The notes beneath the pieces were generated by a model, which was not told the origin of the DNA, searched no databases, and was given only the letters and a program-made list of their open reading frames with translations. From Amphibalanus amphitrite (lineage: Eukaryota > Arthropoda > Thecostraca > Balanomorpha > Balanidae), in contig NW_024882037.1 in the NCBI RefSeq assembly GCF_019059575.1, forward strand, positions 124,001 through 188,000: a stretch of 64,000 bases of DNA, read 5' to 3'. The position numbers and the translations under genes are program-made. How positions within the stretch are numbered: the first letter of the stretch is position 1; every line of letters starts with the position of its first letter. Of the stretch, positions 1 to 64,000 are shown in pieces.

Positions 1-35
1 ACAAGCGTAAATTATACATACCGTAACCTTATTAA

Positions 36-900
36 CCATCGCACTTGTGGGGAGGGGGAGGGGGAAGGGGTCGGATAAAACCCCATGGTTTTCCGCAAAT
101 TACTCGCGCAAAAAGCGGCCGATCGCGCCGAAACTTTCGGTACCCTCGAGATCATCAATTTTACATCTAACCCAAAAATTTCATGACTCTGACCCAACTG
201 ACCTTTGACCTGTGGCATATTTCTCGAGACCATGTTTGGCCGGAATCGCGATTCGGCGTATGCCAGCTCACATTATCCGCGGTTTCCAGTCTTTTTGTGG
301 TTTTAAACGTTCAAATATGTGAAATGATGTTGGTGCCATGCATAATGGTGGGAGTCAAGGTCACGTGAAGGTCAAGTCAAGGTCATTGACCTTTTGATGA
401 CCTTGGTTCATTTTTTCGAGTTTTACTTGTTTCTAGGGTAGTTTTTGGTGCTGATTTCGATTTTAGCAGCCATTTGAATATTTACGAAGTAGTTCTAGTG
501 CCTTCGTTCCATGTTAAGAAGCTATCAGTAGTAGGTGACACTTCTATGGATGGCCGGCAGGACGCCTACTAATTGATCTAACCTGACCTGACCCGACCTG
601 GCCTAAATGCATAAAGACATCGTCTGTGATCAAAACTAACGTGAAATTCGTGATCAGCACCCCAAAATACCCCGTAACACCCTAACTTTGCGAAGTTTCA
701 AGAGGTCTCGATTTCCCAACTTTAGTTGGGTCATTAAACTGACTTGGAAAGTCAGCTTATGACCTTGGACTTTGAAATTGGATATATTCGGCCTAATTTC
801 GTCATAGGCAGCACGCTTGACTTTTCCGCGAAGCTCTAGCTTGATCAGGGGCCAAACGGCTGAGCGGGGGGTCCAATTGAACCCCCTATACTATGTTGAT
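36..900. mobile_element. TTAA element, CCC-ended, GGTCA-rich, decayed right end
   Basis: The left boundary TTAA (32-35) is followed by CCATCGCACTTGTGGGGAGG. The interior matches the copies at 31239-32124 and, reversed, 8018-8898 (GCGGCCGATCGCG block, GACC/GGTCA runs, TGATCAGGGGCCAAACGG near the right end). No clean right terminus; the sequence decays after about 885. Confidence 0.6.
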
Positions 901-1029
901 TATGCACATTTACAGGTAAAATTCTCACCAGGACACACCAGCCAACATCTGTGCACAATCTGGCTACAATTCTACCTATGGTTTGCCCTCTACGAATAAA
1001 TACGTGCTAGATCGGAAAAATCCCCACTG

Positions 1030-1151
1030 TGCATCGGTTCGGAAGTTAGACGGGGGGGGGGGGCAGAATCTGCCCCCCCGGGCAGAATCTGCCCCCCCCC
1101 CCCAGCAGGGCGCGTATGGCTGAATAGCCCAGCGGGGCGCGGGTTAACTCA
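1030..1151. mobile_element. Right-end fragment of a CCC/GGG-ended TTAA element
   Basis: G- and C-tracts flank two copies of GGCAGAATCTGCC, followed by the terminus AGCGGGGCGCGGG and TTAA (near 1147). The opposite end is not identifiable. Confidence 0.45.
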
Positions 1152-1345
1152 GTGCCCACTATGAAGCTTATTGCCTGCTCCTTAACTCAGTGCCCACTAT
1201 GTAGATCATTGCCTGCTCCTTATCTCAGCGTCCACTGTAGCTCAGTGCCCACTATGTAGCTCAGTGCCCACTCTGTAGCTCAGTGCCCACTATGTAGCTC
1301 AGTGCTCACTCTGTAGGTATCCCAGTGCCCACTCTGTACTATTGT
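1148..1345. repeat. 19-bp minisatellite, unit CTCAGTGCCCACTATGTAG
   Basis: The unit recurs with small changes (ACTCTGTAG, ACTATGAAG) across about 200 bases. Degenerate units reappear at 1905-2015. It starts right after a TTAA element terminus. Confidence 0.8.
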
Positions 1346-2757
1346 GTCCACTGTCCACTCTGTATTTTAGGGGTTGCGGACAAAAAAAAAACGTATCGCA
1401 TGAGTACGTGTGGCAAATGTACGACAGCAAAAGTATGTAGCGCAAATATATGCATCGCTACTGTACGTAAGGAATTATTAAGCATACATGAACAAAGTAT
1501 GGGTTAGGCTAGGTTGAGCTGGATCATGTTGGGCTAGGCTAGGTTAGGTTAGGCCAGGTTAGTTCAGGTCAGGAAAGACTGCTTTTTAGCGATACGTACT
1601 TTTGTCCCTACGTACGTTTGCGTGCGAACATTGGCGTGCGTACTTGGGCCCTACGTACGGGGACCCGCGGTTGCTACTGTACACGAACCCCAACTCTAGC
1701 TGTCTGTCCTGTCCAGTAACAACCGATAACATTGATATCGACTGCCGGTCCCTGTACAAGAGCAGCTGAGGTTTTCTGTGCGTGCCCTCTGACAGCTTAT
1801 CGTGTTTCCATGTGAGGGTGCTGGGACAATATTTTACTCAGGGTCGCTGCACAGTAGCAACTGCGGGTCCCCGTACTTAAACGATACGAAATTTTGTCCG
1901 TGAATCGTATCTCAGTACCCGCTCTATAGCTCAATGCCACTATGCAGCTCAGCGTCACGATGTAGCTCACTGCTCAGTGTCATTATGAAACTCAGATCCA
2001 CTCCGTAACTCAGTACCGAGTTCGCACAAGTTCTGTATATGAAAAAGTACCGAGCATAGTCACCAGGCACAAGGGCCTGTAGTGTCAAGTGTCACCCCTC
2101 GGTCGTTAGCAAACATCCTGCGAGGCTGGGAGACTTCCTTATGTACATACCATCAGTCTATTTGATCGTGCCGGGGTGTTTTATGGGGCCCCGCTAGCTA
2201 AGAGGGTGTGCTTTACGTGGTAGACTCTTTCCTGTTTTGATACGTTTTATCTGTAGTTTCAATACGGAGGACCAACCCCGAAGTGGGAGTGATTCAGATT
2301 TCGTCGACACTCTTGAAGTGTTCTTTTCCTGTAACACCCAAGCCATCTGTTGCAAGGCCTCTAATTCTAGCATAGCATGGCAATTACGGTCATGACTCAT
2401 GGATCCCGATCCCCTGCAGGTGATCCCCTGCCTCATCGGTCATTGATTAGAGGTCTTTGTGTGATACTAATTCAGTCAGTGACGCCACTGGCCCACTTGA
2501 CACGAGTGTTTGTTGGTAGGTTAACATGGAATGAGTCCATTCTATAGTCCCGTTACTCATTCGCCGTGTCAACCCACGCCGTGACTGGAGCGTCCCCACC
2601 ACACACACACACACACAGATTGTTTTCTCGAGTACATCGTTTTTGGTTGGTAGAATTTTTGGTACGCCCCAGGGTACATTTTCTTCCTGTGAACATAACG
2701 TAAAAATGTAAAAATATTAGTCCCGAATCAATGAAGGTCAGGTTAACAGTTTACAAG
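1346..2757. other. Unassigned segment without a supported gene
   Basis: Holds a stretch of GGTTAGGCTAGG-like hexamers at 1500-1573, decayed 19-bp units at 1905-2015 and a short (CA)n at 2600-2616. No open frame here has recognisable protein features. Confidence 0.5.
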
Positions 2758-2761
2758 TTAA

Positions 2762-3935
2762 CCCGGCACCGCCTGGGCTATTTCCGTACCCACGTCAGCC
2801 TGAGGAGGGGTCGGATCCGACCCCCCCCCCTGTTTCGAGAACCAATTGTCGCATCGAGCCCCGCGAGGCGACGTTCGAAAGGTCTCTACGAGATCTTTCC
2901 AAACCACCCTTAAGATTTTAAGATTGAGGTTAACTTTCGGGTCAAGACCAGGTCAAAGATCAAATTCTGGGGTTTTGCATGATGAGGCTTACTGACGGGG
3001 AAATCGATAGCTCCTGCTCGAAACTCACCAAAAATGACGTCAAAGGCCTAGTGAAGATATCATGTGCGTATAAGGGTCATACTAAGCACGGGTCAAGGTC
3101 AGGTCAGGTCACGAAAGGTCACGGTTTTCACTTTCTGCTACATGGGCATGCGACACATGTTTTATGGCTTATTTTCTCGCCGAATCCGATGGTCATGGTT
3201 ATATGTAACCCAAAGTCACTGTCCTGGTCATAAGCAAGCATACAAAATCGTTTATATTATACATCACCAAGAAAAAAGTCAAATTTTCAATTTTTTGACA
3301 TAAAAATGCACTTTTCTAGACAAGCTTTGTCCCAGGAATCTAATGCTGCCATTTGTTTTCACATGCGATGTTCAGAAGTGCCTCAAACTCACGAAAATGC
3401 GTATGACGTCATGATGCCCTATACATGTCGAAGCTACTTTTTACAATTTGGGGGTCAAAAATCAAGATAGAAAGTTGAAACTTGGGACTTCTAATGTTCT
3501 AATAGAGCTCTATAACAAATATTCTGGTTTTTGAAAATTTGAAAATTTTGATTTTATTAGCTGTTTTCCAAAAAAATATGTTTTTTTTATTTTTAGGGGT
3601 CAAAAACGCACTTTACGGGAAAAGCGAGATAGCTATTTCAAAGATCCCATTAAGCTGCGTCTTTTCATGTCTTTAATTTGAAATTTGCTTAAACCCTCGA
3701 TTTTTGGCGATTTTTCAAACATTTACCATTTTTTGACGAAATCAGCTATGTAGTAACATCAATAAAATCGATATATTTCAAAAAGTTTTTGAAAAATTAG
3801 CATAAAAATTTGACAAAAAGCCGTCAAATTGATGAAGGAGAAGGTATACGAAGTTTCAAGTTAATAGCGTAAGCGGTTCGTGAGTTATTCGTGAAAACAG
3901 AGGGGGGGGGGGGTCGGATCAGAGGCGGTCGCGGG
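2762..3935. mobile_element. TTAA element, CCC-ended, subfamily with poly-G/C subterminal hairpin
   Basis: TTAA at 2758-2761 and 3936-3939. Left end CCCGGCACCGCCTGGGC, right end GGCGGTCGCGGG. G- and C-tracts around TCGGATC lie near both ends. The interior is homologous, in reverse, to 36865-38097. No transposase frame. Confidence 0.85.
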
Positions 3936-3939
3936 TTAA

Positions 3940-4720
3940 CCTGTTACTTCACATCATGAAAAATATTGGCCATCGCTACACCGACTGAATGACTGCTTTG
4001 AGACTTTTGGCGATTGACAAGTGACAAGACGTATTAAATTATAACTCCATTTCCTTTTTCCAGTGACCTGACATAAGTTCAATTTTGCGATACATATCTC
4101 CATAAGTAAATGGGAATTGCGCTGCTCTTCTTTTGGGCAAAAGGTATAATGCTCAGAGGCTTGGGAACTACTTTCAAGCTGCGGGTCGAACCCCCTTGTG
4201 TAAGTATAGCCGTCTGTTATGAGGTTAGCTCACAGCTGACACCGTCATTGCCATGACCATTGTTTTGAGCCCCTTTTGATATTCCCAATCGCTGTTTTTT
4301 TTTTTCTTGACAGCCGACACTGATGTACGGTGTCAGCTTGCATCAGTATATTGCATACACTCTGACAATCACGCTTCTTTTTTAGGGATAATGGATGCCT
4401 GTGAAGAGAAGAACAAAGAGAATGTTGTAATGGATACAGCGTAGCCAACGGTGGGTTGAATCACGCGCTTGATGCCTACTGTTTGTACATCTACATCCAA
4501 CTGGCACACGGGTAGTGTGTACCTGTGTCTAAGTGTAGTACATAGAGTACACACAAGGGCATGTTAGGCCCAACACTTTAAGGGACCGTGAGGTAATGCA
4601 ACTTCAGCGATTGTAACCCAAACATGTAGTTACTCATGATGGATAATCATATCGATGACAAAATATATCGTCATTGACTTTGTAATGAATTTGTTTTACA
4701 CCATCGGTTTCTTTGAGTAC
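3940..4720. other. Unassigned segment
   Basis: No supported gene. I see only short open frames without domain features and an A/T-tract at about 4290-4310. Confidence 0.4.
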
Positions 4721-4721
4721 A

Positions 4722-5834
4722 CACCGTCGACATGGGTGGAGAACCTGCCCCGGCCACCCCGGCCGTGGCCGGGGTAACTTTCAGCCGACCCCGGCGCGGC
4801 CGGGGTAACTTTTTCAACTTTTGTAAATCCTAAAAGCTGTCTCCATACGAAAAAAACTGCCATCTATAAAAGTGTCTCTCATTATTCTTATCTACCTTGA
4901 AAAGTTCTTGAAAATTTACTTTATTTTCATTTTGGAGCTTCTATGTTTTTAAGTCTTTTCATCGCGGAGCCCGACATGTTTCATCAAACAGAAGTAAATC
5001 ATATTTAAGGGCCGTTATCGTAAGATGGCACTGTAATAACATCACAAGACAGGACGAGGGTAATATCAGTGAGATAGAAGGACGAGCTGCTGGGGCTCAA
5101 GGCTCCCCCAACTTAACCCGCGCCAGGGTGGTGGCCTTATCGTAACACGTTGAGTCGAGAGGTGGGCTTTTCACGCTCCTTCTAACTCGGCTATTTGGCT
5201 ACGAGGCGAGAAGCGGAACGACGTTTGAAAGAGCGACAAACGTGATCAGATAAATCTGGTTATGTTTTAGGCAAGCTCAATAATAAAATCACCATAGATC
5301 ATCAAAAGCCAAATTTCTCTGATTTTAGCGTTCTCCGACAACTTTTCTCACAGTTCATGAACATAACGGAGCTTAAACACTGCAAACAAAACATTCGATT
5401 ACTCGTTTAAGGCTCGGTCGCGAATAATATTTCAGGTGCGAGCTCAAATCAATCAGAGGGTCAAAACGGTCAAATTTGACATTTTGTTTTGTGTGGGAAG
5501 GTTGCAACTTCCACGGAATAAGCTTTGCAAAGGGCATGATGGCATTTTTAGCACGATCATCCAGCAAATTTGACCTGATGACCTGACCTAGCACTAGGTG
5601 ACATGCGTCCGAAATTTTAAGGCGTGTTGCATAGGATTGTTGTTACAATTACGAAATCTTCCGCACCTGCGTGCAGCAGTTTTCCCTAAAAACGTACAAA
5701 CGGCTGACATCCATTATTCTATGCCACAGAATAGGGGTTTGTTGATAACCGTTGACAAATATTTGAGCATCATCGTCTTTCTGACTAGGTCGCCGGCCGG
5801 GGTAACTTTTTCAAACATTCTCCACCCGTGCACA
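4722..5834. mobile_element. Possible element with GC-rich inverted ends
   Basis: The left end near 4722-4805 (CACACCGTCGACATGGGTGGAGA, then repeats of CCGGCCGGGGTAACTTT-type) is mirrored at about 5785-5834 (CGGCCGGGGTAACTTTTTC, then TCTCCACCCGTGCACACCG). The arms are imperfect and no target duplication is clear. Confidence 0.4.
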
Positions 5835-5839
5835 CCGAC

Positions 5840-6650
5840 ATACGATCAACCCCACAGTTCGGTGCTGGGATCCATCTTTGCCCATTAATAATCTTGATAC
5901 TTCATTTTTCATATAACGATACAAGGCCATAAAACATATACGATATATAAAACCTAATTCAATATACCCTGTACGATAGAGCAAACAAAGCATATCAAGA
6001 ACGTTTAAATTTTACAGCTCCCGCAGGTGCTCCCATCTAGCATGATCTTTCAACTTGCATCACCAGGTCGGACAGTCCCGGTGTTTGAATACACTCATTA
6101 CACCTCCCCGTCCGACAATTACTAAAGGTACCCCGACCACACCAGCTTCCGATCAGTCTCCTCACTCCCCGTCAGACCGTGACCTTGTGGAGCGCCCTGT
6201 CCATCAGCAGCTCTGCCACTACCGCTCCCACTATCCTCTGACATCCTCGAACACGGTTTTGGCTCCCGGCACCTCGCAGAGACCGCCCTATTGTCTGTAC
6301 CAGACCGAATTCTGGCAGCCAGTAACAGAGGAGGCATTGCAATGTTACTGTTGCAACATTCTTTTACAACTTATCACTGCACGCAAGGGGCGCTGCTGCC
6401 TTTCGCCGCACTTATACGATAGCAAGGTAGGCATAAGTTAGTGGCCGTAGGGACAACCGAGGGTCTTTTATCCCACCCTTGATCCCATCCATGGAGGCAT
6501 GACTCACTTCACTGAGTGTTTGGTCGAGTATTAACTTAACACCTTCCAGGTCAAAACAAAAACACAGCTCTTGGTTTTGGGCAGCCGTTCTAATTAATAA
6601 AAGTAGACTCATTTCAAGCTATCCCTCCATGACGCAGTGTCACGGCCTAG
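5840..6650. other. Unassigned segment with one unsupported open frame
   Basis: An open frame of 128 codons (6055-6441, plus) is present, but it shows no domain, bias or splice sites that I trust. Nothing else is recognisable. Confidence 0.35.
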
Positions 6651-6651
6651 G

Positions 6652-6790
6652 CGGCGGAACGGGGAGGGCACCGGGGCACCGTGCCCCCTTTAATTTTGGC
6701 ATTTTAACAATAGCCCTATGGGCGTTGCATGGAAAGAATGGGACCAAAAGTCGGTAGTCCCCCCCCCCCCTAATTGAAGATGTTCCGCCG
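6652..6790. mobile_element. About 140-bp MITE, CGGCGGAAC inverted ends, copy 1
   Basis: Ends GGCGGCGGAACGGGGAGGG and GATGTTCCGCCGCTACTG. The interior GCATGGAAAGAATGGGACC and a C-tract match the copies at 46450-46596 and 10010-10156. Confidence 0.8.
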
Positions 6791-6839
6791 CTACTGGTGA
6801 CAGCGGTGCGATCGCGTAAGGAACCTCATCTTTAATTAA

Positions 6840-8013
6840 CCTTCGCCCCAGTGGGGGGGGGGCATATGTTACCACCCTGTCGCGTTTTTTGCGTGTAAAT
6901 AAAAAACCGCGGCGCGTAGCGCCGCGCCGCTTGGGGTAGCTTTTGGTACATCAATTTTGGACAATGTGTGAAATTTTTGACCCCAGGTCATGTCAGGTCA
7001 GGTCACCAGGTCAAGTTAACTGACCAAGCCTAAAAAAAGTTTGCAATCATGTCCAGCCAGCAGTGTTTGTCGGAAAGGTTTTAAACTTGGTGGATTGGAT
7101 GATGTTATGGGCGCCTACAATTTGTATATCTCGGATTTTTTATATCCGTGACCTAAGGTCAGGTCAGTGGCGTGACCTTTCCATTACAAGTCAATGGAGA
7201 AAAATGAAAATGCCTCTAGATCCGTGTGTACGCATAGGAACAGTCCAACTATTTCAGAATCACAATGATTTGGACCACCCGTGATGACCAAGGTGTCATT
7301 TTTGCTGATAGCCTCTAGAAAGGTCATCCGAGGTCATTTGAGGCTACAAACAGTTTTTTGCCAATAACTCAAGATTAGAAAGAGATAGAACGCTGGGGAT
7401 GGTCTCATTGTGTTTGTCTTGCCGAGACGCATCGACTGATATGCAACATGACCTTTTCCGGTCAGGTCATGACCTTGACCTGAGGTCAAATTTTCAAGTT
7501 GACCTTTCAAGGTCAACTTATAGTTCATTCGACGCGTCTCGGCGAGAGGAACACGATTCTGGCAATAGAAATTTTGTGGCTTTTTGTAGTCGAAAGTTAT
7601 TGTCGAAAAACACTTTTCGTAAAAACAGCTATTTTTGGAGTTTTTGCCCTCTGGAGGCTAAACCGTTGACCTGAGGTCAATTTTGATAATGACCTTATCA
7701 AAAGAAGAGTTCAAAAGCTATCGATTGCTGTTCCATGCGTTTTTCTAGCTACCATAGTTCCTAAGATAACCGCATGTTTTCTGAAAAATATAATGACCAT
7801 TGGCAAATTTTGACCTTTGATGACCTCTGGTGACCCCAATATTGCTCTAAGATGAAAAATGACCGAAATATTTTCAAACGTACGCATTGAGAGCTATCGA
7901 CTGCTTTTTACCGCGTCTTTCTATCCCTCTTAGTTTTTGAGTTAGAGGTGGGTGGTAACATATGCCCCCCCTCACTAGGGCGAAGTTGGCTGAGACCGCC
8001 ACTGGGGCGCGGG
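6840..8013. mobile_element. TTAA element, CCC/GGG-ended, GGTCA-rich
   Basis: TTAA at 6836-6839 and 8014-8017. Inner ends CCTTCGCCCCAGTGGGG and CCACTGGGGCGCGGG. The interior is full of GGTCA/TGACC motifs, including an inverted pair around a GTCGAG-type core. The right TTAA is also the left TTAA of the next element. Confidence 0.88.
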
Positions 8014-8017
8014 TTAA

Positions 8018-8898
8018 CCCTCGCATGTCTGCGGCGTTTGCCAGCTTCTAATGTGTAGGGGGGGGGGGGGGGTCGGTTGGACCCCCCTTGCCGTTTGGCC
8101 CCTGATCGAGCTAGAGCTTCGCGGAAAAAACGAGCGTGTTGCCCGTGACGAGAGGAAGCCGATGATACCCAATTTTAAGGTCCTAGGTCATTGGTTGACC
8201 TTCCAGGTCAGGTCAATGACCCAAAGTCGGGAAAATCGGGACCTGTTAGAAAGTCGTAAAGTGTGGCTGCTAAGGGGTTTTTCGGGGTGCTAATCACGAA
8301 TATCGTGTTAGTTTTGATCACAGATGATGTCTTGAAGCATTTAGACCAGGTCGGGTCAGGTCAGGTCAGGTCAACCAGTAGGCGTCGTGACGGGTATTCG
8401 TAGTACGTGTCAACCGCCTCTGACAGCTTCGCAACATGTTACGAAGTCACCAAAACTACTTCGTAAATGTTCAAATGGTTGCTAAATTCGAATTCAGCTC
8501 CAAAAACTAGCCTAGAAACATGTAAAACTCGAAAAAGTGAACCGAGGTCACCCGAGGTCACCAAAGGTCAATGACCTGACCTGACCTTCAGGTGACCTTG
8601 ACACACACGGGAGTAACATCAAATCACATGTTTGAACGTTTGAAACCACGAAAAGCTTGCAAACACGCGGCTAGTGCGAGCCGACATACGCGAAATCGCG
8701 ATTCCGGCCAAACATGGTCTCGGAAAAGAGGTCAAAGGTCATTTGGGTCAGGGTCATGAAATTTTCAGGGTAGGTGTAAAATTGATCAATGCGAGGGTAC
8801 TGAAAGTTTCGTCGCGATCGGCCGCTTTTTACGCGAGTTATTCGCGAAAAACCATGGGGGGGTCCATCCGACCCCCCCCCCCCCTACACATGCGAGGG
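8018..8898. mobile_element. TTAA element, CCCTCGCATG ends, GGTCA-rich
   Basis: TTAA at 8014-8017 and 8899-8902. Ends CCCTCGCATGT and ACATGCGAGGG. The interior is nearly identical to 24357-25160 and is the reverse of 31239-32124. It shares target sites with both neighbours. Confidence 0.9.
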
Positions 8899-8902
8899 TT
8901 AA

Positions 8903-9373
8903 AGGGACCCTCCCACCTTCAAAAAAGTTAATGAATTGGCATGAGTGATGTCGCTCGGTTCAGAAAGAGCAAAAACGAATATCTACCAAATTTCATCGAA
9001 AAAATATTCACCGGTGTTCAAGATATTAGACTTTTACTATTGTTTACATTTTTGGGATCTCCGCTGTTCCTAGCGACCTCATTTTGGAAGTGCGGCGTTC
9101 GCGGCAGATGTTGCGCGCAAATAGCATATACCACCTCTGCTTTGCAAAAATGTTAGTATAAGGTTTTAAAATCGTTAGATCACCGCTGACGTCACAAATT
9201 CTAAGGGGGCATCTCAATGCATTAGCCCCTTAGAATCCGAAAACTGCAAGTTTGAAATTCCATATCTCCGAATTAAAGCATGATGTTGTGAGTGCCCAAA
9301 CCGGTATTTGCAGGCCATGGCCACCAATTTGGCTATCTCAACTCAAAACTAATGTTAACGTGGGATGGTCACT
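8903..9373. mobile_element. T2/Kolobok-like MITE, AGGGACCCTCCCACCTT ends
   Basis: TTAA at 8899-8902 and 9374-9377. The left end is canonical; the right end is degenerate (AACGTGGGATGGTCACT). Homologous to 33498-33964, 47877-48353 and 53457-53924. The T2 family of frog genomes is known for TTAAAGGRR ends and is assigned to Kolobok; this matches. Confidence 0.88.
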
Positions 9374-9377
9374 TTAA

Positions 9378-10560
9378 CCCGCGCCCGGGTGGGCCCCTCC
9401 CTCCGCCAACTTCGCCATGGTGGGGGGTGGGGGGGGGGCTGTTTGGCCACACCAGGTTGTCTCGGAAAATAAGCAAGCAAGAAAGACGCAGTAAAAAGTA
9501 ATAGGTAGTTTGCTATGAGATCTTTCAGAATCGTAAAGGTCATTTTTATCAGGTCATCGCTGAGGTCCTTGGGAGGTTACCAAAGGTAAAATTTTCACGA
9601 ATTTTTGTTCCCGATTTTGACAACTTTTCATAAACTGGCGGATAGGCCGGGAACCAATAGAGCTACAGCGCTGTGCAAAAACGCTTTCGATAGCTCTTTG
9701 AAAGGTCTTCCTGAGTAGGTATTGTTCTCAGGTTTCAACGGTTTAGCTTCCAGAGGGCAATAACTCGAAATTTGACATTTTTGCGGAAAAGGTTTCTGTA
9801 TAACTTCCGACTCCAAGCTTGTATTACGCCGACTTTACCGGCATCGCGTTTGTCTCGTTGAGACGTGTTTGATGAACAATAAGTTGACCTGAAAAGGTGA
9901 ATTTGGAAATTTGACCTCAGGTTAAGGTCAAGGAAAGAGTCATGTTGCATGCCATTCGATTCGTATTGTTGAGCTCAATACATTCATGGTGTTTTCAGCG
10001 GCGGCGGAACACCTTCAAGTAGTGGGGGGGGGGGGGGGGGGCACTGGCGACTTTTGATCCCATTCTTTCCATGCAACGCCCATTGCGCTAATGTTAAAAT
10101 GCCAAAATCAAAGGGGGCACGGTGTCCCGGTGCCCCACCCCCCTCCCGTTCCGCCGTCTATGGTTTTCAGCGCTGTAGCATGTTTCTATCTAAAGTTATT
10201 GTCAAAAACTGTTGAAGACTTTCAACAAAAACTGTTGAAGACTTTGAAGAAAAACTGTTGATGACCTGAGATAACCTCAGGGGCATAATAGGGTCACAGG
10301 TGCAATTTTCCGGTTCAGTGTGTCATGTTCAGTGTTCACCTCTGCTCCGATGTTTGAGGGTGTTTTCGGCTAAAAGAAGATTACCTATCTCAATTTTCTC
10401 CCATTGACTTATAATGGAGAGGTCACAGAATTGACCTGATCTTAGGTCACCGATATCAAAATTCCGAGATAGTCAAATTTTACTGATACCCTCTCATGCG
10501 ATCAGTGGCGCGGGAACTTCTTCCATAGTGTGTGTGTGTGGGGGGGGGGCTCACCATAAT
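9378..10560. mobile_element. TTAA element, CCCGCGCCCGGGTGG left end, right end decayed
   Basis: Begins at TTAA 9374-9377, shared with the previous element. The interior resembles 27669-28622 and 50322-51300 reversed (CCATTGACTTATAATGG, CCGATATCAAAATTCCGAG). It is interrupted by the 10010-10156 MITE. The right end is uncertain, near the G-tract at 10540. Confidence 0.6.
10010..10156. mobile_element. About 145-bp MITE, CGGCGGAAC ends, copy 2 (reverse orientation)
   Basis: Ends GCGGCGGAACACCTTCAAG and CTCCCGTTCCGCCG. A GTTTTCAGCG string lies on both sides, a possible target duplication. Confidence 0.8.
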
Positions 10561-11094
10561 AGAGATCAGTAGGGTACCCCCAAAACTAGTTTTCTCAACG
10601 ATTTTAGGTAACTTATTTTTCACACCTTGGCCTTTTCAACGAAAAAACTTTGCAAAAAAGTGAGATATCCCGTCTCAGCTGAGTGAAGAAACTACCGTTT
10701 TGGCAACCTGGAATAAAAGTTTTATCCGCCAAATGAGTTGCCCACCCAGTGAAACAGGTGGATTTTCACTTACATGCTTTCTTCCTTTGTGACCCACGAC
10801 CCCTAATTTGGGGAGGACAAGCTGCCCGAACGGTTCCTGGCCTTATGAAAAGTTGTGGGGCACCGCCCCCACGGCCCCACTGCCTCCCGGTTCCCGCGCC
10901 TATGTATGAATCTATGAAATTTGTTGGTAGATTTCCGATTTCGATTCCTCCAGCTGGGGGGGGGGGGGGGCTCAACTACATTACGAGCCCCCCCCCAGCC
11001 GAAAAGCTGGAGGGGGCTCCCCCCTCCCCCTCACGCAGTCCCCCCCCCCCCCTCGGTTCCGGCGCCACTGCTTTTCATGGATTCATTCTTCGTA

Positions 11095-11715
11095 ATTTGA
11101 CTTTATCTCCTGTTGACTTTTCGTCTTTTGACTTTTGTCAGACTTTTTGTTCCTTTGATTTTTTGTCTTTTGACTTTTTGGCTTTAGACTATATGTCTAT
11201 TGGACTTTTTGACCTTTGGCTTTTTGATTTTGGCTTTATGTCCCTTTACCTTAATCCTTTTGACTTTTTGGATTTCGACTTTTTGTCCTTTTGACTTTTT
11301 ATTTTGTCTATATCCTGTTGACTTGTTTTTTTTTACTTTTTGTTCTTTTGATGTTTTGGATTTTGACTTTATATCCTGTTGACTTTTTGTCTTTCGACTT
11401 TTGTAGGTACTTTTTTCTTTTTGGCAATTTGACTATTTGCCGTTTTTATTTTTTGTCTTTTGACCCTATGTCCATTTGACTTTTTGTCTTTTGACTTCTA
11501 TGCTAGTTGACTTTTTGTTCGTTGACTTTTTGGCAATTTAACTTTTTATCGTTTGACGTTTTGTCCGTTTTGACTTTTTGTCTTTTGACTTTCCTCTTTG
11601 TTGACCTTTCACCTATTGACTTTTCAGATTTTTGATTCTTGCTTTTGACGTTATGTCTGACAGACAATCTGTTGACTAATCATCCTTTTACCTTTTATCA
11701 TTTGACTTTTTGTCC
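11095..11715. repeat. T-rich minisatellite, degenerate TTTTGACTTTTTGTC unit
   Basis: Variants of CTTTTTGTCTTTTGACTTTT recur over about 620 bases with irregular spacing. It creates open frames rich in Phe/Leu/Asp that are not genes. Confidence 0.85.
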
Positions 11716-12297
11716 GGAACCCACGTGTTACTTCCTTACTAATACAGCCAGGCCAGCGACTGGTTATTTAGTTCAATCCGCGTGATCAGAACCACAATAT
11801 CCATTATAAAATATATTGAAGAAAAATTTCATAATTAATTCGAACTGAATATTGCAACAATCCGGCAGCATAACAGCACCACAACAGAAGTTCCATGGCT
11901 TCTCGCTCCGGCGTTGGTATCACAGGCAACCTATGAACAGTCATTTCAGCACGTTATCATGTATACGCGAAGACGCTTCACTTCAATCGTACATCCAACT
12001 AAAATTTCACCGGCTGGGCAATTCACATTTCGAGCAAATTTCACTACACATTACGAACTACGGGCACTAGCGATTCGCGCGGCGCGCATTTCGACGCGGG
12101 CCGCAGTATGAATGGAGCTGTGTCTACAGTACAAGTCCTTGTAACAATCCAATGGTGTTAAGAAAGTTGGGTGCATACGCTGCACACTGCCTTCTACGGT
12201 TTTTAGTCAGGAACAAACATGTTCTGTATATTTTTATCTCGAACGGCTGTTGCCACCATCGCTCTTGCCACATTGTGCATGGGGCTGGGATGGGTCA
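11716..12297. other. Segment downstream of the OXLD1-like gene
   Basis: Probably includes the gene's 3' UTR on the minus strand. I see no clear polyadenylation signal and no other gene. Confidence 0.35.
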
Positions 12298-12786
12298 TCA
12301 TCTGGTCCTAAGTTCCAGCAGCAGGAACGCTCGCAGGCTCGGGTCCTGTACGTGCTCGCGGATGGCGCGCCGCGCCGCGTCACCGCCGTCGGCGTAGTAG
12401 TCGGCGAGCCGCTCGGCGTACTCGATCCAGACGCAGTTGGCGCAGCCGGACATGCAGCAGACGGTGGGCGGCTCAGGCGGCTGCCGGGCGTCGTCGCCGC
12501 CGTCGGCCGAGGCGCTCTCCGGCTGGCCGGTCGGGTCATTCGGGGGACATCCAGCGCCCGGCGGCCGCTCAGGAGGAACACTTGCAGATGAAGTGCGTTT
12601 GTGAGATGTACTGGATTGCCACACATGGCTAGTTGAAAAATAGGCAAACAATTTCTTTGATTCAGCATATTTTGAAGCATTCAAAACATCAAAGATGAAT
12701 GAATTGTGATTTTTTGCATTGTACAAGCCAATGTTTTCTGACAAAATGTGACCAGCTTTCTTTAACAGAAATATTCTGTGAACCAT
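12298..12786 (-). CDS. OXLD1: OXLD1-like mitochondrial protein (oxidoreductase-like domain)
   Basis: A single open frame of 162 codons on the minus strand. The C-terminal part carries the signature of the oxidoreductase-like (OXLD1) family: a proline-rich lead-in (RQPPEPPT), then [16 protein letters not shown], then an acidic helix and the ending [19 protein letters not shown]. In the family the CCxSGCxxCVW core is the conserved element. The proteins are small and mitochondrial, and their biochemical activity is poorly defined. The N-terminal 30 residues ([20 protein letters not shown]...) are basic and hydrophobic, as expected of a mitochondrial presequence. The middle is a low-complexity Pro/Ser/Asp-rich linker. 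Base composition changes sharply near 12590: the upstream half is AT-rich and the domain half very GC-rich, so a cryptic splice junction or a different first exon is possible. I chose the start at 12786 because it is the first ATG of the frame and gives a plausible presequence. Domain call is firm; the exact N-terminus is not. Confidence 0.85.
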
Positions 12787-13732
12787 GAGATGCTATGAAG
12801 AGCAAGATATAATAAATATAAATATGATAGTAGGTAGGTACCTAATGTAGCATCATATAAAACAAATATCAATTTACATAGGTCATCACCTATAAGTGAC
12901 TGCAAAATAGCCTATGAGCATGAATGTATTAGTAAGTGTGATGCATATCTGTCAGGTTGCTGGGCTGGCAGTATTCAATGACAATGAATAAGATTGTATG
13001 AACCTGAAAAATGAAATATGGTTGTCAGGTTTGCCTTAAGACCAGGCAAACACTTTTTTCATTTATTTATTTTTTTATTATTTATTATTATATTATTATT
13101 ATTCTATTATTATTTATTATATATTATTATTTTATTATTTATTTTTCATTTAACATTTATTTTTCTTTCAATCAGCTAAGAAAAACAAAAACATATTCAT
13201 TTAAGCCAGACCCTTGTAAGCTTCTGGGCTTGTATGCAACAGCTGATGATAGACGCAGTAGGAATGGCTTGTGCACAGTACCTACAGGAGCAGGATAATA
13301 ACTAATGATAACCTGATTTGCAGTAAAGCCACCTGGCCCATGTCTCATGATAATATGGCACATTAGTCTTTTCACAGTAAATATATAACAAAACATCATG
13401 AAACCTGACCTCACCTTACCTACAACCTCATCTTCTGAAGATCTTGACCTACAAAATCTGCTGTGGCATATACCTAGCAAATATGAACCAAAGTATGAAC
13501 TACTGGCCTCGATATGAACTTTAACTGTGGCACAAATGGATCACTGGATGCCCCCATCTCCCTATTTATTGATAAGCCATGTAGCCGAGAGGCTAAGTCA
13601 TGGTATAGCCGTATAGGTATAGAACCAGTGTAGGTATAGAACACTGGTTGAGTGATAAACAATGTCCAAAAAGTTCAGACGTGTCTTAAAAAAATAAAAA
13701 TCACCTTAAAACACCACTCACCATCCACCCTA
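12787..13732. other. AT-rich segment upstream of the OXLD1-like gene
   Basis: Contains an A/T-only stretch (TTATTATTATT-type) at 13050-13150 and otherwise no recognisable gene. The promoter of the minus-strand gene should lie in its left part, but no motif stands out. Confidence 0.4.
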
Positions 13733-14362
13733 AAGCCTAAGCTACACTAGCATGAATTCCGACGTTTTTTCGGTTTCTGCGGGATTTCGGTTCGCGTCGT
13801 GAAGTACGCCTCATAACGAATGCATTGCGCAAGCTACACTGCCAGTCTGGCGTCCCGTGGAACGAAAAACCGCAAAAACCGACGAGTCGGAACCGAAAAA
13901 AAGTTCAGAGCTGTGAACTTTTTTTCGGTTTCTGCGGGATTTCGTTTTAGTGATGAATGATTAGAAGTGATTGTTGCTAATAACATTGTGACGATGGAAC
14001 AGTTTCAAATGTAAATAATGAAAATGGTGTAATTCATGATTAAAGAAGACAAGATGTGTTTCAAACCTCATCATTCTACTTCAAATATGATAATTGTAAT
14101 TAAGCTGACAAATGATTATGATCGAAAACATATTCTTGTTAGTTGTAAAATCTTTAAAACAATTATTTAATTATAATTTTGTTAAAACACGATAATATTT
14201 AACATATATAATTAATTAAGTTGATCACTTATCCATCACTATGCTATCAACAACACCGTCCACGCGGCGGCCGCCCGGAACGAAAAAACGCAGAAACCGT
14301 AAAAACGCGGAAACCGAAATCACGCAGAAACCGAAAAAACGCTGATAGTGTAGCCTGAGCTT
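13733..14362. mobile_element. Foldback element with TAGTGTAGC inverted ends
   Basis: Left end AAGCCTAAGCTACACTAGC; right end CTGATAGTGTAGCCTGAGCTT, its inverse with a few mismatches. Subterminal TTTTTTCGGTTTCTGCGGG is repeated on both sides and inverted. No coding. Confidence 0.65.
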
Positions 14363-14545
14363 AACTGTAACCGCCTGCTGCCGCTTGGCTGCCGCGCTGT
14401 TTTCGTCAATATTCGCCAAGCCTCAATTTGGTCCTTTGGTCAATGAACATAGTCAGCTGAATGTAACCGTGACATCATCGAATTGGAATGGCACCAATGG
14501 CACGCTGTAAGCTAAGTCAAGGTTTGCAGGGAGTGAAAAAAAATC

Positions 14546-14715
14546 AGAGGCCCGTTTCACCGGTGATAGCAGCACGCCGATTTTACGACTTGTCAAATTG
14601 GGTTTCCATGGAGACATCAACAGGCCCATTGCTCCAACACTACCACAAGTGTGACGTCAGCTCGCGCAATTTGATAGCAGCGTGGTAGCAGCAGCCCGTG
14701 AAACACCGCCCCGAG
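14546..14715. mobile_element. MITE-like hairpin, GGCCCGTTTCAC ends
   Basis: Left GGCCCGTTTCACCGGTGATAG, right GTAGCAGCAGCCCGTGAAAC. The interior GGGTTTCCATGGAGACATC is shared in reverse with 16920-16950. Confidence 0.55.
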
Positions 14716-14871
14716 TTTGTACCGTAAAAATAAAATCCAACCTTGATCGAATATTCATTAGCTAATACTAGAGTCACTGAACTGAACAGCACAACTTGCT
14801 CCAATGATTTAGAGCTCATGACGTCATTTTGCAAGCATAAGTGCGAACGCGCTCATCACCAGTGCTGTTCG

Positions 14872-16254
14872 GAGCGCTGTTCGGCAGCCGGCTATTTTGT
14901 GTGCAGGGTATGACGTATTTCACGAGCCGACGTCACAGGCGGTGACGTCGGCTCGCGCGCGAGCCGAGCGCCAACGACAAACTAACGGGAACCCTCGGAC
15001 ACCCTCGGGGCATAAACCGCGGAGTAGCATATTGAGCGAGTCTTATAAGGAAAATTCACATATTTTCGTTTCTCAAATGATAATCAGGGTGTCTCTTACC
15101 TTTTTACATATCATTTAGGCTTACCTAACACTTCAGTTGCCAAATATCTGCAATTTATTCAAGCGAAGGTATTATCAGTTAATATCAATGCTATAGACCG
15201 AAATCTTTTGAATAAAAACTCCAATCAACAGAAATAAAAATAACTTAATTTATTCCAACCATTTCCTCCACATAAACAACGTAAAAACTCACTTTTACAC
15301 ACATCATTCATAATAAAGCATACTAACACGCCACTTTAGACAATTGCGGCGTCGAGTGGCGCGCTGCTAGCGCTCTTTTTCGATCGCAGAGACCCTGCAC
15401 GCACGCGAGCACACTACGTCACGTCCGGGGGGCACAGGTATATGAAAAATCGCAGTGACGTAACACTTTTCTCGCTTCTCATTGGTCAATAGCCCGTTGC
15501 CGGGGTAACGTGCACGTATATGAGCGCGGGCAAGAGTACTAGCCGGCCGCCGATCAGGGCTCGGAGCCCTGATCGGCGGCCGGCTAGTACTCTTGCCCGC
15601 GCTCACATACGTGCACGTTACCCCGGCAACGGGCTATTGACCAATGAGAAGCGAGAAAAGTGTTACGTCACTGCGATTTTTCATATACCTGTGCCCCCCG
15701 GACGTGACGTAGTGTGCTCGCGCGCGTGCAGGGTCTCTGCGATCGAAAAAGAGCGCTAGCAGCGCGCCACTCGACGCCGCAATTGTCGAAAGCGGCGTGT
15801 TAGTATGCTTTATTATGAATGATGTGTGTAAAAGTGAGTTTTTATGTTGTTTATTTGGAGGAAATGGTTGGAATAAATTAAGTTATTTTTATTTCTGTTG
15901 GTTGGAGTTTTTATTCAAAAGATTTCGGTCTATACCATTGATATTTACTGAAAATACCTGCGCTTGAATAAATTGCAGATATTTGGCAACTGAAGTGTTA
16001 GGTAAGCCTAAATAATATGTAAAAAGGTAAGAGACACCCTGATTATCATTTTAGAAACGAAAATATATGAATTTTCCTTATAAGACTCGCTCAATATGCT
16101 ACTCCGCGGTTTATGCCCCGAGGGTGTCCGAGGGTTCCCGTTAGTTTGTCGTTGGCGCTCGGCTCGCGCGCGAGCCGACGTCACCGCCTGTGACGTCGGC
16201 TCGCGAAATACGTCATACCCTGCACACAAAATAGCCGGCTGCCGAACAGCGCTC
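14872..16254. repeat. 1.38-kb near-perfect palindrome
   Basis: Two inverted arms of about 691 bases, 14872-15562 and 15564-16254, meet at base 15563 (GATCAGGGCTC G GAGCCCTGATC). They differ at only scattered positions (for example TATATGAGCG against TATGTGAGCG). Frames read on both strands across the centre give the same 79-residue product, an effect of the symmetry. I see no transposase. Flanks do not show a clear target duplication. Confidence 0.9.
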
Positions 16255-18053
16255 GGGCGATAGTTTTTAGACTTGACTCTTGATATTCTGCATGTTTTGC
16301 CGGTTTTGCCATAAATGGAAGTCACGTGGGGTTGCTTGGATTTCTCGCTTTGCATTGGTGGAGAGCTGGGTCACGTTAATTCAGCCAATGATAATTCGAG
16401 AAACGGTAGCATTAAAACGGCAACCGAATAGAGCTGTATTGTATTCTGTCAATACACATTTTATGGGCTGGATCAATCCAAAGTCATTAATTCCAAAATT
16501 GCATTATTTTCAAATGACTGCTTGATCTTCAAAGGTCGTTATTGTGCTGATCTGATTTCGGAGTTGTTATCTTTTTAAATTTCAGATTTATTCAGTGAAA
16601 CGCGTCCGGCGTCAGTGTGGGGATCAGGATTGCGGGAAGGCAGGGCCCTCTGATGAAGATGTAATCTGAGCCGTGTTTCACCGCCCGACGCTGTGCGCGC
16701 TGCAGTGCGCTGAGAGCTGAGGCATACTCCTGACGTCACTTGAATGACGCTGCGTGAGATCCGTTAGCTTATGGTAAATCGCGTTTGGAACAGAGACCTT
16801 GAAGAACCTCGTACCAATTGAACAGAAGTTTGAGTGCGAATACTGCTAGCGTGCGGATGGTGCTGGCGCCGGCCGCCGGGGTGCTAGCGTTTTGTGATGA
16901 CATAGCGTAGCGTCAGAGGGAAGTTTGTTGATATTGCCATGGAAACCCAATGTGCTGACGCACGCAGCGCACTGCAGCGCTCCGCCATGAAACAGGGCCC
17001 TGGAGTCATTTATCCAAAATTGCCTTATTTTCAAATGACAGCTTGACCTGGAAAGAAGAAAGGTCAAGCTGTGAGCTTGACCTTGAAAGGTCAAGCTCAG
17101 CTGTCTACCAGCTGAAATTCTCAAATTATTTCATGCATCAATTTTTTATTTTATTTTTGGAGCAGATCATTCATTACTCATATTTGCACAATTTGAGCCA
17201 TTTGAAAATGTTTTGAGTCTATGACACTCGGTGAGCTAAGTGCATCCTGCAACTTTGAATCTAGGTGATGCAGAATGCTATAGTAGAATGTTAAAAGTGA
17301 TTTCAGTGCTGTTATGATGTGCACTGATTTTTGTGACATTGTACCCTGACAGGAAGTCACTCAGACTCAGGAGTCTCTAATGGTCTGAGTTACAGGACGT
17401 GTCAAATAGATACCCTAAAGAGTGTCTGAAATTTGGTGGTAATGTGTGGTAGCATCCTTACTTTGCTATTGAAGAACTTTGTAATTTTGATGCTGTTTAA
17501 TGATTTAAATTGCACGCAGGCTACATGCCATTTTTTGACCTGTTGACCTGACCTAGAATGAATTGGACTTGAAATTTGCAGAGAACATGTCAGCAAGATA
17601 CCCAATAGGTCACTGGATATGCCAAATTTAACAGCATTACTCACCACTACTTTTATGCTGTCTGAAAAATTTAAGGGGTTACATCAAACCCCCTGGCCTG
17701 CTAAGGGTTAAAACTAAAAAATGGCATTTGGCATAGGTACCTACCATCATCATTGGGTACCATATTCAGCATTATCCCTGCCTTCAGTTGACCCTGAGAA
17801 GTGAGAACTGCAGGAATTCACAAAATAAAAAAATCAAAGGAATTGGAATGATTAAGGAACACCCTTTTTTAGGCTTGAGAAGTGGGACAACACATGAATG
17901 CTTATAATGTTTCTGTGTGAAATTACTACACTGGCACCAACACTGCCAACAATTAAATTCAAGGTACATTGTATGCTGCTCATGTTTCAGCACAGTCTTC
18001 AGGATTTTATGGTCATAGGTGCTGGCTGTTGGTAGTGCATTTCCTTCTTGCAG
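16255..18053. other. Upstream region of ATP23; one MITE, no supported gene
   Basis: An acceptor at 18044-18053 (TTCCTTCTTGCAG) implies an upstream non-coding first exon of ATP23 somewhere here or further left, which I could not place. A GTTTCAC-ended hairpin occupies 16665-17000; a short inverted GGTCAAGCT repeat lies at 17040-17100. Confidence 0.45.
16665..17000. mobile_element. MITE-like hairpin, GTTTCACCGC / GAAACAGGGCCC ends
   Basis: Left GCCGTGTTTCACCGCCCGACG, right GCTCCGCCATGAAACAGGGCC. GCGCTGCAGTGCGC lies inside both arms. Same terminal style as 14546-14715, 19090-19310 and 39745-39903. Confidence 0.5.
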
Positions 18054-18068
18054 GTTTCCTGTGAAGCT

Positions 18069-21000
18069 ATGCCCCAAAGTGATGAAAAATATGGTAGTGA
18101 GGTTCCTCAAGATAGTGATAAGGATAAATGTGTGAAGAGTGAGCCACATGATTTAAAAACACCACCTGCTGAAAAGAAAACAGGAGCTGGTGATGACAAG
18201 AGGGCTTCAGATAACAGTGCAAAAGTTGACTATGGATATGACTTATATCCTGAAAGACAAGGTGGCAAGTACAAGCCCAGTGTCTGGGAACATTTCTTCC
18301 TACATGAGGGAGAGAATCTCAGTGACCAAATAACTTGTGAGAAAAATGTTTACAACTGTTTTAAGAAAAGTAAGTAAACTTTTTACAATATTACAATACA
18401 AGTAGCTAATGGCAGGTGCTGTTTACTATATGGCACTGGTATTCCAGTTAGCAAAGCAGGCTGTGGTTATCTTGGAATGTTTTGCGGTCACTTCCAGAGC
18501 AGTGGTGGTAAACTCGTAACTTCTTCTCGTAACTTCAAACTCGTAACTTGACCCAGACTTAAATAACGATGACTCGATAACCTTTTTCGAGGTCGGCGAC
18601 TTCGATAACGATAATTCGATAACCAAATCGGTTACATCGATAACGCGATAAAGGTAACGATAACTTCAAAAAAGAAAAATAGAAAGGATTGAATATTTGA
18701 AGGAAATCAGCTTCTAAATGATACTTATTTCCTTAAATATTCCTTGAATAAGGAAAACATTCATCGAAAACTTTAATATCTTTGGCGACAGAGCTTGAAG
18801 GGCCAAAAGACGCTCCATATAACATTTTCAGTGCTCAATCTACAAAACTGCTGTTGAAGGTGAACTATTCCCTTTAATACGTTCACGTCGTAGGTATTTG
18901 ATGAAGTTATCGTTATCGATTGACCGAAACTGGGACTTCGATAACGCTACTTCGATAACAATAATGAATAACGATAAGCTTGAAAGAACGTTGTCGTCGA
19001 TAACGACTTCGATAATCGCTATCGATGGGAGTTCTCGAAGTAACCACCCGCCACTGTTCCCAATGTATAATTTATGCCTAATGCCTACTGGGCCTCGTTT
19101 CATAAAGCGAGTCCGTAACTTACGTCAATTTTTGGGCTTGTATTACAAGCGCATGTGAAGCGATAAATTCATTTCTCCTTCTGCCTTCTGTTCTTCCTTG
19201 CAAGATAAATAAATTCAACGATTCAAACTATCGCCATCGCTTCACATGCACTTGCAATACAAGACCAAAAAACGGCGTAAGTTACGGAATCGCTTTGTGA
19301 AACGAGGCCCATGTCACACTTTTCCAGGTCATGGAGTCAAGCTAATGCTAGCTGCTTTGAAAGCTTCGGGCTGGTGAGTACTTTGAGAGTAGAGTAGGTT
19401 CTTGCTGGCCGCTGATGCCACCCTCACCTTTTCTATTTCCTGCACCTTTTCTATTTCTAATAGTAAACTGTTGTTGCCAGAGTTATCAATTTTATATTTA
19501 CTGAGGCATTAACGTCGCCACGGAGGGAGGGGGGGGGGGGGTTGAGTCGAAAAACTCCAAAATCTTCAGGACTTGACTCCAGTCTCGGGCATGTCACTTT
19601 TTTATTTGATCCATTTCTAGTTAGATTTAGCTGAATTTTACACTTGGGTTTGACCGGTCTGGTACGCTGACACGAAATTCTAATGCCAAGACCAAGCTCG
19701 AAAATTCCGGGGTTGGGCCGGGATCTTTTTGAACTGTGGTCAAATGTCTGTGACATGTTCAAGTGCCGTTAAAGTGACCTAGGGCTTTTGAGGGCCGCGC
19801 CTAGGCTCATTAGCCGCCAGCGCGTTCAATGCCATGCCGCGCGACATTAGGGAGACCCGCATATCGGCGTTCAGAAGGACCGTCAAGAAGTACGTACTTG
19901 AGCACGGGGCGGCGGTGAACGCACATATATGTAGGGGATGGGAATGGCGTCGTCACACAACCTATCTCAAATATCTAGTCCGATGCAACTTTTTGGTACG
20001 ATATTCATGTTTAGCACCAACAATAAACTAGGGAGCGGGTATTTTCGTTTCGGATCTATTATACGTCTTTTTGTTGACCAAGGTTCCTTGAAATGTTACT
20101 TGTTCGTTAGCGCTAGCTAAAAAGCACGAATGATTCCACGTGCGTTTTCCCCTAAAATGTTTATACAATAGGTTATAATCAGGGTTGGCAGGGGGTGGCA
20201 AAAACTGGTTTTTGCCAGTGGTTTTAACCGGTTTAAACCGGCTGGCAGAAACCCTGGTGGCAAGAACTGGCAAAAACTGGCTAAAACTCAGATGGCCAAA
20301 CCTACAACTTTTCTGGTTAGGAATGGATTTGAAATGTACAAATGTATTTCTGGTAGTTATGTAGATGCACTAAACATTCTGAAGTTGCCTCATTACTTAT
20401 CCCTGCTTAAAGGGACTATCCCACCTTTAACATGGGATTTGAGTTGAGATAGCCAAGTTTGCGGCGAGGTTCAGAAACCACTATCTATCTAGGTTGCAAC
20501 CCCCGCGGCCTCTTGGTGTTGAAGAAATTCGTTCCCTTCATTTGAAAATGAGCCTTGTACAAGGCCCTATCTTCAACATGGAGGGACCGTTAGTGTGACG
20601 TCACCTGGTTTAGTCATTCTGATTTAAATGGGTTTGTTCGTTGAAAAATCGCTTAAAACTTGGTCTGAACTTTGTTGTGGTGCCTACAGAGTAAAAAGAA
20701 TCAGCTTTATGACAGTAATGTGGCCTGGGGAAGGAGGTAATTTTGGGCTGTGACGTCACATATTTGAAAGTTTGTGTTTGGAATATGGGAAGCCTAAGAT
20801 GTTTAATGAAAAATAAATGCCAGAACCGTGTTCCTGGTCATCCAATCTATAAAGTCGTGCACAATTTAACTGGTTTTAACAACATTTTAGAAGGTGGGAT
20901 AGTCCCTTTAAACTGTCTATGCATGTCGGTAGACATCCACAACGGAATGTATGTCCATGTAAGGGGAGAGTGGGGTAAGGCGGCCACGGTAAGTAGGGTG

Positions 21001-24000
21001 CCATGCGGTGCCGTCGTGCGCATATCAGTGGCAGATGCCCCTTCGCACTTCTGATGGTGCAGGATTCACCCAGTCACCCTTGCACTGGCTCATTTGTCAC
21101 CCCCAAAAGGCATCTTACTAGCTCCTTATGGATAGTCCATGAAAATGTTTCTGAGTTAGGTATGAAGCATTTCAATGGTCTTCTGTTCACTTTTTCACTT
21201 CTGTTTGAAAGCATAAAGCTTTCACCAAATTCTCCTTCAAATATTTCATGTTCAAATTCATGTCAAGGCATAGCATTGTTATACTTCTTAGTTTTTGCCA
21301 GTTTTTGCCACTTTTTGCCGGTTAAAACCGGTTTAAACCGGCAAATGACATAAACTAGTTTTTGCCGGCAGAAATGCCAACCCTGGTTATAATATAGGTT
21401 ATAATATGTCGATTTCGATAGGGCTCACTTATAGGGGAGAGTGGGGCAAAGCGGTCACCCGGGGCAAAGCGGCCACCCATCGTTTTAGCCCTTCATAGCT
21501 GGCGTCAGTTCCAATTTATGGTTTCCAATTATACTTCTCTTCACGGTCGTTCGACTGAGCCAGACCGGGGTTTCAGGCCCATCACCATTGTTCTGTGAAA
21601 CACGGAAAAGCATTTCTTGCCAGGTTACCAACTATGTTGACAATTTTTAAATGTTATGTTATTCCATAACCGTTTGGAATTTTTATAAGCGTTCTTGTCC
21701 ATGCATTGCATGGTTATCGTACATGTATTCTACCAATTTTAATGTTTTTTACCCCACTAATAGCTAAACTGGAATATTTTTGTATCCTATGCGCGGGGCA
21801 AAGTGGCCGGGGCAAAGTGGCCACCCCCCAATTGGCCATAAGTTGCTTCCATCTGGATAAAAAACATTATTTATATTCAAATGTGTCGTCATGCATTCGT
21901 CTTGGCCACTTTTCAGTTGCATGAGTTACCAAATAATGCAATTAAATGTTTTTTTTTCATAAAAATCCTTTCTTTGATTGCCTACAGATGGAAGATGATA
22001 AAGTAAACATCCATCCTCGCTTAACCTTGTCATCATCAAATACCCTAGTCGTACACGAGGCAACTATTTTGTTTCTCATATCGGGACTTGAGAAGACGCC
22101 GGTGGCCGCTTTGCCCCAGGGTATGAGGCAAAGTGGCCAATATGCGTAGGTTTAAAGTTTTGTCAATATCGTTCATATGTGAACGCCTTTGGAAATAAAA
22201 CGCAGTTGAAATAAAAGGCAACTTAATAGGGATCACATTGGTATAGAAAGAATCTTTCCAAGTTTAAAAATGAGGCGTTGGCATCGTGCGAAGCGTTAGG
22301 GTGGCCGCTTTGCCCCACTCTCCCCTACGCAGAGGAGCTTTTATTGTGATCTTAGCACGTCCACTTTTGTTTTACATGTTTTAAGTGTCTTTTAATTTAC
22401 CCATATCGTGTCTTTTACCGGTTAAGTGTCTTTTGCCCATATTGTTGACGCGAGCACATGAAAAAAACCAGTGATTGGCTGGATGACTTTTACATATATC
22501 CTGATTCTGATTCTGATTAGAAGTCCCACTGAACTCTAAGAAGGGATCCCACGCTAGCTTCCGACCTCCGAAGGACCCAAACCGACCTCTGAGGGCCATC
22601 AGCCCGGCGCTTGTGAAACTGCGGTCTTTCATTGCCGATTCTGAAGGCTCAGGCGTAGATCTTTGGTGGGCCTCTGGTGGATCTTTGGTATAGAGGCCAC
22701 TTGGAAAGTCCTTCTTAGGGCCTCCTCCGGGCTCAACGGCCTCCTACTGGCTTCTGAGGGTCCCATCGGTGCAAAAAAAAATCACAATTATACATTTTTC
22801 AAATCAATTTTTCAGTACGCATTTGACATCGTACACCAATATAAATAGCACCATCGTGTTCCTGAGCTCAAATTGCATCCAAAAAAACACCTTTTATGTT
22901 GAAAAATTGAAACTTCAAAATTTGACCTTTTTGACCTGAAAGTAACCTGACCTAAGCTAAATTCAACTCAAAATGACCTCGTATGACACAAACGACATCA
23001 AATTCGAAATCTATGGCCTAAATGAACCATTAAACATGTGTCACGTGACCAACGCATGATATAATATTTCCGTGACGTGTGATGACCTGACCCTGACCTG
23101 AAAATCAAAGTACAAGTTTGGTACCCTCAGGGTATCTAGAGCATCTGTTCATGAGGGTATAAACCAAAAGTTAGCCTGATCGGACTTGTCAGCCGGCGGT
23201 CAGAGTCTAAATTGTAAACAAGCGAAAATGCTGATAATTTTTACTTTGACCTGACCTGTGACGTCATCGGTGACGTTGAGGTCAATGAAAATAGGTTTTG
23301 CTCGACAGTTTTTCCAGGGCTATCAGACGCCGTTTGAATTTTGACGATCGGCCAGTAGTTTCGGAGATGGGGGGGGGGGGCTCTGGAGAGCCCCCCCCCC
23401 CAGTCACTCGCGTCGTGGAAAATACCCCAGCCATGCGCGGGTTAAGCCCAGTATGCCCCTCCCCCCGCTTGGCTGCGCCCCTGACCAGAACATAACCTTA
23501 ACTGGCCTTAATTTTCGCCTAACCCACACCATTCATTTTTAAATGTAAAATTGGCCATAAAACATGAATCACACTACCTTAGTATAGTGTGATTCATATT
23601 TTGACCCTTAGTCACTTGTCCTCTGTGAGCTAACCTGGTATCAGTGACCTCATTTTGGCAACATTTTGGAAATTTTGAAATAGCATAATTTGACCTCAGT
23701 CAGGCAACCAACCCTATATCGATGGTTTTCGATAGTATGCTTTTTACTCGATGTTATAAGCATTTCTTAGAAGGCATGTAAACGGTAAAAATGCGGCCTT
23801 TGACCTGACCTGTGACGTCATCGGCTGCACCTAGATCAATGAAAATTGGTTAAATGGTGGTTCCCCGGTGGGGCTATCGAACGCCGTTCGAATGTTAACT
23901 TTCCGAACTCATAAGGTGAGCAAAACGCCCCCCCCCCCCCTCCAACGGGTGGCTGCGTCCGGGAATAGCCCAACGGGATGCATTAAATTGACCCGTCTGG

Positions 24001-26871
24001 TTGGCTGTTGGTTTCATTAATTGTTACAAATTGTTCTTATTTTGGTTCGTTATAACGGTTTAGGCCCATGGCCCCATCGTCAATTGTCTTAAGTATGTAC
24101 CTACAGCTAATCGCTTTTGTATTCTGTCCGCATTTTAATACTCTGTCCGCGCTTACCGCATCTGTCCGCGTAATAACCGGATGCTCACCGTCGTGAAAAA
24201 ATAGCCTAAGCAAATGAACTTATTTCGCAAGGCGATCTCTGTTCAGTTTAACAATTAGCTACAGACCAGTACGAATAAGCCACACATTTGGAACGTGGTT
24301 TGTTTTCGGCCTGAATGAGAAACCTTTTCCGAAATATACTTTATATGCTAAAGCACTTGGCCCCTGATCGAGCTAGAGCTACGCGGAAAAAACGAGCGTG
24401 TTGCCCGTGACGAGAGGAAGCCGATGATACCCAATTTTAAGGTCCTAGGTCATTGGTTGACCTTCCAGGTCAGGTCAATGACCCAAGGTCGGGAAAATCG
24501 GGACCTGTGTTATAAAGTCGTAAAGTGTGATTGCTAAGGGTTTTTTTCGGGGTGCTGATCACGAATATCGTGTTAGTTTTGATCACAGATGATGTCTTTA
24601 AGCATTTATACCAGGTCGGGTCAGGTCAAGTCAGGTCAACCAGTAGGCGTCGTGACGGGTATTCGTATTACGTGTCAACCGCCTCTGACAGCTTCGTAAC
24701 ATGTTACGAAGGTACCAAAACTACTTCGTAAATGTTCAAATGGTTGCTAAATTCGAATTCAGCTCCAAAAACTAGCCTAGAAACATGTAAAACTCGAAAA
24801 AGTGAACCGAGGTCACCAAAGGTCAGTGACCTGACCTGACCTTCAGGTGACCTTGGCACCCACCCTAATGCATGGGAGCAACATCAAATCACATGTTTGA
24901 ACGTTTGAAACCACGAAAAGCTTGCAAACGCGCGGCTAATGCGAGCCGACATACGTGGAATCGCGATTCCGGCCAAACATGGTCTGGGAAAAGAGGTCAC
25001 AGGTCAAAGTTCATTAGGGTCAGGGTCATAAAATTTTCAGGGTAGGTGTAAAATTGATCAATGTGAGGGTACTTAAAGTTTCGTCGCGATCGGCCGCTTT
25101 TTACGCGAGTTATTCGCGAAAAACCATGGGGGGGGGTCCATCCGACCCCCCTACACATGGTAGTGAGAAATTGGTTATAATTTTTGTATGCTATTTAATC
25201 ATGCTGTTTATTCTAGTAGTTAGTCACCTTTTTGCTGTTCATTTTTCTTATCTCGGCTCTTCCCCAGCCCGGTGGACATGAGCAGAAATGTCTCTTGCGA
25301 GACATGCGAGCACATCGTCACAGGAGGGTACGACCCCTCAACAAACCAGGTAGGACCGTAGGGGTCCATATGTGCTCGTATTTACACAGTGTGCATAATT
25401 GCTTTGTCTAGGCTAATGCATGACTCAAATCAACAGCTGTAATAGTTACATGTTCGGCGCTTAATGTGCAATGTGGATCCAAAATAAGCATAACCAATCA
25501 GTATTATATGAGAAGCGCAAAAGTAAAATAAAGGCATAAAATTCATGTTAGGGATCCCGACTGAAGTCGATTATCTTCTATCTATCGAAAATGACCCGTT
25601 TCGTTGCACTGACTGCCTTTGGCGGGTGTGTCCCCTGCCGACATGGTATGTCCCTTCCATTGCAGATTGTTGTGTGCCAGAACGTGGCTCGAAAGGAGAA
25701 CGTGGTACAAGGCATTCTTGTTCACGAGCTTATTCACATGTTCGACTTTTGTACCAAAAAGGTATGTTCACAGCTTTACCAAAAAGTTATGTTCAGTGTT
25801 CACATCGTCAATTTTAGTTGTATAGATATTGATATAGCATTATAAGTTTGAAACTGTTTTACACGCACATTTTTCATATATGTATGTAGTTTTCCTTCGA
25901 GACATCTGCTAACTGTCTGGTAGGGAGCGGAACTTGCTTTACAATTGCTAAGATGTTAATGGATGCCGATGACTTGTTGTCCGGGCGCCCTAGATAAAAA
26001 CATTATCACTTTTCTATACCACGTTTTATTCGATAGCTCGTGGATTTTATCGGTTAACATATGATATATAATTGTCGATTATCAGTCACATTTATATATT
26101 TATCTCTCTTCATCAGGTGAATTTCGCGAATCTGGAGCACTTGGCCTGCACGGAGATTCGTGCAGCGAACCTGACTCACTGCAGCTACATTAGCTCAATC
26201 ATGCAAGGCGACTCCAGTCCCATCAACATCAAGCGGACACACCAGGTAGTGCCATTAGATTACAAACCTCGCTCATATGTAAAGCCTTTTGCGCTCTCCG
26301 CTCGATAGTGGGCGTATTTATTTCCCGCGCAATGGGCAGTTTTCATAATACTAATTGCAACGTCGATTTCAATGTAGAAAATAGAAATTATGTACCCGAA
26401 AAATTGACAAAAAAGGTCTTAGAGGAATCAAGTTTTATCTTGGTGATAAAATGTCTTTCGTTTGTCATTTGCCCGCGTGAACAAAATAAATAAAACACGA
26501 GTTTTATTCTCAAGAGTTAAATTTTAAAGTTTAAAGAAAGTTTACGTTTTCGACCTCTAGAGTTTTCGTGAGTGTGTCTCAAAGTGATGACAACATTCAG
26601 TACTCTGGGCGAGTGCCGCTGTCGTCGAAGACGCTCTGTCGAATGTGCGGGTCACGTGTCGTCTTTCGGTTGGCAGGAGTGCGTGAAGAACAAGGCGGCC
26701 TGCTCACTGGTGGCGGCGCGCGGCATCAGCAAGCGGGAGGCAGTGCGCATCGTGGACCTCGTGTTTCCGCAGTGCTACGGCGACCTGGAGCCGATCGGCC
26801 GACGGGTGCGGCGCAACAGCGACGATATTCGCCGCGCGTACCTGGAGCGCCACAAGTACGGCTACGTATGA
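18069..26871 (+). CDS. ATP23: ATP23-type mitochondrial inner-membrane metalloprotease, six coding exons
   Basis: Coding exons I can join: 18069-18369, 19328-19373, 25268-25349, 25666-25761, 26117-26245 and 26677-26871. Every junction has AG and GT(A/G)AG-like sites, the phases match (1, 2, 0, 0, 0), and the sum is 849 nt, giving 282 residues and a TGA stop. Exon 1 begins at an acceptor at 18053 and encodes a charged N-terminus, then YGYDLYPERQGG and CEKNVYNCFKKS. The 46-nt exon 2 adds HGVKLMLAALKASGC. Exon 3 has SCETCEHIVTGGYDP, exon 4 the zinc-protease motif HELIHMFD (HExxH), exon 5 HLACTEIRAANLTHC, and exon 6 the conserved YGDLEPIGRR tail. In the family, ATP23 processes ATP synthase subunit 6 in yeast mitochondria and helps assemble the Fo sector; the zinc ligands and catalytic glutamate are present here. 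The start codon at 18069 is the first in-frame ATG after the acceptor, so an upstream non-coding exon is implied. Intron 2 is 5.9 kb of nested transposons. Confidence 0.93.
18480..19030. repeat. Degenerate TCGATAACG repeats in ATP23 intron 1
   Basis: Many spaced copies of CTCGTAACTT and TCGATAACGATAAC at 18510-18670 and 18905-19025, in both orientations. Confidence 0.6.
19090..19310. mobile_element. 221-bp foldback MITE, GGGCCTCGTTTCA ends
   Basis: Arms of about 75 bases: GGGCCTCGTTTCATAAAGCG..., TAACTTACG, CTTGTATTACAAG, and the inverse ending CGCTTTGTGAAACGAGGCCC. It ends 17 bases before ATP23 exon 2. Confidence 0.85.
20180..21385. mobile_element. hAT-like element with 8-bp target duplication GTTATAAT
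   Basis: Starts CAGGGTTGGCAG, ends TGCCAACCCTG; GTTATAAT occurs at 20172-20179 and 21386-21393. Subterminal AACCGGTTTAAACCGG blocks lie at both ends. It contains a nested TTAA MITE (20411-20907). No transposase frame is visible, so it is non-autonomous. It lies in ATP23 intron 2. Confidence 0.92.
20411..20907. mobile_element. T2/Kolobok-like MITE, AGGGACTATCCCACCTT ends, 497 bp
   Basis: TTAA at 20407-20410 and 20908-20911. Inverted ends AGGGACTATCCCACCTT and AAGGTGGGATAGTCCCT. It is the same length as the interrupted copy at 47396-48373 after removing that copy's insert, and in opposite orientation. Confidence 0.92.
21435..22325. mobile_element. TA-flanked element, GGGGAGAGTGGGGCAAAGCGG ends
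   Basis: TA, then GGGGAGAGTGGGGCAAAGCG; right end CGCTTTGCCCCACTCTCCCC, then TA. GGGGCAAAGTGGCC is repeated internally. An acceptor-like TTGCCTACAG before ATGGAAGATGAT (21988) may be a relic. About 891 bp, close to the 892 bp of the copy at 40435-41326. Confidence 0.82.
22890..23441. mobile_element. GGTCA-rich TTAA element, right part
   Basis: Right terminus CCATGCGCGGG, then TTAA at 23442-23445. The interior (CTGTGACGTCATCGGTGACG, AATGAAAATAGG) matches the right half of 32129-33238. The left end is not found. Confidence 0.6.
23500..23974. mobile_element. Second GGTCA-rich fragment of the same subfamily
   Basis: Repeats GACCTGTGACGTCATCGGCTG, CGGTGGGGCTATCGAACGCCG and a C-tract, ending CCCAACGGGATGCATTAAA, a decayed terminus. 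Confidence 0.55.
24357..25160. mobile_element. GGTCA-rich fragment matching 8085-8890
   Basis: CCCCTGATCGAGCTAGAGC through CATGGGGGGGGGTCC follows the 8-kb copy closely, but without TTAA termini. It ends about 100 bases before ATP23 exon 3. Confidence 0.8.
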
Positions 26872-27664
26872 CGGTTGCCGGCGGCGCCAGCGGCGGCGGC
26901 TCCCGGACCTCGCGACTGCCCCAGTTAACGCCACGGAGATGGGCCCGTGTTGCTGGTGCCACCGCTGCTGCAGACCCGGAACAGTAGGTCATTATTTGTT
27001 ATTTTCCTTGACGTATGATTGTTGGTAACAAATCGTGTACAATGATCACTTTCTGTGCATGGTGATGAATATAAGATTCGCTTTTTAGGTCAGTCTGATG
27101 TTATTTCGCATATCATTTGCGCAAAACGAAGCGCTATCATCATAGGCGTCGCCAGAGACTGGTTGGCAGGAGGAGGAGGGGGGGGGGGGACAAAATCAGT
27201 TTTGGCGAAAACCTTGCCTTTTACAGTCGTTACTCACTCGTTTTGTATATGCATCATTAGACGCGCCATGGTGCGAGGAATGGGATGGCATTGGCGACAA
27301 GGTGTTTCCTCTAGCTATGACACGTAAACAATTATTTTTGGTAAAAACAACTGCGATATAATCGACTGACCTCAGAGGCGGATCCAGCTCAGAGTTTTTT
27401 GGGGGGCAAACCATAGAAATTTATCGATTCTTTCCATGCATCGTCCATAGGCGTAATGTTAAAATCATGCCGTTTGGGGGGGGGGGGCAAATGCCCATTT
27501 TGCCCCCCCCCTGGATCCGCCACTGACTGACCTTACGTCCGTGTTAGCACTGACCAGGGTAGATATTTTTTAGTGAGGAGTGCTCAGTGGGTGCGGTGGC
27601 CGACCCCTCTCACAAGGTGCAGCCGCTCATAATGCTCACCCAGAAAAGGTTGAAAGCGCTCCAG
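26872..27664. other. 3' flank of ATP23 and a zinc-poor MITE fragment
   Basis: GC-rich sequence continues to about 26990 past the ATP23 stop. At 27375-27525 there is a GGCGGATCCAGC / GGATCCGCCACTG inverted-end element with G- and C-tracts and TTCTTTCCATGCATCG inside, a relative of the CGGCGGAAC MITEs. No other gene. Confidence 0.5.
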
Positions 27665-27668
27665 TTAA

Positions 27669-28622
27669 CCCGCACACCGACGGGGGGGGGGGATATCCGC
27701 CCCGCCGCGAAATTTGGCACGACTATTCTCTCATCAATTTTAAACATGGTGTGCAAGTCTGAACCTCCTAAATTTTAAGGTCAGGTCACCAGGTCACTTT
27801 GAATGACCCAACCTCAAGTCACTTTTTTGCAACTTTGTCACCATGCCAGAGCTACAGTAGATGTCGGAGGCCTTTGAAAGTCGCAGGATGTTATAAGGTC
27901 ATTAGTAGCTACAATTTGTATATCTCGGAATTTTGATATCGATGACCTAAGGTCAGGTCAATTTCTCGACCTCCCCATTATAAGTCAATGGGGGAAAAAT
28001 CAACTCCTTGTTTTTACCACTAAAAAGGGTCGGAATGGCCCCATATACCATACATGACTTAATATGCGATCAACGTTCACTACCTTGAGGTCTGTTTTGC
28101 TGTTGGGCAGCTGTAAGGTCATGTGACGTCATCAAAGGTCACCAGCGGTTTTTTGCCTATAACTCCGTACAGGAACAAGATACAGTCGCGCGAATGGTCT
28201 CATTGTGTTCAGCTCGTCAAGGCGCATCGAATGATATACATGATGACCTCGAGGTCACGTGACCTGAGGTCAACCGTTGACCTTGACCTTTCGAGGTCAA
28301 CATATATATCATTCGATGCGGATTGACGAGAGAGTCACGATGATCCCCTTAGTTTGTTCCTATCTTGACTAGTTCGAAAGTTTTTCGAGAAAAACTCCAT
28401 AGCTAGCGCCGCCATTTTGACTTTTTTGGCCCCTGTGATGTCATCTTTGACTTGACCTGAAAATGACCTTGGTAAAAATTGTAGATCTTGCCCGTGCGTA
28501 TCCCGTGCCGTTTACCGCTTGTCGCTATCTTGCTTCGTTCTCGAGATCTCAGGGGGGGGGGCGGTCATCCGCCCCCCCCCCCGTCGGTTCTAAGTTGGCG
28601 CAGACCCCCGTCGGTGCGCGGG
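27669..28622. mobile_element. TTAA element, CCCGCACACCGACGGGG ends, GGTCA-rich
   Basis: TTAA at 27665-27668 and 28623-28626. Right end CCCCGTCGGTGCGCGGG. The interior is homologous to 50322-51300 (CATGTGACGTCATCAAAGGTC, GACCTCGAGGTCACGTGACC). No coding. Confidence 0.9.
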
Positions 28623-28914
28623 TTAATCGACTGGCCTTGCTAAGACCCACATTCACGCGTGCAGAGTTTCTACGTGAAATGCATAGCGCTTATGACAGTT
28701 ATTCATTGTAACAAAGTATAAAGTAGACATTCGGCGGAAAGTGAATGTCGGAAGTGTAAATCGAAAGTTATTAATCTTTATCCTGTGAGTTGGTGCATGT
28801 TCACACTCTCCAGCTTTGGTGTGCAGGGAAGCGTTGAAAAACGCGAATAGACAAGGCACCAAAAATTTACGACATATAGGAAAGGGACCCCTCAGAAGTG
28901 GGCTTGGGATTCTC

Positions 28915-29020
28915 AGACCAGGGCTGCGGAGTCGGTCGGAGTCGGCAATTTTGCCCGGAGTCGGAGTCTGAGTTGACTTGGAGTCGCTAAAATCTTACAG
29001 ACTCCGACTCCGGAGACGGA
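28915..29020. repeat. GACTCCGACTCCGG-type short repeat
   Basis: Tandem GGAGTCGGAGTC units in both orientations, just before the LINE remnant. A matching block lies at 63315-63415. Confidence 0.65.
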
Positions 29021-29037
29021 GTTAACACTGCGTGGCT

Positions 29038-31190
29038 CAAAGTCTGGCAGCTGCCCGATGGCAGCAGTCAAAATGACAGCTCTTTTAATTGCAGAACCTT
29101 TGTCTCGTTTATTTAACAAATCACTTGCAGAAGGCAAATTTCCATCAACATTCAAAGTTGCCCACATAACACCTATCTACAAGAATAAAGGATCCCCCTC
29201 AGATTTTACTTGTTATAGACCAATTAGTATCTTATCAGCTCTTTCAAAGGTATTCGAAAAAATAGTTTACAGAAAAATGTATTCTCACTTTATAGAAAAC
29301 TCACTCCTCACGGAAAAACAAAGTGGTTATAGAGAAAATCACAGCACTGAACAACAACTTCTTTATCTAACAAACAACATGTATAAATCGTTAGACACAG
29401 GAAAGCAATTCACAGCTATCTTTTTGGACATTGCAAAGTACTTTGACAAAATTTGGCATAAAGGCTTGTTATTCAAATGCGAACATGATTTTGGAATAAC
29501 TGGAAAACTTTTAGAATGGTTGGAGTCATATCTCAAAAACCGTATTCAAATGGTACGCATAAACAACACACTGTCAGAACCACAGACCATAAATGCAGGA
29601 TGCCCGCAGGGCTCCGTCCTCGGACCACTTTTAGCTCTTATCTATCTTGACGGCCTTTCAAAGCAGACACAGCACAATATTTTATTTTTCACTTTATGCC
29701 TCACACTCAGAAACTGACTTACGCGAAACAGAACAATCGCTCCAAAAAGACCTGGACTCTATTTTCGAATAAGGAAGAAATTGGGCTATCACTTTCAACG
29801 CCGACAAAACAGTGCAACAAACATTCACTCACAGACAACATTCCAAAATGCCACCGACTCTTTCGTTCGGAGGGAAAGCAATACCACTAGCAAAATCACA
29901 CAAACATCTCGGTTTAATTTTCTCTGACGATCTTCGCTTTCATTGTCATATTAACGAAATATGCAAAAAAGTTAACATATCCCTCAGTCCATTGTATCCT
30001 ATTGCACAACATTTGCCAAGACCCATCCTTCACCAAATATATACAACCTATGTAAGACCACACTTTGACTATTGTGACACTGTTTACGACGGACATATCA
30101 CAGTACAGGACACGACACGACTGGAGACATTGCAAAACAGAGCGGCTAGACTGACGACAGGAGCACTCTTTAGAACACCCTCCGACAAATTACGACTCGA
30201 GACAGGATGGGACAGACTAACGACAAAAAGACGCATTCATAGATTGTCACTATATCACAAACTCGTTAAATCGAAACCAATTTTACCGAAGTACATACAA
30301 GAACTTATAACAAACACAAGGGTGACAGACACACAGTTGGTTTTAAGAAATGCCCATGACCACACGATCCATCGTCCGAAAACATCATCATATCAACGAT
30401 CATTCTTTATCACCACAAGCAAAGAGTACAACGAACTACCGGCAACATTTAAATCCTTATCCATAGTAGAATTCAAAAAACACATTGTACACCATATTGG
30501 CTCCCCCCAGCCACCAAAATACTACTCGTTTGGGTCAAAGACAGGCAACATCCTACATTCGCGACTAAGAAATGGAATGTCCGATTTAAATTCACAACAA
30601 TTTAACATTCAAAAACAAGATTCTCCGGCATGCCCTTGTGGTCACAGCATAGAAAGCGTTCGTCATTTCATCACAGCATGTCCATTGCTTTTACCTCAAA
30701 GACGCATCCTTTACCAAAAAGTATCGCAAACACTACATTCTAACTTTCATGACTACCAAACTAATAAAAAATTGGAAATCCTTCTTCATGGCACCAACCT
30801 AAATAGTGGCGACGGCCGGGCGGTGGCTCAACACTTCCAAACGTTCTTACTTAATTCTGGGCGCTTTCCAATCAAAACACTCTGACTATTTAATTACGAG
30901 GCGGGATGGGCGTGTCTCGGTGGGGTGGCGTCGGCAACGGGGCTCTCTGGACAACCTCTAATGCGCGACGCGTTCGGCTTGGTGGCGGCGACCGGCGATT
31001 TAGTTTGTTTGAATCCATTTTAAGTTCTTGTATATGTGTGTATGTGTTTATTTGCTTGTATGTTCTTTAACAGAGCTGGTGCCTCGAATTAAGCACTTTC
31101 GAGTGCTTTTGCACCAGTTCTTACTTATCTTGATTTTGTGTATTCTTTTGTTTCTTAATAAACGTGATGATGATGATGATGATGAAAGTC
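29038..31190 (+). pseudogene. 5'-truncated non-LTR retrotransposon (LINE) with broken reverse transcriptase
   Basis: From about 29058 the plus strand encodes a reverse transcriptase: PIYKNKG, YRPISIL, a degenerate motif A (FLDIAKYFDKIWH) and the QGS motif (CPQGSVLGP). The frame breaks at about 29690, just where the YxDD motif should lie, so the catalytic aspartate pair is missing. Reading then moves through a second frame to a third (29812-30885), which has the thumb/connection region (KHLGLIFSDDLRFHCHI) and a C-terminal knuckle CPCGHSIESVRHFITACP. There is no endonuclease domain upstream, so the copy is 5' truncated. It ends in a (GAT)n microsatellite at 31164-31185, the kind of simple-repeat tail some LINE clades carry. 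The clade (jockey, RTE-like or similar) is not resolved by eye. It cannot be autonomous. Confidence 0.9.
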
Positions 31191-31238
31191 ATGCCCTACA
31201 CCTGGTTGCTTGACGATCTTTCGCTCGTTGATCTTTAA

Positions 31239-32124
31239 CCCTCGCCCGTATAGGGGGGGTCGAACGGACCCCCCCCCATGGTTTTTCGCGAATAACTCGC
31301 GTAAAAAGCGGCCGATCGCGACGAAACTTTCAGTACCCTCGCGTTATTCAATTTTACACCTACCCTGAAAATTTCATGACCCTGACCCAAATGACCTTTG
31401 ACCTGTGACCTACTTTTCGAGACCATGTTTGGCCAGAATCGCGATTCGGCGTATGTCGGCTCGCATTAGCCGCGCGTTTGCAGTCTTTTCGTGGTTTCAA
31501 GCGTTCAGACATGTGATATGGTGTTGCCCCCATGCATTAGGGTGTGTGTCAAGGTCACCTGAAGGTCAGGTCAGGTCATTGACCTTTGATGACCTCGATT
31601 CACTTTTTCGAGTTTTACATGTTTCTAGGCCAGTTTTTGGAGCTGAATTCGAATTTATCAACCATATGAACATTTACGAAGTCGTTTTGGTGCCTTCGTA
31701 ACATGTTACGAAGCTGTCAGAGGCGGTTGACACCTACTAGGAATACCCGGTAGGACCCAAACTGGTTGACCCGACCTGACCTGACCCGACCTGGACTAAA
31801 TGCATGAAGACATCATCTGTGATTAAAACTAACATGATATTCGTGATCAGCACCCCGAAAAACCCCTTAGCAGCCACACTTTACGACGTTCTAACAGGTC
31901 CCGATTTTCCCGACTTTTGGGTCATTGACCTGACCTGCAAGGTCAACCAATGACCTAGAACCTTAAAATTGGGTATCATCGGCTCCTTCTCGTCACGGGC
32001 AACACGCTCGTTTTTTTCCGCGAAGCTCTAGCTCGATCAGGGGCGAAACGGCAAGAGGGGGTCCAACGGACCCCCCCCCCCCCCTTATACGTTCGTGGCT
32101 GGAAAAACACCAATACGGGCGAGG
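31239..32124. mobile_element. TTAA element, CCCTCGCCCGTAT ends, GGTCA-rich
   Basis: TTAA at 31235-31238 and 32125-32128. Right end CAATACGGGCGAGG. G/C-tract blocks GGGGGGGTCGAACGGACCCC near each end. It shares its right TTAA with the next element. Confidence 0.9.
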
Positions 32125-32128
32125 TTAA

Positions 32129-33238
32129 CCCGCGCCCCGTAGGGGGGGGGGCGAAACGGCCCCCCTGTCCTTTTCCGTCGATATCTCCTAAATGGCTGGA
32201 GATATCGCCACCAAACTTTCAGGACCCCTCCGGGCATCAATTTTACACATTGTTACCAATTTTTTTCCAGAGACTATGATAGGTTGGCCACAAATGACGT
32301 CAGAATGACGTCATGTTCTGTTATTTTCGACCGAAAAAAGACCTTCGCGAGAAGAGCTGTCAGGCCTACAGTTTGAAGATAAGGTGTAGAGCTACAAAAC
32401 TGCTATCTCGGATTTTTGAAATTTTTGAGTTTTGACCCCCAAAAATAAAAAAGTTTTTTTGAAATATTTGCCAAAAATCCAAAAAGTTTTTTGAGTTTCG
32501 AAAAAACGGAATATATGTGATAGTACCTTCCGTCTTCTATCTACATGCCAACTTTCAGATCGATATCTCGTTTTTTGGCCAAGTTATAGCGAAAAAAAGC
32601 TGTTCCAAAATGATGACGTCGAATTTTCAAACTCAATTTTTGGCAATTATAGACCACGTAGGGCAAAACAAAGACCACCCCATAGCCGTGGTCTCCCCGT
32701 GACGAGCTGCATCGAATCGATACCCATTTTATGCAAAAATATCAACATTGAAATTTGACCTGTTTTGACCTGACCTAGACCTGACCTTCACCAAAACGTG
32801 ACCTAAGCTGGCCCCAAAGGCTGCCTGACCCACATAGTCGCATTTGTCATGTAAAATGGACCATAAAACATGTATCACACGACACTTTCATATTGTATGC
32901 CCCAGTGACCTGACCTCTGTGACCTCAGATAGCAAAGTATGTGTTTGACGAACAATGTACCATCGATGGTTTTCAATAACTTACCAATTTACTCGATTTC
33001 ATATCACATTTCTTGAAATGCCTGTGAACGGTGAAAATCCGACCTTTGACCTGACCTGTGACGTCATCGGTTTGACCTAGGTCAATGAAATTTGGTCTCA
33101 AGGTAGTTCCCCGGTGGGGTTATCGAACGCTGATTGAATTTTGAAAATCGGTCGGTAAATTTTCGGGGTCTTAGGGTGGCTGAAACGCCCCCCCCCCTAC
33201 GGTTGGTAGGGTCCGCTGATAGCCCTACGGGGCGCGGG
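32129..33238. mobile_element. TTAA element, CCCGCGCCCCGTAGGGG ends
   Basis: TTAA at 32125-32128 and 33239-33242. Right end CCCTACGGGGCGCGGG. The interior has CTGTGACGTCATCGG and GGTCA runs. Directly abuts the preceding element. Confidence 0.9.
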
Positions 33239-33497
33239 TTAAAAATCAAATTCGTTGAAGTTAAGGACTGACCTCTGTTTTGGAAGAGTGTTTTCATGGA
33301 AAAAATCTTAAGTCGGCTACTGCTTCAAAACCTATATTTATTTCTGCATGCTAGTTAAAAAGTGCTTACTCGTATTTGCAATGCAAGGCCTTGGAACGGG
33401 CAAAGGGTTGCTTCAGGCAAAATAAAAAGATCTCCGACATGAAATTTGATTCAATTTTATGTGCTTTACCCGCGAGTTGCGGGGGGGGGGGCGTTAA

Positions 33498-33964
33498 AGG
33501 GACCCTCCCACCTTAACATTAGTTTTGAGTTGAGATAGCCAAATTGGTGGCCATGGCCTGAAAATACCGGTTTGGGCATTCACAACATCGAAAAATGCTT
33601 TAATTCGGAGATATGGAATTTCAAACTTGCAGTTTTCGGATTCTAAGGGGCTAATGCATTGGTATGCCCCCTTAGAATTTGTGACGTCAGCGGAGATCTA
33701 ACGATTTTTAAATCTTTTACTAAAACGTTTGGCAGCACGCGGTGGTATATGCTGCTTTGCGCGCAACAAATGCCGCACTTTCAAATAAAGTCGCTAGGAA
33801 CAGCGGAGATCCCAAAAAGTAAACAAAAGTAAAAGTCTAATATCTTGAAAACCGGTGAATATTTTTCGATGAAATTTGGTAGATATTAATTTTTGCTCTT
33901 TCTAAACCGAGCGACATCACTTTCATGCCAATTCATTAACTTTTTTGAAGGTGGGAGGGTCCCT
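33498..33964. mobile_element. T2/Kolobok-like MITE, AGGGACCCTCCCACCTT ends, 467 bp
   Basis: TTAA at 33494-33497 and 33965-33968. Both inverted ends are intact. Confidence 0.92.
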
Positions 33965-34563
33965 TTAAACGCCTCCACTTTTTTCGCCGCGCTATAGCAT
34001 AAAAACGGCGCGCCAAAATTTGGGTACCTGTAGGGAATTGATTGAAGTTTATTGTGACAAAGTTTCAAAAAAATCGGTCGGAATTTTTTTTGAGATATCA
34101 AGGTTTTAGTGACGTCATGATTTCTGAGTTTTCGACTAAAAACGGCATATGTTCAAAAAATCATACAAAATCACAGAATAAAGATACAGACATGCCGTAA
34201 ACGCCATTAGACGGCCAATACCATGGGCATGAACAATCAAATGGCTATCGTCGGTTTTTGAATATCGTTCCGCATTTTCCAAAATCTTGAACTGAATCTT
34301 GGCAATTTCTCGTGACTACTTCACGACCATGATACATGCATTTCTTAAATTGAACTTTTTGAACCAAACACGTACACATATGATAAAATGAATGTCACCA
34401 TCGTGTTCTACGCCCAAAATTACACTCTCTCCCGCCGCCACACAACTATATGAGTAATGTCATCGTCTGAAAATGCTCTCTGGGTACAGCTTGTTCATGC
34501 TCATGCTTGTTCAAAGCAAGAGGTATTTGCACTTTTCCTCTCAATTGTTTTATAGTGGTAAGG

Positions 34564-35138
34564 TCATGAATCCCGACCTTCCAGTGCCCGACCACCGCTG
34601 ACCGCGCCGATCCGTCGCCATGGTGCAGCGGCCCGACCGGTGGGCACACCGTGGGACGGTAAATGGAACTGGTGATTTACATTAAACTGAGTTCGAAAAT
34701 TTTACGCATGAATGACATGGATGTAGCATAAGTACCTAATGCCAATACGCGGCGTTTCGGAGCGTAGATTCTGCTACACACCTAAAAACCTAGCCCCTTC
34801 CCCCCCCCCCCCCCCGGTGACGGATAAATGTTATGTCTCGCGAGTGTGACTTTGTCCCCCCCCCCTTTTGCTGGCGGCTGCGACCGCCAGTGCACTGATC
34901 ACACTAAAACATTTTTTACAAAGTAATTGTGTTGGACATTAATTTGTACCTAAATAGACAACTCAGCTACGATGATAACAAGCAACTTCTAACAACCATA
35001 AGGGCATTTAAAACGATTTGACAACGCTTAATTTGATTTATTTTTTAACAGCCGACGACTACAAAGAAGTGGGCGTTACGTTGGGCGGTGGTCAGCACAT
35101 TTGCAATGCACACAGAGTGCACAATTGACTCTTAGATG
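34564..35138 (+). other. Weak candidate exon pair upstream of the membrane-protein genes
   Basis: A GC-rich block after TTTTATAG (about 34558) with a donor-like ACG|GTAAATG at about 34660 could join an acceptor TTTTTTAACAG at 35051. One frame across the junction reads ...GTPWD ADDYKEVGVTLGGGQHIC... to a stop at about 35126; the ATG frame from 34619 gives about 40 residues. Neither matches a family I know. It could equally be a 5' UTR. Confidence 0.2.
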
Positions 35139-35535
35139 CTTAAGATTTATGGTCTTAAAAGCCATGTAATCATACATGATCGGTTGTTTTCTGTACAGTT
35201 GGCACATAGATGAACAATATCGGTCCCTTTTACATGGATTTTAAAGGAGACGTACCTCAACATAATATTCTCGTGAGCTGATTGACGATTTGTTTTAAGC
35301 AAGACGATGTTTGATCCAGGTAGACTCAACTCAAGTTACTCAAGGTAGACTCGAAAAATTCTAGCAAATGCAATAATCCCTGAAAATTTGAAGTGATGAT
35401 AATGAAACATTTACGTAAATTATTCGTATTTAACGTGAAAATATTCTAAATGTAACGCTCACATTATTGGTTTTCGTAATTTCGAAAATTCTGTTAGCAG
35501 AGGTATTATGTTAACTCTCCTGTTAAGCGATTAAT

Positions 35536-35916
35536 ATGTGCATGTGTACCGGTACCCCAAGGTACTCATGGTACAGTGGCTATGGAATATCAAGTTTAAA
35601 TGGTTGTGCAGTCCAGGCCTTCATTTATCTTCTCATCTTGATGTACATGATCAACTGGTTTATCAAGCCCAAGTGTTGCGGTGGCTGCAGAAGCTGCGCC
35701 GGTTCGTCAAGGTCCTTGGGCATGGCGCTGAGTCCCGGCTGTGGCGGGGCACGCCGTCTCCCTTCGGCGTGCCGCGGCCGTAGCGTGTCACCTTGCCGAC
35801 GGCCCGGTCCGGCCCCGTTCCGATCGCACTCACGCGCCTCGCTCGGCTGCTACTCGGCGATGAGACCACGCTTGCGCCGCTGTGGCCGACTCTCCCGCAC
35901 AACGTTTTATCCGTGA
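35536..35916 (+). CDS. Small cysteine- and Arg/Ser-rich single-pass membrane protein, copy A
   Basis: An open frame of 126 residues that I do not recognise. Layout: an N-terminal MCMC and a short Tyr/Gly/Ser-rich segment (1-23), one strongly hydrophobic segment at about 24-43 (AFIYLLILMYMINWF), then Lys/Cys CCGGC at 47-51, MALSPGC, an Arg/Ser/Pro-rich tail and the ending TTFYP. The next gene downstream has the same order of motifs (MCMC, one membrane segment ending NW, CCGGC, MALSPxC, RSxSxS-type tail, TTFYP) with many differences between them, which argues strongly that both are translated. Basic residues follow the membrane segment, so the tail is probably cytosolic; cysteines beside the membrane could be acylated (inference). 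GC content rises towards the 3' end. The ATG is favoured because both copies begin at the same MCMC. No polyadenylation signal is obvious before the neighbour. Confidence 0.72.
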   Translation: MCMCTGTPRYSWYSGYGISSLNGCAVQAFIYLLILMYMINWFIKPKCCGGCRSCAGSSRSLGMALSPGCGGARRLPSACRGRSVSPCRRPGPAPFRSHSRASLGCYSAMRPRLRRCGRLSRTTFYP

Positions 35917-36124
35917 ACATTATCCGCTGTCACAAGGCCAGTCTACTTACGCATTTCCATGGAGTGATGTATTTTTTACTTTGCGCAGACGTGCCGTCAA
36001 CATCTGGTCACGTGAAGTACCTCTCTAGGTCTTTGTGAACACTTGAAATAGTCTTTAGCACGCTTAACATGGCGTCTAAATTTGGTGTCGAAGTATGCAG
36101 GCACACAGGTAAAAATATTGCAAA

Positions 36125-36613
36125 ATGTGCATGTGCAGCAACCATCCTGGTTATCCGCATCACAGCAGTTATAACTACAACCTATCAAGTACCGCGTACA
36201 GTTGGACTGTTTATGCCTTTGTCTACTTTCTTATCTTCATATACTCGCTCAATTGGCTTACCAAGAAACCCCGAGGTCTTCTTATCAAGACAGGATGCTG
36301 TGGTGGCTGTCAAAAGCGCGGTGGGTGCCGCGGTCTGACGGGCAAGTCCATTGTGCCGGCCGGGATGGCCCTGAGCCCCAACTGCTGGCGTGGTCAGCGG
36401 CTGGTCTGTCAGTCGCGCTCGTCTCGGAGCGTGTCACACTCGCCAGTCCGACGGCCTGCTAGCAGAGCGTCGTCCAGTCGCAGTCGTCAGTCCACTCCGC
36501 CATACCGTGCCCGGTCGCGCGGTTCGTTGGACCAACGCTGGCGCTCCCATCCCAGCGGCGATCCTTTCCGCTTCCACCGCAGTCGACTGGCACAGACGAC
36601 GTTTTACCCGTGA
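36125..36613 (+). CDS. Small cysteine- and Arg/Ser-rich single-pass membrane protein, copy B
   Basis: An open frame of 162 residues, 208 bases downstream of copy A and in the same orientation, unrecognised but clearly a paralogue. It starts MCMC, has a Tyr/Asn/Ser/His-rich segment to residue 26, a membrane segment at about 27-45 (VYAFVYFLIFIYSLNWL), CCGGC at 58-62, MALSPNC, and a long tail rich in Arg-Ser pairs (SRSSRSVSHSP, SRASSSRSRQS), ending TTFYP like copy A. The tail is longer than in A. A possible short upstream exon (ATG at 36069, donor-like GTAAAA at 36110) could give an alternative N-terminus, but the MCMC shared with copy A supports the start at 36125. The pair looks like a tandem duplication. 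Function unknown. An SR-type tail usually means phosphorylation or RNA binding, yet here it is tethered behind a membrane segment, so I do not infer either. Confidence 0.72.
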   Translation: MCMCSNHPGYPHHSSYNYNLSSTAYSWTVYAFVYFLIFIYSLNWLTKKPRGLLIKTGCCGGCQKRGGCRGLTGKSIVPAGMALSPNCWRGQRLVCQSRSSRSVSHSPVRRPASRASSSRSRQSTPPYRARSRGSLDQRWRSHPSGDPFRFHRSRLAQTTFYP

Positions 36614-36864
36614 TGAATTTCCGGATCAGCCTCACCAAATGACCGAAATTTATATGGACATCTTTTCGCGAGCCTCAACTGTATGTTAATCAGCTGTTTG
36701 TCCTTGCACTATCATTCTTTGAGAATGCGCGTGAAATATAAAATGTGTTCTATGCCTTGTCTGCCTTATTTTTATTGATTTCTAAGTGTAGGTCAGCGTT
36801 ATTTCTTAAGCTCCAGGGGATTTTTACGCTACCGTACCTGACGCTAGGGGCCCTTTCCTATTAA

Positions 36865-38097
36865 CCCGCGACCGCCTGGGGGGGGGGATCGGATCCGACC
36901 CCCCCCTCCATTTTTCTTGAATAATTTATGAACTGCTTACGCTATCGACTTGAAACTTGGCATACCTTCTCCCCCATCAATTTGACGTCTCCTGTGCAAT
37001 TTAAAAAAATCCAAATTTTTTTTTAGATATATCGATTTTAGTGATGTAACTACATGGCGTTTTCAGTAAAAAAGTGGTAAATGTTTAAAAAATCGCCAAA
37101 AATAAGGGTTTAAAGCAAATTGCAAATTAAGGACATGGATAGACGCAGCTCAACGATTTCTTTAAAATGGCTATCTCGGATTTTCCATAAAATGCGTTTT
37201 TTACCCCTAAAAATTCAAAAAACTATTTTTTGGAAAACAGCTAATAAAATCCAAAATTTTGAAAATTCCCAAAAAACCGGAATATATGTTATAGAGCTGT
37301 ATTAGAACATTAGATGTCCCAAATTTCATCTTTCTATCTTGATTTGTGACCCCCAAATTGTAAAAAATAGCTCCAACATGCATAGGGCATGGTGACGTCA
37401 TAAGCATTTTCGTGAATTAGAGGCACTTCTGAACATCGCATGTGAAAACAAATGGCACCACTAGATTCCTGGGACAAAGCTCGTCTATAAAAATGCATTT
37501 TTATGTCAAAAATAAAAAGTTGAAAAAATTGACCTTTTTTCTTAGCCCTCGTTTAGTAATGTATTGTATAAACGATTTTTTTATGCTTTCAATGCACACT
37601 TATCACCAGCACAGTGACTTGGGGTCACATATAACCATTACCATCGGATTCGGCATGAAAAATAAGCCATAAAACATGTGTCGCACGCCCATGTAGCAGA
37701 AAGTGAAAACCGTGACCTTTCGTGACCTGACCTGACCTTGACCCATACTTATGACCCCTATACGCACATGGTACCTACCTTCACTAGGTCTTTGAGGTCA
37801 TTTTTGGTGAGTTTCGAGCAGCAGCTGTCGATTCCGCTGTCCGTAAGCCTAATCATGCAAAACCCCAGAATTTGACCTTTTACCTGACCTTGACCCGAAA
37901 GTTGACCTCAATCTTAAAATCTTAAGAGTGCTTTGGGAAGGTCTCGTAGAGACCTTTCGAACACCGCCTCGCGGGGCTCGATGCGACCATTGGTTCTCGA
38001 GATAACAGGGGGGGGGGTCGGATCCATCCGACCCCCCCCCCCCCCCCAGGCTGTCGTGGGTACGCAAATAGCCCAGGCGGTGCCGGGTTAAGTGTTG
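36865..38097. mobile_element. TTAA element, CCCGCGACCGCCTGGGG ends
   Basis: TTAA at 36861-36864 and 38098-38101. Right end GCCCAGGCGGTGCCGGG. The interior is the reverse of 2762-3935. Confidence 0.9.
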
Positions 38098-38190
38098 TTC
38101 TTAACATCCAATTGGCGGCACTATGGGCATTGCTTTTTTCAAATAGTAACACTGAAATACACCATAAAATTAGAACGTATGACGGTCTTG

Positions 38191-38435
38191 TATAGTCGAC
38201 TACAGAATGATGTTCCACTTTTCACAGGCAAGTATTTGCCTGGTGTGGTAGGCTGTGCCGCATCACACGAGCTGAGTTCACAAATTATAGCTTTGTCCCA
38301 ATGCTCACAATCGACACGCTTGATAAACAGGATAAACAGTCGACACAATCGACACGCGTGATAAACAGCACAACTTAGCGCTCCGGTCAACTGATAGCTT
38401 CTGAGGAGTGGAACATCATTCTGTAGTCGACTATA
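38191..38435. mobile_element. 245-bp MITE with 29-bp perfect inverted repeats
   Basis: Starts TATAGTCGACTACAGAATGA and ends with its exact inverse over 29 bases. The interior carries CGACACGCTTGATAAACAG / CGACACGCGTGATAAACAG as a near-direct repeat. Confidence 0.9.
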
Positions 38436-39632
38436 CCTAATGGGTAAATATTTCTTCCTCACCCTGTATGACGGCAGGCGAGCAACGATAGCGCGCGCCG
38501 CGCATGCCCCGTCTTCCCGATAAGGTGTCTTTGTTCTCCTCTGTCCAGTCCGGTTCCGGAATCAAGTAATGGAAGAAAGGCAGTGCGACTTACAAATGTA
38601 TCAGAATCCTGTAACAAGTAGGAGGCCCGTATCCAGATGTTAGGATGCCCTTGACCTTTGAATAAGTCATGAGCGGGTCCCGCGACATGTATTGGATCGG
38701 ATGTAAAGTAAGCATGTTCTGGGGTGTCCGGGGGGGGGTGCCTCCCAGGGTCCATAATGGATGACGACTCTTCTTTGCAGTCTTCAATCCTGGCGCTAGC
38801 GAACGTCAGAACGCTGTCTTCACGCTAGCTAACATTGGCATTTTAATGTCCGAAGTGTGACGTCAAAACTGCAGAAACGAAGACAACGGACGACAGGAAT
38901 TGAGAGGTTACGTCAGAGTGCACGCCTTAGGACAAGCAGTGTGCAGCATCCATTGGAGATGCGCGCTGGTCATCAGCAGTTCAGAGACGGCCAGAGACCA
39001 GCAACAGTTTAGAAATGAGAAACGAGCATCAGCAGGAAGGGATAAGTGACTGATAACGGAACAAACAAGCCGCAGATGCCTGCATAAGAACATAGTTAAC
39101 TATTCTTGACAGACCGGAGCAGTTCACAGATCGGTCGTGGGTTGGGACATCAGCAATGCAAATGACAACAGCGGACATAAGCCATTCAATGAAGCATAGG
39201 TGTCACGTGTCGCGACTAGCGTGTAGCAACATTGTACTGGAGAACAACCTAGAGATATGTACGAGGTGAAATACCTAAACAGAATGTACATACCTATTCA
39301 TACGTTAGCGGTCCCAGTCCATAGTTACACGTAATCGGTAAAAAACCAACAACTGAGACTACCCCCAGGGATCCTATGTTTATCCATCGGGGATTCAGAA
39401 TCAGCGTCTGACATCAGCAGCATGGTGAATCCCCGTCGTCACCCACAAAGCGCCCACTGTGGCTTTGTTATTCCTGGGGGGAGGTCCAGGGATCCCCGCG
39501 CTGACTCACGTCTGGCGCGATAGTCGCGTCTGGCGTCGGCCGACTGCCGGCCGCGAGCACCGCCCGCACTTCACGCCGGGACATCCGACCGAGAGGAGCG
39601 GCGGCGGTTCTGACGCACCGGTGCACTGCAGG
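38436..39632. other. Segment upstream of the GTPase gene
   Basis: An open minus-strand frame (38459-38755) has no support. The last 130 bases are GC-rich and probably hold the promoter and 5' UTR of the GTPase gene; no TATA-like motif is placed with confidence. Confidence 0.4.
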
Positions 39633-42600
39633 ATGGCGCAGCACGGCGGTACACCGCCCGATAACGCTACGGTGCAGGTGAGCAGGAGGGCACTGCGGGC
39701 ACAGACATGTGAATAGTGCGCCAGGGCTGAAAACGAAGCATTGGCCCTGTTTCACGGCACGCTACAGGGGCTACTAGTGCTACTAGCGCTTTCGGGTTCC
39801 ATCGAAACATAAGCAAACTTCCCTGTGAGCGTCCCACCCAGTTTGTTTCCATAGCAGTCGAAAGCGCAAGCACCTATGCGCTGGTAGCGTGCCGTAGAAC
39901 AGGGCATGTGTGGCGAGGGGTTACGATTTACATCGGTGTGTGACATTCCAGCTCCAAGGTTATACAAATAAAGTGCGATACCTATCAAACGAAGTCTGAT
40001 AAGTTCTGGCACAGAAGTTCAATCATTCATAAAGACCAGGGCCCTATTTCACGGCACACTAGGTAGGAGAGAGCGGGGTCACACGGGCCACGGGGCAATT
40101 GTAATAGTGTTAATGATTCATAAACTTACCAATAGAATGAGCTGATGGCAACACCGAAAATGAGCAGTTCTCTAGGTAGGTACTGCCTTCCCAACGGAGT
40201 TCGAAGCGAAAGTGCGGGTTATGTCGATGGCTGTGCATAGTTGTGTTTTTCAGAGCATTTTGTTTTTTTTTTATCGTTAAATTTGATTAGCTCATTTCCA
40301 CAATTGAAAAGCTTCAGACTTTGTGCAAGCGTTAGCAAGCTTGTCCGTCCATACATCTTCTTCGGTTATTGAGTTATCAAGCTATTTGCGTTCATATTGA
40401 ATTCTCCAGCTAAATTAGTAGGTATATCTATATAGGGGAAGTTGGGGCAATGCCGGAGTTGGGGCAAAGCCGAAATTCGAGATATTTCGAAAACCGTAAG
40501 ACATGGATGCCACCTGTCAGTGATGCTCTGAAGCTTAAGTGACTACAATTATCGCATGTTTGTTACGAGTCGTCATTCGGAATACTTCGACTGTGAGGGC
40601 GCCAAGAGCGTTTTCAAGGTACGTTTCCCTTGTACTACATGCGCCTTTGAAGCTGCATTTCTTACTCATTATGCTACCGTTTGTCTGGCCAATTCGGTCA
40701 AGTAATCTTTAGCATGTCTTTGCATAAGTGTGCTGCCTATTTGAAATTTATACAGCACGTTGAAAAGTTATGGGCCTGCAAATGAAAGTATGGCAGGCTG
40801 GGGTAATGCCGAAAACGTGCGATTACGCACGTGTTAAAAGCACGCTACGTGGACTTTACTGCTGTAGAATAGCAACGCGTATTTTTAGTCACACAAATTA
40901 CACTTTCAACCGACACAACGGCCTGTTACCTATAAGGAATGATTTAGCTGGCATGTTCTTATTATATCACACAATTATAACTTCCAGTGTGCACCGCGTC
41001 CTCAAGCTCTTAAAACGCGTGTCAGCTTTGATGAATTCTGGATAAAGTTTGAGATAAAATGGCAAAACATCAATGTCGGCATTCCCCGTAGATCATTTCT
41101 CCCATTTTCGGCTTTCCCCGCAGTCCGGGGCAACGCCGAAAAAGTCACTTCTTTGATATTTTTAGTTTGTGCGCTTAACGGTATGCGAATTCATCAAATG
41201 CGCCTGGTATGTTTGAAAGGCAAAAGACTGGCCTCTCGAATGACGCCAACAAGAATAGCTTATGTTGTCTACCTTGCGTGCTACGGGCGTCAGAAAAAAA
41301 GTCTTCGGCGTTCCCCCAACTTCCCCTACCTATCGCTGAGCCTGTGCCAGCGAATTCGGCTGCACATTGCCATAACTGGCCCTAACTTGTCAAAAGCGTT
41401 ATATCAAAGGATGTCACAATGAAATGTTTAAGAGCCAATTATTCCCAGTTATCGGTTCCTACATCCAAAGCTGAACGTTGATAAAAAGCAAAAAAAAAAC
41501 TACACACATTTCTCTTCAAGTTGACAGATTGTGTACCTACCACTGCTGTAAATGCTCAATGCTGGGCTGATGCATTCTGACATGGATTCTGACAGGACAT
41601 CTCATGCTTGCATGATTTTATGGGGTTGGAATTTTACAATGTCTCCTGATTTTGTCACTCGATCAATTGCACGAGGTCTTCTCCTACGCAAACTATTTTC
41701 CTACCATATTTTTATACAATAACGACTAACGAGTGTTGACCCATCCTTCATCAACGCTCCTCTTAACTGGTTTTGTCTGAACCATTTCCATGTTTCCCCA
41801 TCTTACCTTGTTTACTAGATCTAGGAAAGTGTTCTACATTTTTAGAAAAGTCGCTAGACCAACGACCTCGCCCGTTTGCTCCCGTTGTTGCACTTAACAA
41901 TGTTGAACGGTCGTAGTGGGAACACGGCTTTACATAACGGCAGATCCTGTCCAACATACAAAGACACGGTTTCCTTTGTAATATAATATTACCTACATCA
42001 GCTTATTGACAAACTGTTTTATTCCTTGTGACAAACTGTTTTATTCTTTGTGACAAACTGCTTAATTCCTTTTCAGAACAACGCTACGCCAGAGGCGATG
42101 CAAATTCTCACTGCCAGCGGCAAGGGAGGCTTCGTGCTGGACTCCAAAAATCTGAAGAGTATCCTCTTGGCTGACGACATCATCGACAAGCCAGCGGTAG
42201 TCATCTCAGTCGCTGGGGCATTCCGCAAGGGAAAGTCTTTCCTTTTGGACATGATGCTGCGCTACCTTACAGCGTCAGACAAGTCCAACTGGATACACGA
42301 GCAGAGCCAGCGGGGCTTCCCGTGGCGAAGTGGATTTCGGAGACACACCACTGGCATCCTGATGTGGTCAAAGCCGATCCCCGTGACCCTATCAGACGGC
42401 ACAGGGGCGAACATTTTGCTGATGGACACACAGGGGACCTTCGACAACAAGTCTACCGTGCACGAGTCGTCAACTGTCTTTGCACTCAGTACGCTGCTCA
42501 GTTCCCTTCAAATTTACAACATCACTGGAAATTTGCAGAACGATGACTTGGAGCACTTGCAGCTCTTCACTGAGTACGGCCGACTAGCGCTGGATGACAC

Positions 42601-43957
42601 CAGCAGCAAGCCGTTCCAAAAATTGTTGATTCTGGTCAGGGATTGGCAATACGCTCATGAGCTTCCTCTGGGTGCTGGGTGTGGCAGCGAGCTGATCAAG
42701 GAGTGGCTGGATACTCCAACTGGGAAAAAGGAGCTGGAGAAGGTACGAACGCACATCAGAGGGTGCTTTGGCCAGATCGAGGGATTCCTGCTGCCGCACC
42801 CGGGGCAGAATGTAGCTAGCAGTCCCAACTTCACCGGCAGCAGCGCAGAGATGGACCCTGTGTTTGTCGAAAAGCTCAACGAGCTGATGCCTCAGATTCT
42901 GGCACCGGAGAAAATGACAGTGAAGAGTATTGCTGGCAACTCAGTCACAGCCGGCCAGCTGTTCACTTTCTTTGAGACTTACGCAAATCTGTTCCAGAGT
43001 GACAAACTGCCAAAGCCAAAGAACATCATGCAAGCGACCGCCGAAGCCAACAATATGGCGGCAGCACAAGACGCTAAGACGCAGTACATCAAAGAAATGG
43101 AGTTCCTGCACAGTGATGATCATCCTTCACTAGAACAGACCGAGCTTTTGGGGAAACACCAGGAAGCTTCAGAGAAGGCCATGAAGGCATTTACCGATCG
43201 CAAGAAAATGGGCGACTGGAAACTGTCAGAGAACTATCGTTTGAGACTGATGAAGGACATTGAAGAGTGGTACAAGTTTGCTGAGCGGGCAAACAACACG
43301 AAGCGCCAAAAGGAGCGGCTCAATGCAGAAAATCACAACTTGGGACTCATTGGGACCTGCAAAATGACCTACATCAATGCGATGGAAGAGGTCGCCGGTG
43401 AAGACGTGGGCTTTGTGCCTCAGAAGGAACTGGACAGCGCGCACGAGGAAGCCAGGAGGAAGGCAATGGATCAGTTTAAGGAAGAACAGAAAGTATTTGA
43501 AGGCATCGAAAAGGACAGCCAGTTTGCCCTTACCCAGGAGATCGACAATGAGTTCCGCCGAATGCTCTTCCACAATGACGTGAAAAAAGATGCAAAGAAC
43601 TTCAAGGCGGCACAAGCGAATATGAAGGCGGTGGGCCAGGCCAAAAGGAACTACCTTTCCATGATGAACGCAATGACAGATGGTGTTGCGCTAACGGTCG
43701 AGGAACTTCAGAAGCGACACGAAAAGTCGATGGAAGTCGCCGTGGATCTATTCGAGTCGCTCAAAGAGGGCGACGAGCGCATCGCGGAAGGTTACCTGGA
43801 GAACATGAAAGATGATATTCAGCGTGAACTGGAGTCGTACTTGAGCGCCAATCGACACAAGCAGGAAATGAAAGAGGTCCAAGAGCAAGTGCTGGCAATA
43901 ACAAAACAACTGGAGGATGCCAAAAAGCAAAGAAAACCCGGGTGCACCATTTTATAA
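39633..43957 (+). CDS. Atlastin/GBP-type large GTPase with triple helical repeat and CaaX box
   Basis: Two coding exons, 39633-39677 (15 residues, MAQHGGTPPDNATVQ, donor GTGAGC) and 42077-43957 (acceptor TTTTCAG), join in phase 0 to give 641 residues. G-domain motifs by residue: P-loop GAFRKGKS 62-69 with the atlastin-type catalytic Arg65, switch I RRHTTGI 103-109, DTQG 132-135, and RDW 203-205 in place of NKxD. The fold and motif wording are closest to atlastins. The family couples GTP-driven dimerisation to membrane tethering or to antimicrobial coat formation (GBPs). After the G domain there is not one middle domain but three repeats of about 95 residues, starting near Tyr352, Tyr447 and Tyr541; in each a His is followed 11 residues later by a Phe (376/387, 471/482, 563/574). 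There is no transmembrane hairpin. The protein ends KPGCTIL, a CaaX box whose final Leu predicts geranylgeranylation, as in some GBPs. The intron holds two transposon copies. The upstream 130 bases are GC-rich and may be the 5' UTR. Confidence 0.92.
39745..39903. mobile_element. Hairpin MITE in the GTPase intron, GGCCCTGTTTCACGGC ends
   Basis: GGCCCTGTTTCACGGCACGC at the left is mirrored by GCGTGCCGTAGAACAGGGC. Inside, GCGCTTTCGGGTTCCATCG pairs imperfectly with CATAGCAGTCGAAAGCGC. A lone terminus, GGGCCCTATTTCACGGCACAC, occurs again at 40041. Confidence 0.7.
40435..41326. mobile_element. TA-flanked element, GGGGAAGTTGGGGC ends, 892 bp
   Basis: TA, then GGGGAAGTTGGGGCAATGCC; right end GGCGTTCCCCCAACTTCCCC, then TA. 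GGGGCAA-type motifs recur inside. It lies in the GTPase intron. Confidence 0.82.
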
Positions 43958-44516
43958 CTGGGCACTTTCAGCGCAGTGGGAAAAAACACGGCAGTGCAGT
44001 GCACCAGATATTTGAGTAGTACTCACCATATTTGGATTTACAGAATAATTCTGCGCAGTTGCAGCAATCAAAGCCCTGCCAGAGCGATCGAAGATGCAAG
44101 TGCTTGTGATGCGATACTTTATAGTATGAGCCTTAGGATATTTTTTCATTTAGTTTTTTTTTTGTCCTGGGGACTGATTCGTTTCACTGAGCTGTTTGGC
44201 GATAGCGGCTGCCTTTATCTTCCCTGTGTAAATTGATGCTTCTTGACTGCCACCACTGTCACCATTCGCCGAGCAAACTGGACTCTTCAAGTCGTTCGTC
44301 CAATGCGTTGTTTTTATGTTGTACACTTTGCAGTTCATACAGCTTAACGTTCAGATAACCTAAAATGTACACTGCTATTAAGTTGTAATTTGTTTGAAGG
44401 TTTGTATATGTAGAGAGAATGAAGTCTGACGTGATATTTGAACTTTGTATGCAATTAAAGGGTACTGAATCAACTTATGATTGCTTATCTCAAAATGAAC
44501 CGTAAGTAGTAAACGG
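43958..44516 (+). other. Probable 3' UTR of the GTPase gene
   Basis: Repeat-poor sequence with a possible ATTAAA signal at 44453-44458, just before the repeat array begins. Nothing else is recognised. Confidence 0.4.
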
Positions 44517-44790
44517 CCCAGTAAACATGCCAACGTCGGCCCTACGTCGGTTCAACCTCGGCCCGACATCGGCTGGACGTCGGGTATGCCCGCATGCTCC
44601 GACGTCCAGCCGAAGTCCAGCCGACGTCGAGCCGACGTCGGGCCGAGGTCGTTTGCCGAGGTTGACGAGATCGTTTTTCGTTGGACCGACGGGGCCGACG
44701 TCGGCATGTTTATTGGGACAACGCGCCAAAAATATCAACCGGCGGCGGGATTCGAGCCCCCCAGTCGCCGACGTCGGCATGCTTACTGGG
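44517..44790. repeat. Palindromic GACGTCGG array bounded by CCCAGTAAACATGCC
   Basis: Starts CCCAGTAAACATGCCAACG. The body is made of overlapping palindromes CCGACGTCGG, GGCCGACGTCGGC and TCGGCTGGACGTCGG. The right terminus GACGTCGGCATGTTTATTGGG (44716) is duplicated, with its neighbour, at 44768-44790. Confidence 0.88.
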
Positions 44791-44807
44791 ACAACACGCC
44801 AAAAGCA

Positions 44808-44882
44808 CCAGCCGGCGATGGGATTCGAACCCTGTGTCATTTAAACGCGAGGTTAGTGCGTTAGCCACTACACCACGCAGCC
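44808..44882 (-). ncRNA. tRNA-derived element (SINE head or tRNA pseudogene)
   Basis: On the minus strand an A-box TGGTGTAGTGGCTAACG and a perfect B-box GGTTCGAATCC lie at normal tRNA spacing. The acceptor and anticodon stems do not pair well, so this is not a working tRNA. A second B-box-like GGGCTCGAATCCC occurs at about 44740-44754 inside a duplicated block. Confidence 0.65.
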
Positions 44883-46449
44883 AGATAGCGAATATAGTTT
44901 GTTTTGTTGGGTTATGCCCTTTCGGTCTGACAAGACCATTTCAGAGCCGGAAGGATGATAGGATGGAGACATTGGTCTTCTTGGCGAGCACCTTGGGTCC
45001 AGTTCATATAGAGTCCCTGGTCTCATTGCTGTTACGTGACACTTATTGGAAAGGGCGACCCCACAATGGATTCATATAGCCACTCTTACACACTTGCACC
45101 AACGTTTCCCAAAGTGTCCCTTTCATAAGTGGCACTTTGGCAAAGTGACACTTGCCGACTGGCCAGTGGCGGCGGATTCGATTTTGGCGTGGGGGGGGGC
45201 AAGATCCCAGTCGAGATGATGTCATAGGCGGATCCAGAAAGGCGTTTTCGACGCTGTAAGGGACATACCCCCCAAAAAAGTGTCCAAAATCCAAAAACTC
45301 CTCGGATTTCGATTCCTTACGGACTTACTGCTGAACAGCAAAAAAAAATCCTGATAAAAGTGTTATTATTAGGAAACATATTTGTCTATTTCGGGCGATG
45401 CAGGGGCCAGGGGAGGGGGAGTAAATATTTGCTTTAAATGCCCGCTCCCTGGATCCGCCAGTGGACGATGTAACGCTTTTCGTATTGCTGTATTAGAAAA
45501 AAGCTCCAATGGGAAAAATTGTGCCATAACCCGATCGCATATCAGATGTTGAAGAACGGTGCCAAACCTTTTGAAGTAGGCGCGCGCTATTCTTTGCAAT
45601 GAGGTAGCTCGTTACCATTTCCTCTGTTCATTTTACGTTCGATTTCCATTTAACCTTCCTTTAAAAAGTATTTCTGAGACAGATATCAACTGAAACTAGC
45701 TCACAGCGGGAGGAGACCGCTCAAACATTCAAAGACAGTCGGTCGCATCTAAACATATTGGGACAGCGATCCGCCAGAAACCCTCCCCAAAGCAGAAGTT
45801 CACCAAATAAGCTTATTTGGATGTAACGCCTCACTCTTGGTGGCGTTACATCCAAAGGTGTAACGCCCATAATGAGCTAGCTCACCGAGACGAGCTGTCT
45901 CGATGGGTTTATATAGTAAGCCTACAGCAAGGCTTAACTAAGGCCCAAACGCTCGTCAAGCTGGGAACGGAGGGTGAGGGAGCGCGGCGGCGGGCTGAGG
46001 TGAAGGAACGGTGGACTGGAACGGGAATCCAGAAGCTCTGGGCGGGGCGTTTCTTTATTAGGGCTTTAGGGTGTGCTGACTGCGGTAAGGTCCAAATTAT
46101 CACACCAAATTTTGCCACGACATCTACCGGTTCAGGCACTCGAGAATCAGTGGCCAGTGATATCTGCAAAGACGAAGCATTTCCAACCCAGCTTCAGCCT
46201 GGTGTCAGGGCGCCTCAGGTGGCTTTAATTACAGTTGCACATACCAAACGACCTTAGTGCAGCCAGTCTGTGGCCGAAACCATTCGGAACAGACTTCAAC
46301 GAAATGTGAGACAAGGTTAGTGCTATCGTTAAGTGCCATTATAGACTTGGGCCCCGTTGGCTTGACCCACTGGAAGGTGGTAGCTATCCGACGCTGCGGG
46401 GCATACTCATTTTTCCAAAATGCCTTAGATTTTGCTTTCGTGTTCATAG
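44883..46449. other. Unassigned segment with one unsupported open frame
   Basis: A GGCGGATTCG / GATCCGCCAGTGG-ended MITE relic spans about 45166-45464. The 146-codon frame at 45817-46257 starts inside a short GGCGTTACATCCAA hairpin and has no recognised features. Confidence 0.4.
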
Positions 46450-46596
46450 GCGGCGGAACGGGGAGGGCACCGGGGCACCGTGCCCCCTTTGATTTTGGCA
46501 TTTTAACGTTAGCCCTATGGGCGTTGCATGGAAAGAATGGGACCAAAAGTCGGCAGTGCCCCCCCCCCCCCCCCTAATTGAAGGTGTTCCGCCGCT
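46450..46596. mobile_element. 147-bp MITE, CGGCGGAAC ends, copy 3
   Basis: Nearly identical to 6652-6790: GCATGGAAAGAATGGGACC, a C-tract, and GTTCCGCCGCTACTG at the right end. Confidence 0.85.
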
Positions 46597-47391
46597 ACTG
46601 TTCGTGTTTGATGCTCTTTATTCTATAGCCAGCCTTTAGACAGAGGGGGGGGAGGGGGCACTAATGATCAGTGCCCTAACCCTCAAAAGTTTCCAACATT
46701 AATTTTTACTTTTTTAATAGTGAAAACTGAAATAAAGCGGATACTGAACTGTGGACATCCAGTTTTAACACTGGCCCCACACAAGCCTCCGAATGCCCAA
46801 AGCAGATCTATGATGACTGGCCTTTGGGTGCCATACCATACCATGCATTGGTCAATGTGGTCAATGCGTACAACCGTGGCTTATTATGAGCGCTCATCAG
46901 TCCTAACTACCCGCAAGCGAATGGCTAGCCCTTCCGTCTCCGCTCGCTTGCGATTTGGCATTTATGTAGGTACAAAATAGCGGCAAACGACCACTGAAGG
47001 TATGAGTTGCGTCTCTTGCACACTTAAAATATCTCTAAATCGAATCTAAAAAGACAAAAAATGATATAAAGCGGAAATGGTTAGCATTTACTGCATTTAC
47101 ACATATTCAAAAGGCACCGTTGGACAAACTGTAGGAGCGCATAGCTGCAATATCAGGTTATGGAAATTTTCCCCATGTTTAGGGCACAAATTATGGAGGG
47201 GCAAGAATATACGTTTGCCCCTCCTCCAAAAGTTTGTTAGGAGACGATGCCTCCTCTGCCACCCCGTATCTGTCGCCCCTGTAAGCGGTCACTGAAGGCC
47301 TGGGTTGCCGCTGCGTCACGTTGACGCTTATAATGCCTCCAAAACTAGGTTGAAGAGAGGAAAACTTCAATTGAACGCGAACGCTTGCCAT
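46597..47391. other. Unassigned segment
   Basis: No supported gene. A GCCCCTCC / GGAGGGGC inverted pair near 47195-47230 resembles the G/C-tract elements. Confidence 0.35.
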
Positions 47392-47395
47392 TTAA

Positions 47396-48373
47396 AGGGA
47401 CTATCCCACCTTCTAAAATGTTGTTAAAACCAGTTAAATTGTGCCCGACTTTATAGATTGGATGACCAGGAACACGGTTCTGGCATTTATTTTTCATTAA
47501 ACATCTTAGGCTTCCCATATTCCAAACACAAACTTTCAAATATGTGACGTCACAGCCCAAAATTACCTCCTTCCCCAGGCCACATTACTGTCATAAAGCT
47601 GATTCTTTTTACTCTGTAGGCACCACAACAAAGTTCAGACCAAGTTTTAAGCGATTTTTCAACGAACAAACCCATTTAAATCAGAATGACTAAACGAGGT
47701 GACGTCACACTAACGGTCGCTCCATGTTGAAGATAGGGCCTTGTACAAGGCCCATTTTCAAATGAAGGGAACGAATTTCTTCAACACCAAGAGGCCACGG
47801 GGGTTGCAACCTAGATAGATAGTGGTTTCTGAACCTCGCCGCAAACTTGGCTATCTCAACTCAAACCCCATGTTAAAGGGACCCTCCCACCTTAACATTA
47901 GATTTGAGTTGAGATAGCCAAAATGGGATCCCTGGCTCACAATTACCGGTTTCGGCACTCACAACATCGAGAAATGCCTTAAATCGGAAATATTGAATTT
48001 CAAAATTGCAGCATTTTGATTCAGAGGGGCTAATGCTTAGGAATACCCCTCTGAATGTGTGACGTCAGCGCAAATATCTAACGATTTTTAAATGTTTGAC
48101 TAAAACGTTTTGTAGCACGCGCTGGTATATGCTATTTGCGCGCAACATCTGCCGCAAACGCCGCACTTCTAAAATAAAGTCGCTAGAAACAGCGGAGATC
48201 TCAAAAAAGTAACCAAAGTAAAAGTCTAATATCTTGAAAACCGGTGAATATTTTTCGGTGAAATTTGGTAGATATTCGTTTTCGCTCTTTCTGAACCGAG
48301 CGACATCACTTTCATGCCAATTCATAAACTTTTTTGAAGGTGGGAGGGTCCCTTTAAAGGTGGGATAGTCCCT
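47396..48373. mobile_element. T2/Kolobok-like AGGGACTATCCC element interrupted by a second TTAA MITE
   Basis: TTAA at 47392-47395 and 48374-48377. The copy is the reverse of 20411-20907. The insert 47877-48353 sits within the right inverted repeat at an internal TTAA. Confidence 0.93.
47877..48353. mobile_element. Nested T2/Kolobok-like MITE, AGGGACCCTCCCACCTT ends, 477 bp
   Basis: TTAA at 47873-47876 and 48354-48357 is a duplication of one TTAA of the host element, which proves the target-site choice. Confidence 0.95.
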
Positions 48374-48475
48374 TTAAGAAAGGCAACGTATGAAAGTATA
48401 GGTATGGGCATCTGGTAATTGGTTACATCTTCAGATGATCGAACAGAATAATCAGGTATATGGTTTCTTGTCTAA

Positions 48476-48610
48476 GCTTTGTCACAAATTATGGGGGGGG
48501 GGGGCAAAAAGATACTTTTGCCCCCCCACGATTTTGCCAGGGGGGCAGCTGCCCCCCTGCCCCCCCCCCCGAATCCGCCGCCCCTGCGACTGGCCTTTCT
48601 ATATGAACTG
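48476..48610. mobile_element. Fragment with G/C tracts and GGATTCG..GAATCCGCC-type end
   Basis: ACAAATTATGGGGGGGGGGGC and TTTTGCCCCCCC pair as inverted tracts. The right side GAATCCGCCGCCCCTG resembles the CGGCGGATTCG elements. Confidence 0.45.
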
Positions 48611-48863
48611 GGCCCGGCCCTGGTGAGTTGCCGGGGCTGAGCCTGACCAAAGGATAGGCCGAGCAGCCCACAAACACTCACCGCACCCGGCTACGGGCGA
48701 GCTCGGCTTACGGGCAATCCCAAATGGGATAAAGTTTCCCGTCCATTCCGGATCAGGGGGTTGCGGCGTGGAGGAAGATTTGAGTTTCCTGAGGATATTT
48801 TGGATACAGAAGCTCGTTATGAAGCATGAAACATGTATTTTATATTATTTTAACGGTCAAAAC

Positions 48864-49104
48864 AGCGGCCGATGTCGGTCCGACGTCGCCCCGACGTCGG
48901 CTGGACCTCAGCAATTGATCTCGGTCCGACGTCGGCCCGACGTCGGCTGGACCTCGGCTGGACGTCGGAACATGCGGGCATATCCGTCATCCAGCCGACG
49001 TCGTGCCGAGGTTGGACACATCCCAGCCGATGCCGGGATGCCGACGTCACCCCGACGTCGGCCGACGTCGGGACTCGGGTCGGCGTCGGCATGTTTACTG
49101 TGGG
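48864..49104. repeat. Palindromic GACGTCGG array, second locus
   Basis: Body of CCGACGTCGG, CGTCGGCTGGACCTCGG and CCGATGCCGGGATG. The right terminus GGCGTCGGCATGTTTACTG is conserved; the left terminus is replaced by AAAACAGCGGCCGATGTCGG. Confidence 0.85.
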
Positions 49105-49171
49105 TGTATACATGCACTCAGGTGTTGGTTGGTACCATTACCTACATTAGCCATCAGTAATGGACATCATC

Positions 49172-49850
49172 TATTACGGAGCGAGCGAAGCGAGCGTAGT
49201 CTTTCGTAGATTAACGGAAATTTCTGAGCATGAGCGGTCGGCCGTGCGGACGCTTTTGCGAGACATCTGAGCAACCACTTGACTGATTTGCACGCGGTAA
49301 TTTTTGTAGGGTGGCTTCATTCCTTCTATCAAGTATTGGACTCATACGGTGACTATAAATAACTGGACTATTCCCGATGCATGTGGGTGACCTCTTATGC
49401 ACAAACGAAACGATAAACGAAGAGGTGTCAGTTTTGTAGTAATTGCAATATCTCGGTAACTACTGGGCCGATTGTGCTGAAAGTTGGCATGTAGGTAGGC
49501 ACCCACTAGGCCATGCATATCCATATGCCACAGGTGGGGTGCTGCAGCACGTGCGCACGTGCAGGGGTCGATTCCACATCTTGAGAGCGGCTGAACCGAT
49601 TGCGCTGAAATTTGGTTCATGGTTAGGGACTGGTTAGTAGGGTGCCGTGCAAAAGTCCCATTTTGCACGTGCGCACGTGCAGGGTGCCGGTTCCAGATCT
49701 CGAGAACGGCTTGGCCGATTGCGTTCAAATTTGGCACATCACTAGAGACCGGTACTCCGTACTGGTTAGTAGGGTGCAGTGCACAAGTTAGTTGAAGGTA
49801 CCCCTCGCAATTTCGCACGTGCAAGGCCCACCCTCTCGCTCGCTCCGTTG
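49172..49850. repeat. Tandem-unit element with GCACGTGCGCACGTGC palindromes
   Basis: Ends ACGGAGCGAGCGAAGCGAG and CTCGCTCGCTCCGTTGG are inverted. Inside, a unit of about 118 bases repeats: GCACGTGCGCACGTGC at 49547 and 49665, a shorter CGCACGTGC near 49816, each with GGCTGAACCGATTGCGCTG-like text after it. Confidence 0.75.
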
Positions 49851-50321
49851 GTCGCCGAAAAAAGGCGTTTTACTGTTCAATGATTATACCTACGGAAAGC
49901 CAAAACGCTTATAAAATATTTAACGTGTAGAATCTTCTTTTTTTCCCAATAATGACACATATAACGTCGAGCCAGAGATGAGTGAGTATTCCATCGGTCA
50001 CCTCGTCCCCGGCCATGGTCATACCTACCTCGCGCCGGTATTTGCCTTGCACCATGGGACATCACCTGTTCCATCGTAAAGGTGCCTGATTAGCGACCCT
50101 TTCCTATTTGCGATCTACCTCACTACAGAAAAGCTGGCAAGACAAATCGGGATAAAAACAATGTGAAAACGTCTGCTATACTCTGGTTATTTAACTAAAT
50201 TATTTTCAGGTTGTCGGTGCTTCTGGTGGGACGCTTTAGGGGAGTGTTAATAAAAATGGCCAGTTTCTTATCCAAAACGTGTGTATTTGGGCCCTATCTG
50301 ATGAAAAGCGATGCACATTAA

Positions 50322-51300
50322 CCCTATTCCTGGCGGGGGGGCCTCAGGAGCCCCCCTGAGGTTTTTTGGTTATTTCTCCCAAACGCGTTGAGCTAGGAAG
50401 TTCAAATTTTCTGACTTTTCCTATAAGGCTTCTACGCAACATGTCTGAAAATTTTGAGTTGATCTGACCTCAGGTCAGGTCACCAGAGGCGGTTTGGTGA
50501 CCCTACCTCAGAAAAGTTTGCAATCACGCCAGAGCTAGAGTTTTTGACCGATCAATTTCTTCTCTTCAGGCTTTAGTTAGGGTACCAGTATGTGCAATTT
50601 GTATATCTCGGAATTTTGATATCGGTGACCTAAGGTCAGGTCAGTTTCGCAACCTCCCCATTATAAGTCAATGGGGGAAAATCAACTCCCTGTTTTTACC
50701 ACTAAAACGGGTCGGAATGGCCCCATATACCATACATGACTTCATATACGATCAACCTTCACTACCTTGAGGCCTGTTTTGCTGTTGGGCAGCTGTGAGG
50801 TCATGTGACGTCATCAAAGGTCACCAAAGGTTTTTGGCCAATAACTCCGTATAGGAACAAGATACAGACGCGTGGATGGTCTCATTGTGTTCAGCTCGTC
50901 AAGACGCATCGAATGATATACATGATGACCTCGAGGTCACGTGACCTGAGGTCAACCTTTGACCTTGACCTTTCGAGGTCAACGTATATATCATTCGATG
51001 CGGATTGACGAGAGGATCACGATGATGCCCTTAGTTTGTTCCTATCTTGACTAATTCGAAAGTTATTCGAGAAAAACTCTCCATATCTAGCGCCGCCATT
51101 TTGACTTTTTCGACCACTGTGACGTCATCTTTGACCTGACCTGAAAATGACCTTTGTAAAAATTGTAGACCTTGTCCATGCGTATCCGATGCCGTTTACC
51201 GCTTGTCGCTATCTTGCTTCGTTCTCGAGATCTCAGGGGGGGGGGGCGAATCGCCCCCCCCGCCAGTTTCTCGTCCCGGCGGAGCCCGCCAGGAATAGGG
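50322..51300. mobile_element. TTAA element, CCCTATTCCTGGCGGG ends, GGTCA-rich
   Basis: TTAA at 50318-50321 and 51301-51304. Right end CCCGCCAGGAATAGGG. The interior is closely related to 27669-28622. Confidence 0.92.
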
Positions 51301-51377
51301 TTAAGATGGTGCACCTTTTTTATTCCGAATCGACAATCCTTCAATTGATTGCCGTTTTCTCGTAGTGAATCGCTTAA

Positions 51378-51715
51378 AGGGACCCTCCCACCTTAACATT
51401 AGTTTTGAGTTGAGATACCTAGCCAAGTTTGCGGCCAGGCTCAGAAACCACCATTTATCCTGGTTAGCTTTATAGTGTTCAAGAAATTTCTTCCCTTTAC
51501 TTGCAGGGTGGGACCAGCGTAGTCCCTATCTCTAACGGACTCTGATGACGTCATCAAGCCCATTGACCGCGCGTTATAAAATAAAAGTCTTATATTTCAA
51601 AAACGGGTGAATATTTTTCGGTGAAATTTGGTAGATGTTCATTTTCGCTCTTTCTGATTCACGGTACACCACTTTTATGCCAATTCATTAACTTTTTTAA
51701 GGTGGGAGGGTCCCT
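51378..51715. mobile_element. Short T2/Kolobok-like MITE, AGGGACCC ends, 338 bp
   Basis: TTAA at 51374-51377 and 51716-51719. The left half resembles the AGGGACTATCCC copies (CAAGTTTGCGGCCAGG...) and the right half the AGGGACCC copies, so it is a recombinant or deletion derivative. Confidence 0.88.
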
Positions 51716-51719
51716 TTAA

Positions 51720-52280
51720 CGGTGCGCTGCATGGTGGTTAAAAATGTGTCGCAACCCATATTTCCTATTTGCGCCCGACGTGGTCGCAAATAGCTCAAGA
51801 AGGAAAATAAAGGGGAAAAGAGAGAAATGAAAGTGAGGTGTTGCTGAAGCTTGCGATGTGTGGCGGGTGATGCCAACTGTCGTCACCGACTGCAGGGGGT
51901 GCCAAATCCAGGGCGGGCCTCGAATATAATAGGTACGAGATAGCCCGCAAAATTTGGGTTTTCGCCTTCTTTTCGCCTTTGGTGCGTCACGTGATCAGTT
52001 TTCACTTTCATAAAGGTGTTGGATAAACGCTCCTGTTCTAGTGATTGAGTACTTTGCGTATAGGTTACCTTTTTGGGATCATACCTACTTCAACTATTCA
52101 GGCGTCGCATTGTTTTGCCATTTTTATTATGGGAAAACCCATATACTTATTAGCGACCCTCCCCGGTAGCTAATCTGGACGAGGTCCCTATAAGCGTTTT
52201 TTTTACAATGGTTTGCCAAAATGCTCACTGCAAATAAACTAGTGGATATTGGGGCAGAAATGCCAGAAAATGAACAGTTT
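51720..52280. other. Unassigned segment
   Basis: No gene recognised between two TTAA elements. Confidence 0.4.
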
Positions 52281-52284
52281 TTAA

Positions 52285-53187
52285 CCCTCGCTCGCACATG
52301 GTGGGGGGTGGTTGCCACCCCCCCCCCCAGGTAGTCTTTCTGCTCTACACTCAACATCTTTAGAGCTAGAAGGCTGATTTTTCGTATAGCTGCTCCTCTA
52401 ACCTTTCTTGATGTCCACTGAAAATTTCAAGTTTCTGTGGTTTTTGGTTTCAGAGATATGACCTTGTTTTTCAGGTCATGTCATGACCCAAATGGCCAAA
52501 TCTCAACATCTTGCGTTGGCTATGGGCCTTTTGAGGTTTTGACACCTTGCTTTCGGCCTTTTTTTGCCAGTCTTGCCTCCTACCTATCATGGAACATGTT
52601 GTTCGACGATGTTCAGATGTCAAGGTCAGGGTCAAGGTCAACCTAGGTCATCTAAAATAATTGCGTTTTAGGCAAGCTGAATTTACTTTTCGTGAAGTGT
52701 TTTTGACTGCATTTTTGGTAAAAGCTTCTCAGATCATGATTTCATGTAATATTGACACATACCTAAACAACCGGTGCACACATCAGTATACACACAGACA
52801 CACACAGACATACAAACACATATAATTGACCTTGACCTAACTTGACCTGAAATGACCTCAGCAGCAAAAACCTGGTCGGGTAGTGTGACAAAGAGGTTCT
52901 AGCTGGCTTGGCACCAGAAAACGGCAGCGTCATCGGTATATGCTAAGCAGCGCACTTGATATCCAACGGTGACCCAAAACAGCAACATTTTTTAGTTTGA
53001 CCTGACCTGGAGGGTCAATGAGTCTGACCTGAGAAGGTAAAACTGGGTATCATTGGATTCGTCTCTTCCCAAAGAATCTTTTTGGTCTTACCGCTAGGCT
53101 CTATCTCCAACAGGAACGAAATGGCGCGGGGGTGGCAACCCCCCCATGTGCGTTCTAGGATGGGAAAATGGCATGTGCGGGCGAGGG
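52285..53187. mobile_element. TTAA element, CCCTCGCTCGCACATGG ends
   Basis: TTAA at 52281-52284 and 53188-53191. Right end CATGTGCGGGCGAGGG. The interior has GGTCA runs and a short CA-rich microsatellite (about 52790-52815). Confidence 0.88.
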
Positions 53188-53456
53188 TTAATAGAAAAAT
53201 GAACGATCTCTCCGAAAATCAAGCCAGTACCTAATACAGTGGCACCCATAGAGCGTGAGCAATGACGGTTCAAATTAAGAGGCTCGCTAATTAGGCACCT
53301 TACCCTATATAACCTCAGGATACTGAAATCCTTCTCCTCCACGCCGCAACCCTGTTCTGGGCTGGACAGGCAACCTAATCCTATGCGGGCTGCCCCCTGC
53401 CACCCAGAGTACCTATATAGAAATCAGTGTATGCTTAATAAGTTAAAGGGACCCTC

Positions 53457-53924
53457 CCACCTTCAAAAAAGTTTATGAATTGGCATGAAAGTGATGTCGC
53501 TCGTTTCAGAAAGAGCGAAAACGCTTATCTACCAAATTTCACCGAAAAATATTCACCGGTTTTCAAGATATTAGACTTTTACTTTTGTTTACTTTTTTGG
53601 GATCTCCGCTGTTTCTAGCGACTTTATTTTAGAAGTGCGGCGTTTGCGGCAGTTGTTGCGCGTAAATAGCATATACCACCGCGTGCTACAAAACGTTTTA
53701 GTCAAACATTTAAAAATCGTTAGATATTTGCGCTGACGTCACACATTCAGAGGGGTATTCCTCAGCATTAGCCCCTCTGAATCAAAATGCTGCAATTTTG
53801 AAATTCAATATTTCCGATTTAAGGCATTTATCGATGTTGTGAGTGCCGAAACCGGTAATTGTGAGCCAGGGACCCCATTTTGGCTATCTCAACTCAAATC
53901 TAATGTTAAGGTGGGAGGGTCCCT
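53457..53924. mobile_element. T2/Kolobok-like MITE, AGGGACCCTCCCACCTT ends, 468 bp
   Basis: TTAA at 53453-53456 and 53925-53928. It is the reverse of 33498-33964, with both ends intact. Confidence 0.92.
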
Positions 53925-54474
53925 TTAATGGTTCTCGAATATCCTTGCATTAGATCAGAGCCTATTTTAAGGGAATTTGACTGGGGGGGGGGGGGCAACC
54001 TGGAAAATTGTCTTTAATAATTCCATTAACCCTCGCCCGTATTGATGTTTTCCAGCTGCGAACGTATATATGGGGGGGGGGGTCCGTTGGACCCTCCCCC
54101 TTGCTGTTTCGCCCCTGATCGAGTTAGAGCTTCGCGGAAAAAAACGACCGTGTTGCCCGTGATGAAAGGAAGCCGATGATACCCAATTTAAAGGTCCTAG
54201 GTCATCGGTTGACCTTCCAGGTCAGGTCAATGACCCAAAAGTCGGGAAAATCGGGAGTTAGAGCATAGTAAAGGGTGGTTGCTATGGTTTTTTCGGGGTG
54301 CTGATCACGAATATCATCTTAGTTATGATCATAGATGATGTCTTCATGCATTTAGGCCAGGTCGGGTCAGGTCAGGTCAGGTCAGGTCAACCAGTAAGGG
54401 TTTTGCCGGGTATTCGTAGCTGGTGACAACCGCCTCTGACAGCTCCGTAACATTTTACGAAGGCACCAAAACTA

Positions 54475-55997
54475 CAGGGTGTCTCAAAAGTTCCTTGACA
54501 CATTTCCCATGCCAATAAAGCATATAAGAACCGGCCAAAAATCTAAGGTTTTGGTGTCTGTGTACACTAGACAAATATGCATGCTTTGACAACTGATTCG
54601 GAAGGTTAAAAACCAAACCCTTTGCTGTATCTCCAAAAATATTTGCCCATACCGATTTTCGTCGCCCCGTCAGCTGCCGGAGGCTGATAAAAGGTTACCA
54701 GCTTTCAATTTTCAAGCTCTTGCAGGGGAATCCCCTGCAGTTTCTGCGTCGGAGTTAGGTTTGACGAGCTTCCTGGCAACATCCGCTTCTCCCTTAAAGC
54801 CGACAGCTTGCATCGACACCATCCGTGAGTATTTCGTAGGTCTTCTCTGGCACCAACTCCTTCATGAATGACTGGCGCCGACCTCCCAAGTACCATTTTC
54901 CTTTTCAAAACAACCCCATTCTTGAACAAATGGGAGGTGCCAGCGGCAATTTTTTCGCAGCATATCGTAGCAAAATGTGTCGGTCATCTGTTTCTTAGAC
55001 ACATTGTGCAAATTTTGCAAATCCCAAACGCTCGTTATTTCCCATGCCAAGACCTTCGCTAGGTTCCGGAGTGTTTTCCTCAGGAGAGGTTCTGCTTTGT
55101 GAACGACCAAAACATGTCCATCGTGCGGTTTTGTCCGGATTTTGTATGTAAAAGAAAGCTATTATCTTCAGATCTGCCTCTTGAAACTTCGTAAGATAAA
55201 ACTTAACATTAATTGACACTTTTGGAGGGTCACTTGTCTTTGTCTTTATTTTATGATGACCTGCAATTGCCAATTTTTGAAACTGGGTAACCTTTGTCTG
55301 TTAGCTTCTAGTCAGTTTTCAATAGTTAGGACTGCATATTCAGGTGCTCTTCGGAGCACGAGTCTGCGTCTGCTTCTCAGCCGACCCGATTTTGCGACCT
55401 CCACTTTCATGTCTGATCCATGCCCAGCAAACATGCCCACATGGTTCCCATATGGGGCCCACATGGGCCCCCCCACCTCTTCCATATGGGTCCCACATGG
55501 GAATGGCAGTGGGTGACACGTGGGACCCATATGGGCCAGCCCACGTAGGCCCCATATGGGACCCACGCGGCGCCCACATGGGACCCATATGGGTAGCCCA
55601 TCTGTAGCCCATGTCCCACGTGGGCCCATCTGGCCCATGTTCACCCCATATGGGACCCACATGGGATGCCCATCTCCAGCCCACATGCGTTTGGCCCATT
55701 TTTACCCCATATGGGGCCCATATGGGTAGCCCATCTGTAGCCCATGTCCCACGTGGGCCCATCTGGCCCATGTTCACCCCATATGGGACCCATGTGGGCA
55801 TGTTTGCTGGGTGGTCAAAGGTGAACCCTATTTGTGAGCTCATGAAGGGTCGAATGCGCTTGAAAACAATGAAACTGCTTGAGGAAGGTTGTCACCAATG
55901 CCCATGCAAAATTTTGACTATTAATTTTTTGTTGATTCCGAATTATTGACAAAAAAAGCCTGGCTGGTACCTGTCAACGAACTTTTGAGACACCCTG
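54475..55997. mobile_element. TIR transposon CAGGGTGTCTCAAAAGTTC inserted in the TTAA element
   Basis: The left end CAGGGTGTCTCAAAAGTTC is exactly inverted at the right end, with 24 of 25 bases matching when extended. Minus-strand frames at 54705-55273 have coding-like stretches (DTFCYDMLRKNCRWHLPF) broken by stops, probably a dead transposase that I cannot assign. It contains the 55423-55811 array. Confidence 0.85.
55423..55811. repeat. Palindromic CCCATATGGG/CCCACATGGG array bounded by CCCAGCAAACATGCC
   Basis: The termini CCCAGCAAACATGCCCACAT and its inverse match over 22 bases. The body is overlapping palindromes GGGACCCATATGGGTAGCCC, CCCACGTGGG and CCCATATGGG. Open frames such as MGPTWxPYG are by-products. 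Confidence 0.9.
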
Positions 55998-56257
55998 TGT
56001 AAACGGTCAAATGGTTGCTAAATTTGAATTCAGCTCCAAAAGCTAGCCTAAGTAGAAACATATAAAACTCGGAATGTGAACCGAGGTCATCAAAGGCAAA
56101 TGACCTGACCTGACCTTCCGGTGACCTTGACACCCGCCATAATGCATGGGAGCAACATCATATCCCATGTTTTGAACTTTGAAACCACGAAAAGACTGCC
56201 AAACGCGCGGCTAATGCGAGGCGACATACGCCGAATCGCGATCCCGGCCAAACATGG

Positions 56258-57085
56258 TGCCATGGTGCTAGGCCGCCGGTGCATCTGAAAGAACTGTGGT
56301 GCCCCTGACAAGCCTGAAGTTCCAATGACAGGCCCGTGGTGCCCCTGACAGGCCCATGATGCCCTTGCAAGGCCGGTGGTGTCCATGCTAGGCCGGTGGT
56401 GCCCCTGGGCCCTGACAGGACTGTGGTGCTCCTGACAAGCCTGGAGTGTCCCCGACAGGCACGTGGTGCCACTAACAGGCCCAAGGTGTCCCTGCGAGGC
56501 CGGTGGTGCCCCTGCCAGGCATGTGGTGTCCCTGCTAGGCCTCTGGTGCCCCTGACAGGCCTGTGGTGCCCCTGACAGGCCTGTGGTGCCCCTGACAGGC
56601 CTGTGGTGCCCCTGAAAGGACTGTGGTGTCCCTTGGCCCTGACAAGCCTGAGGTGCCCCCGACAGGCCCGTGGTGTCGCTGACAGGTCCGTGGTACCCTT
56701 GCTAGGCCTGTGGTGCCTCTGGCAGGCCTGTGGTGCCCCTGGCGGGCCTGTGGTGGTACCCCTGACAGGCCCAAGGTGGTGCCCCTGCGAGGCCGGTGGG
56801 GCCCCTGGCAGGTCTGTGGTGCCCCTGGCAGACCTATGGTGCTCTTGCTAGGCCGATGGTACTCCTGACACGTCTGTGGTGCCCCTGACAAACTTGTGGT
56901 GCCCCGACAGGCCCGTGGTGCCCCTGACAGGCCCAAGGTGCCCCTGCGAGGTCGGTGGGACCCCTGTCAGGTCTGTGGTGCCCCTGGCAGACCTATGGTG
57001 CTCTTGCTAGGTCGATGGTGCTCCCAACAGGCCTGTGGTGCCCCTGACAGGCCGTTGGTGCCCCTGGCAGGCCTGTGGTGTCCCC
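56258..57085. repeat. 20-bp minisatellite, unit GGTGCCCCTGACAGGCCTGT
   Basis: About 40 imperfect units over 830 bases, with interspersed higher-order variants (TGCTAGGCCGGTGGT, TGCGAGGCCGGTGG). It abuts the truncated TTAA element. Confidence 0.92.
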
Positions 57086-57319
57086 GAGCCCCAAGGGGCG
57101 GGGGTCATGACCCATATGACCCACCCTTGGATCCACCACTGGTTATTACTTGCAGACTGACTCATTTGACATCCATTGCAAAACAATCACAGTAGTATGT
57201 TTGTCACCCTGTTCCTTTATGCCCATTTTTATAGTGGGCAAATCTCGACGACTGGGGGGGGGGGCAATTCCGTTGAGTGCGGGGGCATTTGCCCCCCCCC
57301 CAGTTAACATGTTAAAATA

Positions 57320-57880
57320 GGCCCTGCATTAGATACGACCGCAACGTCCGCGCACATTACAATGCCCCTCACTTTCGTTGACCAGCCCCGGCCGCCCCAA
57401 CGCCCGGTCACGGCGCATGCGCCGTTGGCGTCGCCCGGGCGGCGCATGCTCGGCTCCGCCGGCCAGCGCACAGTGATGCAAATGGGGTTCACGAGTGGCC
57501 ATCCCTAAAGCCTGCTGCTTCTCATGCTGGGTCACAAAAGGGTGCATCTCTTTTGGTTTGCGGTGATCTAACCATCTGTCGTCATGTTGCAATAACAATT
57601 TTTTAGTGAAAAAAATATTTGCTATGGTTTCACCTACAGCAGTTAACACAGTGTGTGCCCGTTAGTGCACCATACCATAGCATTCCCTAATCATTTCTGA
57701 GCCGCACTGTGAAAGAATTAAGGCGCTAGCACAGGGCTGACCGGCGATACTAAAGTTTTCGTCCGTTGCGGTCGGGTGCCTCGTTGGGCGGGCGGACGCG
57801 CCGCGGGCGGGCGGCCACAGCAGGGGCTCGTCGGTGCATCCCTCTCCTCTCCTGTTCCTAAACGAACACACACAGAAATA
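57320..57880 (-). other. GC-rich block with open minus-strand frames, weak exon candidate
   Basis: A minus-strand frame starting ATGGCCACTCGTGAACC (about 57502) runs to 57329. Another follows an acceptor-like TTCGTTTAG at about 57858 (GCTDEPLLWPPARG...) and stops at 57662. Neither is recognised and they are not joined by convincing sites. Confidence 0.2.
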
Positions 57881-57966
57881 TTGAGCGATGTCAAGTTCAA
57901 TATACTCGTAAATAGTTCAATTAGCTTCAAAGTTCTGCTTCACTTAGTAAAATATCTTTAGTTTAA

Positions 57967-58726
57967 AGGAAGGGTGCCACCTTTTGGACACAACGCAGTT
58001 TTTACAAGATTAGCCTCACATGAACCTAAAAACCGGCTTCACTTACCTATGCTCGAGACGGTCAGCATTGAATCCGCACGTGAAGTTATCATTTGCGAGT
58101 TTTGCTGCCAGCATTCGGGCAGGCAAAAATCTTCAGCACTATTTCCTCGTCGTGTTAAGGGTATTTTATAAAACATGAAATCAGCAAAGGTATGTATAAA
58201 AGTTATACTTTTGAAGCATGTTTTATCATTTTGAAAGGGTATATTTTTTCTTTATGGTATACACTTAAGTTTTAAAATTTTAATTGGGAAGTTTTTCTAG
58301 TAAGTTGCATGAAGGGTGAAGGGTTCCATAGATCTCTTAAGCATTGTAAAGGAAAACCCTTTACTCGACTTATTTGATGTTCTTTTGACGTATCTTACTT
58401 AGTTCAACTTACTTACTACAACTTAGTTCAAATCATGTTATCTTCTTCCTTTTTATTTGTTCATCTTTTTGTCTCAGTTGCGCCATCAATGCAAATGGCA
58501 GAATGATATGTTGCCATGACAACAGGATATGCCAGCCGTCCTAGCTGCCACATCAAACGACCTTGAGTTGTAGTGGTGATATAAACAACGATCTTTTTTT
58601 TTGGCCAATGTATTAAATGCAATGTTTCGGTTTTTTGTATATTGTGGACGCGCTAACCACGTCTAAAAATTCAAATAAGTAAAATAGATTCATAGAACAA
58701 AAATTTCGGAAGGTGGCACCCTTCCT
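57967..58726. mobile_element. Third T2/Kolobok-like family, AGGAAGGGTGCCACCTT ends, 760 bp
   Basis: TTAA at 57963-57966 and 58727-58730. The ends are exact inverses over 17 bases. Ends fit TTAAAGGRR. The interior is AT-rich, without coding. Confidence 0.9.
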
Positions 58727-59019
58727 TTAAGTATTTTCGTGATAAATAAGCAAGGTATCCGTCGCACAACGCCATAATAAGTAAAGGCATCAAGAATAAG
58801 TTTGTTTTTATACGACGTTTATTGGTTATCTAACAAACATCGGCAGTTTTATTACACCACACAAGCATCTTTACGCAAAACAGGATAATGTAACAGCATA
58901 ACAGATGTTCAAATACCTAACTGATATGTTTCCATGCAAAGCAAGTGTATCCATACGCGAATGAGTGTTGTGTCGCATTGGTAATTGCGGTACACATCCA
59001 GAGCACCGTTCGTTAACGT

Positions 59020-59370
59020 CAACCAGTGTAAATTTAGCGAAATTTTGAGCTATATGCTGACGGCGGCGGCGCCATTTTCGCAATCTGTCAGTTGTGCGCC
59101 GGGGACCGCGGGGGCCGGCGGGGGAGTGTTGTGGCTGCAGTGCGCAGAGTGGGTTTGCCCATTCTTGTGCGATCAGTGAGATAAAACAGTGCTGTGGTGT
59201 TTATCTAGTTCGATAATAAGCTGAGTAATGAGTGACTAAGTGAATAATAAGTGAAATACTGCATTGTGGTCATCGTCCGATAACTGCAATCAAGACTGAG
59301 TCTGAAATCTGAAGCGGAGCGACATTGGAGGAGCTGCTGGAAATTATCCAGCTTTGTCGGAGTGCTAAGG
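59020..59370 (+). promoter_or_regulatory. CpG-rich block ending in a splice donor, possible 5' UTR exon
   Basis: GACGGCGGCGGCGCCATTTTC and GCCGGGGACCGCGGGGGCC precede AT-rich sequence and a donor-like GCTAAG|GTGGGC at 59371. No long frame. A first exon of a plus-strand gene extending right is possible. Confidence 0.3.
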
Positions 59371-60422
59371 TGGGCTTGTAATTTTTCAACTGAGCTGCTG
59401 TCGTGTTATGAAAATAATGGATGCACTTTCATGCTTTTCTAGGGTTAGGTAAAGGTATGCTAATATTTTGCCAGATAGGCAACAGAGAGCCGATGGCTAA
59501 TTAAATGAACGATAATTTTGGCACAGTGAAGTAGTGCGTACAGATGATATATTTTTTATTTATTAATTAATTACGGGCAGTTGACGGGAGACGGGCGGTG
59601 GCTGCGACCTGTAGCGGCGCCCATGCGTTGTGAAATATCAGCTTATATACATGATAAGGTATATACGCTAATCTACCTTTTATTTCCGTCACACTGAAAA
59701 AAACTTACACCTAGAGAGTTATTTTTGGAGTTTTTCCACTCCAGTTTGGCGAATAATCACGCACCATTGGCATATAATGATTATGTTTTGTAGCGTATTC
59801 TTACTCTCTGCATTGCATTAAGGGCGTTTTTGAAAGTTATTCTTAAACCTGGTACTATAATCATCTCTTTTGTGTTTTAGCAAGTGGTAATTTTATCTTC
59901 TAATTTTATCACGTGTCCTTTTTATTCTTTCGGGTTATAAATTTATATCAGTCTCAAAGAGGCATGGGGTAATTTTAGCTTATTTCACAGTGATAAACAG
60001 GGTCATTGGAATATATTTGTGCTGAACTCCCATTAGTTGGTAATAAAATTGACAGCTAGAGTACTTTTATCAAAACTGCATAAAAACAAACCGCTGTGGA
60101 GTAATTAGGGTAATTTTTATACTCCAATACGGCTGATAAATTGACGCGACAGAATTAAACTATTCTCATGTAGGTGTAAAAATTACTTCCTTCGTGATAA
60201 AACTATCATGTCCGGACAATAATTTTATAACCATGGAGTAATATTATGTGGTAGCATTACTAACATTATTCTTCGGGAGTATTCGGGAGCGTATTTCAAG
60301 CAATACTATATCACTTTCTTGATAATCCTATTCCGTTGTGACATAACTAATCTAAAAGTGATTAATCTATTCGTCCAGCACAGTATTATTCCAAGAATAA
60401 TATTTTCGGAATGTCTCTTCAG
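59371..60422. other. AT-rich segment, nothing recognised
   Basis: No gene or clear repeat; if the flanking exon candidates are real this is an intron. Confidence 0.35.
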
Positions 60423-61238
60423 TTCGCGACCATTCGCGACCGCCATTGTGCTCAAGTCGTCAGAACCAAGGCCTTCTGTCAGAGAACCGAGCAAGCGTCC
60501 CAGTCCTCGAAGGTAAGCTGAAATTACTGTATACTTTGTGTTTTGTTAGTATGACTTTACAGTAATCCGTAGTATGACCATACAATCCAAGAAATGCGTT
60601 GACGTAGATTTGCGGACGAAGATTTACGCGATGATGAAATTCTGGAAGACAAATTGTCAAAACAAATTGACAAATTGTTGTTACAAACAAACAAAACAAA
60701 TTGTTAAAACGGTCATATCCGGACATCTACTTTTTGTTGTTTCTATCCTCCCAATATCACGATAGAAGAAAACACGTTTAATGAACGTATTTATATCTTG
60801 TTCAGTGTTCACTGCCTGGTAAAGCTGTCCATGAAATTACAAAAAACGGTTCTTTTCTTTCTCAAAGGTGGCTCTGCGGAAGAACAGCTTCCGACAGAAA
60901 TTTCGGAACAGATTCAAGAACTGACGAAAGCCACTGAGCATTGAGCAACGCCGTCATCGACACGGAAAGACGAGCCAGGCGCATCGTTGTGAAAAAGCGT
61001 GCGGCAGCTGAAGAGGGGATGCCGGGATGTTTCCCAAAACGAAGAAGTCGAAGCTAGACATCTGCACCGAAACCGCCAAGTTCAGTGCCAAGCTAAAGCA
61101 CGCCGATGTCACTCACAAGACATCTGTTCTCAAAGATTCCTTCGAGGTTCGGCGGATATGCCTCACGAGCAACCGCGAAACCGGAAGACTGGCGAGGAGA
61201 TGAAGGAGATATTCCCGGATATGTACAGCGAAGCTGCC
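60423..61238 (+). pseudogene. Broken coding-like block with splice signals
   Basis: Acceptor TCTCTTCAG (60422), 90-base block, donor AAG|GTAAGC (60513). Then acceptor TTTCTCAAAG (60867), a block to 61238, and donor GCC|GTAAGT. In the second block coding-like text appears in successive frames (GSAEEQLPTEISEQIQELTK, stop; MFPKTKKSKLDICTETAKFS; EEMKEIFPDMYSEAA), so at least two frame changes are needed. Family not recognised; perhaps a decayed gene or transposon. Confidence 0.3.
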
Positions 61239-61950
61239 GTAAGTGTTGCTTTATTCGGTATTTAAAAGTCTTGTCTAATGTTATGTGTGATTGAACTCGA
61301 GATTCCTTTACTAACAGGGTAGTTCAGTAGGAAAATTTGACCGCCACGGTGACGTCACAGTGGCTATGCGTAAGCGTGGTGTAGTTAAAATGTCACATTT
61401 GACATCTGTGCCTTTTAAGGGTGGATTATCGAGAAACGGGGCTTCAAACATGCATGTAAACGTGTTTTTTTATAAGCTTCCCAGTTATAAGCTCGCCAGT
61501 TGACCCAGATGATCACCATCTTCCTATGTATTATGAATGCGTGGGAACTTTTCCCGCCAGCGCGGCAGCGTGATGTAACGGTAAAGGAATTTTGAGACTC
61601 GTTAACGGGGGATGGTTGAACTGAACTAACTATATAATTAGTGGCACCATTTTATATCCGCGCTATCAGGGAACAACATTGGATACACGGAGAAAAATAA
61701 TTACTCCCCCCGGGAATCACGATCCCCTATTTGGGAATCAACTGACACCCATGGTGTAATCCGATTCTGAAAAACGGTGTCCATACACCGTTTTTTAGTG
61801 TAAATTGATCTCGGCCAGAATCACATACCCAAGGGTCATTTGACTCCCAAAATTTTGACTCCCATTTTAGGTGTCGTGTCAAAAGATCCTGCAAGGTGTC
61901 AGTGTAAAATGACACATCTAAGCGTTTTTGACGCTATCATGAGGAGTTTT
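61239..61950. other. Unassigned segment
   Basis: No gene. From about 61690 there are scattered TGACACC / GGTGTCA motifs related to the foldback element that follows. Confidence 0.4.
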
Positions 61951-61959
61951 TATATCCTA

Positions 61960-62238
61960 TAGGTGTCATTTCACACAGTTGAGCGTTTTCGCAATCCACG
62001 ACTCCCTTATTAGGTGTAATTTGATCCTCAGTGGTGTCATAATATTCCGTACAAATGACTTATTGAGTGTAATTTGACCCTGGGTAGTGTCATAATATTC
62101 CGGTGTCATTTGAGCCCCATTGGGTTCAAATGACACCGGAAATGTTATGGCACCACTGAGGGTCAAATTACACCTAATAAGCGAGTCATGGATTACGAAA
62201 ACGCTCAACTGAGTGAAATGACACCCATAGGGTTCATG
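61960..62238. repeat. Foldback element with TAGGTGTCATTTCAC arms
   Basis: Left arm from TAGGTGTCATTTCACACAG, right arm ending GAGTGAAATGACACCCATAG. About 90 bases pair with few mismatches. The left arm has an extra partial unit (GTGTCATAATATTCC twice). Confidence 0.8.
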
Positions 62239-62286
62239 ATAGCAGTATAGCGGCGGAACATCTTCAATTAAGGGGGGGGGGGGACC

Positions 62287-62715
62287 GATAGATCCAGCTC
62301 TCAAATTTATCGAGAGATCCGTAGGGATCACAGATTCGAGTCTCATTTTTTGCTTGAGATCCTGTGAGATCATAGATCCTCACTTATTTTTTGTCAGCAC
62401 AGAAATAAAAAAAAAACACTTGTTGCAACGCATAACCGTTCTGTTTGAGTGATTTTATGTGCTCGCACGTCATAATCCATAGTTTTGTGGCACTTATTGA
62501 TACAGAAACCCTTTAAAACATGGTTTCAAATGTTGTGCATGGTGGGATCCACTCAGATCATAGATCCATGTTCTTGATTTATCGTCAGATCGTATGAGAT
62601 CATAGATCCAAGATGAGTTTTTCACGACGGATCCGATGGGATCATAGATTCTAACCTGTTACCTGCAGTTTGCTTCGAGATCCACTGAGATCATAGATCC
62701 ATCGCTCGGATCCAT
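62287..62715. repeat. Spaced GAGATCATAGATCC repeats
   Basis: GATCATAGATCC or one-base variants near 62367, 62555, 62600, 62640 and 62688, each preceded by GATC(C)-containing text. Starts beside a CGGCGGAAC MITE fragment at 62248-62282. Confidence 0.65.
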
Positions 62716-62819
62716 GCACATGTTTGGTGCTAGCCATGGCTGGTCCGCTACGAAGATGAAATAGGCAATAGCCCCATCAGCAGGCTGCACTGTCAATTTG
62801 CGGACGAAGATTTGTGGAA

Positions 62820-63262
62820 AATGCGAGACGAAGAAATGCGGAGACGAAGAAATGTGCGGACGAAGAAATGTGAGACGAAAAAATACGGAGACAAAGAAAT
62901 GCGAGACGAAGAAATGCGAGACGAAGACATGCAAGACGAAGACATGCAAGACGAAGACATGCGAGGCGAAGAAATGCGAGACGAAGAAATGCGAGACGAA
63001 GAAATGCGAGACGAAGAAATGCGAGACGAAGAAATGCGAGACGAAGAAATGCGAAACGAAGAAATGCGAGACGAAGAAATGCGAGACAAAGAAATGCGCG
63101 GACGAAGAAATGCGGAGACGAAGAAATGCGAGACGAAGAAATGCGAGACGAAGAAATGCGAGACGAAGAAATGCGAGACGAAGAAATGCAAGACGAAGAA
63201 AGGCGGAGACGAAGAAATGAGAGGACGAAGTTTTGCGGACGAAGAATTGCGCGACGAAGAAA
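62820..63262. repeat. 15-bp minisatellite, unit GAAATGCGAGACGAA
   Basis: About 28 units with variants (GAAATGCGGAGACGAA). The unit length is a multiple of three and lacks stops, so long frames arise on both strands (EMRDE, KKCET, FVSHF); these are artefacts. Flanks carry a duplicated ATGGCTGGTCCGCTACGAAG / ATGCCGGTCCGCCACGAAG segment. Confidence 0.93.
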
Positions 63263-64000
63263 TGCCATGCAAAGATTTGTCCGGATACGCTGCGGTATCA
63301 ATTGATTTTCGGTGACTCAGACTCCGACTCCAGTACCGGCTTCCAAAGTCTACTCCGACTCTGACTCCGGCCACAACTGTCAACTCCACCCAACTCTGAC
63401 TCTGACTCTGTAACCCTGGTGCGAACCACAGCTCAGGTCCAGTGGTTTGAGTCAATGGCCGGCCAATCAGCAAGCTGCATTGTCGTGTGACGTCATTTGT
63501 GTTCTAGCCATGCCGGTCCGCCACGAAGATGAAATAGCTCGACCTTGCAGGAAAACCGTTAGGAAAGCCGTTGACTTCAGTTGCCGGAAGTGTGCCCACG
63601 TGGGTGCGTGTGGTGTGAGCGGGGAGAGGAACTTATTTGAATTAACGCGCTTGTAATGTCGCCAAACGTTGTTTAAAGTGTAGATTTACTTCAAGTGATA
63701 GTGCTTTAACGATAGACTTCAGATTTTATTTGTAGTTTGCTCAACATGCGTATTTAAATAACGAGGCGCCCTGCACTCGGCGAAATTTTGAAGTAGGACA
63801 CAGGGGCGGAGCTTCCTATTCACTTGGTGGGGCGGCTGCCCCACCAACTTGCCATTTTGCCCCACCAATAAGAGTTTTGCCCCACCAACTTAAGCCAATT
63901 TGCAGGACTTTACTGCTCAGCAAACCAATGTTTTTCGCATTGAGGGGCTTTAAAATGTCTTTGTAATGCAAAATATTATCTCCGTAATGAAAAGGATTGA
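63263..64000. other. Unassigned right edge
   Basis: GACTCCGACTCC repeats at 63315-63415 match the block at 28915-29020. A GGGGCGGAGC fragment with repeated TGCCCCACCAA units lies at 63800-63890. No gene supported. Confidence 0.45.

Follow-up and report, generated by a model that had tools for sequence, protein, structure and literature searches.

What does an atlastin-type GTPase do when its C-terminus carries a CaaX box instead of a membrane hairpin, and three middle-domain modules stand where one is expected? In atlastins, which are ER and traffic proteins mediating homotypic ER fusion, one three-helix bundle is followed by a two-helix membrane hairpin and a tail, and the amphipathic C-terminal tail aids fusion. 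GBPs, some of which end in a CaaX box, are for their part isoprenylated in the cell, and their expression is induced by infection or interferon. The gene that raises the question lies in the window, i.e., the whole stretch of 64,000 nucleotides that was analysed, where no Rfam match at the gathering threshold and no tRNA (ARAGORN) were found.

The gene and its atlastin-type GTPase domain

Joining 39633-39677 to 42077-43957 on the forward strand gives an open reading frame of 641 residues plus stop, in a gene model whose exon 1 and junction are predicted from genomic DNA. Its features, all on the forward strand, are:

39633..39677, forward: exon 1 with the coding start, MAQHGGTPPDNATVQ (ATG at 39633; CAG and then the donor GTGAGC, the boundary falling after 39677)
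39678..42076, forward: phase-0 intron, GT...TTTTCAG, its acceptor ending at 42076
42077..43957, forward: exon 2, 626 codons plus stop, holding GTPase domain, linker, R1-R3, tail and CaaX box
42215..42238, forward: G1 P-loop GAFRKGKS, whose arginine is also present in human atlastin-1
42425..42436, forward: G3 DTQG, as in atlastins
42638..42646, forward: G4 RDW, as in atlastins
43061..43327, forward: R1 (residues 344-432), a middle-domain module of three helices that aligns with the bundle of atlastin-1
43349..43609, forward: R2, second module, type B, residues 440-526
43628..43882, forward: R3, third module, residues 533-617, of the odd-module group in the tree and a near tie in cross-family scoring
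43883..43942, forward: charged tail, with basic KKQRK immediately N-terminal to the CaaX box
43943..43954, forward: CaaX box CTIL at the exact C-terminus, a predicted prenylation signal
44454..44459, forward: possible polyadenylation signal ATTAAA, read by eye

A near-identical copy on contig C355 has the same exon 1 and donor, letter for letter. Exon 1 can also be aligned in the C521 paralog, where the donor is GTAAGC, GTG takes the place of the start ATG, and an alternative ATG directly before the donor opens, as read by eye, a three-codon in-frame stretch. A TTTCAG acceptor occupies the homologous place in 15 of the 18 other single-exon relatives compared.

The catalytic motifs are intact, with the atlastin-type set GxFRxGKS, DTQG and RDW all present, and the translation reads these motifs and the terminal CTIL where the preliminary description had placed them. 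The GTPase domain plus R1 matches human atlastin-1 (402 residues, 3.3e-115, 389 bits), the ‘LOC432253 protein’ (9jju) reaching 91 bits in the same comparison. The kinship to atlastins that had been proposed is thus supported at the level of sequence. The family trees were built without a GBP outgroup, which leaves their root unfixed; L011 and C1491 form long branches in them, and L011 groups with atlastins once C1491, L021 and two C372 copies are removed.

Repeated middle-domain modules and the family that carries them

R2 and R3 are genuine modules, each a further copy of the three-helix middle domain known from atlastins. The three repeats of about 95 residues had been counted from Tyr352, Tyr447 and Tyr541, and these tyrosines, together with a His-to-Phe spacing of 11, can be read in all three. 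Self-comparison puts a lag of 95 above all others between 20 and 179, and Smith-Waterman scores are 85 for R1-R2 (best of 1000 shuffles 60), 72 for R1-R3 (best shuffle 54) and 57 for R2-R3, a value reached by 1 of 1000 shuffles, the best of which scored 61. A profile built from 17 first repeats recovers both of the others, R2 with an E-value of 2.2e-13 and R3 with 8.5e-11, whilst at E≤1e-3 it matched none of 17 reversed and none of 340 shuffled tails. Chance repeats were rejected on these shuffle controls and E-values. Taken alone, the R2 plus R3 stretch reaches 9e-4 against the solved bundle of atlastin-3, via R2, and a weak 0.12 against fly atlastin, via R3. Profile-profile comparison of four-sequence repeat alignments gives R1-R2 a probability of 94.6, and R1-R3 and R2-R3 only 18 and 9. 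AlphaFold models of exon 2 alone (mean pLDDT 38) and of residues 327-641 (49.6) are too poor to yield a fold, and show just helices that recur in step with the modules; the three stacked bundles and the rigid reach of the preliminary description accordingly stay predictions.

Searching the gene's own genome (807.6 Mb) places it in a family whose members have a main coding exon without introns and 2, 3, 5 or 6 middle-domain modules. The genome is an arthropod's, of a crustacean and probably of a barnacle: its mitochondrial gene block matches that of a barnacle, although another barnacle, Chthamalus malayensis, is reported to have a different light-strand gene set (PMC7894419). The family is duplicated and partly clustered (C264/C1457, C372), and its C-termini vary: a CaaX box ends the proteins of 4 of the 14 collapsed loci, and the rest have hydrophobic segments or neither. 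With 10 of the 14 lacking the box, the family can evidently manage without such an anchor. Apart from it stands an ordinary-looking multi-exon atlastin (C241/C789), which matches in at least seven pieces and whose frames past its bundle read like the atlastin hairpin. The ‘hybrid class’ of the preliminary description is an understatement, given that the number of modules and the C-terminus both vary in the family and a separate atlastin is kept. Pattern scans of viral contigs (1 match with the protein query, 55 with family alignment A2) and of genome contigs (13 matches) gave zero confirmed relatives.

In a tree of 38 modules from 11 of the 19 proteins plus one human module, eight close copies having been dropped beforehand, R3 falls among the odd-numbered modules. 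So does the second module of L011, whose branch is the longest; the tree also has a number of weak forks. Cross-family scoring leaves R3 near a tie (7.7 for A, 4.5 for B), is uninformative for the third module of L009 and the sixth of L016, leans contrary to type for the fourth of L016 (22.2 for A, 20.0 for B), and depends on the profile pair for the first modules of L019 and L011, on whose types the two pairs disagree.

Anchor, function and competing explanations

No transmembrane segment or two-helix hairpin was found by hydropathy scan in the 641 residues, just as had been described: the highest 19-residue Kyte-Doolittle mean, 1.39, lies inside the GTPase domain, and no segment reaches 1.6. 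What ends the protein is CTIL, and a leucine at the X position predicts geranylgeranylation; prenylation of the window protein is accordingly a prediction from four residues. The tail itself, seen by eye, is charged. Paralogs end in CTIQ (C521), CILL (C410) and CVIM (C107/C1023). The box is kept in C521 (77.9% identity) and C410 (58.1%) despite a divergent tail, whose dN over 24 codons is 0.50 and 0.72, respectively, and from both of which the basic patch is missing.

The explanation that we favour, with moderate confidence, is a functional, prenyl-anchored, long-stalk atlastin-type GTPase serving as coat or tether, most likely in defence against intracellular microbes. The pairing of two GTPase domains upon GTP binding, with a crossover at R1, would follow the pattern of atlastins and GBPs; R2 and R3, as duplicates of the R1 module, would serve as a lengthened helical stalk; and a geranylgeranyl group on the CaaX box, after the basic tail, would anchor the protein at the cytosolic face of a membrane. 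Because the hairpin is absent, a coat on a single membrane or a distant tether of two seems more likely than atlastin-style ER fusion, and the most probable role would be a GBP-like defence. An immune role for this gene, as had been suggested, is plausible by analogy: silkworm BmAtlastin-n is reported as antiviral (PMC4926086) and a tick ‘atlastin-1-like’ gene is listed as raised in Babesia-exposed haemocytes (PMC11789329).

The same anchor and tether could instead serve housekeeping, in vesicles, Golgi or ER, with copies specialised by tissue or membrane and no immune role. This we hold possible though doubtful, and, the mechanism being shared with the favoured explanation, the odds of the two overlap. 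Atlastins do act in the ER and traffic, and the different paralog C-termini (CaaX, hydrophobic, neither) could suit different membranes. The gene is also under purifying selection: dN/dS to C521 is 0.41 overall, with 0.225 in the GTPase domain, 0.555 in R2 and 0.614 in R3, and to C410, where a dS of 1.60 is close to saturation, it is 0.19 overall and 0.151 in the GTPase domain. The ER job, however, has a separate multi-exon atlastin available for it, and a duplicated, partly clustered family whose stalk evolves faster than its motor looks more like defence genes, even if the quicker change of the stalk may reflect relaxed constraint rather than adaptation. The antiviral silkworm protein, itself hairpin-less (PMC4926086), speaks against housekeeping as well.

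Less is left for a cytosolic long-stalk scaffold, with oligomerising repeats, an unused CaaX box and an incidental C-terminus. It would fit the relatives that have neither CaaX nor hydrophobic end (the C372 copies, L016/L018, L021/L022) and the cytoplasmic location given for BmAtlastin-n (PMC4926086). It is unlikely when one considers that composition alone would put C-x-aliphatic-X at the exact end of about 0.002 of proteins, and that the box is kept in three related loci and in C107 while neighbouring residues change. A chance CaaX was rejected on both grounds; the chance figure for its presence in 4 of 14 loci treats related genes as independent and is overstated.

That the protein is a genuine invertebrate GBP, and no atlastin relative, is very unlikely. 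It would account for the CaaX box, the missing hairpin, the long helical C-terminus and a match to Pfam GBP_C (297 positions) at 7e-7. Yet the best GBP, GBP2, scores 68 bits (7e-18) against the 389 of atlastin-1. The better of the two GBP_C stretches covers only profile positions 2-111, over linker and R1 (exon 2 residues 287-401), and falls short of a full GBP_C with GBP middle and effector domain. Four of six paralogs scanned likewise have their best stretch inside linker and R1, and GBP_C is absent at 0.01 from the remaining two. A profile of even-numbered modules ranks fly atlastin and atlastin-3 (2e-4) first, and only these stand out, atlastin-1 chains (0.02-0.11) being mixed with unrelated proteins (triosephosphate isomerase, 0.04); zero GBPs appear up to E=10.

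A decaying atlastin retrocopy or pseudogene, which the intron-free main exon might suggest beside an atlastin in pieces, is scarcely conceivable, as the 626 codons are open both here and in the 99% identical C355 copy, dN/dS is well below 1, and acceptor and exon 1 are conserved.

Wider meaning and comparison with known systems

Tentatively, the family could be a crustacean atlastin-type GTPase that turned GBP-like independently, with module-array stalks (2, 3, 5, 6) grown partly by A-B pairs and interchangeable anchors (a CaaX box of the geranylgeranyl or of the farnesyl type, a hydrophobic segment, or no anchor) as rulers for cell-autonomous defence. If so, module number would set the distance of a GTPase coat or tether from different membranes. 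A 2024 structural paper states that, among these proteins, GBPs uniquely require isoprenylation for membrane binding (PMC11746146). Were prenylation confirmed, a CaaX-bearing atlastin-type GTPase would challenge this uniqueness and show a route from fusion machine to GBP-like tether or coat. Natural copies differing in stalk length and anchor form a series for testing fusion versus tethering versus coating, and the family renders testable a question raised in a review (PMC9005921): in invertebrates without GBPs, has defence passed to the atlastins?

With human atlastin-1 and -3 and fly atlastin the window protein shares the GTPase domain, the G1/G3/G4 motifs and the first bundle, unlike them having three bundles in total, a CaaX box and no hairpin. 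Among the atlastins that our literature searches brought up, none had a repeated stalk or an anchor of the prenyl type. Close homologues already described had been named as grounds for refutation, and in part they exist: atlastins that lack the hairpin and have a coiled-coil middle domain can be found in the literature, and the antiviral BmAtlastin-n of the silkworm is among what was already known (PMC4926086). That protein, of 770 residues, cytoplasmic and hairpin-less, and likewise the silkworm Atlastin3/4 without transmembrane segments, match ours, by the definition given there, in an atlastin GTPase with a helical middle region. In this comparison by description, the main text does not use the word CaaX, and the passages compared speak of no module repeats (PMC4926086). 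The tick gene, Rhipicephalus microplus LOC119164337, stands at 17.37 and 13.94, read as fold changes, in a table of haemocyte genes raised after two Babesia infections, and is likened to the window gene by arthropod atlastin-like annotation alone (PMC11789329).

GBP1 carries a farnesyl and GBP2 and GBP5 a geranylgeranyl anchor (PMC11746146, PMC9005921), and nucleotide binding makes GBP1 release its prenyl group, form a crossover dimer and assemble a coat (PMC11746146). Common to these three and the window protein are the CaaX box, present in paralogs too, the long helical stalk and the lack of a hairpin, the prenyl anchor and crossover dimer being only predicted here. Unlike GBPs, ours is distant in sequence, has a best GBP_C stretch reaching no further than R1 and owes its stalk to the repetition of atlastin-type modules. 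The mirror case is Dictyostelium Gnbp, in which atlastin and GBP traits are mixed as well: this homolog of GBPs is said to possess a transmembrane domain at its C-terminus and to be without the helical part of GBPs (PMC8565484).

The window gene and its repeats

The gene considered here is a genuine feature, made up as follows:

39633..39677 and 42077..43957, plus strand: the two exons
43061..43327, plus strand: first middle-domain module (R1)
43349..43609, plus strand: second module (R2)
43628..43882, plus strand: third module (R3)

The exon join proposed in the preliminary description is in phase and gives a 641-residue protein, in whose sequence every trait claimed there is present (i.e., the GTPase motifs, the repeat starts, their His-to-Phe spacing, the absent hairpin and the CTIL terminus). 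Exon 1 and its donor have the same sequence on contig C355, which carries a near-copy of the gene (L010), and are alignable on C521 (relative L013), which has GTG in place of the window's ATG, another in-frame ATG being closer to the donor. The TTTCAG acceptor lies at the homologous position in 15 of the 18 relatives checked and is absent there from L018, L021 and L022. Between 36.6 and 45.2 kb, C355 and the window share colinear blocks of 93-99% identity, with unmatched stretches interspersed.

Pairwise alignment of the modules scores 85 for R1-R2 and 72 for R1-R3, the best of 1000 shuffles reaching 60 and 54, respectively; for R2-R3 the score is 57, which one shuffle in 1000 reached (best, 61). 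Searching the PDB with R2 and R3 only retrieves atlastin-3 through R2 (9e-4) and fly atlastin through R3 (0.12). A non-iterated profile built from the first modules of 17 proteins, among them three near-identical pairs, matches R2 at 2.2e-13 and R3 at 8.5e-11, and finds 31 stretches at E<=1e-3 downstream of module 1 in the 17 proteins, compared to none at this threshold in 17 reversed and 340 shuffled sequences (best shuffled, 0.0082). When four-sequence alignments are compared profile to profile, R1-R2 obtains a high probability (94.6), R1-R3 and R2-R3 low ones (18 and 9, respectively). As AlphaFold, run without an alignment on pieces of the protein, yields helices only (mean pLDDT 38 and 49.6), we infer the stacking of the repeats as serial bundles.

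Relatives, anchors and module history

The genome searched (807.6 Mb, 2644 contigs), in which the window is C540:124001-188000, holds at least 27 matches to PF02263, those found being 19 single-exon frames, one of them the window gene, and eight pieces of one multi-exon gene in two copies; the window protein used as query gives 33 matches. Compared here are the remaining 18 single-exon places, the multi-exon gene in both its copies and a place on C1491 matched by the protein query only. The last of these (L032:2874-5117) is an intron-free frame of 747 residues whose matched part shares 24% identity with the window protein; it lacks a P-loop GKS and has two modules and a doubtful third. Several genes form near-identical pairs (window gene/L010, 99.0%; L011/L012, 99.7%; L016/L018, 97.5%; L019/L020, 100%; L021/L022, 96.7%) and, if such genes on separate contigs are two haplotypes, as we read them, the 19 single-exon genes (18 plus the window gene) reduce to 14 loci. 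Contigs C264 (L016, L014) and C1457 (L018, L017) each carry two family genes in the same arrangement, ~57-59 kb apart; one pair has the 97.5% identity just given, the pair at the second place just 72.1%, and these contigs are perhaps two haplotypes with strongly different genes at one place.

The multi-exon gene, on C241 and C789, gives its matches exon by exon, and the frames downstream of its bundle resemble, by eye, the hairpin and tail of atlastin, so that an ordinary atlastin is probably retained in this genome. Both copies of this gene also contain the stretch FQLFTEYGRLAMEDS twice, 70 bases apart (L027:3627-3674 and 3697-3837), which is either a short duplication in tandem or a case of alternative splicing.

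Modules and C-terminal ends of the window protein and its relatives (modules counted with an iterated profile seeded with repeats of the window gene's group)
Three modules: window protein, L013, L009 (C410), L011, four C372 genes
Five modules: L014, L015, L017
Six modules: L016
Two modules: L019 (second one partial), L021
CaaX end: window protein (CTIL), L013 (CTIQ), L009 (CILL), L011 (CVIM)
Hydrophobic C-terminal segment: L014, L015, L017, L019
Neither: L016, L021, C372 genes

The four atlastin-like genes on C372 (L023-L026) have an altered P-loop (GTTDPGKT) and VHHW or VHDW as G4; their proteins are perhaps GTPase-dead partners.

The window gene is maintained by selection, and its stalk evolves faster than its motor. 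By the Nei-Gojobori method, dN/dS against the C521 gene is 0.41 overall, with 0.225 in the G domain, 0.527 in the linker plus R1, 0.555 in R2, 0.614 in R3 and 0.84 in the tail (24 codons), within which, in spite of its divergence, the CaaX box persists. Against the C410 gene the ratio is 0.19, at a dS of 1.60 that is close to saturation, two of the five partitions giving no dS. In a tree of 39 modules, from which eight close copies had been removed beforehand and which included one human atlastin bundle, the even modules of the window, C372 and C264 groups cluster together and the odd ones cluster with the human bundle; support is mixed, several branches are long and the second module of L011 falls among the odd ones. 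Cross-family profile scores agree with the tree for most modules of these groups, with ties and exceptions. This clustering, together with the scores, suggests with moderate strength an ancient A-B module pair, extended later.

Surroundings and mitochondrial contig

Three further stretches of the window may be described:

28977-30885, plus strand: retrotransposon remains, with an RVT_1 reverse transcriptase at 28977-29714 (4.8e-24) and, after it, another open frame that matches nothing in Pfam
44550-44900, directly downstream of the gene: repeats rich in GACGTCGGC, together with a GGGATTCGAACCC piece resembling a tRNA, by eye SINE-like, with a 22-base core in two copies, one mismatch each
62659-63315, both strands: tandem array with a 15-base unit, whose several open frames give long spurious ORFs

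The mitochondrial contig of the same genome (15,683 bases) has ten in-frame TGA in COX1, and its minus strand carries K, Q, C, ND1, L1 and a V gene (protein genes named by eye; ARAGORN tRNAs partly spurious). The light strand of Megabalanus tintinnabulum carries trnK, trnQ, trnC, nad1, trnL1 and trnV (PMC7707791). Barnacle orders vary, and Chthamalus malayensis is reported to have different light-strand genes (PMC7894419). We regard the animal, with moderate confidence, as a barnacle.

Kinship and possible role

Pfam recognises a GBP N-terminal domain in the window protein (5e-68), along with a partial match to GBP_C (7e-7), best along the linker and R1. In the PDB, atlastin-1 comes top (3.3e-115) over exon-2 residues 8-409 (GTPase, linker and R1), compared to 5.7e-25 for the best non-atlastin, the ‘LOC432253 protein’ (9jju), and 7e-18 for GBP2. 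With a profile of even-numbered modules, the bundles of fly atlastin and atlastin-3 come up at 2e-4, and GBPs are absent from the matches up to E=10. The protein falls outside atlastins proper, the hairpin having been looked for and found absent, and on sequence it falls outside the GBPs.

Literature searches for atlastin combined with CaaX, prenylation/three-helix bundle, invertebrate GBP evolution or Ixodes gave no prenylated or repeat-stalk atlastin among the matches listed, subscription papers lying outside them; that for ‘atlastin-like’ and tick was empty, and two broader, loose searches, of little weight, had no atlastin or atlastin-like among the matches listed.

Homology to atlastin and to GBP predicts GTP-driven pairing of the GTPase domains and crossover of R1. 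GBP1 is a case in which a dimer of this kind is able to uncover its prenyl groups and assemble into a coat (PMC11746146). Given the lack of a hairpin and the three-module stalk between motor and predicted lipid anchor, the window protein more probably forms a coat or a long-range tether than fuses membranes, and its mode of action is probably GBP-like. An immune role is plausible through analogy with BmAtlastin-n, the hairpin-less antiviral atlastin of the silkworm (PMC4926086), and with the ‘atlastin-1-like’ of the tick Rhipicephalus microplus, which figures among haemocyte genes upregulated with Babesia in a table of PMC11789329.
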